Below are positions 1 to 64,000 of a stretch of 64,000 nt of DNA, one piece after another (positions within the stretch are counted from its first letter, which is position 1; every line of letters begins with the position of its first letter). The notes beneath the pieces were generated by a model, which was not told the DNA's origin, searched no databases, and saw only the letters and a list, made by a program, of their open reading frames with translations. Both the position numbers and the translations under genes were made by a program. Origin of the DNA: a virus; the IMG/VR virus record IMGVR_UViG_3300024261_000009, positions 53,233 to 117,232 of that record; one strand, given 5' to 3'.

Positions 1-752
1 AGCAACCTTCTGGAGGCCTTTTTAGCTAAGTAGTGGACCGCCTTGGTCTGCTGTGACTTGTAACCTCTCAGCCGATGAGACTCGTCTGCAACTATCATAG
101 TGTAGGGGACCTGCGCGTATATTAGCTCGGAGGCTACTCGAGCCGTGTCATAGGTTATGACTAGAATGTCGGGAGGGTCTTTTAGTATATCTTTTAGCTT
201 CTTAGCTCTCTGCTTAGGCCCGCTAGCAACCAAGGGTTCCGCCCTAAGCTCTCCTGCAGAATGAATGTCAGCTTCCTCTTTCCAGGTGTAGATGTTTACG
301 CGTAGCGCGATTACCAAGCAAAGCTGTCTTCGAGAAGGGTCCTTGTTCTTTAGGTGCCTAACGAGGTCTACCACAATCTTTGTTTTACCGAGGCCTCTTC
401 CTAGAAAGAGCCCATACCGTAGATTCCACAAGGCGTGGCAAAAGGCTGTCTTCTGGTGCGGATAAAACGGCGTAACAGGCTCATACCCGTCCGTGTCTTC
501 TCGCTCCATCAATAGAGGCACTCGGTCCTCTTTGGAGACGTGGTCTAAGACCTCCTCGGGGATAACCACCGCAGGCAAAACTTTTCCTATATCCTCTACT
601 ACCTTTTGGTGGTAAGGGTAGAAAGCTGGGTACGCCCACCTTCCAGAAGGGGTTCGGACGGCACCGTATATTTTCTTTTGGGCGGGGGACAAAGCCTCCA
701 TTATTATTACTGGAAGGCCGTTATTAAGCATTTCTACTCTAATAGTAGTCAT
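1..752 (-). CDS. SNF2/DExH-type superfamily 2 helicase, N-terminal part (runs off left edge)
   Basis: Reading the minus strand from the ATG at 750-752 gives 250 uninterrupted codons to the window edge, so the gene is partial. A Q-motif-like PHQ lies at residues 98-100. Walker A is LGRGLGKT at 117-124 and the Walker B/motif II is DESH at 223-226. Motif Ia-like and Ib-like stretches fall between them, which is the order of SNF2/DEAH superfamily 2 ATPases. The C-terminal RecA domain would lie outside the window. The start is supported by a strong GAGGAGG ribosome site. Phage SNF2 helicases usually act in replication, recombination or transcription restart, and which applies here cannot be told. 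It is transcribed divergently from the portal gene. Confidence 0.85.
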   Translation of the reverse strand, partial: MTTIRVEMLNNGLPVIIMEALSPAQKKIYGAVRTPSGRWAYPAFYPYHQKVVEDIGKVLPAVVIPEEVLDHVSKEDRVPLLMEREDTDGYEPVTPFYPHQKTAFCHALWNLRYGLFLGRGLGKTKIVVDLVRHLKNKDPSRRQLCLVIALRVNIYTWKEEADIHSAGELRAEPLVASGPKQRAKKLKDILKDPPDILVITYDTARVASELIYAQVPYTMIVADESHRLRGYKSQQTKAVHYLAKKASRRL

Positions 753-846
753 ATCGGTAAACCTCCTCTATAGTTATCGGGAATACAGTGTGTACCAGTC
801 ATATACTTATGCCAGCAAAAACGCTTTTATTTAAGGAGGTTTTACC
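753..846. promoter_or_regulatory. Divergent control region between helicase and late genes
   Basis: This 94-base spacer separates the leftward helicase from the rightward portal gene. It carries Shine-Dalgarno sequences for both (AACCTCC read leftward near 770; AAGGAGG at 833-839). An AT-rich TATACTTA at 812-819 lies 28 bases before the portal start and resembles TATATTTA motifs ahead of other late genes at 12463 and 30198. No good sigma70 -35/-10 pair was seen. Promoter function is inferred from position only. Confidence 0.4.
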
Positions 847-2583
847 ATGCCCTTAGCTGACGATCTGCTCGGCGTTTCTATAAACACGGCCCGACAGTAC
901 CAAGACCCCTTTAAGCTGTGGTCTGGCAATAACACGCCTAAGGATCTTAAATCCCTGTTTAAGTGGACTGAATACCTCTACTACAATAGTGCCCAAATAT
1001 ACGCGGGCGTGAAGAAATTCGCTGAATACCCCATTACAGAAATACGTTACTTAACGACCAGTCCAAAAATACGCGACCGCTACAAAGAGCTCCTGGAAGA
1101 AGTTATTGGGATAAAGAGCTGCTTAATACGCTCCTCCCTAGACCTCCATGTGTACGGGAATAGTTTTTCTTCCGTCCACATCCCGTTTAAGAGGTTCCTT
1201 GTCTGTGACTCCTGCGGTCATAAGTCAGATATAAGAAGCGTTGATTACACGCTAAAGTTAGATAAGCTAGCTTTCAAGGGACACTGCTCCTCCTGTAACA
1301 GCACTCGAAAGATGACCGTTGAGGACCAGCGCATCTTGGACGTGGAAAAAGTTAACCTGATACGGTGGGACCCTAAGTGCATCACTATCTCCCACAACCC
1401 CGTAACGGGGGACAGTCAGTACTACTTAGACGTACCCGAAGACTTGGTCTCCTCAATAAAGAAAGCCGACGAACACCTTATAGCGTCAACTCCTTACAGC
1501 ATACTGCAGGCCGTTTCTGAAGGATCGACTTTTAAGTTCGCTTCCGGGGAACTCTTTCACATGAAGTCAGATTCCCCCGCAGGGGTTGAGGGCGGGTGGG
1601 GCTACCCAAGTCTAATGGCCGCTATGCACCTTTTTTATCACGCGTCAGTTATGCGAAAAGCGAATGAGGCCATCGCGCTTGAGAGAATTGTTCCTATGCG
1701 AATACTTCACCCGGCAGCCACATCGGGTAATGGGGATCCCATCATGTCAATGTCCATCTCTAGTTGGATAGACGATATGAAAACTTCTGTAAAAGAATGG
1801 AGGAAGGACCCTAACCACATGGTTTTCGCTCCTGTGGCTGTTGGAGTATCTCAGATCGGCGGCGATGCCCGGGCTCTTATGGTAGACTCAGAAATACAAA
1901 GAGCCGAGGACAACATAATAGCATCCATGGGGTTACCTAAGGAGTTCATCTACGGAGGACTGTCCTTTACAGGATCCGGAGTCACACTTAGGATGCTAGA
2001 AAACCAGCTTGAGAGCTCCCTATTTCAGATAAACAACCTTCTTCAGTGGACCACGGACAAACTCTCTAAATACCTTAGTTGGGACAGCTGCAAGGTAGCT
2101 CTGGGAGACTTTAAAATGGTGGACGATGTGCAACAGAAGGGAATCTTTCTCAACTTGTGGCAGAGCGGAGTTGTCTCAAAAACAACTCTGGCGGAGGCCA
2201 ACGGGATAGACCTCGCTGAGGAGCGGGAAAGAATGAAACAAGAGCAGCTTGAAGACGCTCAGTTGCAGAGGGAGATCCAGATGTCTATACAGGAGATGCA
2301 AAACACCTTAGCGGACCAAGCTCGAGCAGAGGTCCAAATGGGTAATCCCGGGCAGCAAGCTCAAGGTTCTCAGTACGACCAGCAAGCGGTAATAGCCCAG
2401 GCAGAGAATATAGCCCTTCAGATGCTACAGATGGACCCCAATATGAGAAGATCTCAGCTGTCCTCACTGCAGTCAGAAGACTACGTTATGTACTCCGTGG
2501 TCATCCAGAGATTAGAACAACTTCAACTGGACCAGAAGAACCAAGCAGCGCAGGCCAACCTGCAGCAGATGGGAGTAAACTAG
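847..2583 (+). CDS. Portal protein with inserted zinc ribbon
   Basis: Predicted 578-residue portal, the dodecameric ring at the capsid vertex through which DNA enters and leaves. The call rests on overall pattern: an N-terminal Trp/Tyr-rich crown-like part, a central SGEL-F-H-K region followed by GYPSL, and a long alpha-helical, Gln-rich C-terminus (about residues 460-578) typical of portal stem and barrel helices. The length fits myovirus portals. An unusual element is a four-cysteine knuckle at C120, C123, C147 and C150, which would bind one zinc ion. The start follows AAGGAGG at 833. It heads the rightward head module and is followed after one base by the next gene. A terminase gene, normally adjacent, was not seen and probably lies to the left. 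Confidence 0.75.
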   Translation: MPLADDLLGVSINTARQYQDPFKLWSGNNTPKDLKSLFKWTEYLYYNSAQIYAGVKKFAEYPITEIRYLTTSPKIRDRYKELLEEVIGIKSCLIRSSLDLHVYGNSFSSVHIPFKRFLVCDSCGHKSDIRSVDYTLKLDKLAFKGHCSSCNSTRKMTVEDQRILDVEKVNLIRWDPKCITISHNPVTGDSQYYLDVPEDLVSSIKKADEHLIASTPYSILQAVSEGSTFKFASGELFHMKSDSPAGVEGGWGYPSLMAAMHLFYHASVMRKANEAIALERIVPMRILHPAATSGNGDPIMSMSISSWIDDMKTSVKEWRKDPNHMVFAPVAVGVSQIGGDARALMVDSEIQRAEDNIIASMGLPKEFIYGGLSFTGSGVTLRMLENQLESSLFQINNLLQWTTDKLSKYLSWDSCKVALGDFKMVDDVQQKGIFLNLWQSGVVSKTTLAEANGIDLAEERERMKQEQLEDAQLQREIQMSIQEMQNTLADQARAEVQMGNPGQQAQGSQYDQQAVIAQAENIALQMLQMDPNMRRSQLSSLQSEDYVMYSVVIQRLEQLQLDQKNQAAQANLQQMGVN

Positions 2584-2584
2584 T

Positions 2585-2944
2585 ATGTCCTCTAACGACC
2601 CTATAAAGGATTTTTCTCAGAGTATAGGGGGAGGACTTGACGCACCGAACCCTTTTAAAGAGGGTTTAGGGAAGACTAATGGTTTTGAAAAAGACCTATT
2701 CGAAGGAACTCCCCATGAGGCTAGTAAGCCTGCGACCCTAAAGTGGCGGCCGAAAGCGCGGGTGTTTATCATTGATGAAGACGGCAACGAGGAGTACGAG
2801 GACATATTGGCGCAGGGGGCCAACGGGGAAGTCATGTTGGGCCGAAAGGAGATAGTGGATCTTAAAGGTTCTATTTCCTACAAGGTGTACTTGGAGTGGA
2901 TGATACCTATTCGACCAGCTAAAAAGAAGCAGACTAACTCGTAG
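2585..2944 (+). CDS. Hypothetical 119-residue protein downstream of portal
   Basis: The ATG lies one base after the portal stop, so translation is likely coupled. The N-terminal 50 residues are polar and probably disordered. Residues 52-112 are rich in beta-forming residues, with an acidic turn (DEDGNEEYED), and the tail is basic (KKK). No family was recognised. Position suggests a small head-assembly or portal-associated protein, but this is inference only. Confidence 0.7.
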   Translation: MSSNDPIKDFSQSIGGGLDAPNPFKEGLGKTNGFEKDLFEGTPHEASKPATLKWRPKARVFIIDEDGNEEYEDILAQGANGEVMLGRKEIVDLKGSISYKVYLEWMIPIRPAKKKQTNS

Positions 2945-2964
2945 TCTGCTCCTCAAGGACGTCC

Positions 2965-3039
2965 TTACTTTCTTCTCTTTGGCTTAGAACTTAGTTTCTT
3001 TAGCGCGCTTCTCTTTGTGTATATTGGTCCTACTCGCAT
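2965..3039 (-). CDS. Possible 24-residue basic peptide
   Basis: The ATG at 3037-3039 overlaps the end of the 170-residue minus-strand gene and is preceded by GGAG six bases upstream. It encodes a 24-residue peptide in which ten residues are Lys or Arg, ending at TAA 2965-2967. The overlap and ribosome site argue for coupled translation. The small size means it could be chance. Confidence 0.3.
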   Translation of the reverse strand: MRVGPIYTKRSALKKLSSKPKRRK

Positions 3040-3542
3040 CTTAACTCCGTTAAATTATTATTAAGTGCCTCGGGACTACTAACTGCCGCCTTAAGCAGTT
3101 TCCGAGACGTTTCCTCTTTAAGGTCCGCGGTTCTCCTCTGTTTTCTGGACTTTCTACAGGGAGTACACACGGGCCTAACCGCGAGACTACGAAACTTGTT
3201 TCCCCGAGCCGAAGCCACGGCGTTGTACCTCTCGACCTGATTTTTCCACCGGAAGAGCATCCCGATGGTTATGTCTATAAGTGCCTTTTCTCCGGGACAC
3301 CTAACACAACTAGCCATCCCAACTATAACGTCGGTAGGATCCAGATCTGAGGTTCTTCTATCTATCCACTCCCCGCTAGGAGGTTCTGTCATCAGGCCTT
3401 CTTCACAGCTTTTCGGAGCGCCCTGCTCCGCAAGAATTCTCGCCAGATAATTATATAAATACACTATTTTTTGCCTTTCTTTATTGTGGTTAGTGCTATT
3501 TGCATGAACACTACATGTGCCTTGCATATACTTGTGACACAA
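3030..3542 (-). CDS. Hypothetical zinc-finger protein on the opposite strand
   Basis: A 170-codon minus-strand frame fills what would otherwise be a 640-base gap between the 119-residue gene and the RNA polymerase. It has two paired-cysteine knuckles, CVRC near residue 78 and CTPC near residue 125, separated by about 45 residues and followed by a basic KSRKQRR stretch. That layout resembles a treble-clef or HNH-like DNA-binding fold, although no HNH triad is apparent. It is divergent from the RNA polymerase and is a candidate regulator or nuclease. The start is uncertain, because ATG at 3542 and a second ATG five codons later are both possible. Confidence 0.5.
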   Translation of the reverse strand: MCHKYMQGTCSVHANSTNHNKERQKIVYLYNYLARILAEQGAPKSCEEGLMTEPPSGEWIDRRTSDLDPTDVIVGMASCVRCPGEKALIDITIGMLFRWKNQVERYNAVASARGNKFRSLAVRPVCTPCRKSRKQRRTADLKEETSRKLLKAAVSSPEALNNNLTELRCE

Positions 3543-3585
3543 TTAGGGGCGGTATTTTTGCTCCGATGCCCGCTTGGAGACCCTG

Positions 3586-6500
3586 ATGAAAGATTTAACC
3601 CCCGTTGTAATGAACCCCTACGACCGTAGGGATAAAATCAGAACCTCCGCCATCCAAGGAGTGGAAAGCCTATTTCCAATTCTAGGAGACCATAGAGATC
3701 TAGAGGTAAACAACCTTCGGGTAGATAAGAAAGACTACTCCGCTTCAGATATAAAGGACGCTGTTTTATCTGGGAGAACTCTTGGGGAGCAACTGAAAGC
3801 GGACGTGACTATCCGGGATAAAAACGGGCAGGTTATAGACGTAAAAAAGAACCACTCTCTAATGAGAGTACCCTACTTCACCCCGCAGAACACTTTCGTG
3901 GTCAAGGGAAACGAGTACGTAGTTAGACACCAGCTGAGGACTATGCCTGGGGTATACACTCGAAAAAGAGGGAATGGTGAACTTGAGGCTAGCTTTAACT
4001 TAGCTAAGGGCTCCAATTTTCGTCTTAGTATGGACCCGGAAAAAGGTCACATGAACATGGAGTACGGATCTTCGAAAATACCCTTGTATCCGGTACTTAG
4101 AGGCATGGGAATGACTCACACGGATATATCAAAGCAGTGGGGTTCTGGTGTAGCCAACCAAAACCAGGATGCGTTTGACCCTAAGAGGGACAAACACGTA
4201 GACCGGCTGTATAAGAAACTGGTACCGCAGAGGAAGGTGGACTCTTCCCTAAATACAGGGGAAAAGGTTTCTGTTATACTGGATAAGTATTCCAACACAC
4301 TCTTAGATAAAGAGACTACTAAGAAAACTTTGGGGGAAGCCCACACTAGCGTCACTCCCAGGAGCTTACTCGCGGCAAGCAAAAAATTACTGCGAGTATA
4401 CAAGGGGGAGGCGACCTCGGACGAGAGAGACAGCCTCGAGTACCAGACTCTCCACTCCCCTGAAGATTTCATCAGGGAACGCTTAGAGCATTCGGGCAGA
4501 AATATGCGGTGGAAGTTGAAATCAAAGCTAGACTTAACGTCTAAGCCGGAAATTAGTAAGGTTCTGCCCTCGTCTACGTTCACAAAGCCTGTGGACTCCT
4601 TCATAACCACCTCTCAGATAACCACCTCCCCGACTCAGATAAACCCCATTGCGTTAATTAACGATGCCAGCAGCATTACCCGATTCGGGGAAGGGGGTAT
4701 CGGAAGTGAGAGAGCTATCCCCGCGGACGTCCGAACTTTACACGCGTCCCACCTGGGAGCTTTGGACCCCTTCGGCACTCCAGAGAGCAGCAAATCCGGA
4801 GTAGATGTTCGGGCGGCTCAGCATTTATATAAGGATGATAGGGGGCGTCTTCACACCATACTCAAAAACGTCAGGACTTCTAAGAACCAGTTTGTTCCCG
4901 TGTCGGAAATACCTAGGTCCACTGTGGCGTTTTCTAACCAGAACACCCTTTCGGGTAGTGTGGACGTACTGCACAAGGGCAAGGTAACCAAGGTGTCCCC
5001 GGGTAAGGTTGATTACCAGGTACCCCACTCCTCGGTTCTATACGGAGTATCGACTAATCTTATACCTTTCCTAGATTCTACTCAGGGGAACCGGGCAATA
5101 ATGGCCTCAAAACACGTAGCCCAGGCTGTGCCTCTGATCGGACGAGAAGCGCCTTTAATCCAGGTCGGGGCCCCCGAAAACAGTGGGTACTCCTCGATAG
5201 AGGAACTGGTGGCTAAAACTATCGTCTTGCCCACATCTCCGGTGTCGGGAAGGGTTACGCGCGTAGACGATGATTTCATCCATATAAGAGATTCAAAAGG
5301 ATCTCCCCACAAGGTTGTCCGATTCAAAGACTATCCCCTTGCGTCAAAGACGCATATAAACGAAACACCTGTGGTCCGCAGGGGTGATAAAGTAAAGAAG
5401 GGCCAGGTTCTTTCTGACAATAACTACACGGTAGACGGGGTCCTAGCCCTGGGCAAAAACCTAAACGTGGGCTACATGGCCTACAGAGGTTTAAACTCAA
5501 ATGACGCAGTGGTTATCTCAGATGCAGCCGCGGATAAGCTTACCTCGGAGCATATGGTCAAACGAGTCCTAGTGCTGGATAACGACCTCTCCCTAGGGGA
5601 CAAGAAGCACGCGGCAAACTTCGCTTCGAGGTTTACTCGGGATCAGTATAGTAACTTGAAATCCGGCGTTGTTACTCCAGGAACCGTCTTGAGAAGTGGG
5701 GACCCTATAGCAACCGCAGTTAGAAAAGCCCCTCCTAGCGTTGAAAATGAAATGTTTGGTAGGATACATAAGTCCTTGAGAAGAGAGTACGTGGACGACA
5801 GTCTCGTCTGGGAGGATCCCGAAGACGGAGAGGTTGTTGATGTAAAACAAACGGGCAACAGGTTAGCAGTAACTATAAAGTCCAAAAAAAGGATGAAGGT
5901 TGGTGATAAACTAACGAATCGGTACGGGGCTAAGGGCGTAGTATCTAAAATAATTCCCGATGCAGAGATGATCCAGGATGCTTCGGGGAGCCCTATTGAC
6001 CTACTATGGTCTTCCTCGGGTGTCATAAGTCGAATAAATCCAGGCCAGATTGTGGAGACCGCTGCCGCTAAGGTGGCTAAGAAGCAGGGCAAACCAATCG
6101 TTGTCCAAAACTTTTCCAACAGAGATAACGTTCAGTGGGCCAAAAAGTTACTAAAGGATAATGGCCTAACCGACAAGGAAGAGGTTACCGATCCAATCAC
6201 GGGAAAGAAGATACCAAATATCATGGTGGGTCCTCAGTATGTCTATAAGGGCTTTAAGTCTACGGATACTAATTTCTCTGCTCGAGGGGCGGGAGGGTCG
6301 TACGACATTAACCAGCAGCCTGGGAGAGGAGGCATCTCTGGTGCCAAGGGGATGGGCAGGATGGAAATTAACGGACTGCTTGCACACAACGCACGAGACA
6401 TCCTAAGGGAAAATGCGGTTATAAAGGGCACCAGAAACACTGAGTACTGGAATGCGGTTAGACTCGGGCTACCCATCCCTTCTGCGACGGCTCCTTTCGC

Positions 6501-7935
6501 GCACAATAAGTTTGTTTCTATGCTTACCGGAGCCGGTATGCGAATGAATCGAGAGGGAAACCAGGTCAGCATGGCCCCTCTGACAAATAGAGATATAAGG
6601 AAGATGTCTTCCGGGGTTATTACTTCCGGGAAGATGGTTCGAGCCAAGGACCTGCGTCCCGAAGCGGGAGGACTCTTTGACCCTGGCGTGACAGGAGGGT
6701 TAACGGGGCAGAAGTGGTCTCACATAGAGTTAGACGAGCCCGTAGTCAGTCCTGTTTACCGGGACAGTGTCCGAAGAATACTGGGCTTTACTAACACAGA
6801 GCTCCAGGATACCGTGGAAAAAAAGGGCGGGGGGTTCATTAGAGAATCTCTTAAGTCTATAGATATCGACGGTAAGATAAAATCTCTCACTAGGGAAGTT
6901 AGAACCAGATCTCCTGGGTCCTCTCAAGATGATGCTCTTAAGCAACTCAAGGCGTTTAAGGCCTTGAAGTCCCGAGGCGTTCGGCCCGAGGATGCCTACA
7001 TTCTGGACGCGTTTCCCGTTTTGCCTCCTCAGTTTAGGCCTATAGTGCCAGGGCCTAAAGGAGACCTCTTAGTATCCGACGTTAACCACCTGTATAAGGA
7101 CCTAGCCTTAGCTAATGAAAAGATGAAGGAAGCTAAGTCCTTAGGTCTTCCTGATAAAGATATAGGGGCCATGAGAGCCCATCTTTCAGACGCTGTTGGA
7201 GCTGTCGCGGGGCTTAACGATCCCGTTACCGACAAATCTCGTGCCGCGGCCAAGAAGGGGATTATTAATACAATAGCGGGAACAAAAAGAGGCTTTTATA
7301 ACGGGAAACTTATTAGTAAAAGATTAGATCTAACTGGGAGAGGAACCGCTGCACCAGACCCTTCCCTAGGTCTGGATGAAGTGGGTCTTCCCGAGGAGAT
7401 GGCTTGGTCTATGTACCAGCCCTTTACGATAGGTAACCTGGTTAGGAGAGGGCACAAAGCTGTCCGGGCTAAAGAACTCGTAGAAAATAGGGACCCTATA
7501 GCCCGGGAGGCTTTATCTAGAGAGATTTCTCAAAGACCCGTGATTCTTAACAGAGCTCCCAGTCTGCATAAGTACAGCCTAGTTTCCGCGTACCCCAAGA
7601 TGATCCCCGGAAAAACTATAAAGGTTAACCCCTTCATTGAGGCGGGCATGAATTTGGACTACGATGGGGACGCGCTTCAGTTGCACCTACCAGCAACTCC
7701 TGGGGGAGTATCTGATGCTAAGAAGATGTTAATATCGGAAAACATCATGGGAACAAGGAATCGAGACTCTGTTCAGGTATTTCCAGAACTAGAATCCGTT
7801 ATTGGACTGTATAAGGGGACAACGGGAACCTCCAGCAGGCCTATGCAAACGTTCTCTTCGCGCCGGGAGGCACTGGAAGCATACCGTAAGGGAGATATTT
7901 CTTTAAAAGACCCTGTAAGGCTAGTAAACGATTAA
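3586..7935 (+). CDS. RNA polymerase: beta subunit fused to N-terminal half of beta-prime
   Basis: This very large protein (about 1,449 residues) carries the beta subunit and the first part of beta-prime of a cellular-type RNA polymerase. Numbering is from the upstream in-frame TTG at 3574. Beta landmarks appear in order: RVPYFTPQNTF at 98; an AVPLIGREAP stretch; NLNVGYMAYRG; GDKLTNRYGAKGV at 777; SRINPGQIVET; and the QQPGRGG...GEME-like C-terminus. Beta-prime follows: GGLFDPGVTGG then WSHIEL; the AFPVLPPQFRP lid and rudder region; LTGRG; NRAPSLHK; and the catalytic NLDYDGD with D1362, D1364 and D1366. The first beta-prime zinc domain, normally between GLF and GHIEL, is deleted. The protein stops about 90 residues after the catalytic loop. 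The remainder of beta-prime is encoded at 9839. ATG 3586 is preferred because GGAG precedes it by eight bases. Confidence 0.95.
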   Translation: MKDLTPVVMNPYDRRDKIRTSAIQGVESLFPILGDHRDLEVNNLRVDKKDYSASDIKDAVLSGRTLGEQLKADVTIRDKNGQVIDVKKNHSLMRVPYFTPQNTFVVKGNEYVVRHQLRTMPGVYTRKRGNGELEASFNLAKGSNFRLSMDPEKGHMNMEYGSSKIPLYPVLRGMGMTHTDISKQWGSGVANQNQDAFDPKRDKHVDRLYKKLVPQRKVDSSLNTGEKVSVILDKYSNTLLDKETTKKTLGEAHTSVTPRSLLAASKKLLRVYKGEATSDERDSLEYQTLHSPEDFIRERLEHSGRNMRWKLKSKLDLTSKPEISKVLPSSTFTKPVDSFITTSQITTSPTQINPIALINDASSITRFGEGGIGSERAIPADVRTLHASHLGALDPFGTPESSKSGVDVRAAQHLYKDDRGRLHTILKNVRTSKNQFVPVSEIPRSTVAFSNQNTLSGSVDVLHKGKVTKVSPGKVDYQVPHSSVLYGVSTNLIPFLDSTQGNRAIMASKHVAQAVPLIGREAPLIQVGAPENSGYSSIEELVAKTIVLPTSPVSGRVTRVDDDFIHIRDSKGSPHKVVRFKDYPLASKTHINETPVVRRGDKVKKGQVLSDNNYTVDGVLALGKNLNVGYMAYRGLNSNDAVVISDAAADKLTSEHMVKRVLVLDNDLSLGDKKHAANFASRFTRDQYSNLKSGVVTPGTVLRSGDPIATAVRKAPPSVENEMFGRIHKSLRREYVDDSLVWEDPEDGEVVDVKQTGNRLAVTIKSKKRMKVGDKLTNRYGAKGVVSKIIPDAEMIQDASGSPIDLLWSSSGVISRINPGQIVETAAAKVAKKQGKPIVVQNFSNRDNVQWAKKLLKDNGLTDKEEVTDPITGKKIPNIMVGPQYVYKGFKSTDTNFSARGAGGSYDINQQPGRGGISGAKGMGRMEINGLLAHNARDILRENAVIKGTRNTEYWNAVRLGLPIPSATAPFAHNKFVSMLTGAGMRMNREGNQVSMAPLTNRDIRKMSSGVITSGKMVRAKDLRPEAGGLFDPGVTGGLTGQKWSHIELDEPVVSPVYRDSVRRILGFTNTELQDTVEKKGGGFIRESLKSIDIDGKIKSLTREVRTRSPGSSQDDALKQLKAFKALKSRGVRPEDAYILDAFPVLPPQFRPIVPGPKGDLLVSDVNHLYKDLALANEKMKEAKSLGLPDKDIGAMRAHLSDAVGAVAGLNDPVTDKSRAAAKKGIINTIAGTKRGFYNGKLISKRLDLTGRGTAAPDPSLGLDEVGLPEEMAWSMYQPFTIGNLVRRGHKAVRAKELVENRDPIAREALSREISQRPVILNRAPSLHKYSLVSAYPKMIPGKTIKVNPFIEAGMNLDYDGDALQLHLPATPGGVSDAKKMLISENIMGTRNRDSVQVFPELESVIGLYKGTTGTSSRPMQTFSSRREALEAYRKGDISLKDPVRLVND

Positions 7936-7987
7936 CTGGTAATGCAAACCTCGTAGTCCTATTTTAAAACAGTCAGGAGAATATGAA

Positions 7988-8461
7988 ATGTCGCAACCCA
8001 AGTTAATACCACTAGTCCTGCTTTTCGCAACCCTATCGGTCCCTTTCGTAGCCACATCCCAAGACGGGGGCGCTAATGATTCCGGTACAGCCTCCTCTGC
8101 GGGCGAAGAATCTCCAGTGACAACAGCGCTTGGAGATCCCGAAACTGTAGAGCAGGCAATCCAATTAGTGTCTCAAGCCTTTGACATGGCCCTAGCGGGC
8201 CAGTGGCTCTTGCTAGCAATACTCCTGATACAGCTGGGGGTGTTCCTCATCAAAAGATACGCTCCGAGCGGTTACATGAAGGCCTGGGGGTCCGTTACTG
8301 TGGGCGCTCTGGCGGCTTTGATAGCAGTCCTATCCGGCTTATCCGGGGGATTGTCTTGGCAGGAATGCCTCGTAGTGTTCCTCTCGGGCCCGGCCTCGTC
8401 TCTAGCAGTAGACTTCTTGCACGCTATGGGCTGGCTTAAAAGAAAGACTCTCGATGCTTAG
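7988..8461 (+). CDS. Membrane protein, holin-like
   Basis: This 157-residue protein begins with a signal-like hydrophobic segment (residues 6-23), followed by a polar, acidic loop rich in Ser and Gly. Three hydrophobic spans follow (about 70-90, 100-122 and 125-147) and a short basic C-terminus. Small size and several membrane spans fit a holin, but the location between two RNA-polymerase gene pieces, far from the transglycosylase, is atypical for lysis. A virion or ejection membrane protein is equally possible. It is preceded by AGGAGA and overlaps the next start by eight bases. Confidence 0.6.
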   Translation: MSQPKLIPLVLLFATLSVPFVATSQDGGANDSGTASSAGEESPVTTALGDPETVEQAIQLVSQAFDMALAGQWLLLAILLIQLGVFLIKRYAPSGYMKAWGSVTVGALAALIAVLSGLSGGLSWQECLVVFLSGPASSLAVDFLHAMGWLKRKTLDA

Positions 8462-8711
8462 TACTGCGTATAAAATCGGTAGTGTCACCGCTGTTGCTGA
8501 CTTTCTAGCTAAGGCAGCCTCCTCGGAAACCTCTGAGTCGGGGGTGGCGGAAAACTTCATTGCCCGGATCAACCAAATAACAGTGGGCTCTTCTGAAGAA
8601 GATGCCTCTCAGGCCAAACGAACGGGGAATGAGGTGTCTGCCTCAAGCCCCTCAACACGTCAAGCGGTAAGCTGGACGTCTCCCACGATAATTCATTCTG
8701 GAAGGCCTTAG
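8454..8711 (+). CDS. Small head-module protein with ML-x-x-AY-x-x-GS leader
   Basis: This 85-residue protein overlaps the end of the holin-like gene. Its N-terminus, with the pattern ML-x-x-AYK-x-GS and then a hydrophobic FLAKAAS, is shared with the next two genes and marks a small paralogous family. The remaining 60 residues are polar and Ser/Thr-rich, with no membrane segment. Function is unknown. Its K-A-A-S peptide is one of the recurring K-x-A-[SE] motifs of this region. Confidence 0.6.
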   Translation: MLSTAYKIGSVTAVADFLAKAASSETSESGVAENFIARINQITVGSSEEDASQAKRTGNEVSASSPSTRQAVSWTSPTIIHSGRP

Positions 8712-8714
8712 TAA

Positions 8715-9488
8715 ATGCTTAGTAGAGCCTACAAAGCCGGAAGTTACGAAGCTGAAGAGGCCTTTCTCGAGCGGCTATCCGGGGACCCGTCCTTTGAAAA
8801 GGTATCGTGGGCGGCACTCCGTACTATAGGATCCTCCCTCATGGGTACTGGGGCTAGGGCAGGGACATCCTCAATAATGTCCGGCGTGGGCTCCGGAGCA
8901 AGGGCTGCTTGGGGTGCGGGCATGGCATCCAGACCCGTGTCTGCAGCTAAGTTCATGTTAGGCATGGGCGGAAAAACTAGGCTTGGAAAGAACCTCTCTT
9001 TTTGGGGAGCTTCTCCACTAACCTTCGGGGGTGTTGGTGCCGCTACGGCCGAAGAGGGAGAGAGGGGCGAAGCCTTCATGAAGGGTGTCGCTGGCGGCCT
9101 ACTGTTCAACGTAGGTATGCGCGGAGGGGAAAAACTAGTGGGTGGGGGCTTACTGAAGGCCCTGAAACCTAAGGCGGGCATTGGGTTGAACGCTTTTACA
9201 AAGCACACCGCAAAGAGTGTAAAAGCACACAAGGGTCTTATGCCAAAGGGGGTCCCGCCCCCGCAAGCAGGAGAATACGCCGTTGGTTTTAAACAGCTGG
9301 GAGCGGCGGATAAGTTACGGAGAGGCTCGGTAGCTACGGGCACCGCTCTCGGCGGGATGGCAGGCGGCTTCGGACTTTCGATGGCAGCAGACCCCCTGGT
9401 GAACATTTTCTCTAAGAAGAACGTTCCCTACAAGGTCCCTCCAATGACACACGTAAATAACCCGTATAACCCGGTATACTACAGGTGA
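8715..9488 (+). CDS. Gly-rich membrane-active head-module protein
   Basis: A 257-residue protein beginning with the same ML-x-x-AYK-x-GS-x-x-AE leader as its two neighbours. The body is very rich in Gly and Ala, with several GxxxG-type hydrophobic stretches (about residues 38-80, 100-140 and 205-230), and the C-terminus is Pro/Tyr/Asn-rich. Such composition is typical of membrane-inserting ejection proteins or glycine-zipper proteins rather than enzymes. It lies between the two polymerase pieces, with gaps of only 3-4 bases on either side, so it is probably co-expressed with them. No database family was recognised. Confidence 0.65.
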   Translation: MLSRAYKAGSYEAEEAFLERLSGDPSFEKVSWAALRTIGSSLMGTGARAGTSSIMSGVGSGARAAWGAGMASRPVSAAKFMLGMGGKTRLGKNLSFWGASPLTFGGVGAATAEEGERGEAFMKGVAGGLLFNVGMRGGEKLVGGGLLKALKPKAGIGLNAFTKHTAKSVKAHKGLMPKGVPPPQAGEYAVGFKQLGAADKLRRGSVATGTALGGMAGGFGLSMAADPLVNIFSKKNVPYKVPPMTHVNNPYNPVYYR

Positions 9489-9492
9489 GTAG

Positions 9493-9849
9493 ATGTTAGA
9501 TATTGCATACAGGATAGGTTCTCGAAGGGCAGAAGAGGAGGCTCTTTTAAAGCATTCCTCGCTGGCTAAGAGTTTAGCAGCAGCAGGCGTGTCCGGGAGC
9601 GTTATAGGTTCCGTAGGAAGCCAGTTGAGTTCCAGAGATGACGGTTCCCTATTCCTAGACCCCAAGCAGGTGTCCGGCCAGGCTATCACAGAGGGGGCCG
9701 CTACAGGACTAGGCGCAATGGGGGGGTTAGCCGCGGGTAGAACCTTCGGAAAAGGCTTTTGGCCCAGCGTTCTGGGAATGGCTCTGGGAGGTACTATAGC
9801 CCCTACCGCTGTAAGAAACCTAGGTTCGAGTAGAAACAATGTCTATTAG
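9493..9849 (+). CDS. Small Gly-zipper protein with ML-x-x-AY-x-x-GS leader
   Basis: This 118-residue protein opens with ML-x-x-AYR-x-GS-x-x-AEEEALLKHS, matching the two upstream genes. Residues 65-110 form a glycine-rich hydrophobic segment of alternating GxxxG repeats compatible with one or two membrane helices. Its last 11 bases overlap the start of the beta-prime C-terminal gene, so the polymerase piece is probably translated by coupling to this gene. Confidence 0.6.
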   Translation: MLDIAYRIGSRRAEEEALLKHSSLAKSLAAAGVSGSVIGSVGSQLSSRDDGSLFLDPKQVSGQAITEGAATGLGAMGGLAAGRTFGKGFWPSVLGMALGGTIAPTAVRNLGSSRNNVY

Positions 9850-11617
9850 TGGGCCTCTAGGGAGTGTATTGGTCAACTCACTGCTTCCCGAAGTTCACCG
9901 AATTTCGGGGCCTCTGGATAAGAAAAACCTTCGGACCAGTTTAAAAGAGTACGCGCGTAAAGACCCAAGAGGGTACGCCGAAAAAGTTACGGATATTAAG
10001 AATCTGGGGGATGAGTTTGCTACTTACGAGGGCGTGTCCGTCGGCCTAGACGATATAGAACCTCAGTACAGGGTCCGGGACCCTATCCTGAAGAACGCTC
10101 GAAAACAGTTCTGGTCGGCAAAGTCCGAGGACGAAAAGACTAAGGTGCTCCTAGCAACGCAAGATAAGCTGAAGGGCATAACTGGGTCCCACCCGGGCGA
10201 CTTGGGTCTTATGGCTCGTTCCGGGGGTCGGGGAAACTTGGCTCAGATGATGAAGGCAACAGCCTCCCCTGTGGTGATTGGCGATTACCACGGAGCGCCG
10301 GTTCCCTACTTAATATCGAGGGGCTACTCGGAAGGACTAGCTCCAGCAGAGCATTGGATAGCGGGAGACGAGAGTCGCGCTCAGGTTATTAAGGGTCAGT
10401 TAGGGACGGCGGACCCTGGGGAACTTGGGAATATAATGGCCGCAATGATGTCCTCTCAGGTTATCTCGTCAGAAGACTGTGGGACAGACAATGGGCTTCT
10501 ACTAAAGTCTGGGGATACAAACTCTCTAGGCCGGTTTGAGGCGGGAACGAACAGAATAGTAGACTCCCGGATATTAAAAGCTGTAGGTAGGACCGGGGGC
10601 ATTAAAGTTCGCTCCCCAATGACCTGCGAGCTCCCCTCTGGAGTGTGCAAAAAGTGTCAGGGAACGAACAACTACGGAGAACTCGAGGAAATAGGTTCCA
10701 ACGTAGGAGTAGCTTCTGCCCAAGCTTTGGGTGAACCTCTAACCCAACTAACGCTGTCTTCAAAGCACGGTATAAGTTTTGTTGAAGGGGATCGGGATAT
10801 ACCCCGAGGCGTGGCTGCAGTTAGACAATTTCTAGAGACGCCCTCTTCCTTTATGGCCAAGGCAACTTTGGCCCAGAACAACGGAACGGTTACTCATATA
10901 AGCAGGGCCCCTCAAGGGGGGCACGATATTAATGTCTCAGGCACCTCTCACTATGTCCCTCCCAGTAGGGGTATACGAGTGTCAGTTGGCGACAGAGTAT
11001 CCCCCGGGGACACTCTAACTAACGGGGTCCCGTCTCCGGTGGAAGTCGTTAAGTACAAGGGTTTGGGAGAAGGTCGAAAGTATCTTACGGATGCGATGCA
11101 TAAGGTTTACGGGGACTCCGGAGTAAATATAGACAAGCGTCACCTAGAGAACTTGGTGAAAGCCCAGTTAGGGTACTACAAGGTAACAGGAAGCGGCATA
11201 GGACAGCACCTACCTGGAGAAGTGATAACCTCTAAGGAGGTAGAAGCGGCCTACCAGGTGAGAGCTAAAAAGTTTCCAGTATCCGGGGCAAGCGGTAAAA
11301 TATTAGCTAAGCAGACTCTCCACCACCTCCCAGGGACTCCTATAGACTCCGGAATGGTCAACCAGTTTAGAGAGGCGAAACTTCCATCTGTTTACGCGGT
11401 GGAGGAGGACCCGAACGTGGAGCCCTTCGTTACTTCGGCTTCAAGGGTTCCGCTGCTAAATCCTGACTGGCTCCAGAGACTCGGACATAGATACCAAAAG
11501 GATACTCTGCTTCAGGCAGCTAACTACGGGGAAAAGTCAGACATACACTCGCATAATCCAGTCCCAGCCCTTATTTTCGGTACAGAGATAAGAAAAGGAC
11601 CTGAAGGGAAGTACTAA
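9839..11617 (+). CDS. RNA polymerase beta-prime, C-terminal half (RpoC2-like)
   Basis: This 592-residue protein contains the part of beta-prime missing from the fused gene. MARSGGRGNLAQ (residues 125-136) matches the bridge-helix region. Residues 163-197 (GYSEGLAPAEHW...TADPGELG) match the trigger-helix and loop region. EDCGTDNG (212-219) and C263, C270, C273 rebuild the second beta-prime zinc site together with C214. GVASAQALGEPLTQLT (290-305) is the universally conserved segment, and the C-terminus resembles the switch region before the terminal tail. The start ATG overlaps the upstream gene by 11 bases and has a weak ribosome site. Together with the fused gene it forms a complete catalytic core without alpha, omega or sigma genes in this window. 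Confidence 0.93.
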   Translation: MSISGPLGSVLVNSLLPEVHRISGPLDKKNLRTSLKEYARKDPRGYAEKVTDIKNLGDEFATYEGVSVGLDDIEPQYRVRDPILKNARKQFWSAKSEDEKTKVLLATQDKLKGITGSHPGDLGLMARSGGRGNLAQMMKATASPVVIGDYHGAPVPYLISRGYSEGLAPAEHWIAGDESRAQVIKGQLGTADPGELGNIMAAMMSSQVISSEDCGTDNGLLLKSGDTNSLGRFEAGTNRIVDSRILKAVGRTGGIKVRSPMTCELPSGVCKKCQGTNNYGELEEIGSNVGVASAQALGEPLTQLTLSSKHGISFVEGDRDIPRGVAAVRQFLETPSSFMAKATLAQNNGTVTHISRAPQGGHDINVSGTSHYVPPSRGIRVSVGDRVSPGDTLTNGVPSPVEVVKYKGLGEGRKYLTDAMHKVYGDSGVNIDKRHLENLVKAQLGYYKVTGSGIGQHLPGEVITSKEVEAAYQVRAKKFPVSGASGKILAKQTLHHLPGTPIDSGMVNQFREAKLPSVYAVEEDPNVEPFVTSASRVPLLNPDWLQRLGHRYQKDTLLQAANYGEKSDIHSHNPVPALIFGTEIRKGPEGKY

Positions 11618-11619
11618 CA

Positions 11620-12444
11620 ATGAACCTCGTAGATCTAGTGGCGATGCCCGATAGTTTTGATAAGACCTCCTCCGTAGCCCAAAGCGCGTTAGGCAGGATA
11701 CTGCTTGGCAACAAAAACCTGACAAAGGCCCAGCTTAGAGAAGGTAGGAAGTACGTTACTAGAAGCGGTTATGAGAAGTTGGACCCTAACAAGGGCATGA
11801 TTAGGTCCCTCTTGATGGGGTCCGGGAAAAACCCGCTCAAGACCCTGGGGGCTAGGTTTCGTCAAGGGGGCGTCTTGGGTAAGGGCGGACTTCTAAGGGG
11901 AGAAATGGCCTTGAACCCCCTATTGTCAAGGAGCTACCTAAGAATTAAGCGGGGCGGGGGAACTGCGGCGGACTATAAAAACCTGGCAGTTTACGGAGGT
12001 GGGGGTGGCGCTATGAATGCTCTTCTTGTTGGGCTCCCTGCAGCGTCTATTTACAGCTCAGCAACAGACCCGAATGTCCGAGCTCCTGGAGCGTCCGTTG
12101 GGATGGAGCTAGGAACAACCCTAGGATACCTCTTAGGGGGTCCTCTCGGTGCTATAGGCTCAATTGGAGCAGGCATGGCCGGAGGTTTTTCTGGGGGTTA
12201 CGTAGGATCCCACTTAGACGGCAAGCCTATACAGCAGGTTAGTGACTTCGCGGATATCCCCGCAGGGCCCTATAATAGAGTAAGCAATTACCAAGAATCC
12301 TTATACGATCCTTACCAGAATCGGTACGGCGGTCCGGGTTCCTATACCAGCGTGGGACTTGCCCCTTTACCCCAGCAAAACGCATATAGTTACGAATTAA
12401 GTCCTGAAAATGGCAATAATGGTCTTGCACTAGGCAGCTATTAG
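11620..12444 (+). CDS. Head-module membrane-type protein with FDKTSS leader
   Basis: A 274-residue protein starting two bases after the polymerase gene. Near the N-terminus it has FDKTSS, also found in the gene at 21903. A basic region (residues 25-100) is followed by two glycine-zipper hydrophobic stretches (about 125-150 and 165-205), then a Tyr/Pro/Asn-rich tail of about 60 residues. The basic domain, membrane segments and flexible tail would suit a capsid-internal protein that binds DNA and later inserts into the membrane. That is inference. No family was recognised. Confidence 0.6.
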   Translation: MNLVDLVAMPDSFDKTSSVAQSALGRILLGNKNLTKAQLREGRKYVTRSGYEKLDPNKGMIRSLLMGSGKNPLKTLGARFRQGGVLGKGGLLRGEMALNPLLSRSYLRIKRGGGTAADYKNLAVYGGGGGAMNALLVGLPAASIYSSATDPNVRAPGASVGMELGTTLGYLLGGPLGAIGSIGAGMAGGFSGGYVGSHLDGKPIQQVSDFADIPAGPYNRVSNYQESLYDPYQNRYGGPGSYTSVGLAPLPQQNAYSYELSPENGNNGLALGSY

Positions 12445-12533
12445 GTACATCCTTCCAGAGGTTATATTTAAACGAGGGGGAAGTACGCCCCCGCTAAGTA
12501 CAGAACGCCCCCAAGGGCTGAGGAGAACCGCTA
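12445..12533 (+). promoter_or_regulatory. Leader of acidic head protein: AT-rich motif and GC hairpin
   Basis: The 89-base spacer contains TATATTTA (12463-12470), similar to motifs upstream of genes at 847, 26915 and 30243. It is followed by a GGGGG-CCCCC hairpin (12476-12492) and a GAGGAG ribosome site. The downstream gene uses codons unlike its neighbours and typical of abundant proteins. A strong promoter here is therefore plausible but unproven. Confidence 0.35.
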
Positions 12534-13583
12534 ATGAGCGTTATTTTTAAGGTAGCTTACGCGCGTGGCGTACAGAACGCCCTGGTTAACACCGGTGCAA
12601 TCGGTAAGTACGCAAACGAAGAAATGGCTGATGTTGCTGCGGAGATAGCAGCAGAGGAGATGTCCGAGGACGTTGAGCCTGTTGAGGGTCCCGTTGCTGC
12701 TGACGAAACAGCAGATGTTGCTGCTAAGCTCATAGAGCTTTCCCAGGCATCTTCGGAGACTGCAGAAGCAGCTGCAGAGCAAGCTGATGTTGCTGCTGAA
12801 GCAGCGGCGGCCGTAGCCTCTATGAAGGCTGCTTCTTCTGAGCTTGTTCATGCATCCGGAGGAGGCGCGCTGGCACCGAACACGATAACCTCGGCAGCCG
12901 CAATAACCGCAGAAGGCTCTATGGAAGCCGCAGCTCGACCTGAAGGATACGCGGAGAACCGACCCTCTCCCCAGGCTCCTTCAGCCCAACAGGGTATACA
13001 GCAACCCCACCCGGGAGCTATGACAACCACTGACGTAACTAAGGGAGCTTCCGCAGCGGCGATTCTGCGAAAGTTAGCCGAAGGAGACTTCGATCATACG
13101 ACCGGTGGTGCGGGACCCAACGCTGTTGAAGACGCCCCCTCTGCCGAAGGAAAGATGGAAGCAGCAGCTCGACCTTCAGGTTACGCTGAGACAGGGCCCG
13201 CAGTAAGCGAGCCTGTAGCCCAGCAAGGCGAAGAGCAAGCCCACCCCGGATCACCCACAGGCGAAACTCTCGAGGGTAAGGTTGCCTCTGCGTTTGACGT
13301 CCTGTTCAACAAGACAGCTGAGGAAGTGGTTCCTCACCTTCCCTATGGGCTGACACAAGAGCAAAAGGTTGCCGCAGTTCGAACCATGATAGGTATGACC
13401 ACGCCAGAACGCGCACAGTACATATCAAGAATCAAATCTGCTATGGAGTCCGAGGACGAAATGTCTGAGGAGGAGCGACAAGGAGCCAAGGAAGTCGCTG
13501 AAGAAGTTGTGGAGGAAAAGTTAGACGGGGAGGAAGCTAAGGAAGCTGCCGCTATTCTTCGACGTCTAGGCTTTGGTGTCTAG
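12534..13583 (+). CDS. Acidic Ala/Glu-rich protein, scaffold or internal core candidate
   Basis: A 349-residue, strongly acidic protein dominated by Ala and Glu and expected to be mostly helical or disordered. It opens with an AYARG-type leader reminiscent of the ML-x-x-AY family. Residues around 123-165 and 200-245 are an internal duplication: AEG-x-MEAAARP-x-GYAE followed by a Pro/Gln-rich linker ending HPG. The C-terminal third carries LFNKTAEE and a compact helical domain. Codon choice (GCT, GTT, CGA, few ATA/CTA) resembles the major capsid gene, implying high expression. Acidic low-complexity composition fits a scaffolding or core protein destined for proteolysis. This is inference. Confidence 0.7.
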   Translation: MSVIFKVAYARGVQNALVNTGAIGKYANEEMADVAAEIAAEEMSEDVEPVEGPVAADETADVAAKLIELSQASSETAEAAAEQADVAAEAAAAVASMKAASSELVHASGGGALAPNTITSAAAITAEGSMEAAARPEGYAENRPSPQAPSAQQGIQQPHPGAMTTTDVTKGASAAAILRKLAEGDFDHTTGGAGPNAVEDAPSAEGKMEAAARPSGYAETGPAVSEPVAQQGEEQAHPGSPTGETLEGKVASAFDVLFNKTAEEVVPHLPYGLTQEQKVAAVRTMIGMTTPERAQYISRIKSAMESEDEMSEEERQGAKEVAEEVVEEKLDGEEAKEAAAILRRLGFGV

Positions 13584-13641
13584 TAGTAAATGTTAACCCC
13601 TCTGGGCACCTGAACGGGGGGCTATAAAGGGTCCCTATACT

Positions 13642-14310
13642 ATGCCCTCTGAATTAAGTTTAGCCGATTACCTGTCGGCAAATCCCGCCACCCAAAGTGG
13701 GAGTATAAAGAGCACTCCTGGTTTGAGGTTCGGTGACCTGGCCTCAAACCCAGGCGTCTCTAAGTTCCTTAACGCCTTAGGCGGAAGCCCCGAACTATCC
13801 CCCGAGATAAAAGCTTTAGCTATAAAGTACCTCGAACAAGACCCTACTCTTAGGGACATGGAGATAGGAAAAGTTCCTAAGGGGAGAGACGCCTTTAACT
13901 GGGGAACGGGAAGACTCGCCGTTAGTAGTCCAGACCCAGATATACTATCTCACGAGGCTTCCCACGCAAAGATGTTACGGGAAGAGAGTCTTTATAGAGA
14001 CATACTAGGTATGTCTAAACGCATAGTAGGGCTAAATAATCTAGCTAGTATTCCCGCTATTCTAGGAATAAGATCATTTCTCGGGGATTCTGACACAGGA
14101 AATACTATCTTAAAGACACTGGCGGGGGCGTCCATATTGGCGGCAGCCCCCAATATTATAGAAGAGACAAGAGCTACAGCGGAGGCTTTGGCTAAAAGTG
14201 ACGATAAGTTAAGAACGGCTATAGCGTTGGGGCCTGGTCTGGCTTCACACTACGCGCATGACTTAGTCGCTCCAACAGCCTACTATTTGGCAGGAAGTAA
14301 ACTGGATTAG
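13642..14310 (+). CDS. Predicted membrane-associated zinc metallopeptidase (HEASH)
   Basis: A 222-residue protein with a canonical HExxH zinc-binding motif, H104-E105-A-S-H108, preceded by SPDPDIL, as in many minimal gluzincins. Two hydrophobic segments follow (about residues 130-148 and 154-168). Immediately after them comes EETRATAEAL (E174/E175), which is placed like the third-ligand glutamate of M48-type membrane peptidases. The N-terminal 60 residues are polar. The motif order supports an M48-like fold, but the protein is short and divergent. Its position among head genes suggests a virion-carried or assembly protease. Substrate unknown. Confidence 0.6.
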   Translation: MPSELSLADYLSANPATQSGSIKSTPGLRFGDLASNPGVSKFLNALGGSPELSPEIKALAIKYLEQDPTLRDMEIGKVPKGRDAFNWGTGRLAVSSPDPDILSHEASHAKMLREESLYRDILGMSKRIVGLNNLASIPAILGIRSFLGDSDTGNTILKTLAGASILAAAPNIIEETRATAEALAKSDDKLRTAIALGPGLASHYAHDLVAPTAYYLAGSKLD

Positions 14311-14313
14311 AAC

Positions 14314-16344
14314 ATGTTAAAATTATCAGCAATATCTCCTAGAACCAACGCTTTTATGAGCCCTGAGTCTTCGGACACACCCGAGGAATCCGCATTCAGC
14401 AGAATATTTACTAATCTATCCTATGGGACGTTAGAGACCAAGGCTCCGAAATCTCTGCGAGAGGTAATAACCTTTAAGATTCTTGAAGCGGACCTGGAGT
14501 CCGGGACTGCTACAGGGGTATTCATATGCCAGAGGGGAAAGGCTGTTTACTATATACCGATGGTACTTACCGACAGCACAGTAGTCCCTCCAGAGATGTT
14601 GTATAGTAAAGAAGTGGACGCTTTTCTTCCTCTTAAAGAAGGGTGGTTGGACGAACTACAGACTGATTCTATGGGATCTCTGGGATCTCCTAGTGATATT
14701 CCTGAAGGGATGTCCGAGGGTCTCAATCTCTCGGGGATCCTTTCTCCCCCTTCGCAGGGCAGGGTATCCTACGCTAGTTTTAGTGGGCGGGGTGTACCTC
14801 TGGTACCCCTACTGGAAAGGTCTCCTAACACGGTCAAAAAAGCGTTTGCTACGTTTCTTCGAAACAACCCAAGCAGCTTGGATACCGCTATCAAGTACCA
14901 CGGCCCCACTCTGGTTGCGGCCCTTCAGGAGAAGACTGCCGAGGCGGTTCCTCAAAGGGTCTCTTGGGCGGTTCTCACCACGCAGGACAGCTCCGAGGAC
15001 TTTAGGACCCATTTCGGTTCTCTTTCCGGTGACGCCTTCAAGGTAGCTGCCGCGGAAGGTTCTGTTATACGAGACACTAGGTCAGACGCGGGGATTCCTA
15101 TAAGGGTAGAGACCCAGATAAAGCCCCTAGTGCCTGGTGAAAGTGGAGGTTACCGAGTAATTGATACTAAGGGATCTGTCCACTCCGTGGCTGTATTCGT
15201 TAACCCTTCTGATATATCAGGCAACGAAGAAAATCCTGATAAGTACCTTGTACTATTCGAGGGAGGGGACTTTATCCGTACAAAGGATTTAGTTGCGCTA
15301 GACCATGAGGAAAGCCTGCCGAGGTTTTTATCTAAAGCACTTTCTGAGAAGGGATCTCCTCTAAAGAGGGGCCGTCAGATTCTGGTCAAGGGAGGAAAAT
15401 CTCCGTCCGCAACGCTGCCGGTAGGCTTATCCAGTATAGCTGTCTCTGGCGATACAGAGCGGGCTGTCATAACAGGTCCTTATTCCAACAGCTCTTTGGT
15501 TAGAACTTCAAAAGCTCCCATGGCAGTTCCTCACAGACCTAAGGGGTCAAAAACGGTATTCGTTCCTGCCAAGTATACCAGTGTTCCTGTAGCGAAAGAG
15601 AGGTCTGCAAGCACGTTAGTGACGGACGCGACAACCTTCTTGGAAATGGTAAACACCGGTGTGGCTAAACTAGCCTCCCGGAGGATGTCTGTTAAGTCCT
15701 CTCTAGCGGGGGAGTGGTCCATAGATGGAAAAAGATCCGGGGACTTCCTGCAGACTGTTAGAAAGATGGCTTCAGAAGGGCTGCGGGCCGATGCTTCCGC
15801 ACAATTACTAAAAGATACGCCGTTGGGCGGGGTCATTAACACATACGTAGTCCCAGCCTCTAAACTCAGCTCCGTAGGGAGCATATTCGCAAAGGGTGCT
15901 CAAATGGACCCTTCTATGATGGGCGGCCAAATGGACCCTTCTATGATGGGCGGCCAAATGGACCCTTCTATGATGGGCGGCCAAATGGACCCTTCTATGA
16001 TGGGTGCTCAGGTAAACCCTCAGTTTATGCAAGATGCCTCTGCTCTTAATGACCAAGGCGTTTTTGATGTAGCCGCAGCAGCTTCAGTGCTCCAGTCTCC
16101 GGACCTGCGGGACATCGTGTCTAGTTACTTACCCGACCTTCAAAAAAGCCTAGATAGCTTAGGCCGAATACTACTAGCAGTAGGTGTTAGAAAGTCTCAT
16201 CTAGTCGAACAACTAGGCGAAGAAGAGTATTCTTCTTTAAGGAAGAAGATTAAGCGTGTATTTAATACACTGGGGGACATTGTCCTTAAACTAGACAAGC
16301 AGAACAACATAGACCAAGACACTCAGGAAGAGTTACCGTACTAA
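14314..16344 (+). CDS. Large head-module protein with Met-rich tandem repeat
   Basis: A 676-residue protein starting four bases after the metallopeptidase gene. Residues 1-520 look globular, mixed alpha/beta, with several K-x-A-[SE] peptides (KTAE, KLAS, KMAS). Residues 530-565 are four tandem copies of a nine-residue QMDPSMMGG unit, and the C-terminal 110 residues are helical and charged. No enzyme motif was seen. Size and position suggest a major internal-head or virion protein. It overlaps the next gene (TAATG). Confidence 0.7.
   Translation: MLKLSAISPRTNAFMSPESSDTPEESAFSRIFTNLSYGTLETKAPKSLREVITFKILEADLESGTATGVFICQRGKAVYYIPMVLTDSTVVPPEMLYSKEVDAFLPLKEGWLDELQTDSMGSLGSPSDIPEGMSEGLNLSGILSPPSQGRVSYASFSGRGVPLVPLLERSPNTVKKAFATFLRNNPSSLDTAIKYHGPTLVAALQEKTAEAVPQRVSWAVLTTQDSSEDFRTHFGSLSGDAFKVAAAEGSVIRDTRSDAGIPIRVETQIKPLVPGESGGYRVIDTKGSVHSVAVFVNPSDISGNEENPDKYLVLFEGGDFIRTKDLVALDHEESLPRFLSKALSEKGSPLKRGRQILVKGGKSPSATLPVGLSSIAVSGDTERAVITGPYSNSSLVRTSKAPMAVPHRPKGSKTVFVPAKYTSVPVAKERSASTLVTDATTFLEMVNTGVAKLASRRMSVKSSLAGEWSIDGKRSGDFLQTVRKMASEGLRADASAQLLKDTPLGGVINTYVVPASKLSSVGSIFAKGAQMDPSMMGGQMDPSMMGGQMDPSMMGGQMDPSMMGAQVNPQFMQDASALNDQGVFDVAAAASVLQSPDLRDIVSSYLPDLQKSLDSLGRILLAVGVRKSHLVEQLGEEEYSSLRKKIKRVFNTLGDIVLKLDKQNNIDQDTQEELPY
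15901..16008 (+). repeat. 27-base tandem repeat, four copies, in frame
   Basis: Four consecutive 27-base units start at 15901, 15928, 15955 and 15982. The first three are identical, and the fourth differs only near its end (GGTGCT for GGCGGC). Each encodes Gln-Met-Asp-Pro-Ser-Met-Met-Gly-Gly. Near-perfect DNA identity implies recent slippage or recombination, so copy number may vary between isolates. Confidence 0.95.
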
Positions 16345-17081
16345 TGGCATCTAAGGGCACCAAAAAGAGAGCTGAACCTACGCCTAGACTTAGGTCTCCA
16401 GATTTTAGGTCTAAGCAGGTGCGCCTAGACAAAGTAAAACCGGAAGACTGTATTGACCCGTACATGCGGGAGTTTTCCGAGATACTTTGGGGACAAGAAG
16501 ACAAGGCCTCCGACGGTGTGTACTACGCCTACCTGATTGACCAGGTTCCCTACGCCCGGGCCGTAACAAGATCCCTACTACTAAGTAAGGCTCCCGTTGA
16601 GGCTTTTGTGAACATCCTAGATATGGGCGAGGAGACACTCCTTGCTTACTCTAGGCTCTTCTTTGATGTCGGGGTTTTCCCGAACAGGCTCTTTAAGGAC
16701 GTCTATGTTAGACAGCTGTCCGAAATAGGTCCGGAAGACAAGTTTGAGCGTGATATGATGCTCTGGGGACTTCAGCTAGGCTGGAAGTACATCTTATGGA
16801 AAATCGCGGGGAGCGCCTGTGCGGCAGACCCCGCAGAGGCCCTACAGGGCATGCTAACTGATGCGGTATGGAGAAGTAGAGAGCATATTCTCAGCACCGC
16901 TACGGACCAGAGAGCAGCGGCGGCTCGTGCCTGGATGCCGCAGGCTCTAAAGGCTCTTGAGATATCTGAAAAAATTAGTCCGAATAGGGTGAATTCTTTA
17001 GAAGAACTCCGTATTCGTTTAGTGGGCGCTGATATTACCCGATCTATAGAAGATTTAGGAAATATAAACGTCGTTTCTTAG
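16344..17081 (+). CDS. Hypothetical 245-residue soluble protein
   Basis: Start overlaps the preceding stop as TAATG. The N-terminal 30 residues are basic and probably disordered. The remainder is rich in Leu, Ala and aromatic residues and predicted largely helical, without membrane spans or signal peptide. It lacks the K-x-A-S peptides of neighbouring genes. No family recognised. A structural or assembly role is suggested only by location in the head operon. Confidence 0.65.
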   Translation: MASKGTKKRAEPTPRLRSPDFRSKQVRLDKVKPEDCIDPYMREFSEILWGQEDKASDGVYYAYLIDQVPYARAVTRSLLLSKAPVEAFVNILDMGEETLLAYSRLFFDVGVFPNRLFKDVYVRQLSEIGPEDKFERDMMLWGLQLGWKYILWKIAGSACAADPAEALQGMLTDAVWRSREHILSTATDQRAAAARAWMPQALKALEISEKISPNRVNSLEELRIRLVGADITRSIEDLGNINVVS

Positions 17082-17094
17082 GTAGAGGACACAC

Positions 17095-17931
17095 ATGCGT
17101 CGAGCAGATTACGAGCGCAAAGCAGATGAAGCAGTTCAAGGTTTTGTTACCGAGGGTGTCCCTCTTGAGAGGACTATCGTTAAGATAGCCCGAAGAGACT
17201 CTCTTAACCCTGAACAAATTCGGCGGGTCGTGGAGATGGCAAACACGGGAACTTTCTTAGAGTTATTTAACAAGACCGCTGGAGAAGACGACCGTATGGT
17301 GGAATTCTCCGTAGCTGATCCAGAGTCGGTTATAGAACAATTCTACGAGAGCTCTCCAGAGAAGTTAAGTAAGGTGGCTGCGTTGAGGACTCCTATTTCT
17401 GAAGAAGCTTATTACGCCTCTGTAGAGGACGAAAACACCCCGAGAGAAGCGCTCACTAAAGCGGCCTCGAAGGAGGAATCCGGAGTGGAGGACCCACGGA
17501 AGCTCGTTCCCTGGCAGGTTGCTCTGGAGCGAAGCCGAAAGGTCGCCAGTTCTCTAGAGGACAAGATCTGTGAAGCGGATATCCTGGCGGGGGAGTTAGC
17601 CGATAAAGTCGCTTCTAGTTTCCGAGGTATCTATTCTCGGGAAGAGTATCCCAAGTTTGAGAAAGAAGCATTCCTGTTATACGGGTCAGATGCTGCCATA
17701 CCCGCCATTGCTATACGAAGGAGACTGGGGATGCCCTCACTGGAAGTTGTGCCCTCAGCAGAATCGCTGAAGACAGCCTCCTACTACGCTGTTGTTGACA
17801 AGACTTCCAAAGGAATGCCCGAGGTGGGAGAGTACCTAAAGCAGGCGGGGGTTGTGTCTGAGTGTACTCAGGCTCTTGAAGCGATCTCTGCTCGGATAAA
17901 CAAACTTCAATGGGGCAAGTACCGTGGCTAA
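17095..17931 (+). CDS. Head-module protein rich in K-x-A-S peptides
   Basis: A 278-residue, mostly helical, charged protein preceded by GAGGA. It contains LFNKTAGE near residue 60 and further KAAS, KVAS (twice) and KTAS peptides spaced through the chain, more than any other gene here. There are no membrane spans. The regular spacing of the short motif suggests repeated cleavage or binding sites and a core or scaffold function. The last eight bases overlap the next gene. Confidence 0.65.
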   Translation: MRRADYERKADEAVQGFVTEGVPLERTIVKIARRDSLNPEQIRRVVEMANTGTFLELFNKTAGEDDRMVEFSVADPESVIEQFYESSPEKLSKVAALRTPISEEAYYASVEDENTPREALTKAASKEESGVEDPRKLVPWQVALERSRKVASSLEDKICEADILAGELADKVASSFRGIYSREEYPKFEKEAFLLYGSDAAIPAIAIRRRLGMPSLEVVPSAESLKTASYYAVVDKTSKGMPEVGEYLKQAGVVSECTQALEAISARINKLQWGKYRG

Positions 17932-18574
17932 CTACCGTGACAAACTGGCGTCCTGGGACAAATCCCTAGGGCAGGAAAAGATGGCTACGGACCTAGCCGA
18001 GGTGGCTTTATTAGGCTCGATGATGGGGTCTAACCAGGGGTCCGCTGCGACCCAAAGCAAGATGCTTCTGAACAAGACGCCTTACCTACTGGGGGCTAAG
18101 GCCCTTAACACGACAGACCCCGCGTTTGACACACTAGGCTATCGCCTTAACAGGTTCTTCCACGGGGGCTTCAAGGGCCTGATGGACCGAGTAAAGGCAG
18201 ACGAGATCTTTGCTAAGACGGTTGTTGACGGACTTTCACAAACGACCTTTGAAGTTGCTAAGGATACGCTAGCGGATTCTTTTTCCTCGGCGTCAAAAGC
18301 GATGTACGAACGTAACGTAGCAAGCCCAACCAGAGTTGCCATCTTGGACCAACTTAAAAAAGAAGACGACATAATTGGTGCCGCGGGTCAGAAGAACCTA
18401 CTAGAGGCGTACCATACTATGAAGACATTCGCTCCCAGCCTCTCCATAGACAAGAACGCCGTTAAATCCTTCCTGAGGCAGGCCGTACAGCACGAAGGCG
18501 GAATAGACTATGTTAGTATCAAGGGACTGGCGGAAGCAGAGAACGCAATAACAGGAAAACCGAGGGATCGATAG
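17924..18574 (+). CDS. Hypothetical 216-residue head-module protein
   Basis: Starts inside the end of the previous gene (translational coupling). The N-terminus has KLAS and EKMAT motifs, then a helical body with a small Gly/Ser/Met patch (about residues 30-42). No signal peptide or catalytic motif. The last 40 residues are polar. Function unknown. Confidence 0.6.
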   Translation: MANYRDKLASWDKSLGQEKMATDLAEVALLGSMMGSNQGSAATQSKMLLNKTPYLLGAKALNTTDPAFDTLGYRLNRFFHGGFKGLMDRVKADEIFAKTVVDGLSQTTFEVAKDTLADSFSSASKAMYERNVASPTRVAILDQLKKEDDIIGAAGQKNLLEAYHTMKTFAPSLSIDKNAVKSFLRQAVQHEGGIDYVSIKGLAEAENAITGKPRDR

Positions 18575-18575
18575 T

Positions 18576-18815
18576 ATGTTAGAAGAACTTTTATCCAGAC
18601 CAGAGGTCCTAGCTAAACTCCCAGAGACAATCAAGCAGGCTTCTAGAAACAGAACCTTGGACCAACTAGTACTAGAAAAAATGGCGTCTGAGGGGGTGCT
18701 CGTAAGAGAGTTTACTCCTACAGAGGCTCTAAAAGACCTGGGCAAAAAGATATACTTAAAGAACGCCCAGTGGACCCTTGTAAGAAATGGTCTACTAGCT
18801 CTAGAGGAGGTCTAA
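18576..18815 (+). CDS. Hypothetical 79-residue protein
   Basis: A small helical protein one base after its neighbour, ending directly before the next ATG. It includes LEKMASEG, another instance of the recurring K-x-A-S peptide, and is otherwise leucine-rich and amphipathic. The tight packing and shared motif support it as a real gene. Function unknown. Confidence 0.6.
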   Translation: MLEELLSRPEVLAKLPETIKQASRNRTLDQLVLEKMASEGVLVREFTPTEALKDLGKKIYLKNAQWTLVRNGLLALEEV

Positions 18816-19496
18816 ATGTCTCTCCAAGTATTAGCAAACTACCCCTTAGTAGTACTTTACGCGCGTAAGTCTAGAGAACTAGGTAAACTTGCTTCCGTGG
18901 TACAGGGGAGCCAGACTAAGAACACCCTACTAAAGAAAGCGGCTGTTGACGCACTCCTTGTAAGAGAATTAGAGAAGACTGCTTCAAGTATTCTTTCTAG
19001 ATTCAAAAGTTTGGGTGCGGCGGCGAAGATGAAAGAGGGATCCTTGGGTTTAGGAAAAGGGTTGGCTATAGGTACTGGAATAGCTGTGCCCACGTTAGCC
19101 GCTGGAGGATACCTCATTGACCGGTCGGGCCAAGAAACCGAAGACCGTATGAACAGTATCCTTACCCGAGGCAGCTTGCTCGCGGGTGGCGTAGGCGCGG
19201 GCCTACTAGGTCTTAACCAGCTAGGAAAACATCTCGACTCCAAGAGTCGGATGCAGGAGAGGTCCCACTCAGCAGGACTCCAAGCTTCCCTAGAAGCTTT
19301 AAGAGCAAAGAGAGCTCAGGATGACACGGTACTTTTTGAGAAAGCGTCGGCCTGTTACTCTGCCATAGAGGTACTCAGAAAGACAATAGACACCAATGAG
19401 CACAGCGAGTCCCTCTGTAAAAGGGCCGCTGAGGTTCTGGTAGTGGCTAACGGCCACTTAGCAGATATCGCAGGGGATATCCTTTTAGGAGAATAA
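18816..19496 (+). CDS. Head-module protein with glycine-zipper membrane hairpin
   Basis: A 226-residue protein with AGGAGG six bases before the start. Residues 1-70 are charged and helical with LGKLAS and LEKTAS peptides. Residues 83-105 and 118-138 are two glycine-rich hydrophobic segments separated by a short polar loop, as in a membrane hairpin. The C-terminal 85 residues are helical and charged. The architecture matches the genes at 21903 and 11620. Likely a virion-internal or ejection protein (inference). Confidence 0.6.
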   Translation: MSLQVLANYPLVVLYARKSRELGKLASVVQGSQTKNTLLKKAAVDALLVRELEKTASSILSRFKSLGAAAKMKEGSLGLGKGLAIGTGIAVPTLAAGGYLIDRSGQETEDRMNSILTRGSLLAGGVGAGLLGLNQLGKHLDSKSRMQERSHSAGLQASLEALRAKRAQDDTVLFEKASACYSAIEVLRKTIDTNEHSESLCKRAAEVLVVANGHLADIAGDILLGE

Positions 19497-19499
19497 GCC

Positions 19500-21269
19500 T
19501 TGGATAAAATCATAGAAGTGTCGAAGATGCTATCTTCCAAGCATCTTATGACCCTAGAACCCTCTGTACAAATAATCACTCCCGGGACTTCCAGGGGGCT
19601 ATCTGAAAAAGTAGCCTCTGAGGCGGCCTCGTGGGCTAGACAGGTTACGCCTGAGCCTGGGAAGACCTTTATCCTGGTGTTAGCTCTGGGTGCCAGCGAA
19701 TACTACGGTCCTAACAGAAACGGCGATGGGTTTAAGGACTCAGAACTTAGAAAGTCCTACAAGACTTTTGAGGATCTGGCGCATGTGTACATGCACCACA
19801 AGAATAAGGATCCAGAGAAGTCTGTTGGGTCTGTGGTGAAGTCTTTCTATAACCCAGATATGCGCCGAGTCGAGCTGATACTTAAGCTCGATAATAAAAA
19901 GGCTCCAGACGTAGCGGATAAAATAGCCAAGGGGCAAACTGTAGCGGTAAGCATGGGCTGTAGGATAAAGAAAGACGTGTGCTCTATCTGCGGACACGAG
20001 GCTGCGAACAGATCGCAGTACTGTGACCATGCTAAATTTCAAATGAACGACATCCTCCCAGACGGCAGGATTGTGTTTGTGGACAACCCTAGTCCTAAAT
20101 TCTTCGATATTTCCATTGTTTGGAGACCCGCGGATAAGACAGGTTACATGCTAAAAAAGGTTGCCTATGACATGTCTCAGAGGGATGTCGGAGAACCCTC
20201 AACTGTCCTAGCCGAAAAGCTTGCTCGAAAGAACGTGCTCAGCTCCTACATACAGAAAGCCGCTGATATAGATAAAATAGTACAGGGCATAGGCTTTGGT
20301 GCACCCCAGGAAGAGAGAGGACGAAGTCTTCATAGCGAGTGGCTTAAGCACATTGTTCCTAAGATAGTGTCGGACTATAAGCCCCTGGCTAACCGGGACC
20401 TAAAATGGTTGTCCGGAAAAAGTTTTCCTAAGGTACTAAAAGCCTTGTCAAGTATGGGAATCCTACTAACGACGCCAGAGTTCCTAAACCTTTTCTTTAT
20501 GAAAACGACGGGCAAGCCTGCGCCAGAAGGAGCGGCTGATAAACTAGTGGCCCTTCAGGGCGACATTTTTGACCTGATGGCTAACCACCCAGAACTTACT
20601 GAGGTGGTGGTTAACTCAGGAGTCCTCCCAGAGGAAGGGGAGACAAAGGAAGCAGAATTACTGAGCAGGATGGGCAAGTACTATAGTAGCAGGTCTCTGG
20701 AGAAAGATAACCTCTTAAAGAAGAGTGCGTCTATAACGTATACTCCTATGACTCCCCGACTTAGCGAGTACATGAATAAAGCCCGACTAGAGGGGGACAT
20801 GGCCACCCTTACATATACTGATCCAAACTCAGGCAAGGTTCACTACACCGATAGAGGTTCTGCTAGAGCGGCTCGTAGCGCTCGTAAGGAACAGGCTAAA
20901 CTACTGGGCTCCTTGGGAGCGGCTGCTATGAGTTTAATAGCTTACCGAGGTCTCAGAGGTCTGGGTCGGGCTCGAGCGGCCGCCCCTGTAGGCCTTATTG
21001 GTGGTAGTACAGGCCTCGGGATATATGGGGCAACTACCGCGGGCAAGAAAATTAGGACCGACCAAGGCGTATTAGTTGACCCATCGTTAACTTTTAATGT
21101 TAAACAGGGATCGGCCAAATTAAGTCTTGCCTTATCGATAGATTACGCGCGTAATGGCTCGATAAAGACGGCCTCAACTTCTAACGGACTAAGGGACTTG
21201 GTGGGTTCGTCCGAAGATTTAGATTTCAATTTCGTGGCCCAGAGCATTGGAAGGGCTATTTTAGAATAA
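19500..21269 (+). CDS. Prohead maturation protease with C-terminal Gly-rich extension
   Basis: A 589-residue protein. The first 220 residues match a phage prohead protease of the gp21/herpes-assemblin type: a nucleophile-site VSMGCRI with S151 and a candidate catalytic His at H95 (or H99/H100 in the same AHVYMHHKN segment). Between these and the fold's end is a small cysteine/histidine cluster (CSICG...YCDH, residues 159-177) that may bind zinc. Residues 220-410 are helical. Residues 440-530 contain a glycine-rich membrane-type hairpin like those in neighbouring genes, and the tail includes KTAS. The start is TTG with AGGAG eight bases upstream. It would cleave scaffold and capsid proteins during head maturation. 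Proteases fused to scaffold-like tails are known in other phages. Confidence 0.8.
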   Translation: MDKIIEVSKMLSSKHLMTLEPSVQIITPGTSRGLSEKVASEAASWARQVTPEPGKTFILVLALGASEYYGPNRNGDGFKDSELRKSYKTFEDLAHVYMHHKNKDPEKSVGSVVKSFYNPDMRRVELILKLDNKKAPDVADKIAKGQTVAVSMGCRIKKDVCSICGHEAANRSQYCDHAKFQMNDILPDGRIVFVDNPSPKFFDISIVWRPADKTGYMLKKVAYDMSQRDVGEPSTVLAEKLARKNVLSSYIQKAADIDKIVQGIGFGAPQEERGRSLHSEWLKHIVPKIVSDYKPLANRDLKWLSGKSFPKVLKALSSMGILLTTPEFLNLFFMKTTGKPAPEGAADKLVALQGDIFDLMANHPELTEVVVNSGVLPEEGETKEAELLSRMGKYYSSRSLEKDNLLKKSASITYTPMTPRLSEYMNKARLEGDMATLTYTDPNSGKVHYTDRGSARAARSARKEQAKLLGSLGAAAMSLIAYRGLRGLGRARAAAPVGLIGGSTGLGIYGATTAGKKIRTDQGVLVDPSLTFNVKQGSAKLSLALSIDYARNGSIKTASTSNGLRDLVGSSEDLDFNFVAQSIGRAILE

Positions 21270-21354
21270 CCAGCCTTGTTGTGGGTTGTCACTTTTTCTA
21301 AACTTGTGGCGTGGATGCTAGTGCCCGCCAAATAAAGATAATGGAGCGTTACAG

Positions 21355-21903
21355 ATGGAGCTTTCTCAAATTTTAAATTCTCTCGGAGCAACCGGCGCTG
21401 AGAAAACGGCGGAAGACATGTCTGCTACCAGCGAAACTGGTACAGACACGAAGCTTTCTGAGGCCCTTAACATTGCCCTAAACGAGGTTGCTCAGGAAAA
21501 GGTTGCCCACGTGCAAACTACTCCTACGGAGGACTTGACCAAGATTGCAACCCGACTAGCCAGCGCAGAACAAGAGGCTTTAGTTAAAGAAGCTGAACTG
21601 TACGGAGCGGCTCTATGTGACGGTTTCATGTCTAGAATGGGCCAGTATGATAATACAGCCGTTTCGACCAAGACAGCCTCTGAAGACACCTTTGAAAAGT
21701 TCGCAGCAGAGAACCCCAGTCTAGTTAAGCAGGCTGCTGACCTAGGGTACCGAGAGACAACTTACCAATTGGAAAAGTTGGCTCAGGACTCCTACGAGGA
21801 AGGCTACGCTAAGACTGCGGGTCTCATTAAGACTGCCGCTATTAAGTGTGCCTCCCGAGGAGAGAACGACACTTACAACCTGCTGGCAGCACTCGGTAAC
21901 TAA
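21355..21903 (+). CDS. Scaffold/core protein candidate
   Basis: A 182-residue acidic, Ala/Glu/Thr-rich helical protein lying after the protease and before the capsid gene, which is the usual place of a scaffold. It carries KTAE, KVAH, KTAS and KTAG peptides. Codon use (GCT, GAG, AAG, ACC) is closer to the abundant capsid genes than to its neighbours. An 85-base spacer precedes it and may hold a promoter. Its stop overlaps the next ATG (TAATG). Confidence 0.6.
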   Translation: MELSQILNSLGATGAEKTAEDMSATSETGTDTKLSEALNIALNEVAQEKVAHVQTTPTEDLTKIATRLASAEQEALVKEAELYGAALCDGFMSRMGQYDNTAVSTKTASEDTFEKFAAENPSLVKQAADLGYRETTYQLEKLAQDSYEEGYAKTAGLIKTAAIKCASRGENDTYNLLAALGN

Positions 21904-22571
21904 TGTCAAGAACAGCATCCGATATTTACTTTGATCTCTTTGATAAGACCTCCTCCCTCTGGGAAGGGTCTTCAGAAGATTTCGATAAGATTGCGCGGGG
22001 GGGAGCCGTTAGGTCCTACCTAGGCGGCTTACTTCAGAGAGCTGGTGGAAGAACGGGGAATATAGGAACAAAGCTTACTCAACACGGTAACCGTGCTGGG
22101 GGCGAAATGGTCCTGCATCCCCGCACGCAGGAGGCGGTTCATTTTAACCGCCTAGGCAAGCTTGATCAGCAAGAAGTTCTGAGGAACCAAGTCAACCAGT
22201 ATACGGACGATTTGGCGAAGGCGAAGGCGAAGCTTAAGCCAAAACCCGAGACTAAGGTAGACACACAAACCCCAACCAAGGGTCTGGGCGAGAAGGTTGT
22301 AGCACCTACAGAGGCAGCTACACCCCGTAATCGACTTAGGTCCTTGCTTATTGGGGGTGGGTTAGCCGCGGCGGGTGGTGCGGGCGCATACCAGCTGGGC
22401 CGAGTCTCCGGAGAAGAAGGGGCTTCTAATAATAGAAACCTAGCCTTCGGCGGCGGACTAGCAGCGGGGTTGGCGGCACCACACGTACTAACAGGCATTA
22501 ATAGGATAGTGGCTAATCAGGGACTACTACCCTCAGGGCAGTACTCCCCCAGCAACTTCCAGAGGATCTAA
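21903..22571 (+). CDS. Head-module protein with LFDKTSS leader and Gly-zipper segments
   Basis: A 222-residue protein. The N-terminal 40 residues include LFDKTSSLW and FDKIARGG, similar to the leader of the gene at 11620. The middle is basic and polar with a Lys/Pro/Thr linker. Residues 140-163 and 176-200 are glycine/alanine-rich hydrophobic segments forming a likely membrane hairpin. The organisation parallels the genes at 11620 and 18816. Function unknown; ejection or capsid-internal role inferred. Confidence 0.6.
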   Translation: MSRTASDIYFDLFDKTSSLWEGSSEDFDKIARGGAVRSYLGGLLQRAGGRTGNIGTKLTQHGNRAGGEMVLHPRTQEAVHFNRLGKLDQQEVLRNQVNQYTDDLAKAKAKLKPKPETKVDTQTPTKGLGEKVVAPTEAATPRNRLRSLLIGGGLAAAGGAGAYQLGRVSGEEGASNNRNLAFGGGLAAGLAAPHVLTGINRIVANQGLLPSGQYSPSNFQRI

Positions 22572-22573
22572 GT

Positions 22574-22783
22574 ATGAGCAAACTCCAGAAAGAGGTTACC
22601 GAAATCCTCGAGTCTGTCAGAAGCGGGACTATCGAAATTACCAAGGTTGCTTCCACAGAGGCGCTATCGATTGAGACTAACCCTGTTAGCGGGGGACTGA
22701 GAAAGTTGGCTGAAGCGGTTCGTGTCGTGGACACCAGTCCTACTTACGACGACATATTCTTTCTAGTAGGGAGGAATAAGTAA
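22574..22783 (+). CDS. Small helical head-module protein
   Basis: 69 residues, starting two bases after its neighbour and overlapping the next start by one base. It contains two of the recurring peptides (ITKVAS and LRKLAE) on an amphipathic helix background. No other features. Function unknown. Confidence 0.6.
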   Translation: MSKLQKEVTEILESVRSGTIEITKVASTEALSIETNPVSGGLRKLAEAVRVVDTSPTYDDIFFLVGRNK

Positions 22784-22941
22784 TGGGGTCCTATACTGAT
22801 AAAACGGAGGATCTGAAGAAGCTCGCAGGGCTTGTCAGAACCTACGCGGAGAGGTTAGACGCGGATAAGCGGAAAAAGACGGCCTCCTTATTAGTTGCGG
22901 CTACGGGCCTTGCTATTCTAACTGAAAAATTAAGGGGCTAG
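22783..22941 (+). CDS. 52-residue head-module protein
   Basis: The ATG overlaps the preceding TAA as TAATG and the frame runs to TAG 22939-22941, one base before the next gene. It is a charged helix (KKLAGLVRTYAERL) followed by KKTAS and a short hydrophobic end. Tight fit between two genes and the shared K-T-A-S peptide make it credible. Confidence 0.65.
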   Translation: MGSYTDKTEDLKKLAGLVRTYAERLDADKRKKTASLLVAATGLAILTEKLRG

Positions 22942-22942
22942 G

Positions 22943-23293
22943 ATGAATACAAAATTCTTACTTAAAGTGGCAGATGTTCTGGATTCTCTCGCAGAAGAAA
23001 ATTCTAAGCTCTCCCAAGAAAAAGAAGCGAACGAAAGAAAGCACCGGGAACAGATCATTGCGCCCTTTCTTAGTAAGCTTTCCTTTTTGTCTGGAGAAGA
23101 ACCTGAGGTTCTTAAGCAAAAACTGGCTAGTGCTGATCCAGAAGTTCTGGAGATGTTGTCTAAGGTTGCCGGTTCGAATACAGTTTCAGAGCTAGGAAGT
23201 CCTAGTAATATTAAATCCGCCTCGGCACCGCTTAGCAAGAGAGAAACTTTTGCAGCAGCAGAGGATAATTTTGCACGCTGGTGCGTATCTTAA
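22943..23293 (+). CDS. Coiled-coil head-module protein
   Basis: 116 residues. Residues 5-45 are a strongly charged coiled coil, followed by helical segments with KLAS, KVAG and KSAS peptides. It ends 15 bases before the cement-protein gene. The coiled coil plus cleavage-like peptides fits a core or scaffold accessory protein. Not assigned to a family. Confidence 0.6.
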   Translation: MNTKFLLKVADVLDSLAEENSKLSQEKEANERKHREQIIAPFLSKLSFLSGEEPEVLKQKLASADPEVLEMLSKVAGSNTVSELGSPSNIKSASAPLSKRETFAAAEDNFARWCVS

Positions 23294-23308
23294 AGGAGAA
23301 AACGGAAT

Positions 23309-23836
23309 ATGGCTATTCTAGATTCCAAATTCGATATCCTCAGAGGGTGGCCAAATGGCAGTGCCGTCGCAGAGGAATTCAAGCTAACAACCACTAACAA
23401 TACCGGCAATCAAAAAGCCGGTAAGTGGGTACCCATAGCAGACGGCATGGCCGTATCTGACGCGGTGGCTACTAGCTCGGGCGGAGCAGCATGCGCCCTA
23501 GTTATTGAAGGACGAGAAGACGAGAGCCACAAGCTCTCTGGAACTTGTACAGCCCTTCTTGGCGGCGGATATGTTGTGCGGCTTGAGAATGTGACTGCGG
23601 ACAGTGAGCAGTTTACTAGTGTTGGTTTGACTACTGGCTCAGCCGTTGCGGTTGCTGGCAGCATTATTGTTGCAGCAGTTGGCGCGGACATCGCAGTTGA
23701 CCTTGCGGTTGCTGCTGATGCAGCCCAAGTGGCACGTAACGTGGCGGACCCGCTCGGTAGCGTTGTTGGGTTTGTTCTCGACGCTAGCAAAATCGCAAAC
23801 AACGGTACAGGCACCGTTGACGTTTACATCCGATAA
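23309..23836 (+). CDS. Capsid decoration/cement-type protein
   Basis: 175 residues, all-beta in appearance, with Gly/Ala/Val/Thr-rich repeats and no charged helices. Immediately upstream of the major capsid gene, it has codon use of an abundant protein and a clear AAAGGAG ribosome site. The N-terminus (DSKFDILRGWPNG) and the trailing beta-rich part resemble small capsid cement proteins. Family assignment is by pattern and context, not by a sequence match. Confidence 0.6.
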   Translation: MAILDSKFDILRGWPNGSAVAEEFKLTTTNNTGNQKAGKWVPIADGMAVSDAVATSSGGAACALVIEGREDESHKLSGTCTALLGGGYVVRLENVTADSEQFTSVGLTTGSAVAVAGSIIVAAVGADIAVDLAVAADAAQVARNVADPLGSVVGFVLDASKIANNGTGTVDVYIR

Positions 23837-23860
23837 ACTCGGCACTGAAGGAGAAAGAAG

Positions 23861-24778
23861 ATGCCAAAGATTGAGACATCTGAGCTCAGTGCTCAGTTCA
23901 TAAATCAAAATTTCGTTCGTAAGCTCGAGGAAGGCCGCACTAAAGAAGCGGCTGACGAAGGCTCACGATTTATTCGTTCTAAGATGCGTCAAGACTCGTT
24001 CGCTCGAGAAATCCTTGAACCCGTTGAGTTGGGTCCAGACGAGATCGACCGAGACGAGAACACTGACCAGCCTAAGAAGATCATCGAGAAGGAGCCGGAT
24101 AGCACAGCGACTTTCGCTACTTTTAAGGGCACAGGCCAGCGGACCTTCTTCAAGGGTCCACGCTACTCTGTTCCTTTTGGTAAGGTAGAGAGCCAGCACT
24201 TCACGAAGTCGAAGTTTGAACTTCTGACTTACCAGAACGATATCCGCAAGATCTTGACCGATAACTCGGTTAAGGACATGGCTGAGCAAGAAGACCAGAA
24301 GTTCATGGATCTTGTAAATGCTGCTATTGGTGTTAGTTCTAACAGTGCAAACGGTGGTGCTGATTTCAACGGTGCTGGTCACATCAAGCAAGGTATCCAA
24401 ATGCTGCTTAATAAGCAGATCCCTTGTGGTAAGATCCTCATGAGTAAGCATCTGTACTATGAGATCCTGGATTGGACTCAGACGACCTTCGGGGACACAG
24501 TTGCTGGTCGTCACTATGACGATGGCATCGAGGGTGAGAAAACACTCTTTGGTTTCCCTGTTATCACGACTATCCGACGTGACATGCTCAAGGTCAATAA
24601 TGATGACGCGATGTACTTCTTCGCTCCAGAGAATTACCTCGGTAATTTCTTCTTGTTGCAAGATGCTACCCTGTTCATCAAACAGGAAGCGGACATGATC
24701 GAATTCTGGAGCTATAGCGCCCCAGGCATCGGCATCGGTAATACCAACGCAGTTGCTCGAGTGATTGTTAAAGACTAA
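23861..24778 (+). CDS. Major capsid protein (HK97-fold candidate)
   Basis: A 305-residue protein with the hallmarks of a major capsid gene: position after protease, scaffold and cement genes; strong codon bias (GGT, CGA, AAG, ATC) distinct from most neighbours; AAGGAG ribosome site; and a rho-independent terminator 31 bases downstream. The N-terminal 50 residues are helical and charged (a possible cleaved or arm segment), followed by an E-loop-like stretch around residues 85-110 (FKGTGQRTFFKGPRY) and a mixed alpha/beta body ending in a beta-rich tail. Short for a myovirus capsid protein. Fold is inferred. Confidence 0.8.
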   Translation: MPKIETSELSAQFINQNFVRKLEEGRTKEAADEGSRFIRSKMRQDSFAREILEPVELGPDEIDRDENTDQPKKIIEKEPDSTATFATFKGTGQRTFFKGPRYSVPFGKVESQHFTKSKFELLTYQNDIRKILTDNSVKDMAEQEDQKFMDLVNAAIGVSSNSANGGADFNGAGHIKQGIQMLLNKQIPCGKILMSKHLYYEILDWTQTTFGDTVAGRHYDDGIEGEKTLFGFPVITTIRRDMLKVNNDDAMYFFAPENYLGNFFLLQDATLFIKQEADMIEFWSYSAPGIGIGNTNAVARVIVKD

Positions 24779-24808
24779 ACCTACTTAGTTTTTAAGTTGT
24801 GTACTAAG

Positions 24809-24842
24809 AGCCGTAGGGGTTATTATCCTCTACGGCTTTTTA
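24809..24842 (+). terminator. Rho-independent terminator after major capsid gene
   Basis: An 11-base-pair stem (AGCCGTAGGGG with CCTCTACGGCT, one G-T pair) closes a seven-base TTATTAT loop and is followed by a T run. It lies 31 bases after the capsid stop and would separate head-gene from fibre/tail-gene transcripts. Confidence 0.9.
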
Positions 24843-24858
24843 GTTTGAGGAAAATAAA

Positions 24859-25221
24859 ATGAAGATTAAAATAATAAATAAGAGCTCAGAACCAATTAAG
24901 ATTGGTCCTACCCGGGTTCCTGCTTCAGGCGAAACCTGGGTAGACATGGGCAGTTTACCCCGAGCAAAGAAGGCTGCTGCCCGAGGAGAGCTAGTTCTTC
25001 TCTACTGCCCTCGTGAAGACTGCAACCCAGTGTGTGAACCCAAGGCTGAGGAACCCAAGGCTGAGGAACCCAAGGCTGAGGAACCCAAGGCTGAGGAACC
25101 CAAGGCTGAGGAACCCAAGGCTGAGGAACCCAAGGCTGAGGAACCCAAGGCTGAGGAACCCCCAGCACCTCGGAGACGAAGAGGTCGTAGAAAGAAGTCT
25201 GAAATTTCGGAGGAGGACTGA
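24859..25221 (+). CDS. Small virion-surface candidate with EPKAE repeats
   Basis: 120 residues: a compact beta-type N-terminal domain (1-55), then eight exact EPKAE repeats forming a charged, rod-like linker (60-99), and an Arg/Lys-rich C-terminus (PRRRRGRRKK). The next gene has the same three-part plan with a different linker, so the two look like paralogues. Location just after the capsid gene suggests head-fibre or decoration proteins. No family recognised. Confidence 0.65.
   Translation: MKIKIINKSSEPIKIGPTRVPASGETWVDMGSLPRAKKAAARGELVLLYCPREDCNPVCEPKAEEPKAEEPKAEEPKAEEPKAEEPKAEEPKAEEPKAEEPPAPRRRRGRRKKSEISEED
25036..25155 (+). repeat. 15-base tandem repeat, eight identical copies
   Basis: Eight perfect copies of GAACCCAAGGCTGAG run from 25036 to 25155, each encoding Glu-Pro-Lys-Ala-Glu in frame. 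Absolute identity indicates recent expansion. Loss or gain of units keeps the frame, so the linker length can vary. Confidence 0.97.
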
Positions 25222-25538
25222 TGACAACCGGGGTGAGACTAGTTAATAACACAGAAGCTCAGATAGTGATATTCGGGGTAAAATTCACACCTGGAAAACC
25301 TACGTTTATCTCAGAGGACCTACTTAGGAAGTCTGAAACCTCCTACTACCTTAGTAAGGGCATACTTACTCCGTACGAAAATACGCGCGTAGCTGCATCC
25401 GAGGAGGTTAAGGAGTCCCCTAAGGTTAAGGAGTCCCCCGTAAAAGAGGAACCCAAGACAGAATCCTCTAAAGAGGAGGTTAAAAAACCTCGCAGACGCA
25501 GAAGAACGAGAAAACCCGCAGCCAACAAGAAAGAGTAG
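25221..25538 (+). CDS. Paralogue of preceding gene with basic tail
   Basis: 105 residues: N-terminal beta-type domain (NNTEAQIVIFGVKF) resembling the start of the preceding protein, a Lys/Glu/Ser/Pro linker with two KVKESP-like units, and a strongly basic end (PRRRRRTRKPAANKK). The ATG overlaps the upstream TGA. Same proposed role as its neighbour. Confidence 0.6.
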   Translation: MTTGVRLVNNTEAQIVIFGVKFTPGKPTFISEDLLRKSETSYYLSKGILTPYENTRVAASEEVKESPKVKESPVKEEPKTESSKEEVKKPRRRRRTRKPAANKKE

Positions 25539-25541
25539 TCT

Positions 25542-26351
25542 GTGACTCTGAAGCTAAGACCCTTAGTTTCCGCAAAGAAGGAAACAACAGAAACGATACC
25601 GGTAACTAACGCGTCAGCGGTAGACGTGCCGTCCGCTATGGCTGTGCGTATATCCAGCGTTGGGGCTCTCGAGCTGGCCAGCGCTGCCTCGGCGGGTACC
25701 AGCGATGTACTGGGCTTTATAGCCGAGAGTGTTACCGCCAACTCTGCGGCACGGATAATAACCCAGGGAACCACCCCCTACACTCTCGAGGTCGTTACGC
25801 CCCCAGCCCAAGAATTTACTTTATACTCGGGCCAAGAATTGTTCCTGTCGGACTCCCAACCGGGGCACTTGACGCCTATAGCCCCCACAGGGGCGGCGTC
25901 CCAGGTGGTATCCGTGGGTAGGGCCCTAGGAGGCCTTTTGATAATAGCCATAAATAGGTCCCGGGAAGTTGTTATAGGAGAAGCGTTATACCTGGAAAAC
26001 TCTTCATCAGCAGACATCCCCGCAGGAGTCGCTCTGTACGTTGATTCGAACGGGGATGTACAATACGCGGACGCTTCGACAGAGCCTACCTCCAGGATTA
26101 TAGGTGTTACCGGGGAAACAGTGTTGGCGGGTCAATCTGGGATGGTTCGTCCCTCAGGTCTGTCAGGATTTACGCTAGCTAGTGACAGCGCAGAAGCTTT
26201 GCCCGGGGAGATGTTATTTCTGTCTTCTACGGAGCCTGGAAAATTAACAAAATCCCCCCCAACGGGTCCCGGTAATGTTATTGTCCCCGTCGGAAGACTG
26301 GTTAACAGTAAAGTACTTCTGGAAATACAATCCGGAATCGTTTTAGGCTAA
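25542..26351 (+). CDS. Beta-rich virion protein with internal duplication
   Basis: 269 residues, GTG start three bases after the upstream stop. The sequence is Val/Ala/Thr/Ser-rich and beta-like and appears duplicated: a motif with P-A-G-[VMQ]-x-L-[FY] followed by PG-[HK]-L-T and V-x-V-G-R recurs at about residues 95-135 and 215-260. This is the pattern of small capsid-decoration or fibre-knob domains. No family is certain. Confidence 0.6.
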   Translation: MTLKLRPLVSAKKETTETIPVTNASAVDVPSAMAVRISSVGALELASAASAGTSDVLGFIAESVTANSAARIITQGTTPYTLEVVTPPAQEFTLYSGQELFLSDSQPGHLTPIAPTGAASQVVSVGRALGGLLIIAINRSREVVIGEALYLENSSSADIPAGVALYVDSNGDVQYADASTEPTSRIIGVTGETVLAGQSGMVRPSGLSGFTLASDSAEALPGEMLFLSSTEPGKLTKSPPTGPGNVIVPVGRLVNSKVLLEIQSGIVLG

Positions 26352-26374
26352 AAAATCAATAGGAGAATTTAACA

Positions 26375-26758
26375 ATGTCTAATGAACAAGAAGAACTATT
26401 TAACGCGTGGCTCGAGCTTAGATCCTACGCAAGAACAGCTATTGGAGCGTACTCCCAGGATAAGGCCCGAATAGAGGAACAAACTCAAGCCTTCTCCAAC
26501 AAGTGGGATTCTATTAAGGACGAGGAGAAGGGCTGGAATACCCTACTGGCGGTCGCAGAACAGAAGAAGAACAACGTGTTCGCCGCTCAACAAAATAAGG
26601 ACGCTCCTTTCCCCGACCTATCCTTGAGTACCGAGGAGATCCTCAAGGCTATTGGAGATTTTATCTCAGGGGTTAGGCCTGTGCTCGTGGGTCCGCAGCC
26701 AGAGGAAGCTGTCGCTCAAGAGGCGGTACCGAGCGACCCAGATTCTTCAGAAGAGTAA
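26375..26758 (+). CDS. Hypothetical 127-residue helical protein
   Basis: Preceded by AGGAGA. Acidic, predicted helical (residues 5-80), with an acidic C-terminal tail. Located between beta-rich surface genes. No recognised motif. A chaperone for the fibre or a small structural protein is possible. Confidence 0.6.
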   Translation: MSNEQEELFNAWLELRSYARTAIGAYSQDKARIEEQTQAFSNKWDSIKDEEKGWNTLLAVAEQKKNNVFAAQQNKDAPFPDLSLSTEEILKAIGDFISGVRPVLVGPQPEEAVAQEAVPSDPDSSEE

Positions 26759-26914
26759 CTTTTTCTCTTCGTTGTTGGGCTTTAAAAAGTCTAACGCCCA
26801 CCTCCTAAATAAGAGCAAATATTATCCATGGCCTAAAGCCTTTAACCTACCCATAGTTGTGTGGGAGGCCCTGGAAAACCTCGATATTTAACCCTCTTTA
26901 GGAGAGAACGAAGA

Positions 26915-29900
26915 ATGCCTAAGTATATAGTATTTGATCAGACCACAGGTGTCCGTAAGGAATCTGGAGTCACCTCGGAAGACGCTGACCTTAACTTGCT
27001 CGACGGTTCCTCGGTCGGGACCGTAGCTAATAGTAAAGCTGTTATTTACAGTGCCGCGGGCAACGTAGCGGCAACGACCTTAAGCTCTACAGGAGCTGCT
27101 ACTCTTGATTCGGGTGGTGCTGGCTCAAGTTTTGGCGGTGCACTTGCTTTGGGCGGTGCTCTTAGTGGTGTAACCACTCTCGGTTCTAGTGGTGCGGCTA
27201 CTCTTGACTCCGGCGGAGCTGGTTCGAGTTTTGGCGGTGCGCTTGCCGTAACGGGCACTATCTCAGCCGCTACTGCCTCGTCTGTTGGTAACATAACCCT
27301 AGCTAACGGCAGTATTACTGACTCCAGTGGTGCTATCAGCTTTGGTAATGAAAACCTAAGTACTACGGGTACTCTTGGTTGTGGTGTCCTAACCGCAGCT
27401 ACCGGCTCTGCCGTAGGTAACTTGACCCTGGCTAACGGCAGCATCACTGACTCCAGTGGCGCTATCAGCTTTGGTAACGAGAATCTCAGTACTTCAGGCA
27501 CGCTAGCTTCTGGTAACTTGAGTGTCACGGGTACTGCGGGTGTCTCTGGTGCAGCAACGATGAGCGGAAGCCTCACTGTTGTGGGAGAGGCGGTCTTTAC
27601 CGCAGAAGTACTCCCCGCTTCAACATCGGCCAATACCGACATTGGTGGTGAGTATGGAACTAGCGGTACTTTCCAAGAGTATAGTAGCGTAACGTGGTAC
27701 TCTGACTCGAGTCTCAGCACCCAAGTCAGCGTTGTTAGTGCCATCTACCCTACAGCTACTTTCTACTCGGACAGCTTTGGTGGAACAGTAGTATCTTCTT
27801 CAGGACAGACCTCAACCTTAATGCGGCTCTCTTGGAGTTCCGGCAATGTTGATGCTTCCTCGGATTTTCTTTGGGCAGAGATGAGCAGTGCCAAGATGGC
27901 CGTCTCTTCCTCCTCTATAGACCGCGCTAACAACCGCATTGACGTTACCCTGTCCAGCGCATTCACCCACCAAGGATACTCCCCTTCAGTTACGGCACAG
28001 TTCTCTGCAACGAGTACTGCGCAGTACGCCAAGGTCCCTGTCAATGACTACAACGAAGGCTACCACAGCTTTAGCACCAGTACGGTGTTCACTGACGCAG
28101 TCGTAGCTATAGGGTCTAGTGATACGCATGACTTCGGCACTCCCTCTGCTTTTGACTATACCGACGGCTCAGGGGACGCGAACTACATAAAGGTTTCTTG
28201 GGGGTCTGCGTTTAAGCCAGCCTCACAAGGTCTTAAGGTAACCTACGGTGCTACTGAGACTCGCTATTTCCGAGACGTTCTTGCTAAGAGAGCCTTTCGC
28301 CTTAAGAATCTCGAAAGTGGGTCGGCTCCTTCGCTCCTAGCGTCGGGAACAGACTCGGCTCTGTATGTTAAAGACGCAGACAGCAAGGGTGAGCTTCACT
28401 TCTTGAATCCCGAAGGTGACGCGGCGGTTCAAATTACGGCTGGTGGTAAGATCAACGCTGGTGCCATGGAGCTCGCTTCTACAAGTGCTCTCCAGGACAA
28501 CAGTGGTTTAGACCTTAAGGGCAGCTTGGCTGGCACCGGTCTTAGTATGGCTTCTCAGGTGCTTAGTGTTGACGCGTCTCAGGCGCAGATCACTACGCTG
28601 GTAGGCCTTGCAAGCGCGGGTGTCTCGGGGTCTGATGTAGACTTCGCCGGTAATGTAATAGTTTCCGAGGACCTCACGGTCCAGGGTAACTTGACCATCA
28701 CAGGTGATATCGACTCCTACAGTGTCACGGTACTTGATGTAGCCGACAAGGAGATCCGACTAAACTCGGGTCAGACAGGTTCCGCAGGCCTAGACGGTGC
28801 GATTGTTGTCGAGCGTGGTGACGATACTAACGCTAAACTACTCTGGAAAGAATCAGACGACAAGTGGTACCAGGACCGAGCAGGCACAGAGACCGTCGTT
28901 GCTATCAGCACTGACGAGCTTGCTGAAGGTTCTAGTTCACTATACTTCACTGATGCACGTGCCCGAGCCGCAATAAGTGCCACGGATAACTCAGCCTCTA
29001 GTCGAGGCGCTCTTAGCTACAACAGCACCTCTGGTGTGTTAACCTACGAGGGTATCTCGGCTGCAGAAGTACGTGGAGATATCTCGGTAACCGACGCGGG
29101 CGGTGACGGTAGCTTAGCCTACAACAGCACGTCGGGTGTTATCACCTACACAGGTCCTAGTGCTGCTGAGGTTCGTGCTCACCTCTCTGCGGGTGAAGGT
29201 ATTGATATCTCAAGCGGAGAGATCTCCGGTGAAGATGCGACCGACGCTAACAAGGGTATCGCAAGCTTTGCTTCGGCAGACTTCAGCGTAGCAAGCGGTG
29301 CTGTTAGCCTTGTTGACCTAACGGTCGCTCACATGGCTGCGGACTCTATAGTACTAGAGGCTGAGGGAATCGGGAGTAACGATAGTGACTCCATGCTTCC
29401 TTCAGCTGCTGCTGTTAAGGACTACGTTGACGCGCAGGTTACTGCTCAGGATCTAGACTTTCAGGGTGATTCTGGCGGTGCTCTTAGCATCGACCTGGAT
29501 TCGGAAACCTTGATCCTAGCTGGCGGAACAGGCATCGATTCCTCGGGCTCTTCGAACACGCTGACCTTTGCTATTGACAGCACTGTTTGCACCCTTACGG
29601 ATGCTCAGACCTTGACCAACAAGGTGATGACTAGCCCAGACCTTAACACTCCTGACATTGACGGGGGTTCTATTGACTCGGCTATAATCGGTGGTTCTAC
29701 GGCCGCTGCAGGTGCTTTCACTGAGCTGAAGTACCACAAGGACAACGGTCTTTGGATAGAGGGCTTCTCCGGCTCTTTTACTAGCGGTGACAAAAAGGTT
29801 GTCTACTTCTCAGCGGACAACACACTATCTGCTGCTGATGCTGATGAGACCGCACAAGCACCAGCGGGTGTTTGGCACCAGGGCGCTTCCTCAGGCAAAT

Positions 29901-30136
29901 TCTGCGCCGAAGGTGTGGTTGAGGTTGAGGTTGAGTCAGCAGTCGAAATCGCTGTTGGTAAGGCAGTATACTTATCAGCTTCGGGAACCGGAGAAGGTAA
30001 GGTTTGTCTGTATGACGATCTGTCTTCTGGTGACTTAGTAGTTAGACTAGGTACCTCGGTAGCCGCGAATGCCTCGGCAGGCGCTAATGTTAAGATCCTG
30101 CTTAATATTGCTACAGACCCGTACATCAAGGGCTAA
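26915..30136 (+). CDS. Large fibre-like virion protein with sequence repeats
   Basis: 1,073 residues from the preferred ATG at 26915 (GGAGAG nine bases before; an upstream in-frame ATG at 26861 has no ribosome site). Early repeats include two copies of TLDSGGAGSSFGGALA and two of an approximately 33-residue unit containing ANGSITDSSGAISFGNENLS. Later parts contain repeated SYNSTSGV-T-Y...AAEVR units. Such Ser/Gly/Thr-rich repeats are usual in long tail or head fibres of marine and other myophages. The C-terminus (about 950-1073) forms a separate beta-rich domain. Codon usage indicates high expression. Confidence 0.8.
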   Translation: MPKYIVFDQTTGVRKESGVTSEDADLNLLDGSSVGTVANSKAVIYSAAGNVAATTLSSTGAATLDSGGAGSSFGGALALGGALSGVTTLGSSGAATLDSGGAGSSFGGALAVTGTISAATASSVGNITLANGSITDSSGAISFGNENLSTTGTLGCGVLTAATGSAVGNLTLANGSITDSSGAISFGNENLSTSGTLASGNLSVTGTAGVSGAATMSGSLTVVGEAVFTAEVLPASTSANTDIGGEYGTSGTFQEYSSVTWYSDSSLSTQVSVVSAIYPTATFYSDSFGGTVVSSSGQTSTLMRLSWSSGNVDASSDFLWAEMSSAKMAVSSSSIDRANNRIDVTLSSAFTHQGYSPSVTAQFSATSTAQYAKVPVNDYNEGYHSFSTSTVFTDAVVAIGSSDTHDFGTPSAFDYTDGSGDANYIKVSWGSAFKPASQGLKVTYGATETRYFRDVLAKRAFRLKNLESGSAPSLLASGTDSALYVKDADSKGELHFLNPEGDAAVQITAGGKINAGAMELASTSALQDNSGLDLKGSLAGTGLSMASQVLSVDASQAQITTLVGLASAGVSGSDVDFAGNVIVSEDLTVQGNLTITGDIDSYSVTVLDVADKEIRLNSGQTGSAGLDGAIVVERGDDTNAKLLWKESDDKWYQDRAGTETVVAISTDELAEGSSSLYFTDARARAAISATDNSASSRGALSYNSTSGVLTYEGISAAEVRGDISVTDAGGDGSLAYNSTSGVITYTGPSAAEVRAHLSAGEGIDISSGEISGEDATDANKGIASFASADFSVASGAVSLVDLTVAHMAADSIVLEAEGIGSNDSDSMLPSAAAVKDYVDAQVTAQDLDFQGDSGGALSIDLDSETLILAGGTGIDSSGSSNTLTFAIDSTVCTLTDAQTLTNKVMTSPDLNTPDIDGGSIDSAIIGGSTAAAGAFTELKYHKDNGLWIEGFSGSFTSGDKKVVYFSADNTLSAADADETAQAPAGVWHQGASSGKFCAEGVVEVEVESAVEIAVGKAVYLSASGTGEGKVCLYDDLSSGDLVVRLGTSVAANASAGANVKILLNIATDPYIKG

Positions 30137-30156
30137 TCCCACAGAGCCCCTTAAGT

Positions 30157-30185
30157 AGCCCTCCACTTTAAATAGTGGGGGGCTT
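30157..30185 (+). terminator. Probable terminator after the fibre gene
   Basis: An 11-base stem, AGCCCTCCACT with AGTGGGGGGCT (30157-30167 and 30174-30184), follows the fibre gene by 21 bases. Downstream is a pyrimidine-rich run (TTCTCCCCCTCCCC) rather than a clean T tract, so termination may be partial. Confidence 0.6.
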
Positions 30186-30242
30186 CTCCCCCTCCCCTAT
30201 ATTTAGATTGCTTAGTTATAACCAATATCTTAGGGTCATTTT
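30186..30242 (+). promoter_or_regulatory. AT-rich promoter candidate before neck genes
   Basis: TATATTTA at 30198-30205 sits between the hairpin and the next ATG, 37 bases upstream of it. It is identical to the octamer upstream of the acidic head protein (12463). Candidate promoter for a phage-specific polymerase. Inference. Confidence 0.3.
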
Positions 30243-30632
30243 ATGTCTAATATACGTCGAAGAAAGAGGTCCTCGGAGGAGCTGCCCCTGGGGGATGCCA
30301 TCGAAAGACTTTTCCGTGTCCTAAACACCATATCTAGAGCGGGGCCCCATGAGGACCACACGAGGCTAACTACCGAGAAGTCTCAGTTAGTCCAAGCCTT
30401 GAATGCCATCTCTGTGGAGATGGGCTTTGAGTGTAGAATAGACTTAAGCGGTCCCAACCCCAACCTGGTTGAAGAGGCTGAGCTCAGCGAGGTACCTACT
30501 GCGCTGGAGCTCATAAAACAGGGGGCAGAGTCCTCTTGCTGCCGAATAACAAAAGCTAAGGTTGCTAATAGAGCAGAACCAGTAAACAAATCCCGCTCCA
30601 GGAGCGGGAGCACAAATAAGAGCAGGGGATAA
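30243..30632 (+). CDS. Hypothetical 129-residue protein
   Basis: Charged, helical, no membrane span. The basic N-terminus (NIRRRKRSSEE) and Ser/Arg-rich C-terminus flank a soluble body. Its 3' end contains a perfect nine-base inverted repeat with a single-base centre (30591-30609) encoding the SRSGS end. It could act as an RNA hairpin overlapping the end of the gene. Function unknown. Confidence 0.55.
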   Translation: MSNIRRRKRSSEELPLGDAIERLFRVLNTISRAGPHEDHTRLTTEKSQLVQALNAISVEMGFECRIDLSGPNPNLVEEAELSEVPTALELIKQGAESSCCRITKAKVANRAEPVNKSRSRSGSTNKSRG

Positions 30633-30635
30633 TAT

Positions 30636-30965
30636 ATGTTTGACGCAGGACCCGTTACTTTTGGGCAGGTGATATTTATTAGTATGTTCTTTTACGGGAC
30701 TACCTTCCTGATTAAGGACAGCACTATTCTTAAGAAGCCTCGGGAATGGGTATGTAGGGCCCCCTTCGTAGAGGCTCTATTGTCCTGCAGCTTTTGTACC
30801 GGTGTTTGGGTCGGCGGACTCTGGGGTGTCTGGAAGGGTAGCACACTTAAACTAGGCGCATGCGATTTTGTTGAAGCTATTGTAGTGTTCTCCATGGTGT
30901 CTGCCACCGCTTGCTATATAATTGATTTGATCACCCAACTAGCTGAGAAACGTCTGGAAGAGTAG
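30636..30965 (+). CDS. Membrane protein with CSFCTGVW motif (DUF1360-like)
   Basis: 109 residues with two or three hydrophobic spans (about 7-24, 45-62 and 76-98). A CSFCTGVWVG motif precedes the second span, matching the C-x-x-C-x-x-x-W pattern of DUF1360-type small membrane proteins found in phages and firmicutes. Role unknown in that family. Sits at the start of the neck/tail gene run. Confidence 0.6.
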   Translation: MFDAGPVTFGQVIFISMFFYGTTFLIKDSTILKKPREWVCRAPFVEALLSCSFCTGVWVGGLWGVWKGSTLKLGACDFVEAIVVFSMVSATACYIIDLITQLAEKRLEE

Positions 30966-30967
30966 TT

Positions 30968-31909
30968 ATGGCAAACCTTACCGCGCAGTTAGTACAGCCC
31001 CCAGGGCGAGCGTACGTAGCTTACTTGCGTAGGAACACGGACGAATTCTACTGGAACCCCACGACCTCCCAATTCAGTGCTCTTAACCTTAGTTCTGCGA
31101 ATAACGCTACTAAGGACCCTTTCCGAATATCTTATGTAGAAGACGGAGCCAACCCCGGAAACTATAGTTGGAGTCTGGTAGTAGACGCCTTCATAGATGG
31201 GTCCTACACCTACGTAAGTCGGGAGCTTGTCGGTGGAGCGAACGGGACCGAGTACCCTGACGAGCAGGTTAAGACCGTTACTATAGCGAACGGGGTCGTG
31301 TCTGGGAGTGAGCTCAGCGCTGAAATTATATACTCAATAAACCGGTCGATATTTTCCTTTATTAAAAGGAATAGTGATGGAGCGTTTTATAACGCCGGTC
31401 AGGATAGGTTTGAACTATTCAACTCTGTGACGTCCCCCGAGGCCACCCGAGCCCCTTTTAGGGTTGTCTTCACGGAGGACCCTGCAGGTACGTATAAGTG
31501 GACTTTAGACGCCTCAGACTTTCTAGACGGAACCTACACCCTCAACACTAGGGAACTAAGCGCCGGTCTGGAATCCCTAGTAGCCGCTGACTACACAGTG
31601 ACTGTTACAAAGGGTTCTGTTATCGAGGGAGCTGTTCTAGGGGAAGTAGCTTTGTCGCAAGATTCCGGGGGAATTGACAATTTACGATATGTTACTCCCG
31701 AGGGAGCTGCTATCGAAGGGGCCTCTATACGAGTTTATGCTCGAGAAGACTGGGAGGCCGGTAACTTTTCTTTAGTAAAGGGCGTTTCTTACACAGATGC
31801 TCTCGGTAAGTGGCAAGTAGCGGTGTTCGTAGACTCGGGCAGAACGTACACGGTTGTGTTTAGTAAGCCCGGTTACTATGGACCAGACACCGTAGAAATA
31901 GTAGTATAG
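30968..31909 (+). CDS. Beta-rich virion protein with two repeated domains
   Basis: 313 residues. Two related domains are visible (about 10-95 and 118-210), each with a YLRRN/IKRNSDG start, an F-x-x-x-N-S/L-S middle, an F-x-V-x-x-x-E-D-x-x-G-x-Y-x-W core and a DG-[ST]-Y-T stretch ending in REL. The C-terminal 90 residues resemble a transthyretin-like or carboxypeptidase-regulatory beta sandwich (GASIRVYAREDW...YTVVFSKPGYYG). Likely a fibre, adhesin or neck appendage. Confidence 0.6.
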   Translation: MANLTAQLVQPPGRAYVAYLRRNTDEFYWNPTTSQFSALNLSSANNATKDPFRISYVEDGANPGNYSWSLVVDAFIDGSYTYVSRELVGGANGTEYPDEQVKTVTIANGVVSGSELSAEIIYSINRSIFSFIKRNSDGAFYNAGQDRFELFNSVTSPEATRAPFRVVFTEDPAGTYKWTLDASDFLDGTYTLNTRELSAGLESLVAADYTVTVTKGSVIEGAVLGEVALSQDSGGIDNLRYVTPEGAAIEGASIRVYAREDWEAGNFSLVKGVSYTDALGKWQVAVFVDSGRTYTVVFSKPGYYGPDTVEIVV

Positions 31910-31918
31910 GAAGTAGGT

Positions 31919-32386
31919 ATGCCCGTACAAGGAACCCCCGTTGCTCCCAAGAACTCTGAGGAAATATCTCCGGAAGAGGTTAGGCAATTTCTTCGGGACT
32001 ACTCAGGCATGAACCCCCTATTAGATGATGTAGAATTCTCTAAGGAGGAGTGCGAGGTAGCTTTATCCAGGGCAGTTGATCTGAGTAATGTCTTGGCCCG
32101 GCCCACCTCTTGGACTGTGAGTAAATTCCCTAACAGGTATGTCCTGCTCATAGGGGCGACCTCACATCTGCTTAGGAGCGAGTCATTTAGGCAGCTTAGG
32201 AACCAGGCTACCTACCAGGACGGTAATATGCAGCCTATAGGAATTGATGATAAGCAATCATTATACGCGTCTCTCGGTGCGGCTCTGAGGAACGAGTTCG
32301 AACAGCTAGTTACCACCATGAAGGTCTCCCAAAATATGCAGGCGTGGAGTAACCTAAGGTCTCCCCTGTACTCGAGGTACAGCTAA
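31919..32386 (+). CDS. Head-tail connector/adaptor candidate
   Basis: 155 residues, helical, starting ten bases after the previous stop. An N-terminal disordered stretch is followed by helices with several conserved-looking aromatic and Arg residues. The location upstream of neck and sheath genes and the length fit a head-completion adaptor. Assignment is by position only. Confidence 0.45.
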   Translation: MPVQGTPVAPKNSEEISPEEVRQFLRDYSGMNPLLDDVEFSKEECEVALSRAVDLSNVLARPTSWTVSKFPNRYVLLIGATSHLLRSESFRQLRNQATYQDGNMQPIGIDDKQSLYASLGAALRNEFEQLVTTMKVSQNMQAWSNLRSPLYSRYS

Positions 32387-33169
32387 GTGGAACCTAGGAT
32401 AACTAGAGTAATACCTCTTTACCCGAAGACCCACTTTGTTCAGTGGACACTAGACGATCCGGATAACCAGGTGGCCAGTTTCTCGTTACTTAGGTCTGGT
32501 AGTCCTGAAGGTCCTTTTGACACTGTGGTGTCAGGTCTAATGCCCAGCACCTTCTTCTTTAGTGATGACTCCTTGGTTATGTCAGGACTAACCTCCAAGG
32601 TGTGGTACGTAGTCCAGGCAGTGCCCCTGACGGGGGCCATTAACAGCGTACTTAGTCTCCCCTTTTCAGTATCTTCAAACAAGTATGAAGCTAAGAACAA
32701 GATTCTTCGTAAGGCTCGGAGAGACCTAAAGATAACTCTGTCGAAACTTTCAGGGGTCCGCATAGTTGTCCTCAAGCGGAAAAGGTTTGGGGATAGGTGT
32801 ACTAGCTGCTTTAACCCCGTGACCAAAGATGTTGTCACCTCCAGATGCTCTCTTTGCTACGGGACGGGTTACGAAGGGGGGTATCACCATGGGTACCCTA
32901 CCTGGGGCAAGGTTGACCCTCCCTCCGTTCAAGAGATCTTTGATCGGTCGGGCGCTTCAGAGGTGTCCTTGTTTGGAATAACTATGCCAGACTACCCGCT
33001 AGTAGAGCTAGACGACGTAATCGTGGAAGTAGACACTAACCGTAGGTTTGTCGTTAAAAGGAAGTCCAGCACAGAGTCAAGAGGGTCCGTAGTGCATCAA
33101 GACTTACACGTTTCTGAACTTTCTAGATCTGCTGTAGAGTATTCAATCCCCGTGGAGTTAGCTAAGTAA
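32387..33169 (+). CDS. Neck-type protein with FN3-like domain and zinc knuckle
   Basis: 260 residues from a GTG directly after the upstream stop. Residues 1-100 have a fibronectin-III-like pattern (VQWTLDDPDN...FSLLRS, VWYVVQAV). Residues 145-175 carry four cysteines (CTSCF...CSLCYGTGYEGGYHHG) forming a zinc ribbon. The rest is beta-rich. Its stop overlaps the next ATG. Zinc-ribbon proteins of this size occur near neck genes in other large phages. Confidence 0.6.
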   Translation: MEPRITRVIPLYPKTHFVQWTLDDPDNQVASFSLLRSGSPEGPFDTVVSGLMPSTFFFSDDSLVMSGLTSKVWYVVQAVPLTGAINSVLSLPFSVSSNKYEAKNKILRKARRDLKITLSKLSGVRIVVLKRKRFGDRCTSCFNPVTKDVVTSRCSLCYGTGYEGGYHHGYPTWGKVDPPSVQEIFDRSGASEVSLFGITMPDYPLVELDDVIVEVDTNRRFVVKRKSSTESRGSVVHQDLHVSELSRSAVEYSIPVELAK

Positions 33170-33807
33170 TGTCCTCTAACCACTCACTTATATTATCCAA
33201 GTCTCCTTTAGACATACTGGGTCTATTCCTAACGGTAATTAGAGCTCGGTTTACAAGCGTGCCCGAAGACTTTCCGTGGGAGTGGAACGAGTCTGATTCA
33301 CAAACGTCTGTCTATATAGAGGTTGGGGCTGGGGATGAAGTGGGTCTGAAAGATGTTAGACCGGCTATATACGTTGATCGAGGGCCCGTGGTGTTTCCAA
33401 AGGTTGTGATAGGAGACTTCGCTGGAGGACAGCTTCACACAGGGAAAAAAGCTTACTACACGGCCGCTACGGGGCAGATAAACATTGACTGTGTGTCTAA
33501 AAACAGAGGAGAGAGCGCTATCTTAGGGGAATTAGTGCAATCTTTTGTGCTGATGTCTTCCGACCTTATACTACGGACCTATAATTTGAGGGACGTTACG
33601 CCGGTCACCCTAGGCGGAACGGAAGTGTGGGAGAAGGATGATAGATTGTTTAATACGCGCGTAACTTCACAAATATCTTATGATGTAAAGTGGGGAATAT
33701 CCCCCGACAGTGGAAAAATTGCAGAGATTGTAGCTAATCTTCTTAGTCAGGATGGAAATATCTTGTCTACGGTGGCTTCTACATCCTTAAACAGAGTTAA
33801 AAAATAA
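33169..33807 (+). CDS. Tail-completion/terminator candidate
   Basis: 212 residues, mixed alpha/beta, ATG overlapping the preceding TAA. The position directly before the sheath and the size match tail-terminator or neck proteins of contractile-tailed phages. No diagnostic motif. The gene contains the TACGCGCGTA palindrome near its 3' end (33653). Confidence 0.5.
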   Translation: MSSNHSLILSKSPLDILGLFLTVIRARFTSVPEDFPWEWNESDSQTSVYIEVGAGDEVGLKDVRPAIYVDRGPVVFPKVVIGDFAGGQLHTGKKAYYTAATGQINIDCVSKNRGESAILGELVQSFVLMSSDLILRTYNLRDVTPVTLGGTEVWEKDDRLFNTRVTSQISYDVKWGISPDSGKIAEIVANLLSQDGNILSTVASTSLNRVKK

Positions 33808-33904
33808 ACGAAGACCAAGACGCAAATGAATAGCGTCCTCGGTTGATCTTGCTTACGCCCACCCTAATATTGAATCGTCAGGGTGCCATATAGGAGTTTT
33901 TAGG

Positions 33905-36145
33905 ATGCCTCGCCCATCAGTACAAATTTTTCAGCAGGTTTTAAATACCACGGTTGTTCCTGCTGACCCGGAGCAGGCCACGTGTATAGTGGGGCCTGCC
34001 TATGCTTTTTTTAACGCGTCAAGCGATTCTGCATCTCACGCAGGGTACTCCTGGTCCAACTCAGACAATGATATCTCGTTGTCTCACTACGGTTGGACAG
34101 CAGGAACTCATGAGCTAGATGTGGATACCGGGAGTACTTACTACCCGAGTATCGTAGCCTCAAGCATGAAGATTCTTAGGGGCTCTGCCTCTGACGGAGC
34201 TTGTGCAGACGGATTAACCGTTACGGGAACCTTCGCCCCCTCGGGGCCTGCTGTAGGTAATCGTTTGCGCATTAAAGGTACCTTACTACAACAGCTTGTC
34301 TTGGATGCGGACTGGTTGGCTCAAACTGGATACACCCCTGCGGTGGGAGACAGTATCACGAGCGACCTAGACGGAAACGGTAACGTGGCATATCGAGTCG
34401 TGGCCTTGACCTCGGAGGGTGTCCTACTAGAGGATAACACAGCCAAACTTATCGCTTTGCGGCCCTCCGCTGTTCCAGCAAAGAAACCCATCGCCGTTGT
34501 CACTCGGGCAGGCGACGGGTACAGTTCTGGTGCGGATGCCGTAGCCCAGCTAGGCGCTCCTGCTAGTGACTACTTCGAGGAAGTTACTGTTCGGTCTGTA
34601 ACAGGCGGTATAAAATCAGCCAGCCCGATATTTACTCTAGGAGCAACCTTCGCAGCGGACCCCAATAATAACCTTGCAGAGGAAGTGCACGAACTGGCTA
34701 TCGATGTAATTTCTGATTTGGCGGGAACAGCAACACTGGTACCTTCGAGTGCCAATGCTACAACTGGCGCGGTCACAATTCCAAGAACTAATGGTGTCGT
34801 GGTTATAGCCACCAGCTCAGGCAATCAGACTCTTGCTAGCGCCACGGTTCATGTATCTTGGAGAGGGGTAATTAATAACCTCCCAGATATCTACGAGATA
34901 AGCAGTATCCCAGAGAACTCAATCTTCCCAGATATCGGCAAGATCGATCCAAGAAACCCCCTTGCAATGGGTGTCGCTTGTGCAGTGTCAAACTCAGGCA
35001 ATACTAAGATCAAGGTCCTTCCTATCTCCGCGGACACTGCTGCGGGCTACGTGGGTGCGCTTAACAAGCTAAACTCCGCTACGGATGTCTACGCTATTAT
35101 TCCTATGAGTACCGACATCTCAGGTGTTATTGCGCCTTACAAGGCTGCGGCGGAAGCCATGAGTCAGCCAGCAAAGAGCCGGTGGAGAATCGTTATCGGG
35201 GCGTCTTCAGGGGCTCCCGAGTTCGCTTTCGTAGGTCCTAGTACTGGTGCAGAAACCGAGACGGGCGTCACAACCGGAAATAGTAAAGTATTAACAGATG
35301 CGGACGCCACTTTCGTGGTCTCAAAGGTTGTGGCGGGCGATAAGGTCGTTAAGTCGGACGGGACTGTTATAGGAACCGTAGCGTCCGTGGAGAGTGATGT
35401 TCAGTTGACCCTAGTAGCTAACGCTGCTAACGGAGCTGGACAAACCATTTCCTACACTGTTCAGAGAAGCATCTCAGGGAACACAGGTCTGCAAGTAGCC
35501 GAATTGAAGGCTCGGATAAAGAGCCTAGCTAGTAAGCGGCTAGTTATGCTTTACCCGGGTTCTTGCACAGCAATGGGCTTCTCAGGACAGCCGGGCACTT
35601 ACATAGCTGCGGCCTTGGGCGGACTAATGGCAGGCACTCCCTCTCACCAGCCCCTAAACCAGGTGGGTCTTGGGGCGATAAGCCAAATCTTTGATAGCAA
35701 CCTACTTTTCTCGGATTCCGAGATAGACGATCTTGGAGACAATGGGTACTTCGTGTTGGTCCAGGATTCCCTAACAGGCGCGCCCTACACAGTGCACCAG
35801 GTTACCACGGGGCAAATATCAATGCCCGGTGTTCAGGAGTTCTCAGAAGTAAGCGTTGTCTCTAACTTTGACTTCGTGGCCTCAAGCCTTAAGAAAAGGT
35901 TGGACCCTTACGTGGGTGTCTGGAACGTTATCCCCGAGGCTATAGCTAGCATATCGTCTAGTCTCGAAGGTGGGTTGGATGATCTAAGAACCCGGAGTAG
36001 ACCTCGTATCGGTTCTCCTCTAGTTAGTGGGGCTGTTCTATCGGTACAGAAGAACGCTGCAGACGCTGGACGGCTTGATGTTAGCGTAGAAGTAGAAATA
36101 CCTAAGGTACTTAACAAACTCGTAGTGTACCTGACCTCAATTTAA
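33905..36145 (+). CDS. Contractile tail sheath protein
   Basis: 746 residues. The N-terminal RPSVQIFQQVLN and C-terminal strand-rich end (VEVEIPKVLNKLVVYLTSI), together with an AVSNSGNTKIKVLPI core and the immediately following 221-residue tube gene, identify the sheath. It is longer than many sheath proteins, and residues around 445-520 form a Thr/Val-rich insertion (TETGVTTGNSKVLTDADATF onwards) likely exposed on the outside. Preceded by AGGAG. Forms the contracting outer cylinder that drives injection. Confidence 0.85.
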   Translation: MPRPSVQIFQQVLNTTVVPADPEQATCIVGPAYAFFNASSDSASHAGYSWSNSDNDISLSHYGWTAGTHELDVDTGSTYYPSIVASSMKILRGSASDGACADGLTVTGTFAPSGPAVGNRLRIKGTLLQQLVLDADWLAQTGYTPAVGDSITSDLDGNGNVAYRVVALTSEGVLLEDNTAKLIALRPSAVPAKKPIAVVTRAGDGYSSGADAVAQLGAPASDYFEEVTVRSVTGGIKSASPIFTLGATFAADPNNNLAEEVHELAIDVISDLAGTATLVPSSANATTGAVTIPRTNGVVVIATSSGNQTLASATVHVSWRGVINNLPDIYEISSIPENSIFPDIGKIDPRNPLAMGVACAVSNSGNTKIKVLPISADTAAGYVGALNKLNSATDVYAIIPMSTDISGVIAPYKAAAEAMSQPAKSRWRIVIGASSGAPEFAFVGPSTGAETETGVTTGNSKVLTDADATFVVSKVVAGDKVVKSDGTVIGTVASVESDVQLTLVANAANGAGQTISYTVQRSISGNTGLQVAELKARIKSLASKRLVMLYPGSCTAMGFSGQPGTYIAAALGGLMAGTPSHQPLNQVGLGAISQIFDSNLLFSDSEIDDLGDNGYFVLVQDSLTGAPYTVHQVTTGQISMPGVQEFSEVSVVSNFDFVASSLKKRLDPYVGVWNVIPEAIASISSSLEGGLDDLRTRSRPRIGSPLVSGAVLSVQKNAADAGRLDVSVEVEIPKVLNKLVVYLTSI

Positions 36146-36166
36146 GCCCGTCTAGGAGATAAAGAA

Positions 36167-36832
36167 ATGGCAGCTACTACTAGCTTAGAAAACTGGAAAT
36201 ACCAGGACAACTACGTAGAACGGATAATGGAGAATGCGGCGTACACTGCCGCACACCCCGATGATACATTAGTTCTTGCGGGACCTCCTAGGCAAAAGGA
36301 CGCGGCGGCTACCCTGTTCCCCATAGGGATGATGCAAGCCTTCCAATGTTCGAGTCAGAAACCCGTTGTACCGGTTCAAACGATAGGCTCTGGCCGGTCG
36401 TTTTTTCTGTCGGGTAAAGGAGCCAATAGTTGGAGCATGGGGCGACTCTTTGTTAAAGGTAACAACCTTTTAAAGGCGCTTCATAACAACGCTATTGACG
36501 CAGGAATTGCCGCTGGGAAGGGCGATATGGACGAACATGCCTACGCTGAGGGCAATAAAAATTATCTGGTCAACCTTGACTCAGAGCTATTCCTAGTTCC
36601 TTTTGGCCTTCAAGTTATCTTCCGAGACAAAGCCCACAACCCCCTAGGAGGGTTCTATATGGAGCTGTGTGTTATAAACAGCTTCGCTATGGGCGTCCAA
36701 GCGGGGCAAAACATGATCATGGAGAACGTTACAGGCCTCTGTGACAGGATTTTACCGATTCACGTTGACGCCGCAGGAGCTCCAGGGAGATCCGACGGGT
36801 GGGACACCGCGGTAGGTTTTACTAACCCATAG
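36167..36832 (+). CDS. Tail tube protein
   Basis: 221 residues directly after the sheath gene, AGGAG ribosome site. Length, order and the beta-rich sequence match the inner-tube subunit of contractile tails. N-terminal acidic helix then a beta-barrel-like body. Polymerises as stacked hexamers inside the sheath. Confidence 0.75.
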   Translation: MAATTSLENWKYQDNYVERIMENAAYTAAHPDDTLVLAGPPRQKDAAATLFPIGMMQAFQCSSQKPVVPVQTIGSGRSFFLSGKGANSWSMGRLFVKGNNLLKALHNNAIDAGIAAGKGDMDEHAYAEGNKNYLVNLDSELFLVPFGLQVIFRDKAHNPLGGFYMELCVINSFAMGVQAGQNMIMENVTGLCDRILPIHVDAAGAPGRSDGWDTAVGFTNP

Positions 36833-36863
36833 GGTTCTAAACCTAAAATTTCTCGTGAGAATT

Positions 36864-36898
36864 GGCTTGGGAAGGGTTAAGATTACCCCACCCAAGCC
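36864..36898 (+). terminator. Long hairpin after tube gene
   Basis: GGCTTGGG pairs with CCCAAGCC, with a second inner GGGT/ACCC stem, between the tube stop and the spike gene ribosome site. No T run follows, so it may attenuate transcription, stabilise the abundant tube message or hide the next ribosome site. Confidence 0.45.
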
Positions 36899-36912
36899 TC
36901 TCAGGAGAATTT

Positions 36913-38493
36913 ATGTCATCCCTCGTAATGGGCAGAGTAGTAGATGTCCACCCAAGAACCCACACAATAGACGTGGATATAAACGGGGAACTACTCCACG
37001 GCGTAGTCCTTCTCCTAGTTAGTCACGACCCTGACCTGGGTGGCGGGACAACAATCTTACCAAAGATAGGAAGCACCGCAGTCATAGACACGGGTCCCTT
37101 TGAAGACATGCCGGGGCTGTGTATTGGCTATGTTAAGGGTGGGCACGAGTCCATTAGGACAGCTCCCGGAGACGAGTCTAATGACGCCCCGACATCACCT
37201 ACCGCGGAGAACTCAGAGATAGCAGCCAAGAATGTTTCCCCTCTTACGCAAGGACCTAAGGGTGCTGAAGACGCTCTGCTGGGAGCAAGCGGGGAAGAGT
37301 CCAGAACCGAGGGAGACCCTGGGGACGCTTACCCGGGAGATTTTATACACCGAGCTTCTTCAGGTAATGCTATTGGGGTGCTTGAGGGAGGCGTAAACAT
37401 ATTCAAGGCCAGTGACCTGGCTAAGATAGAGGCTAATGCTCTAGATGACCTAATCAGAATAGTGGCCCGAAACTTTGAACTGGAAACAGAACTAGGTAGT
37501 TTACGAATAGGTTCTAATAAAGGTAAGGCCTTTCTTAAGTTTACAGGTAACGAGAACGTTACTCAGAACCAAAAGGGGGAGTACACTATAGAATTCGGAG
37601 TGTTTCCAAGCTTTGCGGATTCCCCCAAAGGTTCCGATATATTTAACTTTACTGTTACGGCTCAGGGTGGGCGAGACACCTTGGTAGATTTCCGCGTCAG
37701 CGGTACTGGAGATATCTCGGTTGGGGGACACTCCATCACCACCCGGGAAAGTCTTAGCTCAGATGTTCACACTCACGCGTGTCACCAGAAGGACATATAC
37801 GTAGAAAATGGTTCCTTAGAGCGGAATAGGGGCTCCTCAAGACTTGGATCTGAGTCTATAGTCCTGTACACAGACCCTGACGAGATACCCGAAGTGGGTG
37901 TTGGGGAAGTTTTGATAGGCGGAACCCAGAGCGTAAGCCTAGTTAGTTCGGGCGCGGTAAGCACAGCCTCCGGAAAATCTTTCGAGTCTGTTATGGGGTA
38001 TGTCCCCGGCAAGGATATGCTACCGATACCAGGAACTACTGCGAAAAGCATTGAGGTAGCTAACGGAGATTTTGTTACCAATGTAGGTAGCCCTTTTGCT
38101 ATGGGGTTGCCCTCCTTTATGTCCACCTACGAAGTAAACACCTGGTCTGGGGATATTAGACTAAACGCAGGTCCTATGGGATCCGTTATCATAAACAGCT
38201 ACGGAGCGCCGTCCCCAAAGGGTTCTTCCTCACAGCACGGAATACATTTAAACGCCTTAAGTGTCATGATTGGTGCGCCTCCTACGGGGCCCATTTGTGC
38301 GGCTCCACCTAAACTATTTCAGGCTGTTCTATTTGAGCCCCTACAGCAGTACCTGACCCAGCTGCATCTTTGGTTAGATACGCATGTACACCCCACCGCG
38401 GTAGGTCCTAGCGGTCCCCCGGCAGCTCCCTCAAGCACCCTTTCGGGCCTACACGCTGCTTTTATGTCTAAGATAGTTCAATTAGGAGGTTAG
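36913..38493 (+). CDS. Baseplate spike/hub protein with OB-fold N-terminus
   Basis: 526 residues from ATG 36913 (AGGAG six bases before; the upstream in-frame TTG lies in the hairpin). Residues 5-95 match the gp5/VgrG-type OB domain: a GRVVDVHPRTHTIDVDI strand pattern, LLVSHDPD and a GSTAVIDTGP turn. The C-terminal half is Gly/Ser-rich and beta-like (spike or beta-helix), ending with a helical THVHPTAVGPSG region typical of spike-tip proteins. No lysozyme motif. It would seal the tube tip. Confidence 0.7.
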   Translation: MSSLVMGRVVDVHPRTHTIDVDINGELLHGVVLLLVSHDPDLGGGTTILPKIGSTAVIDTGPFEDMPGLCIGYVKGGHESIRTAPGDESNDAPTSPTAENSEIAAKNVSPLTQGPKGAEDALLGASGEESRTEGDPGDAYPGDFIHRASSGNAIGVLEGGVNIFKASDLAKIEANALDDLIRIVARNFELETELGSLRIGSNKGKAFLKFTGNENVTQNQKGEYTIEFGVFPSFADSPKGSDIFNFTVTAQGGRDTLVDFRVSGTGDISVGGHSITTRESLSSDVHTHACHQKDIYVENGSLERNRGSSRLGSESIVLYTDPDEIPEVGVGEVLIGGTQSVSLVSSGAVSTASGKSFESVMGYVPGKDMLPIPGTTAKSIEVANGDFVTNVGSPFAMGLPSFMSTYEVNTWSGDIRLNAGPMGSVIINSYGAPSPKGSSSQHGIHLNALSVMIGAPPTGPICAAPPKLFQAVLFEPLQQYLTQLHLWLDTHVHPTAVGPSGPPAAPSSTLSGLHAAFMSKIVQLGG

Positions 38494-38494
38494 T

Positions 38495-38728
38495 ATGTCC
38501 AACGACAAGCATAAAGACGGAGAGAAGGACAGCACCAACGCCGTATTCGGAGAGAAGAAATGGGCGAAGGACGGGAGCCCCCCTCCCCTGGCAGACTTCC
38601 TAAAGATGAGTACCGACGTGATGGCAGACTCCCTTGAGAAAGGGATACTGGCCTTACTAAGTAAGCACCACGAGACTTTAAAACTTGCCGAGATGATGGC
38701 TAAGGCTAAACGTAATGAGCGAAAATAA
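38495..38728 (+). CDS. Hypothetical 77-residue helical protein
   Basis: ATG one base after the spike gene stop; its end overlaps the next ATG. Charged, Lys/Glu-rich, predicted helical. Probably a small baseplate or assembly factor. Confidence 0.6.
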   Translation: MSNDKHKDGEKDSTNAVFGEKKWAKDGSPPPLADFLKMSTDVMADSLEKGILALLSKHHETLKLAEMMAKAKRNERK

Positions 38729-40991
38729 TAACGACAAGTATAGTCGTAGTCCTATACGAAGGGGCACCTCCACGAAAAAGACCGGTAGGGATGCTCTCCA
38801 GGGGTTCTCCGAAGAGATGGAACCCTTGTATGGCATGAGTGCCAAACTAAATGATAAGACCACAGAAGTCTTAGGTCTGGACGCTAATAACCAGCCCATC
38901 ATTACCAGCGTTAGTGTATCCGTTGACGGGTCTGGGGCCCACACCTTGGAGGACGTACTTGAGGGCAAGTTTACAGATGCCTATAAGTGGTACGGAGCGG
39001 GGCTGTCGCTAGACCCCCTGAAACCGATCCTACTGGTGCTCGAAGGAATTGCTGACGTAGTGGTCCTTGTACTAGAAGCGACCCTAATGATATTCGATGC
39101 GATGTTGCTGCTTATTGCGAGTCTAGACAACCTACTAAGAGCTGTTGTGGAGGCTGTTATTGAGCAGATAAGGGAGATACTTGGGATATTCACCAAGACG
39201 GGTATCTACTGGACATTTATTCCCCCACAGTTCCCTCCCCAAGGGGCCAGCGCTGAAAGAACAAAACTTTTAAAGTCCGCAAAGGTGTGGATGCGCCCCA
39301 CCAAACTAGACGAAAACGGGGAGGAGGTCATAGACCTCGACAAGACTAATGCTGCTCAAGAGTTCGGGTTTCTTCCCGCGGATATAAACATCTCATCTAA
39401 GGGAGGCATGGAAGGCTTCGTAGACACCCTAGAGGCCTCAATGAACGACGAGGAAGACCCTAGAAGACCGCAGTTTGACAATAACGACTGGGTAGCAGGT
39501 TTCGTAGGGGTCTTCGGAGGTAGGGATATAACACTGTTTTTAGACTGGTGGGCTAACGTAAAGAAGCTTTTCGGAAAAGCTATGAAGCCCGAGGAGAATA
39601 AGTTTCTTCCTCCGACTCCCTCGGGAATCCGGTACGAGGTTCTTGGGGCCAAAGCCGTCGCGGAAAGGGGATCTATCCCATATATAAGCGTGTCTTGGGG
39701 CCCTCCAAGGATCAACATTAAGTCTCCCTGGACAGCGGTTGAGGATTTTGTTTACCGGGTTAAGGACAAGACCTCCATGACTTCAGAAGAATTCGATAAC
39801 CATACTTACTACAACGACTTTGAGTCGGGGACCTGGACGGGAGCTCTCGTAGGCGGGGGGCAAGTTTATAGAGCCAAGATGCTGCGTACTTATGTGGACA
39901 CCTCCTTAGAGGAAGCTGATCTGGGAAAAACGTACAGATACCGTGTTGCTCGAGCGTACCAATACACTAACCCAACCACGCGCGCACCTGGGGCGAAGCT
40001 GGTGTACGTGTTCTCCCGAATCATAGACGTTAAAGTTCCTATAAAGGCGGTTCCTCTGGCTACGGGGGTTCCTCCCAACTGGACCTCGGGAACTCTAGCC
40101 ACGCTGTTCCCCCCTCTAGACCGGTGGGTCTCGTTTCTAGTAGCAAAACTCCGAGCTATACTGGGGGTACTTCCGGACCTGACAGGGTACTTAAAACAGA
40201 TAGTTCAGCAGATAGCTTCGGAGATTAGTAAATGGTTAGGTTTGGCCCGCCAGATACGTAGCCTGGTCTACCAGTTCACGGATTTAATGGAGATGCAATT
40301 CGGGGCACACGCAATGACCTTTATTGGAAAAGGCGGCAATCAATATGTATTAGACCTGCTGAGAGACTCTGTGAGCCTTGCTCGAGCGGAGGAGGCCAAG
40401 AGCGCGGAGGAGGCCACACTACTTCAAGTAGTTAGCACTCAAGATGGGGACAGCCTGAGTTTTGACATGGAGAATGTCCCTATCGAGAAATTTGATCTCG
40501 CAGCGAACTTTGAGAAAGTGTCCTTTAAAGATTTTGTTTCTGCGAACCCCGTACCAACCTACGGGGATAAGGATATAACTGGAGGCTTTGTTCTTCTTGG
40601 AGGAGACGGAAGCTTAACAGGGGCTCAAACAGCCCTGGAGCTTTTTAGAATGTTCTTCCCAGGGCCCTCAGAAGAGACTACTCAGGAATCAGTCTCCTCG
40701 GTAACCAGGGCACTGACCACCGTTAGTTCTGCCGCTGCGGCGAAGGCGGCCGAAGCTCTGGGGGGAGTATCTGCGGAGGAGGAGACCAGAAAATCACCCT
40801 TAGCGGCGACAGAAACGTTGGAGTCTGCTACGCCCCCCGAGGCAGTAATAGGCTTTACCGAAGGGTTTACCCCCGTGAGGACTACTACTCCATCAGGAGT
40901 GGCTGCTTCCACGGACCGCGCAGCCGCCGAGAGAGCCGCTGAGAACCAGGATGCGACACTAACTGCTAATGATATCGAGGAGTCTTGTTAA
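38715..40991 (+). CDS. Large tail/baseplate protein with hydrophobic helical section
   Basis: 758 residues. Residues 95-165 form a very hydrophobic helical block (LVLEGIADVVVLVLEATLMI...). Residues 315-440 are beta-rich with an FN3-like SVSWGPPR...TYRYRVARAY pattern. Residues 455-530 return to amphipathic helices, and the C-terminal 150 residues are acidic and low-complexity. This layout resembles baseplate or tail-tip proteins of large myophages. The hydrophobic block could cross a membrane. Not assignable to a single family. Confidence 0.6.
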   Translation: MSENNNDKYSRSPIRRGTSTKKTGRDALQGFSEEMEPLYGMSAKLNDKTTEVLGLDANNQPIITSVSVSVDGSGAHTLEDVLEGKFTDAYKWYGAGLSLDPLKPILLVLEGIADVVVLVLEATLMIFDAMLLLIASLDNLLRAVVEAVIEQIREILGIFTKTGIYWTFIPPQFPPQGASAERTKLLKSAKVWMRPTKLDENGEEVIDLDKTNAAQEFGFLPADINISSKGGMEGFVDTLEASMNDEEDPRRPQFDNNDWVAGFVGVFGGRDITLFLDWWANVKKLFGKAMKPEENKFLPPTPSGIRYEVLGAKAVAERGSIPYISVSWGPPRINIKSPWTAVEDFVYRVKDKTSMTSEEFDNHTYYNDFESGTWTGALVGGGQVYRAKMLRTYVDTSLEEADLGKTYRYRVARAYQYTNPTTRAPGAKLVYVFSRIIDVKVPIKAVPLATGVPPNWTSGTLATLFPPLDRWVSFLVAKLRAILGVLPDLTGYLKQIVQQIASEISKWLGLARQIRSLVYQFTDLMEMQFGAHAMTFIGKGGNQYVLDLLRDSVSLARAEEAKSAEEATLLQVVSTQDGDSLSFDMENVPIEKFDLAANFEKVSFKDFVSANPVPTYGDKDITGGFVLLGGDGSLTGAQTALELFRMFFPGPSEETTQESVSSVTRALTTVSSAAAAKAAEALGGVSAEEETRKSPLAATETLESATPPEAVIGFTEGFTPVRTTTPSGVAASTDRAAAERAAENQDATLTANDIEESC

Positions 40992-40992
40992 G

Positions 40993-41184
40993 ATGGAAAA
41001 GTACGGCGTACTAACTACAGAAGTTGAGGAACCTAAAAAAGAAGAGGTGCTCCTCAAGGATTTGCTGAAAAAGCAGCGGGAAATAGACAGGGGTAAAGTT
41101 GCTAAAAAAAGTAGGGAGAATGTCCCCCCAGGTCCCAGCGTTATGCCTGGGAACTCTGGGAAGAAAGGGCCTAGACGAGGCTAG
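40993..41184 (+). CDS. Hypothetical 63-residue basic protein
   Basis: ATG 40993 immediately after the upstream stop, with GAGGAG about ten bases before. Short Lys/Glu-rich protein with a Pro/Gly/Lys C-terminus. Its stop overlaps the convergent minus-strand gene within CTAG. Marks the right end of the rightward late block. Confidence 0.55.
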   Translation: MEKYGVLTTEVEEPKKEEVLLKDLLKKQREIDRGKVAKKSRENVPPGPSVMPGNSGKKGPRRG

Positions 41185-41402
41185 TGACAGCAGTCGTTAG
41201 CGGGTAAGGGCAAAGAATTAAGCGCCCTAATAAGGGGGAAGAAGGCCTTCGGGTCAGGATTCTTCTTCAGGAAGTACACCTGTACATAGTCGGCGTCCTT
41301 GGAGTCGGTCTTGGGCAGGGGAGTTACCAGGTACACTTCTTCGTTTTCGCAGAAGTTTAGGTGCCCTACGGCCTCTCCAAGGGAAGTATTATCTAGAAAC
41401 AT
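41181..41402 (-). CDS. Hypothetical 73-residue protein
   Basis: First gene of the leftward block at its convergent end. Compact mixed alpha/beta, with an NDCCH C-terminus. Directly abuts the exonuclease gene (its ATG overlaps that stop). Function unknown. Confidence 0.6.
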   Translation of the reverse strand: MFLDNTSLGEAVGHLNFCENEEVYLVTPLPKTDSKDADYVQVYFLKKNPDPKAFFPLIRALNSLPLPANDCCH

Positions 41403-41929
41403 TATTCCTCCTCAGTCGATACTAGGTCCATAGTGTCCTGTATCCTTTCGTATAGTAACCTGCACCTCTCAGCATCCGCAAGAGCTGTGTGGGCCCCTTC
41501 ATTAGAGATACCTAATTTAGAGCAAAGGTACGACAAGGAATACCGCTTGGCATCGGGAAAAGCTACGTGGGCCAAACTCACAGTGTCTACCCAGTGGTGG
41601 GGTATCTTATGTCCTAGTACGGCTTTTTCTATAAAGGATTTATCAAAGCTAGCATTGTGTGCCACAGGGGTAGAGTCCTGTAGTAGTGCAACTAGGGTGG
41701 GGATAATTTCTTCAATATCTTTAGCTCCCACCCAATCTTCCTCACAGTACTGGTTTATCTCCAGCGCCTTAGGGTGCGCCAAGTCTATCCTCTTAGGAGC
41801 TACCTTACATTCCCAAGTGCTAGTAACCCCCTCTGGAGTACAACTAATTACAGCTATCTCTATGATCTCGTGCTTATTGGGGTCTAGACCTGTAGTTTCT
41901 ATGTCTATAAAAGAAAGAGTTTTGTGCAT
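41402..41929 (-). CDS. DEDDh 3'-5' exonuclease (DnaQ/epsilon-like)
   Basis: 175 residues from ATG 41929 (GAGGTT ribosome site; an upstream ATG would add a low-complexity leader). Exo I is FIDIETTGLDP, Exo II is HNASFD, and Exo III is HTALADAERC, giving the Asp-Glu-Asp-Asp-His set. Stand-alone DnaQ-family proteins trim 3' ends of DNA or RNA, and phages use them for proofreading, recombination or degradation. No polymerase gene lies in this window. Confidence 0.9.
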   Translation of the reverse strand: MHKTLSFIDIETTGLDPNKHEIIEIAVISCTPEGVTSTWECKVAPKRIDLAHPKALEINQYCEEDWVGAKDIEEIIPTLVALLQDSTPVAHNASFDKSFIEKAVLGHKIPHHWVDTVSLAHVAFPDAKRYSLSYLCSKLGISNEGAHTALADAERCRLLYERIQDTMDLVSTEEE

Positions 41930-41948
41930 GGATAACCTCTGTTGGAGG

Positions 41949-42224
41949 TTATTCCTCCGACTCTTGTTGTTGGGGGCCTTTTTTAGAACCTGTTCTAGTA
42001 ACAGCATTCCTCAGAACAAGGTCTATTTCAAGAACCCTCTTGTGGGCTCTGTTTAAAACGATGTCCCGCTCAGAAAGAGCCTTACTGACTCTTTTATAGG
42101 TGGGTATTATCTTAGGCTGGGCCGGGGGGCTCGAAGAAAGCCCGCTAAGTATAATCAGAACTACCGTGCTGAATACCAGAAGGGTGAGTGAATTATTCGG
42201 CTCGGAGCCTCTTTGAGTTTTCAT
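41949..42224 (-). CDS. Single-span membrane protein, inner spanin candidate
   Basis: 91 residues: short basic N-terminus, one hydrophobic segment (residues 14-29), then a long charged helix (KRVSKALSERD...). This type II single-span plus coiled-coil plan is that of Rz-like inner-membrane spanins. A lipoprotein partner is not adjacent (the candidate at 57374 is distant). Alternatively it could be a structural membrane protein. Confidence 0.5.
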   Translation of the reverse strand: MKTQRGSEPNNSLTLLVFSTVVLIILSGLSSSPPAQPKIIPTYKRVSKALSERDIVLNRAHKRVLEIDLVLRNAVTRTGSKKGPQQQESEE

Positions 42225-42432
42225 AAATAAGCTCCAACTTGGTCTCTATGGTCCCTAACTTTACCTGCTGCCTGTGGATGGTATCCACTAGCTTCTCTAA
42301 GTTGTTAGCTGTCTTAGTAGCCTCGGCCAACTCGCGGTCATGTACCGCTAAACGGGTCTCTAATCGAACACCCCACAGCAGCACAGGTATTACCAAGATG
42401 GTCAGGGCATCTCTTAATTTATCCCAGGACAT
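42193..42432 (-). CDS. Single-span coiled-coil membrane protein (holin/XhlA-like)
   Basis: 79 residues: hydrophobic segment at residues 9-22, then coiled coil (LAEATKTANNLEKLVDTIHRQ...). Similar small proteins are found next to phage lysis genes. It overlaps the preceding membrane-protein gene by 32 bases, so the two are probably co-translated. Possible holin or holin accessory. Confidence 0.5.
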   Translation of the reverse strand: MSWDKLRDALTILVIPVLLWGVRLETRLAVHDRELAEATKTANNLEKLVDTIHRQQVKLGTIETKLELIYENSKRLRAE

Positions 42433-42497
42433 CTATAGGGTCTCCAAGTCGGTTCATCCTAATAATAGGACTACGCGTCGATAGGGCGAGAAGTATA

Positions 42498-42671
42498 CTA
42501 GCTATTACTGGACTGGACTTCCGAGCGGAGTTCCTTTATTCCATGGACAACCGCCTGTGAGCCTACTCGGACTCGAGTGCCCGCGCTTTTATTTCCTTTG
42601 TCCGCTTTTCTAGCGTCACTCATTAGCCCCTGAAGAGCGTCTATGAGCTCCTGTAGTTTCTTCTCGACCAT
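42498..42671 (-). CDS. 57-residue helical protein
   Basis: ATG at 42669-42671 with CAGGAG nine bases upstream; stop TAG at 42498. Helical, charged. One base separates it from the upstream gene. Good ribosome site and tight packing support expression. Function unknown. Confidence 0.6.
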   Translation of the reverse strand: MVEKKLQELIDALQGLMSDARKADKGNKSAGTRVRVGSQAVVHGIKELRSEVQSSNS

Positions 42672-42672
42672 T

Positions 42673-42864
42673 CTAAGACTCCTGCAACTGAGATCGCATT
42701 TTCAAAAATTTTCTAAACAAGGAAGTGAACTCATCACTGGACATCCTGTGAGAGCTCAGCCTACTATTAGACAAGGTGGCGTTTAAAACTTCACAGGCCA
42801 TCCCGATTTCTCTCTCAGTAAAACTGTTAGCTTTACGCTTAACGGGCAAGCTTTTATCTGACAT
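42673..42864 (-). CDS. Hypothetical 63-residue protein
   Basis: Small, charged, helical protein within the leftward operon. It contains a hydrophobic alanine/valine helix (residues 20-33). No recognisable family. Short intergenic gaps on both sides favour a real gene. Confidence 0.5.
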   Translation of the reverse strand: MSDKSLPVKRKANSFTEREIGMACEVLNATLSNSRLSSHRMSSDEFTSLFRKFLKMRSQLQES

Positions 42865-42877
42865 TTGTGTATTTCCA

Positions 42878-43165
42878 TTATATTCCGGAGTGCAGGCTCA
42901 CCAGGATACTATCTTCCTGCGAGCTGTTCCCGGGCGAAGTGTATTCGGGAAGTTTCGCACTCAGTGTTTCTGCAAAATCTAGAGCCCTGCCTTTAGGGTA
43001 CGGCCCCATTCTCAAACTAGTCGGCACGTGCAGGACGAACCAATTCCTTTTGTTAGTGGGGTTCCTATAAACACCCCACCCCTTAGATACTCTAGTAAGC
43101 TCGATATCACAACCTTCAACCCTGGATGAGGGCTTCAAAAAAATATTCTCAGTCTTGTAGACCAT
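42878..43165 (-). CDS. Hypothetical 95-residue protein
   Basis: Mixed alpha/beta with an IELTRVSKGWGVYRNPTNK-type hairpin and several aromatic residues; no cysteine motif. Function unknown. Separated from the next upstream gene by a 117-base GC-rich spacer. Confidence 0.5.
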   Translation of the reverse strand: MVYKTENIFLKPSSRVEGCDIELTRVSKGWGVYRNPTNKRNWFVLHVPTSLRMGPYPKGRALDFAETLSAKLPEYTSPGNSSQEDSILVSLHSGI

Positions 43166-43254
43166 ACCAACTCCTCGGGCTTTGCGAAATGCCTAGAACT
43201 GCCCCCGCGGGGGCATCGCGGGCTTGTCTGCCCGACCCTGCGCGGCCTTACTAT

Positions 43255-43271
43255 AGACGCGTACCGCGTCT
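43255..43271. repeat. Perfect 7-bp hairpin with TAC triloop
   Basis: AGACGCG-TAC-CGCGTCT in the spacer between two leftward genes. No T run follows, so it is not a standard terminator. One of several short perfect inverted repeats in spacers of this block. Confidence 0.6.
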
Positions 43272-43282
43272 GCGTATCTGTA

Positions 43283-43711
43283 CTAAGTGTCCAAAGCCTT
43301 TTTAGGCGTGTTAAGAGGGAACGCCTTATTCTTAGAAACTCCCGAGAGCCAGCCAGGTAGTATGTTCCCTAAGAAGATAAACCAAGCTTCCGAATCTTGG
43401 GCTTCCCCCTTTAATTCCTCGGGCAGGTCTAAATTAAACCCCTCTAAGTTGAGCTCCTCCCGGAAACTGTTCCAATGAAATAGCCTATCATCAATGCCTC
43501 CTATAGATACTTTGAAACGAACCCCTAAGACCTTATTAGACGAGGCCCAGTACTGTTCCTCAAAACGCATATTCTTTGTTAACCAAACCCCTTCGAAACA
43601 GTGCCTACCCCCAAGCTCTACGCTTCGAGGTTCGATACCGTCTCTGACTATGTAGGGGGCTGCCTTAGCAGACGTATAGTGGAAAAGGGTTGGGTGCTCT
43701 ACACAGTACAT
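43283..43711 (-). CDS. ADP-ribosyltransferase-fold candidate
   Basis: 142 residues. The N-terminus has LFHYTSAKAAPYIVRDGI followed by EGVWLT, the H-Y-x-S ... I-x-x-x-GI ... GVWLT pattern seen at the start of ADP-ribosyltransferase-fold families (KptA/Tpt1-like, DUF-type toxins, DarT-like). A later EE/QE-type catalytic acid cannot be placed with certainty. Could be a host-modifying effector, a toxin or an NAD-binding decoy. Similar short ART genes occur in many phages. Confidence 0.5.
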   Translation of the reverse strand: MYCVEHPTLFHYTSAKAAPYIVRDGIEPRSVELGGRHCFEGVWLTKNMRFEEQYWASSNKVLGVRFKVSIGGIDDRLFHWNSFREELNLEGFNLDLPEELKGEAQDSEAWFIFLGNILPGWLSGVSKNKAFPLNTPKKALDT

Positions 43712-43736
43712 AGACGGGCAACTTCCTAAAAAGTGG

Positions 43737-44012
43737 TTACCCTAATAATGCGCTAAAACTGGGAGGTTTCTCGTCCGAACCTCCAGAAAAAGATATGCGG
43801 CTACCAGGAACCACCACGTCAGAGAGCTCGTGGGAAGAGAAGCTGCTGACCCGTCCCACCCCCTGAGCGGGGGTTCCTGACTCCAGTAAAACCCATCTAG
43901 TCTCCCCAGGAGGAACACCGAGGACTTTTAAGGCAACACGTCCGTCCGAAAATATAAGCCTATAGTCAGACTCGAAGACTCCATCGCAGTAAGTTGCTAG
44001 CGTATCTTTCAC
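43737..44012 (-). CDS. Hypothetical 91-residue protein
   Basis: Beta-rich, with a Gly/Ser-rich C-terminus; one cysteine. No membrane span, signal peptide or known motif. In the leftward operon between the ART-like gene and a 128-residue gene. Confidence 0.5.
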   Translation of the reverse strand: MKDTLATYCDGVFESDYRLIFSDGRVALKVLGVPPGETRWVLLESGTPAQGVGRVSSFSSHELSDVVVPGSRISFSGGSDEKPPSFSALLG

Positions 44013-44071
44013 AGTGCTTTAACTCCCAAAGAAAATCGTGAGGTACAAACCGGCAGATAAACCAGGTGCTC

Positions 44072-44458
44072 CTAGTGTAGGGTTTCCTTTAGGGAGAGAA
44101 TGCCTCTGAATACCCACTCATCCACCCTTTCCGGTTCAACCTCCCAGGAAGAGGTCTCAGCTTGCGCAAAATCCTCCTGTAAGAGGGGGAATAGCTCGCA
44201 GACGGATACCAGCATTAACACTCCCCGGTCAGAACCCTTCCTAAAGACCTCCGCACATCTCAGGTCCATATAGGAGGCGGCATCTATTATGTCTTCCGGA
44301 TGGGAAAGGCGGGTGGCGGGTACGAGTTTTACGAACTCAATGGAGTCTTGTAAGGTACCTATACGGACAGCCACTTTGCCAGGGATTAGTGCGAGCAGAA
44401 GCCACCGAGGTAGGTCGTAAAACTCCTCGCATAAAATATCCCTGATTAGGGTAGCCAT
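44072..44458 (-). CDS. Hypothetical 128-residue protein
   Basis: Helical, Leu/Glu-rich, with a short hydrophobic segment around residues 18-32 that may be a helix in the core. Isolated cysteines only. Function unknown; ATG context weak. Confidence 0.5.
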   Translation of the reverse strand: MATLIRDILCEEFYDLPRWLLLALIPGKVAVRIGTLQDSIEFVKLVPATRLSHPEDIIDAASYMDLRCAEVFRKGSDRGVLMLVSVCELFPLLQEDFAQAETSSWEVEPERVDEWVFRGILSLKETLH

Positions 44459-44471
44459 TCATAACCTCTAT

Positions 44472-44708
44472 TTAGGTTAAGTCTAGTACTTTGCCTGGGT
44501 CTAAAAACGAGTGGGAGCATTTGGGGCAACACATGTTAGCCGAGTCCGGAAAAGATTCCACCTCAGAAACAGAGTACCTAACGAAACCCAGACCTGACTC
44601 GTCGGGTTTGCTGAGAGAAGACAGAATTCTTTCGAGAGACTCAGCCTCTACATATTTATCTGTCTCTCCGATTCCGTGTATAAATCCAGACACAATGAAT
44701 TTAGTCAT
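44472..44708 (-). CDS. Small protein with C-terminal zinc knuckle
   Basis: 78 residues from ATG 44708, preceded by AGGAGG (a longer in-frame ATG is ignored). An N-terminal beta strand and helix are followed by CCPKCSHSF, a CxxC knuckle that may pair between chains or bind metal. Likely a regulator or nucleic-acid-binding protein (inference). Confidence 0.55.
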   Translation of the reverse strand: MTKFIVSGFIHGIGETDKYVEAESLERILSSLSKPDESGLGFVRYSVSEVESFPDSANMCCPKCSHSFLDPGKVLDLT

Positions 44709-44854
44709 AAGTAGCCTCCTGTGTTTGCTCAAAATTATAGCAAAGATCGCGTTAATAGAACCACCCACTCCCTACGAGGGGTTTGCTTCTTGCGAGGTCC
44801 AGAACGTGAGTGATAGAGCTCAGTAGGCGGTTCTGTGTTCCTCTCCGTAACTAG

Positions 44855-44885
44855 TCGAAAGTATCTTTCGATACACGTAGTGTAT
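44855..44885. repeat. Two adjacent perfect hairpins
   Basis: TCGAAAG-TAT-CTTTCGA (44855-44871) is followed, sharing one base, by ATACAC-GTA-GTGTAT (44871-44885), immediately before the stop of the pentapeptide gene. Could be a leftward transcript end structure or protein site. No clear T run. Confidence 0.6.
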
Positions 44886-44886
44886 T

Positions 44887-45774
44887 CTAGGGAGTGGATT
44901 CGTTCCCAATGTAGGTAAAACCCTCTGAAGGGTTACACTCTTCCTTGGGGGTGTCTAGAAGAAACAACCTGCAAGGTATCTTTGCTCCAGAAAAAAGCCC
45001 GGACATCATGTCTCGAGCTGCTTTTGTAGAAAAGTCACCTTCTAGGATAACTCTAATCAACCCAGGAACCAGGTGCTTGAGTCTTTCTGCAGTGAAGTTG
45101 GCTCTCTTAACGGGATCTGCTGAGGAGACCAATACGGCTTCCGCAGCTAAATCTCCAGAGCAGTCAACGCTGTAGTGAATGCTCTGCCCTATGCCGACGA
45201 AACAATCCCTTAAGGACTCAGAACTTATGACGAATCTACGTATCTGTCCCGGGTACTCTATATCTCCCCCTGGGGTTGGCAATTGCCCTTTACGCGCGTG
45301 GGAGCGATGTCCTGGAAGGGTGGGGGGCAGCTTACACCTCCGGTAGACTAGGCCTGAAAAGTTGGCTCCTAGTATGCGAGCTTTCCTCAAGTCGCACTTA
45401 TACGCGCGAGCCTTTGACCAGAGGGTGTCCTCTAAGAAAGCGTTCGTGAACGAGCAACCAGAAAAGACAGCGTTTCTTAAATCGCAACCAACAAGCTTAG
45501 TGTTCATAAACCTGCACGAGGTGAAGCTCACTCCGGATAGGTTTGTCCCAGACAAGTCCTTACCGGAGAAACTCTTGTCCGATATCTTGGGTAGGGAAGG
45601 GTTAGTAGCCCTTATTAAGGACCAGTAGGGTAGTAAGTTCCTGCTGGTTAATACGCTGTATAGGCTATCTCCATTCCAACCTTCTGCGTCGGATAAAACC
45701 TTAGCGAACTCCCCTCGAGCTCTTTGGTCTCCCCGCTCTTCAAATAAATAATTTACTGAGTCCAGATCTAGCAT
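44887..45774 (-). CDS. Pentapeptide-repeat protein
   Basis: 295 residues. The middle part (about 75-150) has consecutive A/S-[DN]-[LF]-x-x repeats such as DLSGTNLSGVSF and GCDLRNAVF, characteristic of the pentapeptide-repeat quadrilateral beta helix. The N-terminal 65 residues and C-terminal 140 residues are unrelated. Pentapeptide proteins can mimic DNA or act as effectors. Here the specific role is unknown. Confidence 0.8.
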   Translation of the reverse strand: MLDLDSVNYLFEERGDQRARGEFAKVLSDAEGWNGDSLYSVLTSRNLLPYWSLIRATNPSLPKISDKSFSGKDLSGTNLSGVSFTSCRFMNTKLVGCDLRNAVFSGCSFTNAFLEDTLWSKARAYKCDLRKARILGANFSGLVYRRCKLPPTLPGHRSHARKGQLPTPGGDIEYPGQIRRFVISSESLRDCFVGIGQSIHYSVDCSGDLAAEAVLVSSADPVKRANFTAERLKHLVPGLIRVILEGDFSTKAARDMMSGLFSGAKIPCRLFLLDTPKEECNPSEGFTYIGNESTP

Positions 45775-45994
45775 GGGTACTCCTTAACATGAACCTGCGT
45801 GATTCTGTACGGTTTTGAGGAGCTGTTTTGAATCCATAAGAAGTTCTTTCCTATCGGGAAGAACATACTTTGATACGTTCAGCTCGTAGCTATACTGAGG
45901 GGACGTATCGCCCCCGAACTGCGCGGACGTCCGCGTAGCATTTCCAGGTTTGTTGCCAGACTAAATCTCAGCCTGGGGGAGATCCTTACGGGGC
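45775..45994. other. Non-coding stretch with CGCGGACGTCCGCG palindrome
   Basis: No convincing gene. Contains a perfect 14-base palindrome CGCGGACGTCCGCG at 45922-45935. Lies upstream of the pentapeptide-repeat gene, so it may hold its promoter or operator. Nothing else was recognised. Confidence 0.4.
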
Positions 45995-46117
45995 TTAGAG
46001 GGTGTGGTACAGGAGGAGGGTTACTAAGCCGAGTAAGGTTACAGAAACTAATTCTAACTCGGCTATCTTATTCCTGCAGCAGGGGCAGTACTTATTCTTA
46101 TGGTTGCAAAACCTCAT
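45995..46117 (-). CDS. Possible 40-residue membrane/zinc peptide
   Basis: ATG at 46115-46117, stop TAA at 45995. The N-terminal third contains CNHKNKYCPCC, and the C-terminal half is a hydrophobic helix (LVSVTLLGLVTLLLYHTL). Small membrane proteins with a Cys-rich head occur in phages, but the ribosome site is weak. A hairpin-forming palindrome (TTTGACGGAGTCAAA, 46137-46151) lies just upstream. Confidence 0.35.
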   Translation of the reverse strand: MRFCNHKNKYCPCCRNKIAELELVSVTLLGLVTLLLYHTL

Positions 46118-46326
46118 GAATGTATCTCTAAGTCAGTTTGACGGAGTCAAATAGTAGACGACCCGCCCTCGTAGTAAAATGTTATGCCCTGATAAATAAA
46201 ATATAACCCCCGAGAAAGTGGCTAAGAGTACACCGGCCTCCGGAGGCGCTGCCTTTCGCCAAAACAGGCGCTTACGTGCGGAGAAGGTTGTAGGGTTGGA
46301 TGGATATAAACCTCAAAAAAGTCAGG
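46118..46326. other. Non-coding spacer with palindromes
   Basis: No gene recognised. Contains TTTGACGGAGTCAAA (46137-46151) and GCCTCCGGAGGC (46236-46247). Probably a control region for the leftward genes to either side. Confidence 0.4.
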
Positions 46327-46971
46327 TTAGTAGTCCTCATCTAACTCTGGAGGGTCCCAGGATTCTGATTTTATAAGCGTTCCGCCTTCATAGGTATTTC
46401 TGCCTGCAAACCAATTTCCCCTCTCCTCAAACTCAAGAGTAACTCGGCTCTCAGGGAACCTAACGCTTATGGCCTCCGCAACGGGAATGGGGGGAGACCA
46501 GGCTGAGTCAAAGTAATACTTAACTATCGTTATGTCCCCCTCCGCGGACTCTAGAAACTTCTCAGTGGGCTCGCCCCCCACAAAGGTCTGTTTGTGAACG
46601 AACTCAACGCCCCACTTAGTCCCCCAGTTATGGTTCTGCCAAGTGTAACCCCCGACAGGGGACACTTCGTTGCTATCTAACAAGTCGGGCAACACCTTGG
46701 CTACCTCGGGATCAAAGGAGGATCTCTGTACTTCTACGGGTACAGGGACGAAGCTATGGAAGCTTAGGTCGGTCAGTGGTCCCGAGTTGGGGGTAAAACT
46801 TAGCAGTAGTTCTTCAACTTGGGGTTTTGCGGCACCGAGTTTTCCAGCGTCTCGCCCGAGTGAGCGGAAATCTGGGTACGTGGGGTTGATCCCCCTGGCT
46901 TCGGCCACGAACCTTAGTATGTCCGAAGGGGAACCTTCAAAGGTTAAAGTATTCTCACACCAGTTTGGCAT
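46327..46971 (-). CDS. DUF1281/Api92-like protein
   Basis: 214 residues starting MPNWCENTL, the hallmark start of the DUF1281 (Api92-like) ferredoxin-fold family found in phages and plasmids. Later elements also fit: NWGTKWG at about 115, YYFDSAWSPP, and a beta strand F-E-E-R-GNWF-G. The function of the family is unknown. Probably an accessory protein expressed early. Confidence 0.75.
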   Translation of the reverse strand: MPNWCENTLTFEGSPSDILRFVAEARGINPTYPDFRSLGRDAGKLGAAKPQVEELLLSFTPNSGPLTDLSFHSFVPVPVEVQRSSFDPEVAKVLPDLLDSNEVSPVGGYTWQNHNWGTKWGVEFVHKQTFVGGEPTEKFLESAEGDITIVKYYFDSAWSPPIPVAEAISVRFPESRVTLEFEERGNWFAGRNTYEGGTLIKSESWDPPELDEDY

Positions 46972-46974
46972 AGT

Positions 46975-47193
46975 TTATTCCTCTTTCTGATTATCTATCT
47001 CGAGAAACCAAGGCTTCTCAGAAACTAGTCTAAATAGGTAATACTCGTCGGTATCAACGCATGTTACGTAGGCTATTAGCTCGTCGGTATGATCCCTTAG
47101 GGATTTTAAATCCCCTAAGGACTCTAGTGGGGAAGAAGCTTTTGTCTCAATAGTAATGGAAACTTCATAAGTAAACTCCCTAGTTTCATCCAT
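46975..47193 (-). CDS. Hypothetical 72-residue protein
   Basis: Beta-alpha-beta-type short protein (YEVSITIETKAS), four bases before the DUF1281 gene. No motif. Resembles small phage proteins with SSPLESL helix turns such as the one at 48683. Likely co-expressed. Confidence 0.55.
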   Translation of the reverse strand: MDETREFTYEVSITIETKASSPLESLGDLKSLRDHTDELIAYVTCVDTDEYYLFRLVSEKPWFLEIDNQKEE

Positions 47194-47260
47194 GGGGAAC
47201 CTTTCGCATGAAAGGAAACAACCTTACTATCTCTAGTGTGCACTAAAAGGAGCCTAGCCT

Positions 47261-47605
47261 GTGAAAAGCATCTTAGTTCGGAATAGTTCTATACCCAAAG
47301 CCCTTAGTTGGTTTTTCCCTGTTGCAGCCATAACTCTCTGGCCCTTTATTCTAATAAGACCTGGCTATGACACAGATAGACTTATAAACCACGAAAGGAT
47401 CCATATAGTCCAGTACAACGAGCTATTAGTCCTAGGATTTTTACTCCTGTACCTGTGGGATTGGGTCGTCGGTCTGCTAAAGTACAGAAGCACGAAGACC
47501 GCTTACTACCAGATACGCTTTGAACAGGAGGCTCGGTTTGGAGAGGGGCAAGAGGACTACCTGGAAAAGAGACCTAAGCACTCCTGGTTACGCTTCAAAG
47601 TCTAG
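47261..47605 (+). CDS. Membrane protein with HERIH zinc-peptidase motif
   Basis: 114 residues, GTG start with AAAGGAG eleven bases upstream, on the opposite strand to its neighbours. A hydrophobic segment (15-33) is followed by H44-E-R-I-H48, an HExxH motif, then a second hydrophobic segment (54-72) and FEQEARFGEG. The NHERIH-x-x-Q pattern with flanking spans is known from small predicted membrane metallopeptidases in Bacteroidota and phages. The absence of an obvious third ligand leaves activity uncertain. E87/E89 are candidates. Confidence 0.6.
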   Translation: MKSILVRNSSIPKALSWFFPVAAITLWPFILIRPGYDTDRLINHERIHIVQYNELLVLGFLLLYLWDWVVGLLKYRSTKTAYYQIRFEQEARFGEGQEDYLEKRPKHSWLRFKV

Positions 47606-47937
47606 TAAGGTATGGTTAGCATCTCTACATACTGGTCCATATTAGACCCTAATTCCTCCGACATGGTAGCCGAAACAAACTCGCGCTGCTCTTCTGAGCT
47701 AGCCGACGCTAGCAAATGACCGTAGCTACTAAGTACACGTGCCTGCTCTCCCAAGAAGATCATGTTTAATTGTTCGTCAAGTTCTTCTTTGTCGTAATGC
47801 TTCAAGCCCTTTCTTAGCTGGGAGATCCAATGTAGTTGGTGCTCCAAGGAAGGCACGTTTCCTGCGTCCACCATCTCTGAAGCTGCTTTGAGGTCTATCT
47901 TATCTACTAACACTTGGCTGCCTCCAGTAAGGACCAT
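47602..47937 (-). CDS. Hypothetical 111-residue helical protein
   Basis: All-helical, with HQLHWISQL and EELDEQLNMI; two helices resemble a four-helix bundle subunit. No cofactor ligands. Overlaps the upstream gene by 31 bases. Function unknown. Confidence 0.5.
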   Translation of the reverse strand: MVLTGGSQVLVDKIDLKAASEMVDAGNVPSLEHQLHWISQLRKGLKHYDKEELDEQLNMIFLGEQARVLSSYGHLLASASSEEQREFVSATMSEELGSNMDQYVEMLTIPY

Positions 47938-48185
47938 ACTCGGGATCTAGGGCCTGAGTCCTTCCAACGAGCGTCATTCAATTTAGAGCCCCACCCGCCT
48001 GACGGAGGCGATTTAAACTCAACGCCGTCCCACCCGTACTCTATAAGCTGGGCTTGCGTGTAGCTGGCGGGTAAGTCTAGAGGGCCTCTGGGCTCTCCGG
48101 GAACTGGAAGAATATAAGACAACCTAGCTCTCCTGGCGGCGGCTGAGAAATTTTTCTGGGCGGCCCGAGGCTTCCCAGCATTCAT
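47907..48185 (-). CDS. LPASY-domain protein
   Basis: About 92 residues from ATG 48185 (a longer form to 48248 overlaps the next gene more). Core segment GPLDLPASYTQAQLIEYGW is shared with the protein at 54892 (GPFKLPASY...QMIQLGF), so the two are paralogues. The C-terminal half is Gly/Trp-rich. Start choice uncertain. Function unknown. Confidence 0.5.
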   Translation of the reverse strand: MNAGKPRAAQKNFSAAARRARLSYILPVPGEPRGPLDLPASYTQAQLIEYGWDGVEFKSPPSGGWGSKLNDARWKDSGPRSRVWSLLEAAKC

Positions 48186-48360
48186 AATGGTACCAACACT
48201 CACTGATATACTCACTAACACCTCCGAAGAGGAATACTTGTCCGTCAAAATCGCAGAGACCGGTCTTAATAGATCCCTGCTCCCCGAGAGAGACTACTTC
48301 TTGGGGCCTGGTCTTAAGTAACCCAGACCCGCAGTGCCTACAGGCTCGAATAGAACACAT
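48124..48360 (-). CDS. Small zinc-finger protein
   Basis: 78 residues: CRHCGSG near residue 7 and CWYHYECWEASGRP near residue 55, a CxxC...HxxC arrangement of a treble-clef or LIM-like finger. Ends inside the overlapping LPASY gene. Probably binds nucleic acid or protein. Confidence 0.55.
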   Translation of the reverse strand: MCSIRACRHCGSGLLKTRPQEVVSLGEQGSIKTGLCDFDGQVFLFGGVSEYISECWYHYECWEASGRPEKFLSRRQES

Positions 48361-48447
48361 TAGGATGTTCCTTTAAGGACTAATACTCCTGTAAGTATAC
48401 GTCCTAGAATCTCTGAAACGAGCCGCCCCATAAGGAACCGTCAAAGC

Positions 48448-48648
48448 TCATGAAGACTCCTCTTCCTTAGGCCTGGGCTTCTTTACTATTCTCGCCTCCG
48501 AAAAAGTAAAGGCTTCAGCAACCACGTATTGGTTGCGCAGTTTGGCTCCAGCAACTGCTGGACGAAGTGTGTCATAGCACAGGCCCTCTCGGGGCTTATC
48601 GGGGGCATCACAGGCCCAGAAGCGGTTAATGACGTCTACTTCTTTCAT
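48448..48648 (-). CDS. Hypothetical 66-residue protein
   Basis: Alpha/beta, with a Lys/Pro/Glu-rich tail. No motif. Stop overlaps a 15-codon ATG frame with a strong ribosome site (not annotated separately). Confidence 0.5.
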   Translation of the reverse strand: MKEVDVINRFWACDAPDKPREGLCYDTLRPAVAGAKLRNQYVVAEAFTFSEARIVKKPRPKEEESS

Positions 48649-48682
48649 TGCCTTACTCCTTAGTAGTAGCCGGGGCGGTGGG

Positions 48683-48865
48683 TTAGCACTTCATGCTCAG
48701 TACTTCGCCGGTCTGTAGCTCCAGAAAATACTTTTCCCCTGACGCTACGTGCTCTATGCACACCATTGTTTCCTCCCCATTAATGCGAGACTTGAAGTTT
48801 GCGAAAGCCTCTTCAACAGAACCCGCCTTCGCCTCGTCGTGGATCTCTATCTTGTAGGTGTCCAT
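48683..48865 (-). CDS. Hypothetical 60-residue protein
   Basis: Start ATG 48865 chosen because AAAGGAG precedes it; a longer upstream ATG lacks one. Beta-alpha-beta pattern with YKIEIHDEA and GEKYFLELQTGEV. Similar in style to the 72-residue protein at 46975. Unknown function. Confidence 0.55.
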   Translation of the reverse strand: MDTYKIEIHDEAKAGSVEEAFANFKSRINGEETMVCIEHVASGEKYFLELQTGEVLSMKC

Positions 48866-48879
48866 TGTCTTTACTCCTT

Positions 48880-49140
48880 TTAGCGTAGTACGGGGAAGGT
48901 CCACTCTGTGAATCCGTCGCCTCCAAAAAGGGCACCCCCGTTGTTTCCCTCATCATCCTGAGAGGGGAAAATGTATGAACCATCTTCAAAAGTGATTACG
49001 AGCGGTCGATGGGTCCAGTCCAGTCCAGCGGCCTCTTCGACCGTCAGGTATCGCACGGCGGTGACACGCTTGCCCACCAATGCTGGCCCTGCGAGTCGCG
49101 TCCAGTGCTCTTCTTGTTCTTCTCTAGGTATAAACGTCAT
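48880..49140 (-). CDS. Small phage protein with DDEGNNGGALF motif
   Basis: 86 residues from ATG 49140 (GGAG seven bases before). The pattern V-I-T-F-E-D-G-S followed by DDEGN-x-x-GALF and a final TFPVLR resembles a short conserved phage family of unknown function. Likely an early accessory protein. Confidence 0.6.
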   Translation of the reverse strand: MTFIPREEQEEHWTRLAGPALVGKRVTAVRYLTVEEAAGLDWTHRPLVITFEDGSYIFPSQDDEGNNGGALFGGDGFTEWTFPVLR

Positions 49141-49144
49141 TGCC

Positions 49145-49486
49145 TTACTCCACGTATGGGGCCGAATAGTGTCGGACCACATCGTCCCCCATAGTATCCG
49201 CTTTAGCCTGCACTCGTCCGATACCTAGTAGTGCTTCTACCTTAGAGTCGTAGGGCCCAAAAGTCTCAGAGTTGTACTCGTCGGATTCGGTGGTAAAGTA
49301 CCAGCATGGGGCGGTACTAGCCTCCTCCGAGAGTACTAGGTGGTCTTCGTCCAGGACGCCATCCTCAACAGCCACTCCTATAGACCGGATGTGGTGGTAC
49401 TCATCTGCCAGATGTACAGTTACAGCTTGTCTAAGCTGTTCCGGTGTCAGTCCGGCTAGCTCTTTAAGTAGCTGTTCGTATGTCAT
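49145..49486 (-). CDS. Hypothetical 113-residue protein
   Basis: ATG 49486 fits the AAGGAGG site better than ATG 49492. The N-terminus (LTPEQLRQAV) is a helix common in small phage proteins. The remainder is acidic, alpha/beta, with single cysteine. Unknown function. Confidence 0.55.
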   Translation of the reverse strand: MTYEQLLKELAGLTPEQLRQAVTVHLADEYHHIRSIGVAVEDGVLDEDHLVLSEEASTAPCWYFTTESDEYNSETFGPYDSKVEALLGIGRVQAKADTMGDDVVRHYSAPYVE

Positions 49487-49488
49487 TA

Positions 49489-49686
49489 TCATTCCTCCTT
49501 ATTAGTAGTCGAGGCGGGGTCCACCTCTAACTCGTACTTCCACTCATCGACAATTGAATGCTCGTCAGATAGAAGCCCGTTACTTGCGAGGTACCGAGCT
49601 GCAAAGTTCAACGCACGTTCAATGTCTTTACCTGACGAGACGTGCGCCTCGTCGTAGTCTATTGTTATGGTTAATACTGCTCTCAT
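49489..49686 (-). CDS. Hypothetical 65-residue protein
   Basis: N-terminal beta strand (AVLTITIDYDE), helix, and an acidic tail; small alpha/beta fold. Overlaps neighbouring spacers tightly. Function unknown. Confidence 0.5.
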   Translation of the reverse strand: MRAVLTITIDYDEAHVSSGKDIERALNFAARYLASNGLLSDEHSIVDEWKYELEVDPASTTNKEE

Positions 49687-49689
49687 TAT

Positions 49690-50163
49690 TTATTCCTTAG
49701 TGGTTGGGGGAACCCAGTCAGGGCGGTTCCGCTTCCAAGTCGCGAAGCCCATCTTCTCTCCTAGGTAGTAGGATCGGTAAGCCTTTACTGGGTCAGAGTC
49801 TTTGTACTGATCAGGCATAGCCTGGGCGAAGGGAGTCAGTGTCCCGTACGGCACTGACCACACGTTGTCTTTGGCGAATAACAGCGCTCCTGAAGACTTG
49901 TGGTCCTTTTCATATCGGTCCTGGTATTCGTCTAGCAGATATAAAGCGTGTTTGAGTAGCCAGCGGAAGTTGGGTCGAGAATCTCCAGCCCACACTGTAC
50001 AGGGGTGTTTAGTATAGGCGGCTCGGTAGGGTGCTTGTACATCATGTCGCCATAAGGCGCTGCACAACATCTGAGCGGACTCGAGCACCATCTTTACTAC
50101 ATGCTTGTCGCACTGGGACCGCGCAGCCTTCTCTGGACATTCATCCAGAATAAATATGTTCAC
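49690..50163 (-). CDS. Conserved phage protein (MNIFxLD...DKHVVKM family)
   Basis: 157 residues with GTG start overlapping the upstream stop (GTGA). The sequence pattern DKHVVKM-x-x-E-x-x-Q-x-L, followed by TKHPC-x-x-WA and a late AMPDQYK...YRSYY, matches a protein family widespread in T4-like and other phages, of uncertain function. Likely an early-region housekeeping protein. Confidence 0.7.
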   Translation of the reverse strand: MNIFILDECPEKAARSQCDKHVVKMVLESAQMLCSALWRHDVQAPYRAAYTKHPCTVWAGDSRPNFRWLLKHALYLLDEYQDRYEKDHKSSGALLFAKDNVWSVPYGTLTPFAQAMPDQYKDSDPVKAYRSYYLGEKMGFATWKRNRPDWVPPTTKE

Positions 50164-50294
50164 TTTTTCTTTTTAGGCTTTGGCTTAGACAGCTTCCTAG
50201 CTACCGCCGCCATTCCCGAAACAGTGGCCTTCCCTCGAGAGGTCGTAGTAGATTTCTTGCCCGCTTTTGTGCGGGGATTCGTAGATCTTTTCAT
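50160..50294 (-). CDS. 44-residue very basic protein
   Basis: ATG at 50292-50294 with GGAG seven bases before, stop TGA at 50160, overlapping the GTG of the next gene. About one third of residues are Lys or Arg (ending KPKPKKKK), suggesting nucleic-acid binding. Good ribosome site and coupling make it credible. Confidence 0.6.
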   Translation of the reverse strand: MKRSTNPRTKAGKKSTTTSRGKATVSGMAAVARKLSKPKPKKKK

Positions 50295-50304
50295 ATCTAA
50301 CTCC

Positions 50305-51273
50305 TTACAGTTCGTTCAGGATGTTCTTGATAGCTTCCACACCAACAGTGGTAGACGTCCTGCTTTCTACGCTTACAGAAAAAGTTGTGGGGACGTATTC
50401 CCCTTGGAATAGTTGGTCGTTAGTCTCGAAAAAATCGCACACCTTGTCAGGGACCAATAGGTCTGCTCCCGAGGTTATGCTCTTTAGCTCCTTAAGAGTG
50501 ACTTCGTCATAGTCCAGAAGCCCGTACTCCTGAACTCGTTCCAGGTACATGTACGCTGCTACAGCGGAAGCGTCTTCCTGGGTTAAAGCCGTTTTAGTCT
50601 CAGTGCTTGTGTAGGGTCTCTTATAATCATCCGAGGTGGATGTAGAGGTAACTACGTATACAGGGCTGCTTTCCTCAAGTTCCCCGCCCGGTCCATCGGA
50701 AGACGCTTTTGCCTCCATGTCTGCGTTGACCCTAGCGACGATCTCATCAAGAGTCTCTTTCTTTGTTGTCATTTCTTTAACAATGCAATTGTATAGCTCT
50801 CCCGTGAAAGCCGGGTGCCTCTTCTTGCCCTTAATAAGTGCTTTGAATTCTGCAAAGTCTAGCAGTTGAGTGGTGACCCAGGCTCCTTCTGAATCCCACT
50901 GTTCTTCGGAGGGCTCTACAATCTCGTAGCAGTGCTTTACACTTACGAGGTCCTCATTTTCGTCAGAGAGGACTATAGTTTTTTCTGCTACTATGTAAAT
51001 TGAACTAGGAGTTCTCCCAATCTTCTTATAATGAGAGAACAGGTCTACGGGGCCTAGGGAGACAACCTCACTGTCCGAGAAATTGTTCATAAAGTTCTTA
51101 GTACGGTTGTAGGTCCTAACTATAGCTCCTGGTAGGATTCCCTTTTCGGTAAGCGTGTTGAGTAATTTCTTCCTGCTGAGGACGCTGACCTTCTCGTAAG
51201 TCTCAAAGTCTCTCTCAGTCTTGTCGCACTTCCCTCTGGTGTGCTTGAGGTTTCCGCAATAGGTACATGGCAT
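50305..51273 (-). CDS. Protein with N-terminal CCHC zinc knuckle
   Basis: 322 residues. MPCTYCGNLKHTRGKC is a C-x2-C-x4-H-x4-C knuckle at residues 3-16, typical of single-stranded RNA/DNA binding. The middle (60-160) is mixed alpha/beta, residues 190-225 are Ser/Thr-rich and disordered, and the C-terminal 120 residues are helical. ATG overlaps the stop of the upstream gene. Possibly an RNA- or DNA-binding regulator. Confidence 0.55.
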   Translation of the reverse strand: MPCTYCGNLKHTRGKCDKTERDFETYEKVSVLSRKKLLNTLTEKGILPGAIVRTYNRTKNFMNNFSDSEVVSLGPVDLFSHYKKIGRTPSSIYIVAEKTIVLSDENEDLVSVKHCYEIVEPSEEQWDSEGAWVTTQLLDFAEFKALIKGKKRHPAFTGELYNCIVKEMTTKKETLDEIVARVNADMEAKASSDGPGGELEESSPVYVVTSTSTSDDYKRPYTSTETKTALTQEDASAVAAYMYLERVQEYGLLDYDEVTLKELKSITSGADLLVPDKVCDFFETNDQLFQGEYVPTTFSVSVESRTSTTVGVEAIKNILNEL

Positions 51274-51485
51274 TATCTTAACCCCTGTCGTCGTTGGCGT
51301 TTTTTAGGTTCTTTAAAGTCTTTCCACTCGGAGTAATGCTCTTTGGTGGTTTCTACAATCTCGTCATACTCCTCAAGAGTAATGACTCCCTTCTTCATTC
51401 GTACTTTAAGAAGGCTCTTCTCCGTCTTAAGGGCTTGTCCCTTCCTGCGGAGCATGTTGTCTACTAACAGCTCTTTAGTCCACAT
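51273..51485 (-). CDS. Hypothetical 70-residue basic protein
   Basis: Lys/Arg-rich helices ending KKRQRRQGLR. Charge suggests nucleic-acid binding. Tight coupling with both neighbours. Function unknown. Confidence 0.55.
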   Translation of the reverse strand: MWTKELLVDNMLRRKGQALKTEKSLLKVRMKKGVITLEEYDEIVETTKEHYSEWKDFKEPKKRQRRQGLR

Positions 51486-51488
51486 AAT

Positions 51489-52013
51489 CTACCTCCCGGG
51501 GGCATTCATTTCAGTACAGCACTCAGGGCACCGAGCGCAATTCTCGGACACCCTATGGTGTTGCCAATTACTAAATATTGAGGCTACCAAGGCGTCCCTA
51601 GTCTCCAGCACTCTCTTCGAGTATCTCAGAGCTGCGGAGGAAGAAGCACACTTTCTCCCTGAATTGTATCTGCACAAAGCTTGCTTCTCGTTACCCTTCT
51701 CCATTTTGAAGTAAGTGGTCCACGCCTTAAACCCCGCGCTAATTAAATCACAGCCTTTTCGGGAACCCTGGGGGCACCAATAACGTGGCAGTACTTGGAG
51801 GGGGCCAATAGCACCCGCAGGGCTCTTTACTCGAGACCTGAAAGTGCTCTCGTGCCAAGCGATAGACAGCATCAGAGTAGGGTCTTCCCCCGTACTTAGG
51901 CTGGTGATTACTATTTCCTCACAGGAGGAAGACTGGTCTTTGGTGGGCTCAGGGTCTTGTAGTCCCCAAAAGAATCCACAGACAATGAAAACATATTGCT
52001 CTAGAGCTCCCAT
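51489..52013 (-). CDS. Lytic transglycosylase, SLT family
   Basis: 174 residues. The N-terminal hydrophobic segment (6-17) may be a signal or membrane anchor. The SLT domain runs from about 45: AWHESTF with catalytic E55, then AGAIGPLQVLP, and LCRYNSGRKC, the canonical E / GLMQ / YN-x-G order. It would cleave peptidoglycan glycan strands during lysis or injection. The C-terminus carries CARCPECCTEMN, a Cys-rich extension related to one in the lipoprotein at 57374. Follows the tRNA gene. Confidence 0.85.
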   Translation of the reverse strand: MGALEQYVFIVCGFFWGLQDPEPTKDQSSSCEEIVITSLSTGEDPTLMLSIAWHESTFRSRVKSPAGAIGPLQVLPRYWCPQGSRKGCDLISAGFKAWTTYFKMEKGNEKQALCRYNSGRKCASSSAALRYSKRVLETRDALVASIFSNWQHHRVSENCARCPECCTEMNAPGR

Positions 52014-52048
52014 ATGGAGTTCTCCTTTTTGTGGGTAAGAAAGGGTAG

Positions 52049-52121
52049 TGGGCCCGCTCGGATTTGAACCGAGGACCGTCCGGTTATGAGCCGGATGCTC
52101 TAACCACTGAGCTACAGGCCC
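52049..52121 (-). tRNA. tRNA with CAT anticodon (Met or lysidine-Ile2)
   Basis: A complete cloverleaf of 73 bases: seven-pair acceptor (GGGCCTG/CGGGCCC, one G-T), D arm with AGTGGTTA, anticodon arm TCCGG-CTCATAA-CCGGA, T arm CTCGG-TTCGAAT-CCGAG, discriminator A and no encoded CCA. The anticodon at 52086-52088 is CAT. It could be elongator Met, or Ile2 after lysidine modification. The phage uses ATA codons heavily, which favours Ile2. It starts right at the end of the preceding gene and is probably cotranscribed. Confidence 0.95.
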
Positions 52122-52343
52122 TTAGGAGAGTACAACGACTTCGGACTCAGTCTCGATCCAGACCCTAGCGCCGCAAGATAGGGGCTTGTCTGGAGAATAT
52201 ACGACCCTACAAGGCCCTTTTATGGAGACCTCAGATCCGTAGTCGTTACTCTTATAGGTTTTGACAGTGATAACCGGATCCCGTTCACCGGTCTTTAAAT
52301 TAGACTTTATCTTATGTTGGTTTACGTGGATCCGTGTTTTCAT
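52122..52343 (-). CDS. Hypothetical 73-residue beta-rich protein
   Basis: Stop adjoins the tRNA 5' end. Mostly beta strands with basic residues (HVNQHKIKSNLKTGERDP); single cysteines. Could be a small OB- or SH3-like nucleic-acid-binding protein next to the SSB-like gene. Unknown. Confidence 0.55.
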   Translation of the reverse strand: MKTRIHVNQHKIKSNLKTGERDPVITVKTYKSNDYGSEVSIKGPCRVVYSPDKPLSCGARVWIETESEVVVLS

Positions 52344-52346
52344 GGT

Positions 52347-53072
52347 CTACATCTCGAAGGGAGGTTCGTCGTCATCGATCTTTATGTTCTTGACTACGTC
52401 CTCTGTGGGGAGGCCTGCTCCCGGAATTAACGCCCTCAATTCTTCTACACTTGCGGGGGAGAAGACTTCTTCGTAATTGAAAGGCTCTAGGTCGAGCAGC
52501 TCACTATTAGCCCCAGCATCTACCAGGTACTTGCTCCAAGATCTTTTACTAACCTTCTCTACGAATTCGAACTCGTCCCCTACACTCTCGACCTTGGTTC
52601 CACTACGGTAGACATCCCACACGGTGCCTATTAAGCCGTCTTTTTTATCCGCTAGTCGCTTTATCTTTGTCAGTACGCCGGGTTTATCCCGACCGCCTCG
52701 TTTGGCCCCATACAGCTTCTTTATAAACTGGTAGTTGACACCCTTGTCATTAACAAAGCCCTTAAGACCCTCAGGGGTAACGTCACCCATGTCTATAACT
52801 GTAAAGAAGCCTGTGAAGCTTGGCCACAGTTCTGCGTCACAGACAGGGCACTCTGGGCCGAAATTGTTCTTCTTAAGGCAGACCTCTTTTCTCTGAGTCT
52901 TAGTTATTGACCAGAGGTTGTGCTCGAAGAGGCATGCAGGGTCCTCATCAAGGAACATTATTCGCTTGGTGATCTCTGCGGGCATCCAGAATCTCTTGGG
53001 GGGGTACACCTTCTTTTTATCCGAGGCGTCAAAATCTTGAACAGCATCCCAGCCGCTTTTAATGAAGCTCAT
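52347..53072 (-). CDS. Single-stranded DNA-binding-like protein
   Basis: 241 residues. The N-terminal region (FWMPAEITKRIMFLDEDPACLFEHNLW) and a CLKKNN-x-x-x-x-CPVCD zinc-like cysteine group at about 64-78 follow the pattern of gp32-like phage SSB proteins (beta strands around a zinc site). The last residues are strongly acidic and end DDDEPPFEM, resembling the protein-interaction tail of bacterial SSB. It would coat replication or recombination intermediates. Confidence 0.65.
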   Translation of the reverse strand: MSFIKSGWDAVQDFDASDKKKVYPPKRFWMPAEITKRIMFLDEDPACLFEHNLWSITKTQRKEVCLKKNNFGPECPVCDAELWPSFTGFFTVIDMGDVTPEGLKGFVNDKGVNYQFIKKLYGAKRGGRDKPGVLTKIKRLADKKDGLIGTVWDVYRSGTKVESVGDEFEFVEKVSKRSWSKYLVDAGANSELLDLEPFNYEEVFSPASVEELRALIPGAGLPTEDVVKNIKIDDDEPPFEM

Positions 53073-53168
53073 AGCTTCTCCTTTTTTGTTTTTGAGAACT
53101 TAGTTCTCGTTTAATACCTGTGTTACTCTGAACACTAGAAATTGCAGTTTAAAGCCTTGCGGGGCAAA

Positions 53169-53495
53169 TTACCAGACTTTTTCCTCAGGACCCGCTATGT
53201 AGGAATCTAAGTCCTCTCCCGTGGTATCGTGTACGTTGCACACCTGGGGATCTGCTAGGCGTATACTAGCCTTAGTCTCACCGAGCTGGTCTAGCACTTT
53301 ACCCGCGAAGCTATCGCAGTCAACCACTAGGTTGTCTGCTAAGAGGGAGGGTAAGTCCAAAGTATCTAGCTTATCCGCGAGTTCCGGGTAGGACCCCAAG
53401 AAGTCGAAAACGACATCTAACTTAACCTTAATCAAGAACTCCCTGTGAATTGACTCTTCCATTAATTCTCCTAACGTACCGGGGCTTAAGCTCAT
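53169..53495 (-). CDS. Hypothetical 108-residue acidic protein
   Basis: Acidic, Leu-rich helices (DTLDLPSLLADNL) with scattered cysteines. No family. First gene upstream of the SSB-like gene after a 96-base spacer that may hold its promoter. Confidence 0.5.
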   Translation of the reverse strand: MSLSPGTLGELMEESIHREFLIKVKLDVVFDFLGSYPELADKLDTLDLPSLLADNLVVDCDSFAGKVLDQLGETKASIRLADPQVCNVHDTTGEDLDSYIAGPEEKVW

Positions 53496-53719
53496 AGTTT
53501 ATTCTTTCTAAGATGAGACTTTATGTCTGCCTCAGACTTAACGACATTCCTACTAATAGAAACCACATCCCCGTTGGGGTACCACAGGGTTACGTCTGTT
53601 AGGAGAGGCTTTGGATTATCAAAACCCCCATCAGGATTTAGGACGTAGAAAAACGTGACACCTGTGTCCAAGTCTGTTTCCTGCATCATGCAGTTTCCGC
53701 GCAAAGAAATAGCCATCAC
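53492..53719 (-). CDS. Hypothetical 75-residue protein
   Basis: ATG overlaps the stop of the next downstream frame. Beta-rich with a VWYPNGDV hairpin. Unknown function. Confidence 0.5.
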   Translation of the reverse strand: MMAISLRGNCMMQETDLDTGVTFFYVLNPDGGFDNPKPLLTDVTLWYPNGDVVSISRNVVKSEADIKSHLRKNKL

Positions 53720-54018
53720 CTGTACTCCAAGGGAAGCTCTAGTTGCTTCTTATCCTCAGGCTTCTCCTTGAGCTTCTCCTTGAGCTTCTTCTCGTGCTGC
53801 TCTTTGACCAGGTCTATCAAGTCCGTAGGGTTTTCCTTCACGTCTCCTACTAGAGTCAGCGTGACTCTTCCATCAGAGAAGCCCACCCTAAGCGGCCAAC
53901 CTTTTTCTGATCCCTCGGGGGTTATATAGAGACCCTCCTCAGTAAACTCGACCTGTATCTCTTTCAGGTCCCCTCGATTATCTGCAACCCGAAGGTGTGC
54001 GGTTTTAACAATGTTCAT
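53716..54018 (-). CDS. Hypothetical 100-residue protein
   Basis: N-terminal beta-rich half and a charged Lys/Glu coiled-coil C-terminus (EQHEKKLKEKLKEKPEDKK). Unknown function; overlaps its neighbour by four bases. Confidence 0.55.
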   Translation of the reverse strand: MNIVKTAHLRVADNRGDLKEIQVEFTEEGLYITPEGSEKGWPLRVGFSDGRVTLTLVGDVKENPTDLIDLVKEQHEKKLKEKLKEKPEDKKQLELPLEYR

Positions 54019-54026
54019 TGTGCCTC

Positions 54027-54551
54027 CTATAGTTTACTAGAAAACCTGCTCATAAAAGAACTGATCAAGTTCTCTATAAGAGTGTTTCTATCGGCTTCGT
54101 CGTCCAAGCACAAGCTAGATAGAGACTCTAGTTCTGTTACTAGGGCCGTTCTAAGTTTAGCCTCCACTTCAGTCTCGAACCCCCGTATAGTTTCCTCTAC
54201 ATCAGTTAAAGGGTACTCGGAACCTTCGGAATCAGATGTCGTTTTATAAGCTACGTCATCCTTGGATATTCTAGTCTTAGAGGGGCTTGAGGTCATCATA
54301 GCCTGACTAGCCCAGGGACAAGCAGGGCAACCCACGTAGTTAGTATAAACAACGCTTCCGGGTGTGTGGCCTCGTAACAACTTGGAGGCTACGTCGTTCG
54401 CGCGTGGGGAGACCTCTAACTGTATGTGGTAGGTGTCCTTGCACTCGCAGTGGGGGCACGGGAAGCCTGTAGGGTCTTTTCCGGGCTTAGGTACACCAAG
54501 TGAGCCGACTTCTTCGGGCGAAACACCGCCGTATGTTCTCTCGTTAATCAT
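54027..54551 (-). CDS. Zinc-ribbon protein
   Basis: 174 residues. FPCPHCECKDTYHIQ near residue 31 and GCPACPW near residue 78 give four cysteines in a ribbon. The C-terminal 90 residues are acidic helices. A DNA- or RNA-binding regulator is possible. ATG preceded by a weak ribosome site. Confidence 0.5.
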   Translation of the reverse strand: MINERTYGGVSPEEVGSLGVPKPGKDPTGFPCPHCECKDTYHIQLEVSPRANDVASKLLRGHTPGSVVYTNYVGCPACPWASQAMMTSSPSKTRISKDDVAYKTTSDSEGSEYPLTDVEETIRGFETEVEAKLRTALVTELESLSSLCLDDEADRNTLIENLISSFMSRFSSKL

Positions 54552-54594
54552 TATTTATCCTAATATTTAGACGAACTTACTTTCAGGTCCGTAC

Positions 54595-54918
54595 ATGCTT
54601 AAATTCTTTCTGTTTCTTGTTTCGGCTCACGCCTTATCCTGGCTAATAAGCTGTGGACCTCTTCTATCCAAGAGGGTGTATGAGTACCGGTGGCTGGTTT
54701 GTCTGCTCGGAGTTTTAGTTACGTACCTGTTTATGGAGGCGACCCGTGCAGGGTTTGATACCTTTGGTAGGTTATGGACGGCGAAGCTCTTAGGGTTCTG
54801 TGTCAGCACTGTCGTGTTTACTGTGATGACTTACTCGATAATGGGGGAGTCTCCCTCGCCCAGAGATTTTGTATGCCTAGCTTTAGCGGCCTTAATAGTC
54901 CTGATAAGGGTTGTATAA
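54595..54918 (+). CDS. Membrane protein with about four spans
   Basis: 107 residues with hydrophobic segments at about 3-19, 32-49, 62-80 and 90-107. On the opposite strand to surrounding genes. No known transporter signature. Could be a holin, a superinfection-exclusion protein or a small transporter; context does not decide. Confidence 0.5.
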   Translation: MLKFFLFLVSAHALSWLISCGPLLSKRVYEYRWLVCLLGVLVTYLFMEATRAGFDTFGRLWTAKLLGFCVSTVVFTVMTYSIMGESPSPRDFVCLALAALIVLIRVV

Positions 54919-55131
54919 GGGGAGCGTAGACTTCTTTGTAGGCCCAACAGCTCTTCTAGGCGTCCTAACAGGTTTCCACCCACCCTTTCCAGCGGGTATT
55001 TCCCATTGCATAAGTGCGTGGTTATATCTTCCCTCTAGGAATCCCAGCTGTATCATTTGATACGTCATATACGACGCCGGTAGCTTAAAGGGTCCGCAGG
55101 GAGTCCCGGGTTTGCGTTGTGAGCGTTTCAC
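54892..55131 (-). CDS. LPASY-domain protein (paralogue of 47907 gene)
   Basis: 79 residues with GPFKLPASYMTYQMIQLGF near the N-terminus, matching the core of the gene at 47907. The C-terminus is basic. Overlaps the convergent plus-strand membrane-protein gene. Unknown function. Confidence 0.5.
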   Translation of the reverse strand: MKRSQRKPGTPCGPFKLPASYMTYQMIQLGFLEGRYNHALMQWEIPAGKGGWKPVRTPRRAVGPTKKSTLPLYNPYQDY

Positions 55132-55143
55132 TAAAATAAGTCC

Positions 55144-55347
55144 CTATCTGGATCCAGCCAGTCCCATACACGCGTAGCGAGCCCATACACGCGTAGCGAG
55201 TTTGTCAAACCAAAGAGCAACGGGGGGCGGAGATCTTCTCTGAACAAAGGATCCTTTATCTATGCACAAGGAGTAGACAACGATACCTACGTGAACCCTG
55301 AGGGTACTCAAGTATCCTTTAAGCCCCGTCTCCTTTAAGAACCTCAT
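55144..55347 (-). CDS. Weak 67-residue frame with internal duplication
   Basis: Frame overlaps the upstream gene by 29 bases and ends in a 19-base tandem duplication (55163-55200). No conserved motif and no strong ribosome site. It fills the gap between two genes but may be non-coding. Confidence 0.25.
   Translation of the reverse strand: MRFLKETGLKGYLSTLRVHVGIVVYSLCIDKGSFVQRRSPPPVALWFDKLATRVWARYACMGLAGSR
55163..55200. repeat. 19-base tandem direct repeat, two copies
   Basis: CCCATACACGCGTAGCGAG occurs twice in tandem at 55163-55181 and 55182-55200, each containing an ACGCGT core. It may be a protein-binding site or a recent duplication. Confidence 0.9.
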
Positions 55348-55681
55348 TGATTTTGTCCCAGTTAACTCTGTGTACTACTCCATATACCTTATCTTCTTTT
55401 GACTCCACAAAATTCTTAGCTTCCTCTGTGGAAAGCTTAACGCCCTGAGCCCACAAGTAACCTCCCGCGTACCTCCAGGCCTTCTCAAACTCTGAACCGC
55501 TCATCTGAAGAGAGTAGTCAGAGGCTAGGTCAAAGAGCCTTTCGTGATTATCACTGGTTTTAGTTATCTCTTTTAGGTCCCTTAAGTTATTCTCCCCAGA
55601 CTGCCAGACAGAATGACTCTCGCTCATAGCGTAATACCAATCGTGGCCTCTCAACCTGGAAGAAAATTCCTGAATATCCAT
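55319..55681 (-). CDS. Hypothetical 120-residue protein
   Basis: Starts at ATG 55681, preceded by AGGAG (a longer form with ATG 55723 lacks a site). Alpha/beta, aromatic-rich (DWYYAMSESHSVW, FEKAWRYAGGYLW). No known family. In the leftward operon after the GGRWEGYF-motif gene. Confidence 0.55.
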   Translation of the reverse strand: MDIQEFSSRLRGHDWYYAMSESHSVWQSGENNLRDLKEITKTSDNHERLFDLASDYSLQMSGSEFEKAWRYAGGYLWAQGVKLSTEEAKNFVESKEDKVYGVVHRVNWDKINEVLKGDGA

Positions 55682-55692
55682 TCTAGTAACTC

Positions 55693-56190
55693 CTAATAAT
55701 GTATGTCTATTACAACTAACCACTCGTTTTCGCCTACGTCTAGAGACACCCTGTCTATGAGGTATGTCGGGTTTCCGGCTACTCTTTTCGTGTAGTCATA
55801 GAAACCGCTACTAACGCTGTATCTCTTAGAGAGGCTTCTGCAAAACGACTTAATAGCTTGGTCTTCAGCTCCGTACTCAGCTAGCTCCGAGAAATCTTCG
55901 CCCTCCAGTATTTTATTAAGAGCCCCAGAATCCAAAAGTAGGGAGCAGGCGTCCTTGGCGGCTTCGTTGTAACTGGTTTTTATTTCCTCTAGCTCAGATA
56001 AGAACCTCCTTGGGTCCTCTGAGTACCTTAGAGTGTTCTTTTGGAGACCAAAGTAACCCTCCCACCTGCCTCCGATCACATAGTAATCCCAGACATCCCC
56101 CATACCATAAGGATCCATCGCAGATTCTACTAACTCAAGAGCCTCCGTCTCTGTGAGGGCCTGAACGGAAATTAGGTGTCTGTAGTGCAT
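55693..56190 (-). CDS. Conserved phage protein with VIGGRWEGYF motif
   Basis: 165 residues. The N-terminal region has VWDYYVIGGRWEGYFG at about 34-49, a signature of a family often seen beside DUF1281-type genes in phages, with a beta-rich N-terminus and helical C-terminus. Function unknown. Overlaps its upstream neighbour by 19 bases. Confidence 0.6.
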   Translation of the reverse strand: MHYRHLISVQALTETEALELVESAMDPYGMGDVWDYYVIGGRWEGYFGLQKNTLRYSEDPRRFLSELEEIKTSYNEAAKDACSLLLDSGALNKILEGEDFSELAEYGAEDQAIKSFCRSLSKRYSVSSGFYDYTKRVAGNPTYLIDRVSLDVGENEWLVVIDIHY

Positions 56191-56723
56191 GCTTCTCTCG
56201 CTTCCTCTCTCGCTTCCTCTCTCGCTTCCTCTCTCGCGCGATCAAGACCATAAATACCCCACAGACTATCTACGACTTCTGTCTGCGTCCCGTCGCAGTG
56301 CTTGCAGTAAGTGTCCTCAAGTATCTCGAACCCCCAGACATCACCCCTTAAATACCTGTTCCACTCGTCCAAGTGGGATTGAGCGGCTATTAAGGCCGTC
56401 TCTAAGCAACCCCAAGTATTCTTGCACACATACACGTACCCATGCCTCGTGTCGCTACCCTGCTCCAAGAACCCACCGACCAAGCTTAGAGTGGGATACT
56501 CAGCCAGAGACCGCTCTGCGAAAACGGGAAACTGGTGAAAAGAATCTGGCTGTTGTACTGGGTCGGTACAAAATCCCCTGAACCTATGCAGGGAATTGTT
56601 CTCGTCAACCCTAATAAATAGGTCTCCGTTGTCCCAATCCTCCGGGGACTCAGGGTCTGTATCCGCGTACAGCTTAAAGCGAAACTTGTCGCTAACCCTG
56701 ACTTCTTCATAGCAGTCAGTCAT
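56172..56723 (-). CDS. Hypothetical 183-residue protein with EEAR repeats
   Basis: GAGGAGG ribosome site nine bases before ATG. Residues 1-120 alpha/beta, with DPESPEDWDNGDLFIR; CKHCDG near 145 forms a single CxxC. The C-terminus is a Glu-Ala-Arg repeat (EEAR x3) from a 12-base tandem DNA repeat. Unknown function. Confidence 0.55.
   Translation of the reverse strand: MTDCYEEVRVSDKFRFKLYADTDPESPEDWDNGDLFIRVDENNSLHRFRGFCTDPVQQPDSFHQFPVFAERSLAEYPTLSLVGGFLEQGSDTRHGYVYVCKNTWGCLETALIAAQSHLDEWNRYLRGDVWGFEILEDTYCKHCDGTQTEVVDSLWGIYGLDRAREEAREEAREEAREACTTDT
56195..56236. repeat. 12-base tandem repeat in coding region
   Basis: Three exact copies of CTCTCGCTTCCT (56195-56230) plus a partial fourth, encoding repeated Arg-Glu-Glu-Ala on the minus strand. 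Likely replication slippage. Confidence 0.9.
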
Positions 56724-56818
56724 AAAATCTTACCTCCTCTTAGGCTGAAAATGTACTACATGAATTCAGTACACATCCTTTTGACATAAAAGGGGGGATA
56801 TTATCGAATAGGGGTATA
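56724..56818. promoter_or_regulatory. Spacer with inverted repeat, possible operator
   Basis: TGTACT and AGTACA (56752-56757 and 56768-56773), ten bases apart, form an inverted repeat upstream of the leftward 183-residue gene. A plus-strand TTGACA at 56781 has no matching -10. Function inferred only. Confidence 0.35.
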
Positions 56819-57151
56819 TTAGACTGTAGGGTCGTACAATCGGTACTTTACCGTCAGTTCTTCGCCCTTACGCACCTCTACTAAAGTGTGCAGGTACATG
56901 CAAAACCGGGGATATATCCCCTTTTCCTGGATGACCTGGCAATTGGGGGCGTCTGAGTGGTTGTAGAACCCTCCCAGGGGGGTCCTTAACATACCATTTG
57001 GTTGGCTTTCAAAGGGTATATGGGTTAGTCCAAGGTTTGTCCCTGCCGGGATGTGTTCAGAAGCGAAAATTCCATAGCCCTCTATCTCTGACGGACCTAG
57101 GTGGAGGCTCTTGGGTAAAGGACGATAATGCTTTCCGGGTCTTTTGTTCAT
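56819..57151 (-). CDS. Small SET-domain protein
   Basis: 110 residues matching a minimal SET domain: EGYGIFASEHIPAGT (I-x-G-x-G-x-F-A), FYNHSDAPNC (NHS-x-x-PN) and GEELTVKYRLY (GEE-L-x-x-x-Y) in order. Catalyses or mimics lysine methyl transfer using SAM. Short for active enzymes but with all core motifs. Phage SET proteins are known; the target here is unknown. Confidence 0.7.
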   Translation of the reverse strand: MNKRPGKHYRPLPKSLHLGPSEIEGYGIFASEHIPAGTNLGLTHIPFESQPNGMLRTPLGGFYNHSDAPNCQVIQEKGIYPRFCMYLHTLVEVRKGEELTVKYRLYDPTV

Positions 57152-57227
57152 AGAAGCAGTCCTTATACTAGGTATGGGGGGGCCCCTCCTAGGGAGGCCT
57201 GGCTAGTATAAGCTTAGGGCTGGAAGA

Positions 57228-57374
57228 CTAACTTTCCGATTCTTTTTCGGGTTCCTTTTCGGAAGCCCTATCTAACTGACTCAAGAGGCTTTGGTAGCAC
57301 CACCAGCAATGCTTACTGCCCTCAAGGGCATGTCTTTCTGAGCACAGTTTGCAAAAAGATATCCTCTTAGACAT
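57228..57374 (-). CDS. 48-residue zinc-knuckle protein
   Basis: ATG 57374 with GGGGGAT ribosome site (a longer frame is less likely). CKLCSERH and CWWC pairs form a putative zinc-binding unit, followed by an acidic EKEPEKE tail. ATG overlaps the stop of the upstream lipoprotein gene. Confidence 0.5.
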   Translation of the reverse strand: MSKRISFCKLCSERHALEGSKHCWWCYQSLLSQLDRASEKEPEKESES

Positions 57375-57673
57375 TAGCGATCCCCCTGAGGGGGTGTCGT
57401 GTAGCAGTATTCTTCTAAGTCTGCTCTGGAAAATGTTATCGAGAGAAGGTCCAAATTTTCTTCCAAGCAAACCCCGCCGTCATCCAGGTAAGCTAAGGCG
57501 TTTGAGTCTAGGGGAGTGCAGCAAGCAGGGCACCTGTCACAACTGTCTCTTAACCACTCAGAGTGCCTAGAAACTCTTTCTGATTGTAGAGAGGCGTCCA
57601 AACCCCCACAGGATAAGAGAGGGACTGAGGCCGCGAGTAACAAGGCGGCGGGGCTGAGAAAGGAACTATTCAT
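57374..57673 (-). CDS. Lipoprotein with CxRCPxCCT motif, outer-spanin candidate
   Basis: 99 residues with an N-terminal signal peptide ending in lipobox LLSC (Cys about 22). The mature part contains CDRCPACCT, almost identical to the C-terminal CARCPECCT of the transglycosylase at 51489. Short outer-membrane lipoproteins in phages can be o-spanins. The shared Cys motif suggests a partnership in envelope disruption. Inference. Confidence 0.6.
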   Translation of the reverse strand: MNSSFLSPAALLLAASVPLLSCGGLDASLQSERVSRHSEWLRDSCDRCPACCTPLDSNALAYLDDGGVCLEENLDLLSITFSRADLEEYCYTTPPQGDR

Positions 57674-57881
57674 AAGGAGTCTCCGAGTCAGGGGGAATCT
57701 ACTTAGTATTAAGTAAGCATAAAGCTAAGTCCATATAAAACGGTACTTAGAGCGACTAAACCGTACTTAAGGGCAAGATGCTAGGGTTTAAGGATTAAAT
57801 AAGGACTTAAGGGCTTACTTAAGCGCTTAAGAGCCCCACTATTAGTATGTAACCGTTAGTTAGCGTTCGGGGTATTTACTT
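57674..57881. repeat. Repeat-rich spacer with CTTAAG sites
   Basis: The 208-base gap between the leftward block and the rightward envelope cassette contains four CTTAAG sites (57766, 57806, 57818, 57826), a perfect palindrome CTTAAGCGCTTAAG (57818-57831), direct repeats ACTTAAGGGC (57765 and 57805), and CGGTACTTA/CCGTACTTA copies. Iteron-like: a candidate operator, replication origin or promoter cluster. No gene here. Confidence 0.6.
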
Positions 57882-58175
57882 ATGGGCTACTTTTTGATCT
57901 CAATCATCCTCGTAGTTTTAGTGGCAGTTCAAATAGTCATGACACTGACCACGGCTAAGGAACTAGATGCGCTTAGAAAATCTATAAAGACGGTTAAGTT
58001 AAGCCTAGACAACGTAAAAACAACGGTAGGGAGCCTTGCTAAAGACAAGACTGCTCATCATAAGCGGTCTAGTCAGACAGTTTCCCCCAAGAAGGACCTT
58101 TCCGGAGAGTTAGACCTATACCACCAAGGCCAGGTTGCCACTGTAAAGGCTGTTTTTAGGCCTGGAGGGCGCTGA
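57882..58175 (+). CDS. Single-span membrane protein with coiled coil
   Basis: 97 residues: hydrophobic segment 4-23, then a charged coiled coil (LDALRKSIKTVKLSL) and a basic tail. Leads the rightward cassette and is immediately followed by the VWA lipoprotein gene. Could anchor or assemble the secreted proteins, or be a spanin-like protein. Confidence 0.6.
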   Translation: MGYFLISIILVVLVAVQIVMTLTTAKELDALRKSIKTVKLSLDNVKTTVGSLAKDKTAHHKRSSQTVSPKKDLSGELDLYHQGQVATVKAVFRPGGR

Positions 58176-58176
58176 T

Positions 58177-60240
58177 ATGAGCCCGAAGTTAGTAGCTATG
58201 ATTCTTATATTTGTAGCAGCCTGTTCGGATCCCAGGGAATCTCTCACCACTTACCCCCCAGAAGCGGGCACTCTAAGACTAGCTCCGGCGTCAAGTACGG
58301 ATGGGGGGCCTGACGCCCACCTTTTAGAAACGCTAGATACGAGTATCGCCGCTACGGGGAACCTTCCTAGTCAGGAGTACCAGGACTCCTGCTGGAGATC
58401 TCAGTACTGGCACTGTCCCCCTTTTGACGAGGTATGGCGGGTGGAGGTCGTGTTTGATGTTTGTGATGACGAGGGCGTGCCCTGCACTCCTAATCAGCAG
58501 CCAGACCCGAGTTGCAGGTGGACTCTAGTATCGGAGGGGGAGTGTTCTCACTACCAGGACTGCGATCCCGCGGATCTACGGGTGTCTTACCAGCCTTGCC
58601 AGGTAGAAGACCTGGAGGGGCAAATTCAGCAGGGCCAGCAAGAGGTTCGATGTCGAAAGGGAGCTTTAGATAGGGGAGAGTGTACGCCTTGCTCCGGGGA
58701 GTCTTGTAACGGACGGGACGATGATTGTGACGGGCTAGTTGATGAGGGTGTTTATGAATGTGTCGGAGAGTGTGGAGAAGGTATAGCCGAGTGCGTTGAT
58801 GGAACGTTGGGCGCTTGTAGGGGACCTTCTGCCTCTGAGGAGGTCTGTGACCTAGAGGATAATGACTGTGACGGGCTAGTTGATGAGGGTCAGCTCAATG
58901 CCTGCGGTAACTGTGGGGGCGTTCCAGAGGAAACTTGTGACGGAATAGATAATGACTGTGATGGCGATCTTGACGAAGAGCTAATACAAATATGCGAAAG
59001 CCGGTGCGAGGAAGGTGTCCAGCTGTGTGTTAGCGGTCGGTGGTCTGCGTGCACCGCCAGGACACCTCGGGAAGAAACCTGCGATGCTTCTGACAATGAC
59101 TGTGATGGCCGAATTGACGAGACACTAACGTGTACTTGTCCCCCCGAGATACTAGGGGCCCTAATGCCCTGTCAAGAGCCCCCTCTAGAGTGTGGGTCAG
59201 GGTTCAAGGTGTGCGAGTGTGCGGGGGATAATTGTATCAGTACTCAGTGGACTCCTTGTCGCGCCCCCTGCCAGGTTCTGGGAGTTCAGCCCTGCGATCC
59301 ATCGGGAGGAGTACCTACGGATGAGATCTGTAACGCTTACGATGATAATTGCAACGAGGCTGTGGACGAAGACCTCTTTAGGGAGTGTTACTCAGGACCC
59401 GAAGGCACTCTGGGGGTAGGGCTTTGCTCCTCAGGAAGTCAGAACTGTTCCTCGGGCAGGTGGGGCTCTGAGGTGCGGGGCTTATTTGTGGAGGACATCT
59501 GCCTGGACGAGATTCTTCCTAGAGAAGAGATATGCAACGGCGAAGATGATAACTGTGATGGCGAGATCGAAGAGGACCTTCAGCCAACGGATATCATGTT
59601 TGTTGTGGACACCTCAGGGTCAATGCGGGAAGAGATCCGAGCTGTTCAAGAAGCAATGACAGCATTCTCTGCGAGCTTCCAAGGATCCCCTGCCCTACGG
59701 TGGGGGCTTATAGTGGGTCCCGTCGGACCTAATGACCGATTAGAGTTGGTGGTACACCCTGTTCCCTTCGATCAGTTTATACCCGCGCTAGCTTCCGTAG
59801 CGGAGACTAACACCAGCGAAGAGATGCTGCGGGATGCTTTGTATTTGTGTGTTAGGAATCTTGTTCCCTTCGGAACCTTACCTCCAGAGCACGTAAATAT
59901 CCGCTGGGGCAACAGCGTAGGTTTCTCTACCCCTCCCTTAGTGACCTTTAATGTCCGGTGGAGAGAGGCGGCTGACAAAGTCATCATCATACTTACAGAC
60001 GAAGAATCACAGTCCTACCTAGTTCCCCAGATAGAGACCGAGTTCTTAGCTCAAGCTTTACAGCAGGTAGCGGGACTAAGTGTTCATATATTTACTACGC
60101 CAAACAACGCGGATAACGGTGTAGGTCCCTGGGCTCCCCTAGCGGTGGGGGGAAGAGTTCACGCCTTGACCAGTCAACCAGACGAGATGTTCATGGAAAT
60201 GATGGGGATACTCGACGAAGAGGTGTGTAGAGGTGACTGA
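58177..60240 (+). CDS. Outer-membrane lipoprotein with MopE-type repeats and VWA domain
   Basis: 687 residues. Signal peptide with lipobox VAAC (C16, Ser at +2, predicting outer-membrane sorting). Six cysteine/aspartate repeats of the form C-x3-D-[DN]-[DN]-C-[DN]-[GE]-x-x-[DE]-E occur at about 180-470 (for example CDGIDNDCDG), as in MopE-type repeats known from Myxococcota and relatives. They alternate with other Cys-rich segments. A von Willebrand A domain follows, with MIDAS D478-T-S480-G-S482 and a further acidic D608 (LTDEE), typical of metal-dependent adhesion. It likely modifies or decorates the infected-cell surface, or binds other cells or phage. GGAGGG ribosome site. Unusual in a phage. 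Confidence 0.9.
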   Translation: MSPKLVAMILIFVAACSDPRESLTTYPPEAGTLRLAPASSTDGGPDAHLLETLDTSIAATGNLPSQEYQDSCWRSQYWHCPPFDEVWRVEVVFDVCDDEGVPCTPNQQPDPSCRWTLVSEGECSHYQDCDPADLRVSYQPCQVEDLEGQIQQGQQEVRCRKGALDRGECTPCSGESCNGRDDDCDGLVDEGVYECVGECGEGIAECVDGTLGACRGPSASEEVCDLEDNDCDGLVDEGQLNACGNCGGVPEETCDGIDNDCDGDLDEELIQICESRCEEGVQLCVSGRWSACTARTPREETCDASDNDCDGRIDETLTCTCPPEILGALMPCQEPPLECGSGFKVCECAGDNCISTQWTPCRAPCQVLGVQPCDPSGGVPTDEICNAYDDNCNEAVDEDLFRECYSGPEGTLGVGLCSSGSQNCSSGRWGSEVRGLFVEDICLDEILPREEICNGEDDNCDGEIEEDLQPTDIMFVVDTSGSMREEIRAVQEAMTAFSASFQGSPALRWGLIVGPVGPNDRLELVVHPVPFDQFIPALASVAETNTSEEMLRDALYLCVRNLVPFGTLPPEHVNIRWGNSVGFSTPPLVTFNVRWREAADKVIIILTDEESQSYLVPQIETEFLAQALQQVAGLSVHIFTTPNNADNGVGPWAPLAVGGRVHALTSQPDEMFMEMMGILDEEVCRGD

Positions 60241-60490
60241 TATCTTTCAAAAAGGGACTCGAGGGTACCTAAAGAAACCTGTGATAGTTGAACAGGCCTC
60301 GGCAGATGTAGAGTCCCTATCAGTTCTCCCCAAGGACGCCGTCATAGAGGTGTTCTCGGTAATACCTCCGGCAGTCCTGGCTAGTCTGCCTCCGAGCAAC
60401 ACTCTGCGTGTGTACAAGTTCCTGTGCCCCGTATCTTGGGCGGATCTAATCAAAGTGACCTATAACCCCCCCACTGGAAGGGTGATCTGA
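60233..60490 (+). CDS. Hypothetical 85-residue protein in envelope cassette
   Basis: GTG start overlapping the lipoprotein stop; its own end overlaps the protease start. Small, beta-rich, with conserved-looking Pro/Leu/Val runs. Probably a chaperone or periplasmic partner by position only. Confidence 0.55.
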   Translation: MTDIFQKGTRGYLKKPVIVEQASADVESLSVLPKDAVIEVFSVIPPAVLASLPPSNTLRVYKFLCPVSWADLIKVTYNPPTGRVI

Positions 60491-61290
60491 TGAAACCAAC
60501 TAGGACTAAAATATCTGCGGTAGGTTTAGCGATGCTTCTCTTACTGTTGTCCGTTTTTGGGCCCTCTTGCTGCGGGCAAACGCCCTGGAGGTTGCTTCCT
60601 CAAAATAGTCGGGAAGTACCTGAAATAGAAAAGTCCTTTCTATTTATAACCCACCAGTTTACTCAAAAGCTTTGCAGAGAAGAGATATGTCTAGAGGGTC
60701 CTCTGAGAGTAATAGCTGGGTCCGGGTTTTCCGTGGCCCTAAGCGGTAGCTATACTTGGGTGGTTACGGCAGCCCACCTGTGCCTACCTAGTAACGACAT
60801 TGTCAATTCTCAAATGGTGGCTACAGGTTTAGGGGGTGTGAGTTACTCTGCGGTGGTACGGCATGCGGAGCCTTCCGTAGACTTATGCTTCTTAACTATT
60901 CAGGGCGCAGCTATCCCCCCCGTTGTAATAGCGGATAAAGACGTTTCGAGAGGGGAAAGAGTCTTGGCTCTTGGATCGCCGCTTGGACTCTTCGATTCGA
61001 ATATGATCCCTAAATTTGAGGGGTTCTACGCGGGTAGTACCACTGAGATACAGCGTCCGGATGACCCATCTAAAAAATTTCCCACTCTAGATGGGTTTAC
61101 TGTTCCTGCAAGACCCGGCTCTTCTGGGGGCCCTATCTTCAACGCATCCGGGGAACTAGTAGGGGTGATGATAATGGCCAAGCCTGACTTTGAGACTTTC
61201 ACCTTATCACCACCCCAAGCACTCGTTAGGACGCTACTTGCCTCCGTCCAACGTAACTCTGAGCGACTTATCAGTCCGGAACTTCACTAG
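60490..61290 (+). CDS. Secreted trypsin-like serine protease
   Basis: 266 residues. N-terminal signal peptide (residues 8-26, ending near GPSCC). Chymotrypsin-fold signature: TAAH with H96, D131 in VDLCFL, and PGSSGGP with S212 as nucleophile, all in the usual order. VLALGSPLG and VGVMIM strands match HtrA-type proteases. It would act in the periplasm, outer membrane or medium. No PDZ domain. Shares the cassette with the VWA lipoprotein, which may be its substrate or partner. Confidence 0.85.
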   Translation: MKPTRTKISAVGLAMLLLLLSVFGPSCCGQTPWRLLPQNSREVPEIEKSFLFITHQFTQKLCREEICLEGPLRVIAGSGFSVALSGSYTWVVTAAHLCLPSNDIVNSQMVATGLGGVSYSAVVRHAEPSVDLCFLTIQGAAIPPVVIADKDVSRGERVLALGSPLGLFDSNMIPKFEGFYAGSTTEIQRPDDPSKKFPTLDGFTVPARPGSSGGPIFNASGELVGVMIMAKPDFETFTLSPPQALVRTLLASVQRNSERLISPELH

Positions 61291-61759
61291 ACTCTACTGT
61301 TATCGTCCCGCGAAGCAACAGGGTCGCAGAGCAGTGGGGGCAGTGCGTGAAAATCGCGGCTGCCCTACTGTCTTCTTCCAAATCGGCGGATTGATCATTT
61401 AACCGACCCTCTAGAAGAGCCCCCATATAATGTTTTGGTCTATCCGAAGGCGGGTGGTGGGGTTTTGTAGGCGCTGCCGGTGGTTGAACCACGTTATCAA
61501 CGGTTCTCCTAACCACAACTGTCGGACTAGATAGTTCCTCTACGAGCTCCACCTTCTTAAGCAGGTCTCCGTCCCGAACCAATCTTCCTTCAGCTTGTGC
61601 GATCTGAATAATCTTCTCGAATCTAGGACCTCTAAGGCGCTGCATGCCTAAGGCTTCAGTTACTACGCTTCTAACAACTTTGTCCGTAACGCGGGCTTGT
61701 CCCGCATCATTTATGTATCTAGCTAAGGCGAAGACTGCGTTTTCTGTCTCGGGGGTCAT
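61271..61759 (-). CDS. Hypothetical protein with C-terminal zinc knuckle
   Basis: 162 residues: helical N-terminus, Pro-rich middle (100-120) and HCPHCSATL CxxC near 138. Overlaps the protease gene end in convergent orientation and its upstream neighbour by four bases. Regulator-like; unknown. Confidence 0.55.
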   Translation of the reverse strand: MTPETENAVFALARYINDAGQARVTDKVVRSVVTEALGMQRLRGPRFEKIIQIAQAEGRLVRDGDLLKKVELVEELSSPTVVVRRTVDNVVQPPAAPTKPHHPPSDRPKHYMGALLEGRLNDQSADLEEDSRAAAIFTHCPHCSATLLLRGTITVESSEVPD

Positions 61760-61974
61760 TTGGTTAACTCCATTAAATTATACTGAAATAGCACGATTCG
61801 GTCGTAGCACTGAAGTAAGTCTTCGTATTGCTCACTGTCAGGACCACCGAAATTTTCTTCTCTATCTAGGCACACCTTTATCCGGTCCACCACTAAATCG
61901 AGATCGACTAAGCATCTATTCAAGTTTGTAGGTTCTTCCGGTGACTCTACCGGCGAGATCTTGTCCACGTTCAT
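61756..61974 (-). CDS. Hypothetical 72-residue acidic helical protein
   Basis: Acidic helices (DLDLVVDRIKVCLDREEN) with no motif. Overlaps the AcrVA2-like gene by 59 bases and the downstream gene by four. Strong packing suggests co-translation; function unknown. Confidence 0.5.
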   Translation of the reverse strand: MNVDKISPVESPEEPTNLNRCLVDLDLVVDRIKVCLDREENFGGPDSEQYEDLLQCYDRIVLFQYNLMELTK

Positions 61975-62980
61975 ACTCCGAAACGAATACCTTTATTAAT
62001 TTCTTATCTTGGTCTGGGTGCTTAAGTTTGGCTTTAGCGTACTTCTCATGAGAGGGCCCCACCCAGTACCTGTTAAAGTGAGCCCTTACCCTATGCAAGG
62101 CTACTCCAGAGGAGCTTTGGGTTGGCTCTTCTGATTTTTCTAATCCTGGAGCCAACCTTTGTATGTAGCACACAGTGGTTTTGTCAAGCTGCCTCTTAAC
62201 CTTCGGCCTTTTAGCGGGACCTGCTCTAAACAATTTAGCTTCCAGGACCTGCCTCCTAGCTGTCCTGCTATCAAGTCCAATGTCAGGCTCATCACTTGTC
62301 ACGTATAGTACTGTATTTAGTATTAAACGGAAGGCTTTAAGTATCTCCTCTGAACGTTTGTTATCTAGGGATAAATCCGAGGACCTCAAGGGGTCCTGAA
62401 CCGCGTGCCAAAAATTATCTGTGCTAAATCTATCCTTAATATACTCCCCTACATCAGGAGATTTTATCTTGGATAGGGGCATTATGAAGTGGTATACCGC
62501 GTCATCAGACGCGTCTATTGAGTTACTATTTGACTTGCCCCAAAATATTATGCCCAAGGACTCCTCTTTGTAGGGCTTACCTGCCTCACCGGACACAAGA
62601 CCTGCGGGGAGTACGTAAAGGTACGCTCCCCCCAAGCGGTGCCACCGTGTACGGTCTCCCCCCCATATCCAAATGTCTGGGTGGGCTTCGCTAACGTCGA
62701 TGAAGAAACTACCAAAAGGAAGCCTTAGTTCGTCTCTAACTACTTTGAGTTTAATACCGCTCAGGGCGGCGCACAATTTCTTCCCAAGTGAGAAGACCAT
62801 CCTTCCTGAGGAAGTGAACCTCTCGAGGGCTAGGGCCAGGGTGATTGCTATCTGGTGCTCCGGCTCACTTTTAAGACCTGCAAGGCCTTTCATCTTGGCC
62901 TCTAGCGTGTCGAAATTAGAGAGCCAGGTTTGAAGATCCCTCTGAGAGCGGTCTCTGTGCATTATATCAGGGTGTATCAT
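61916..62980 (-). CDS. AcrVA2-like protein (anti-CRISPR type V family)
   Basis: 354 residues. Several landmarks recall the anti-CRISPR AcrVA2 family: PFGSFFIDVSE in the middle, VTSDEPDIGL at about 230, YIQRLAPGLE at about 271, and a C-terminal VRAHFNRYWVGP...KVFVSEY, comparable to the AcrVA2 H-x-R-x-x-H-[WF]-x-x-Y-W-x-G end. AcrVA2 targets Cas12a translation. Homologues are widespread and may have other roles. The resemblance is recalled, not aligned by a search. Preceded by a 30-residue gene that overlaps its ATG. Confidence 0.55.
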   Translation of the reverse strand: MIHPDIMHRDRSQRDLQTWLSNFDTLEAKMKGLAGLKSEPEHQIAITLALALERFTSSGRMVFSLGKKLCAALSGIKLKVVRDELRLPFGSFFIDVSEAHPDIWIWGGDRTRWHRLGGAYLYVLPAGLVSGEAGKPYKEESLGIIFWGKSNSNSIDASDDAVYHFIMPLSKIKSPDVGEYIKDRFSTDNFWHAVQDPLRSSDLSLDNKRSEEILKAFRLILNTVLYVTSDEPDIGLDSRTARRQVLEAKLFRAGPAKRPKVKRQLDKTTVCYIQRLAPGLEKSEEPTQSSSGVALHRVRAHFNRYWVGPSHEKYAKAKLKHPDQDKKLIKVFVSEYERGQDLAGRVTGRTYKLE

Positions 62981-63069
62981 TGTCCTACCCTGCGCGGCTT
63001 TTTCCTTTTCCTATAAGGTACTGGGAAAAGATACTCTTGGTCTTGTGGGTAATACTGTTTAGTCCTCAT
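62977..63069 (-). CDS. 30-residue basic peptide
   Basis: ATG 63067-63069 with GGAG ten bases before, ending TGA 62977 overlapping the ATG of the AcrVA2-like gene. Tail is KRKKPRRVGQ. Fits precisely between its neighbours and may couple their translation or bind nucleic acid. Confidence 0.5.
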   Translation of the reverse strand: MRTKQYYPQDQEYLFPVPYRKRKKPRRVGQ

Positions 63070-63071
63070 TA

Positions 63072-63755
63072 TTAAAAATCTCCAAGTACTTCTTTAAGTC
63101 TCACGTCGGAGCCTAGACAGCCGGGTAGGCTTTTAATTGTTCTGTCTCCGTCGTTGTCATAGGGGTAAAAACCAAGGTCACCGTCTCTGTCGAAGGCCCG
63201 TATTGTCACTGCCCCCGAGGACAATGTGCCGTCACGGATTCTTCTACGCGTTCGCATGTCAAGGCACTCTGAATGGCTGCTTAGAACTACAGGAGTCTTG
63301 TAAGTTGAGTTAGCAAAGACAGAATCCATTAACGACATCTGTACTCCAGGATTAAGACAGTACTCCGGGCAGATAATAAGAAGCCCCACTCCAGTAGTCC
63401 TCATCTGTAGCAGGGAATCTATTACAGGTATTATGCCCCTAAGACCCGACCCGTCAGACAGGGGAGTATGGGGGCAAACAAAGTCATCTCGCGTAAACTG
63501 AGAGATAGAGAGCTCACCGTTTATGTTTGTTCGGTACATCTCTTCTAAAACAGCATGGGCCCTCTCGTAATGGTCAGGCCCGAAGTAAGGGTTCTTGTTG
63601 TAGTCTCGGTAAGCTCCAATAAGCTTCAGGCCAAGTTGTTTAGCCAAATCCTGACAGTAGTTGTCTTTGTCTGGCGTCATGTTATTGCCGAACACAAGAC
63701 CCACTTTAGCAGGCGGATGACCAAACCTCTCCTCATGACATAGGAAATCAATCAT
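63072..63755 (-). CDS. C-terminal half of DUF3696/OLD-like ATPase
   Basis: 227 residues. LSDGSGLRGIIPVIDSLL matches the signature region, LIICPEYCLNPGVQMSLMDS the Walker B plus H-loop-proximal region (canonical E-x-P-E-x-H-L-H-P), SSHSECL the H-loop, and RTRRRIRDG the terminal RLRRRI-x-x-G of DUF3696-type ATPases. No Walker A is present, so it is a half-protein. The upstream gene may carry the other half. Such ATPases occur in OLD/Gabija-like defence systems and in phages. The ATG overlaps the upstream stop. Confidence 0.6.
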   Translation of the reverse strand: MIDFLCHEERFGHPPAKVGLVFGNNMTPDKDNYCQDLAKQLGLKLIGAYRDYNKNPYFGPDHYERAHAVLEEMYRTNINGELSISQFTRDDFVCPHTPLSDGSGLRGIIPVIDSLLQMRTTGVGLLIICPEYCLNPGVQMSLMDSVFANSTYKTPVVLSSHSECLDMRTRRRIRDGTLSSGAVTIRAFDRDGDLGFYPYDNDGDRTIKSLPGCLGSDVRLKEVLGDF

Positions 63756-64000
63756 TCAGTGGTTCTGGACGTGGAAGCTCAGAATCCACTATTAGGAATA
63801 GCCGCATACGTGCTTCCCCTTTCAGTTTCACAAGGGACTCCTCGTCCAAGTAGACCAGTTGACTGCAGTCATTATGAAGACAGACGGAGTCAACAACCGA
63901 GTCTCCCGAACGAGTACGGTTCATAAGAGCAGTTACATCGCCCTCAACGATAAACCCGTCCATCTCATACAGTTCAGTTTTAGGGAAAACTCGAGAGTCA
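63748..64000 (-). CDS. Partial gene upstream of ATPase half, extends off the right edge
   Basis: The frame that starts at ATG 63963 remains open to the window end (DSRVFPKTELYE upstream), and there is no ribosome site at 63963. It is therefore treated as the C-terminal end of a longer gene. The visible part, about 84 residues, is alpha/beta and ends PEPLND. It overlaps the ATPase-half gene by eight bases and may be its N-terminal half (Walker A not visible in the window). Confidence 0.55.
   Translation of the reverse strand, partial: DSRVFPKTELYEMDGFIVEGDVTALMNRTRSGDSVVDSVCLHNDCSQLVYLDEESLVKLKGEARMRLFLIVDSELPRPEPLND

What the first reader, a model, noticed from the sequence alone, without database searches (positions are those of the whole stretch)
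57882..61290. Phage-encoded envelope cassette: VWA/MopE lipoprotein plus secreted trypsin-like protease
Seen: four tightly coupled rightward genes: a membrane coiled-coil protein, a 687-residue lipoprotein with six Cys/Asp repeats and a complete VWA MIDAS (D478, S480, S482), a small protein, and a signal-bearing serine protease with full triad (H96, D131, S212). Known: such repeats and VWA proteins are typical of bacterial surfaces. Inference: remodels the infected-cell surface, for example blocking other phages, altering adhesion, or a two-part protease/receptor system. Not a recognised phage system to me.
Basis: partly seen in the sequence, partly recalled or inferred. Interest (0 to 1): 0.85.

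Follow-up and report, generated by a model that had tools for sequence, protein, structure and literature searches.

The report
Phage integrin-like lipoprotein and protease pair
An uncultured phage carries a linked pair of membrane-anchored genes, an integrin-like sticky protein and a protease, and the same pair turns up in otherwise unrelated uncultured phages but in no deposited phage genome, so phages seem to share an undescribed tool for working on the infected cell's surface.

Summary
In detail: four rightward, tightly coupled ORFs (57882-61290), with a 687-aa VWA/MopE lipoprotein (six repeats) and a trypsin-like protease with triad H96/D131/S212. Two corrections. The MIDAS is integrin-beta-like (D478, S480, S482, E549, D608), and the protease is also a lipoprotein (invariant Cys27). 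Only these two genes form the conserved unit; the 97-aa and 85-aa genes showed no homologue in the loci examined. IMG/VR holds at least 165 VWA and 179 protease stretches; 50,697 deposited phages hold none. In records of at least 100 kb, 14 of 16 VWA carriers have the protease and 13 of 14 protease carriers have the VWA gene. Four phage lineages that share only 2-8 genes all carry both, and VWA is the strongest shared gene in every cross-lineage pair. In three lineages the two genes are neighbours. Both are under strong purifying selection. Cellular (mainly Myxococcota) relatives match only the MopE repeats. Best reading: a phage-specific, exchanged two-lipoprotein module, made during infection, acting at the outer membrane by metal-dependent binding and proteolysis. 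Superinfection exclusion is my leading but unproven function; adhesion and lysis assistance remain open. I found no description in the open literature searched. Host and function are unknown.

The parts
58177..60240 (+). Core gene 1: VWA/MopE lipoprotein, 687 aa. Signal peptide and lipobox (Cys16), Cys-rich N-terminal region, six MopE CDGxDNDCDG repeats, C-terminal integrin-beta-like VWA domain (about residues 466-684).
   Evidence: at least 165 homologous stretches in IMG/VR
60490..61290 (+). Core gene 2: trypsin/HtrA-fold serine protease without PDZ domain, 266 aa, lipoprotein (Cys27), triad H96/D131/S212, conserved Cys98 and Cys133
   Evidence: 179 homologous stretches in IMG/VR
57882..58175 (+). 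Window-specific gene: 97-aa protein with an N-terminal membrane helix and short coiled coil, ending 1 base before the VWA start codon
   Evidence: no homologue in the related loci
60233..60490 (+). Window-specific small gene (85 aa, GTG start) that overlaps the 3' end of the VWA gene by 8 bases and the protease start codon by 1 base; likely translational coupling
   Evidence: no family match; no homologue in related loci
57763..57887 (+). Intergenic region with five CTTAAGnGC-like repeats, a possible control region of the island
   Evidence: sigma-70 scan found no promoter here
59608..59622 (+). MIDAS DxSxS motif (residues D478, S480, S482)
   Evidence: Invariant in 55 homologues

Best explanation
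A phage-specific, horizontally exchanged two-lipoprotein module. Shown or directly read from sequence: both proteins carry export signals and lipoboxes; the VWA protein has an integrin-beta-type MIDAS on a Cys/Asp-rich repeat stalk; the protease has a complete HtrA-like catalytic site; the two genes travel together. Inferred: both are lipidated and sorted to the outer membrane of the infected cell (the residue after the lipidated Cys is never Asp in the VWA members scored); the VWA head binds a conserved ligand through a divalent metal; the protease cuts that ligand, or matures the VWA protein, at the same membrane. Most likely use, and the weakest step: masking or destroying surface structures that competing phages need, i.e. 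superinfection exclusion (about 0.35 by itself).
For: VWA family of at least 165 stretches in viral contigs, full length, mostly 35-44% identical. Protease found once in 29 of 40 and in 32 of 68 VWA-bearing records of all sizes, and in 14 of 16 of at least 100 kb; reverse test 13 of 14. Four lineages sharing only 2-8 genes carry both; G001 and G034 share only these two; VWA is the best shared gene in all 15 cross-lineage pairs. Same-strand neighbours in the window, L002 and L081. Lipobox in essentially all complete members, +2 residue never Asp in 47 scored. Triad and Cys27 invariant in 27 proteases. MIDAS residues invariant; best solved relatives are integrin beta chains by profile (1.3e-4) and by fold (2.2e-7). 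Protease fold matches DegP/DegS/HtrA1 (model pLDDT 87). dN/dS 0.04-0.09. VWA genes often lie among replication or nucleotide genes (RNR, DNA polymerase, helicase, ThyX), which suits expression during infection rather than in the virion.
Against: No experiment, host or expression data. Localisation is predicted with rules from E. coli. Much of the co-occurrence comes from one clade of about 160-285 kb phages, and two VWA phages above 100 kb (G013, G016) lack the protease. Strong purifying selection is not typical of receptor-blocking proteins. In the large clade the protease lies about 9 kb away on the other strand, so it is not co-transcribed there.
Confidence: 0.55

Rival explanations
1. Adhesion device: the integrin-like lipoprotein makes infected cells stick to particles or neighbouring cells, and the protease releases or matures it, helping progeny reach new hosts.
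For: VWA domains with MIDAS are classic adhesion heads; best fold matches are integrin heads and matrix proteins. A cellular precedent is CglB, a VWA surface lipoprotein adhesin of Myxococcus (review PMC12288465). Strong conservation fits a conserved ligand.
Against: No ligand known; a benefit to a lytic phage of aggregating its host is indirect; host unknown.
Confidence: 0.25
2. Lysis helper: the two outer-membrane lipoproteins weaken the outer membrane late in infection, as spanins do.
For: Outer-membrane lipoprotein plus a small N-terminal-TM coiled-coil gene directly upstream in the window resembles an inner/outer spanin layout; weak Rz-like PHROG hit to the 97-aa protein (0.008).
Against: The 97-aa gene is absent from the related loci. 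In the window the SLT lysozyme gene is about 6 kb away on the other strand, and in related phages VWA sits among replication genes. 687 aa with a MIDAS is unlike any o-spanin known to me.
Confidence: 0.12
3. Virion or cell-entry component: a VWA fibre protein as in Bacillus phage 0305phi8-36 gp164.
For: A phage VWA domain is reported in a baseplate/fibre gene (PMC2147016).
Against: Lipoprotein signals in both proteins; not in structural gene clusters in most loci.
Confidence: 0.05
4. Gene hitch-hiking or binning artefact: host genes captured by chance or a misassembled contig.
For: MopE repeats are common in Myxococcota.
Against: Full-length relatives are in many separate viral contigs, under purifying selection, flanked by phage genes, and the VWA domain was not found in 141 Myxococcota genomes.
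Confidence: 0.03

Closest known systems
Myxococcota VWA/MopE surface proteins and CglB (VWA adhesin lipoprotein of Myxococcus xanthus)
   Same: MopE repeats; for CglB, outer-membrane lipoprotein with a VWA domain
   Different: Cellular hits match only the MopE repeats (profile columns about 116-444) and the phage-type VWA domain was not found in 141 Myxococcota genomes. CglB was not compared by sequence here.
Integrin beta I-like domain
   Same: Best solved relatives by sequence profile and fold; shared DxSxS and WR...D motifs; Glu in the second MIDAS loop (integrin side from my own knowledge)
   Different: No hybrid, PSI or EGF domains; bacterial lipoprotein stalk of MopE repeats; low identity (about 14%)
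HtrA/DegP/DegS serine proteases; PHROG 9683 'protease'
   Same: Catalytic fold and triad
   Different: No PDZ domain, lipid anchor, conserved extra cysteines; no NCBIfam HtrA model reaches its cut-off
Phage superinfection-exclusion lipoproteins such as T5 Llp and phage Cor (from my own knowledge)
   Same: Phage-encoded lipoprotein predicted in the outer membrane
   Different: Those are small single proteins of under about 100 aa; this is a 687-aa MIDAS protein paired with a protease. No sequence relation was tested.
Phage CobT/MoxR-type VWA proteins and baseplate VWA (gp164 of 0305phi8-36)
   Same: Phage-encoded VWA domain
   Different: Cytoplasmic or virion proteins, no lipoprotein signal, no MopE repeats (from my own knowledge of those families)

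Membership tests
VWA/MopE surface lipoprotein | MopE repeats and VWA domain above Pfam cut-off | tested here: met
   MopE 56.8 bits (cut-off 27), VWA 26.0 (cut-off 23.8)
VWA/MopE surface lipoprotein | Lipoprotein signal | tested here: met
   Lipobox at Cys16, conserved across the family
Integrin-beta-type VWA domain | MIDAS D-x-S-x-S plus Glu and Asp | tested here: met
   D478, S480, S482, E549, D608 invariant. Which residue fills which loop is inferred from position and predicted secondary structure; no coordinates were measured.
Integrin-beta-type VWA domain | Significant sequence or fold match to integrin beta | tested here: met
   1.3e-4 by profile, 2.2e-7 by fold
HtrA/DegP family | Catalytic triad in a chymotrypsin-like fold | tested here: met
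HtrA/DegP family | C-terminal PDZ domain | tested here: not met
   Pfam finds only Trypsin-type domains; protein ends about 54 residues after the catalytic serine
Superinfection-exclusion system | Blocks infection by a second phage | not testable with these tools
   Needs experiment
Superinfection-exclusion system | Match to a listed anti-phage defence protein | tested here: not met
   VWA: none; protease: only weak generic protease-domain hits
Spanin pair | Adjacent inner-membrane coiled-coil and outer-membrane lipoprotein genes, conserved as a pair | tested here: not met
   The 97-aa partner is not conserved with the VWA gene

The most novel reading that the evidence does not exclude
Unrelated uncultured phages share an undescribed two-lipoprotein surface machine: an integrin-like MIDAS receptor on a Cys/Asp-rich stalk coupled to a membrane-anchored protease, which captures and cuts a conserved target at the infected cell's outer membrane. 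No phage system known to me combines metal-dependent binding and proteolysis on the outside of the host.
Probability: 0.35. Interest if true: 0.9.

Novelty: new variant of a known kind. Interest (0 to 1): 0.72.

Why it matters
The pair is the most strongly shared content between phages that have almost nothing else in common, yet it is missing from every deposited phage genome searched and the VWA part is missing from PHROGs. It points to a widely used way for phages to rework the outside of infected cells, and it gives clear residues to mutate (D478 of the MIDAS, S212 of the protease).

Tried and rejected
A scan of viral contigs with the window protease alone found no relative; the family only appeared through VWA neighbours and an alignment. 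A first protease alignment (A2) was too divergent for scanning. Spanin reading rejected because the 97-aa gene is not conserved. MoxR/CobT-type VWA reading rejected because of the export signal. Cellular origin tested in three phylum searches with the VWA domain: searches turned out to sample the same phylum (identical hits), so they count as one test. Protease search in 96 Myxococcota genomes was empty at 1e-15, but the tool warns that an empty answer without a positive control shows nothing. No sigma-70 promoter or terminator support for the island. Host assignment was not achieved. Literature searches found no description; only open-licence papers are held, and the CglB primary paper was not held.

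Full report
WHAT IS THERE. The window is bases 53,233-117,232 of a 117,232-base IMG/VR virus record. Phage genes in the record include portal- and tail-fibre-like proteins, a helicase, a polymerase-type protein and a head maturation protease-like protein. At 57,882-61,290 four rightward ORFs sit as an island in mostly leftward genes; the three junctions are a 1-base gap, an 8-base overlap and a 1-base overlap.

CORRECTIONS. (a) The protease is itself a lipoprotein: its lipobox cysteine, Cys27, is invariant in 27 homologues, so it is anchored rather than freely secreted. (b) The VWA metal site has Glu549 where most VWA domains have Thr, giving D478/S480/S482/E549/D608, all invariant in 55 homologues. 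This is the integrin beta pattern (integrin side from my own knowledge). A profile of the family finds integrin beta-8 as the only solved relative (the alignment shows the shared DxSxSM and WR..AKR...TD stretches), and the predicted model (pLDDT 83) matches integrin beta-3 best. Identity is about 14%, so this is a likeness of domain type and not a claim of recent descent. (c) The 97-aa and 85-aa genes are not part of the conserved unit.

A FAMILY IN UNCULTURED PHAGES. The VWA protein has at least 165 relatives in viral contigs, mostly full length at 35-44% identity, 30-33% for the most distant. The protease family has 179. tblastn with two members of each finds nothing in 50,697 deposited phages; a RecA control from one of these phages found 1,541 records. 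None of the 55 VWA members has a convincing PHROG. Members are under strong purifying selection: dN/dS 0.04-0.07 for VWA pairs and 0.09 for a protease pair; several other pairs were saturated at synonymous sites.

THE TWO GENES BELONG TOGETHER. In 68 VWA-bearing records the protease profile hits 32 records, always once; most negatives are short fragments. Among records of at least 100 kb it is 14 of 16. Starting from the protease instead, 13 of 14 records of at least 100 kb have the VWA gene. Many of these records are related, so I compared whole records: the window's record, G001 and G034 each share only 2-8 genes with one another and with the clade G003/G027/G029/G028, whose members share 54-88 genes. 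In all 15 cross-lineage pairs the VWA gene is the best-scoring shared gene; the protease is among the top four in most of them, and G001 and G034 share these two genes and nothing else. GC ranges from 36% to 50%. VWA and protease are same-strand neighbours in the window, G001 and G034, and about 9 kb apart on opposite strands in the G003 type. VWA and protease distances correlate over 26 records (Mantel r 0.50, p 0.0003), which shared phage ancestry partly explains.

PHAGE-SPECIFIC? A scan of 84,980 bacterial and archaeal genomes with the family returned mainly Myxococcota and other 'Deltaproteobacteria' whose matches cover only the MopE repeats. The VWA domain was not found as a whole in 141 Myxococcota genomes.

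HOW IT LIKELY WORKS. Both proteins have lipoprotein signals, and the residue after the lipidated Cys is Ser, Gly, Ala or Thr in nearly all VWA members and never Asp, which by the E. coli rule predicts the outer membrane. The six repeats, rich in Cys and Asp, would make a rigid metal-binding stalk (inference). The head would bind an acidic residue of a ligand through a divalent metal (inference from VWA/integrin biology). A membrane-anchored HtrA-like protease without PDZ would act at the same surface, on the ligand or on the VWA protein (inference). VWA genes lie beside RNR, DNA polymerase, helicase, RecA-like and ThyX genes in several lineages, which suits use during infection. I favour superinfection exclusion, then adhesion, then a role in lysis. 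The strong conservation is a real argument against a simple arms-race role and favours a conserved ligand.

NOVELTY. The domains are known and phage surface lipoproteins are known; this architecture, the pairing, and its sharing among unrelated phages are not described in anything I could search. I therefore file it as a new variant of a known kind, with a substantial chance that it is a new kind.

Noticed in passing
window 57374-57673 (-) and 51489-52013 (-): A 99-aa putative lipoprotein (LLSC) and the SLT lysozyme share a CxRCPxCCT motif.
   Followed up: no
window 56819-57151 (-): Phage-encoded SET-domain protein (Pfam SET 1.5e-10); weak homologues in L070 and L071.
   Followed up: no
L002, L004, L006, L007, L015, L022, L041-L047, L049, L055 and others: A DUF5658 multi-pass membrane protein lies next to or near the VWA gene in about 18 of 80 phage loci; a possible third, optional partner.
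   Followed up: partly
L004:11955-12827 and L057:4813-5544: Proteins with an HELVHH metallopeptidase-like motif near the VWA gene, from a family with several copies per locus and no Pfam or PHROG match for the member tested.
   Followed up: no
window 9839-11617 (+): Segment matching phage RNA polymerase beta subunit PHROGs (8.4e-12), which may mean a phage-encoded multisubunit RNA polymerase.
   Followed up: no
window 57763-57887: Five CTTAAGnGC-like repeats upstream of the island.
   Followed up: partly
G000:C1:37604-38806 (-), outside the window: AAA ATPase (phrog_1297, 4.4e-42) with distant relatives in G003 and G028.
   Followed up: no
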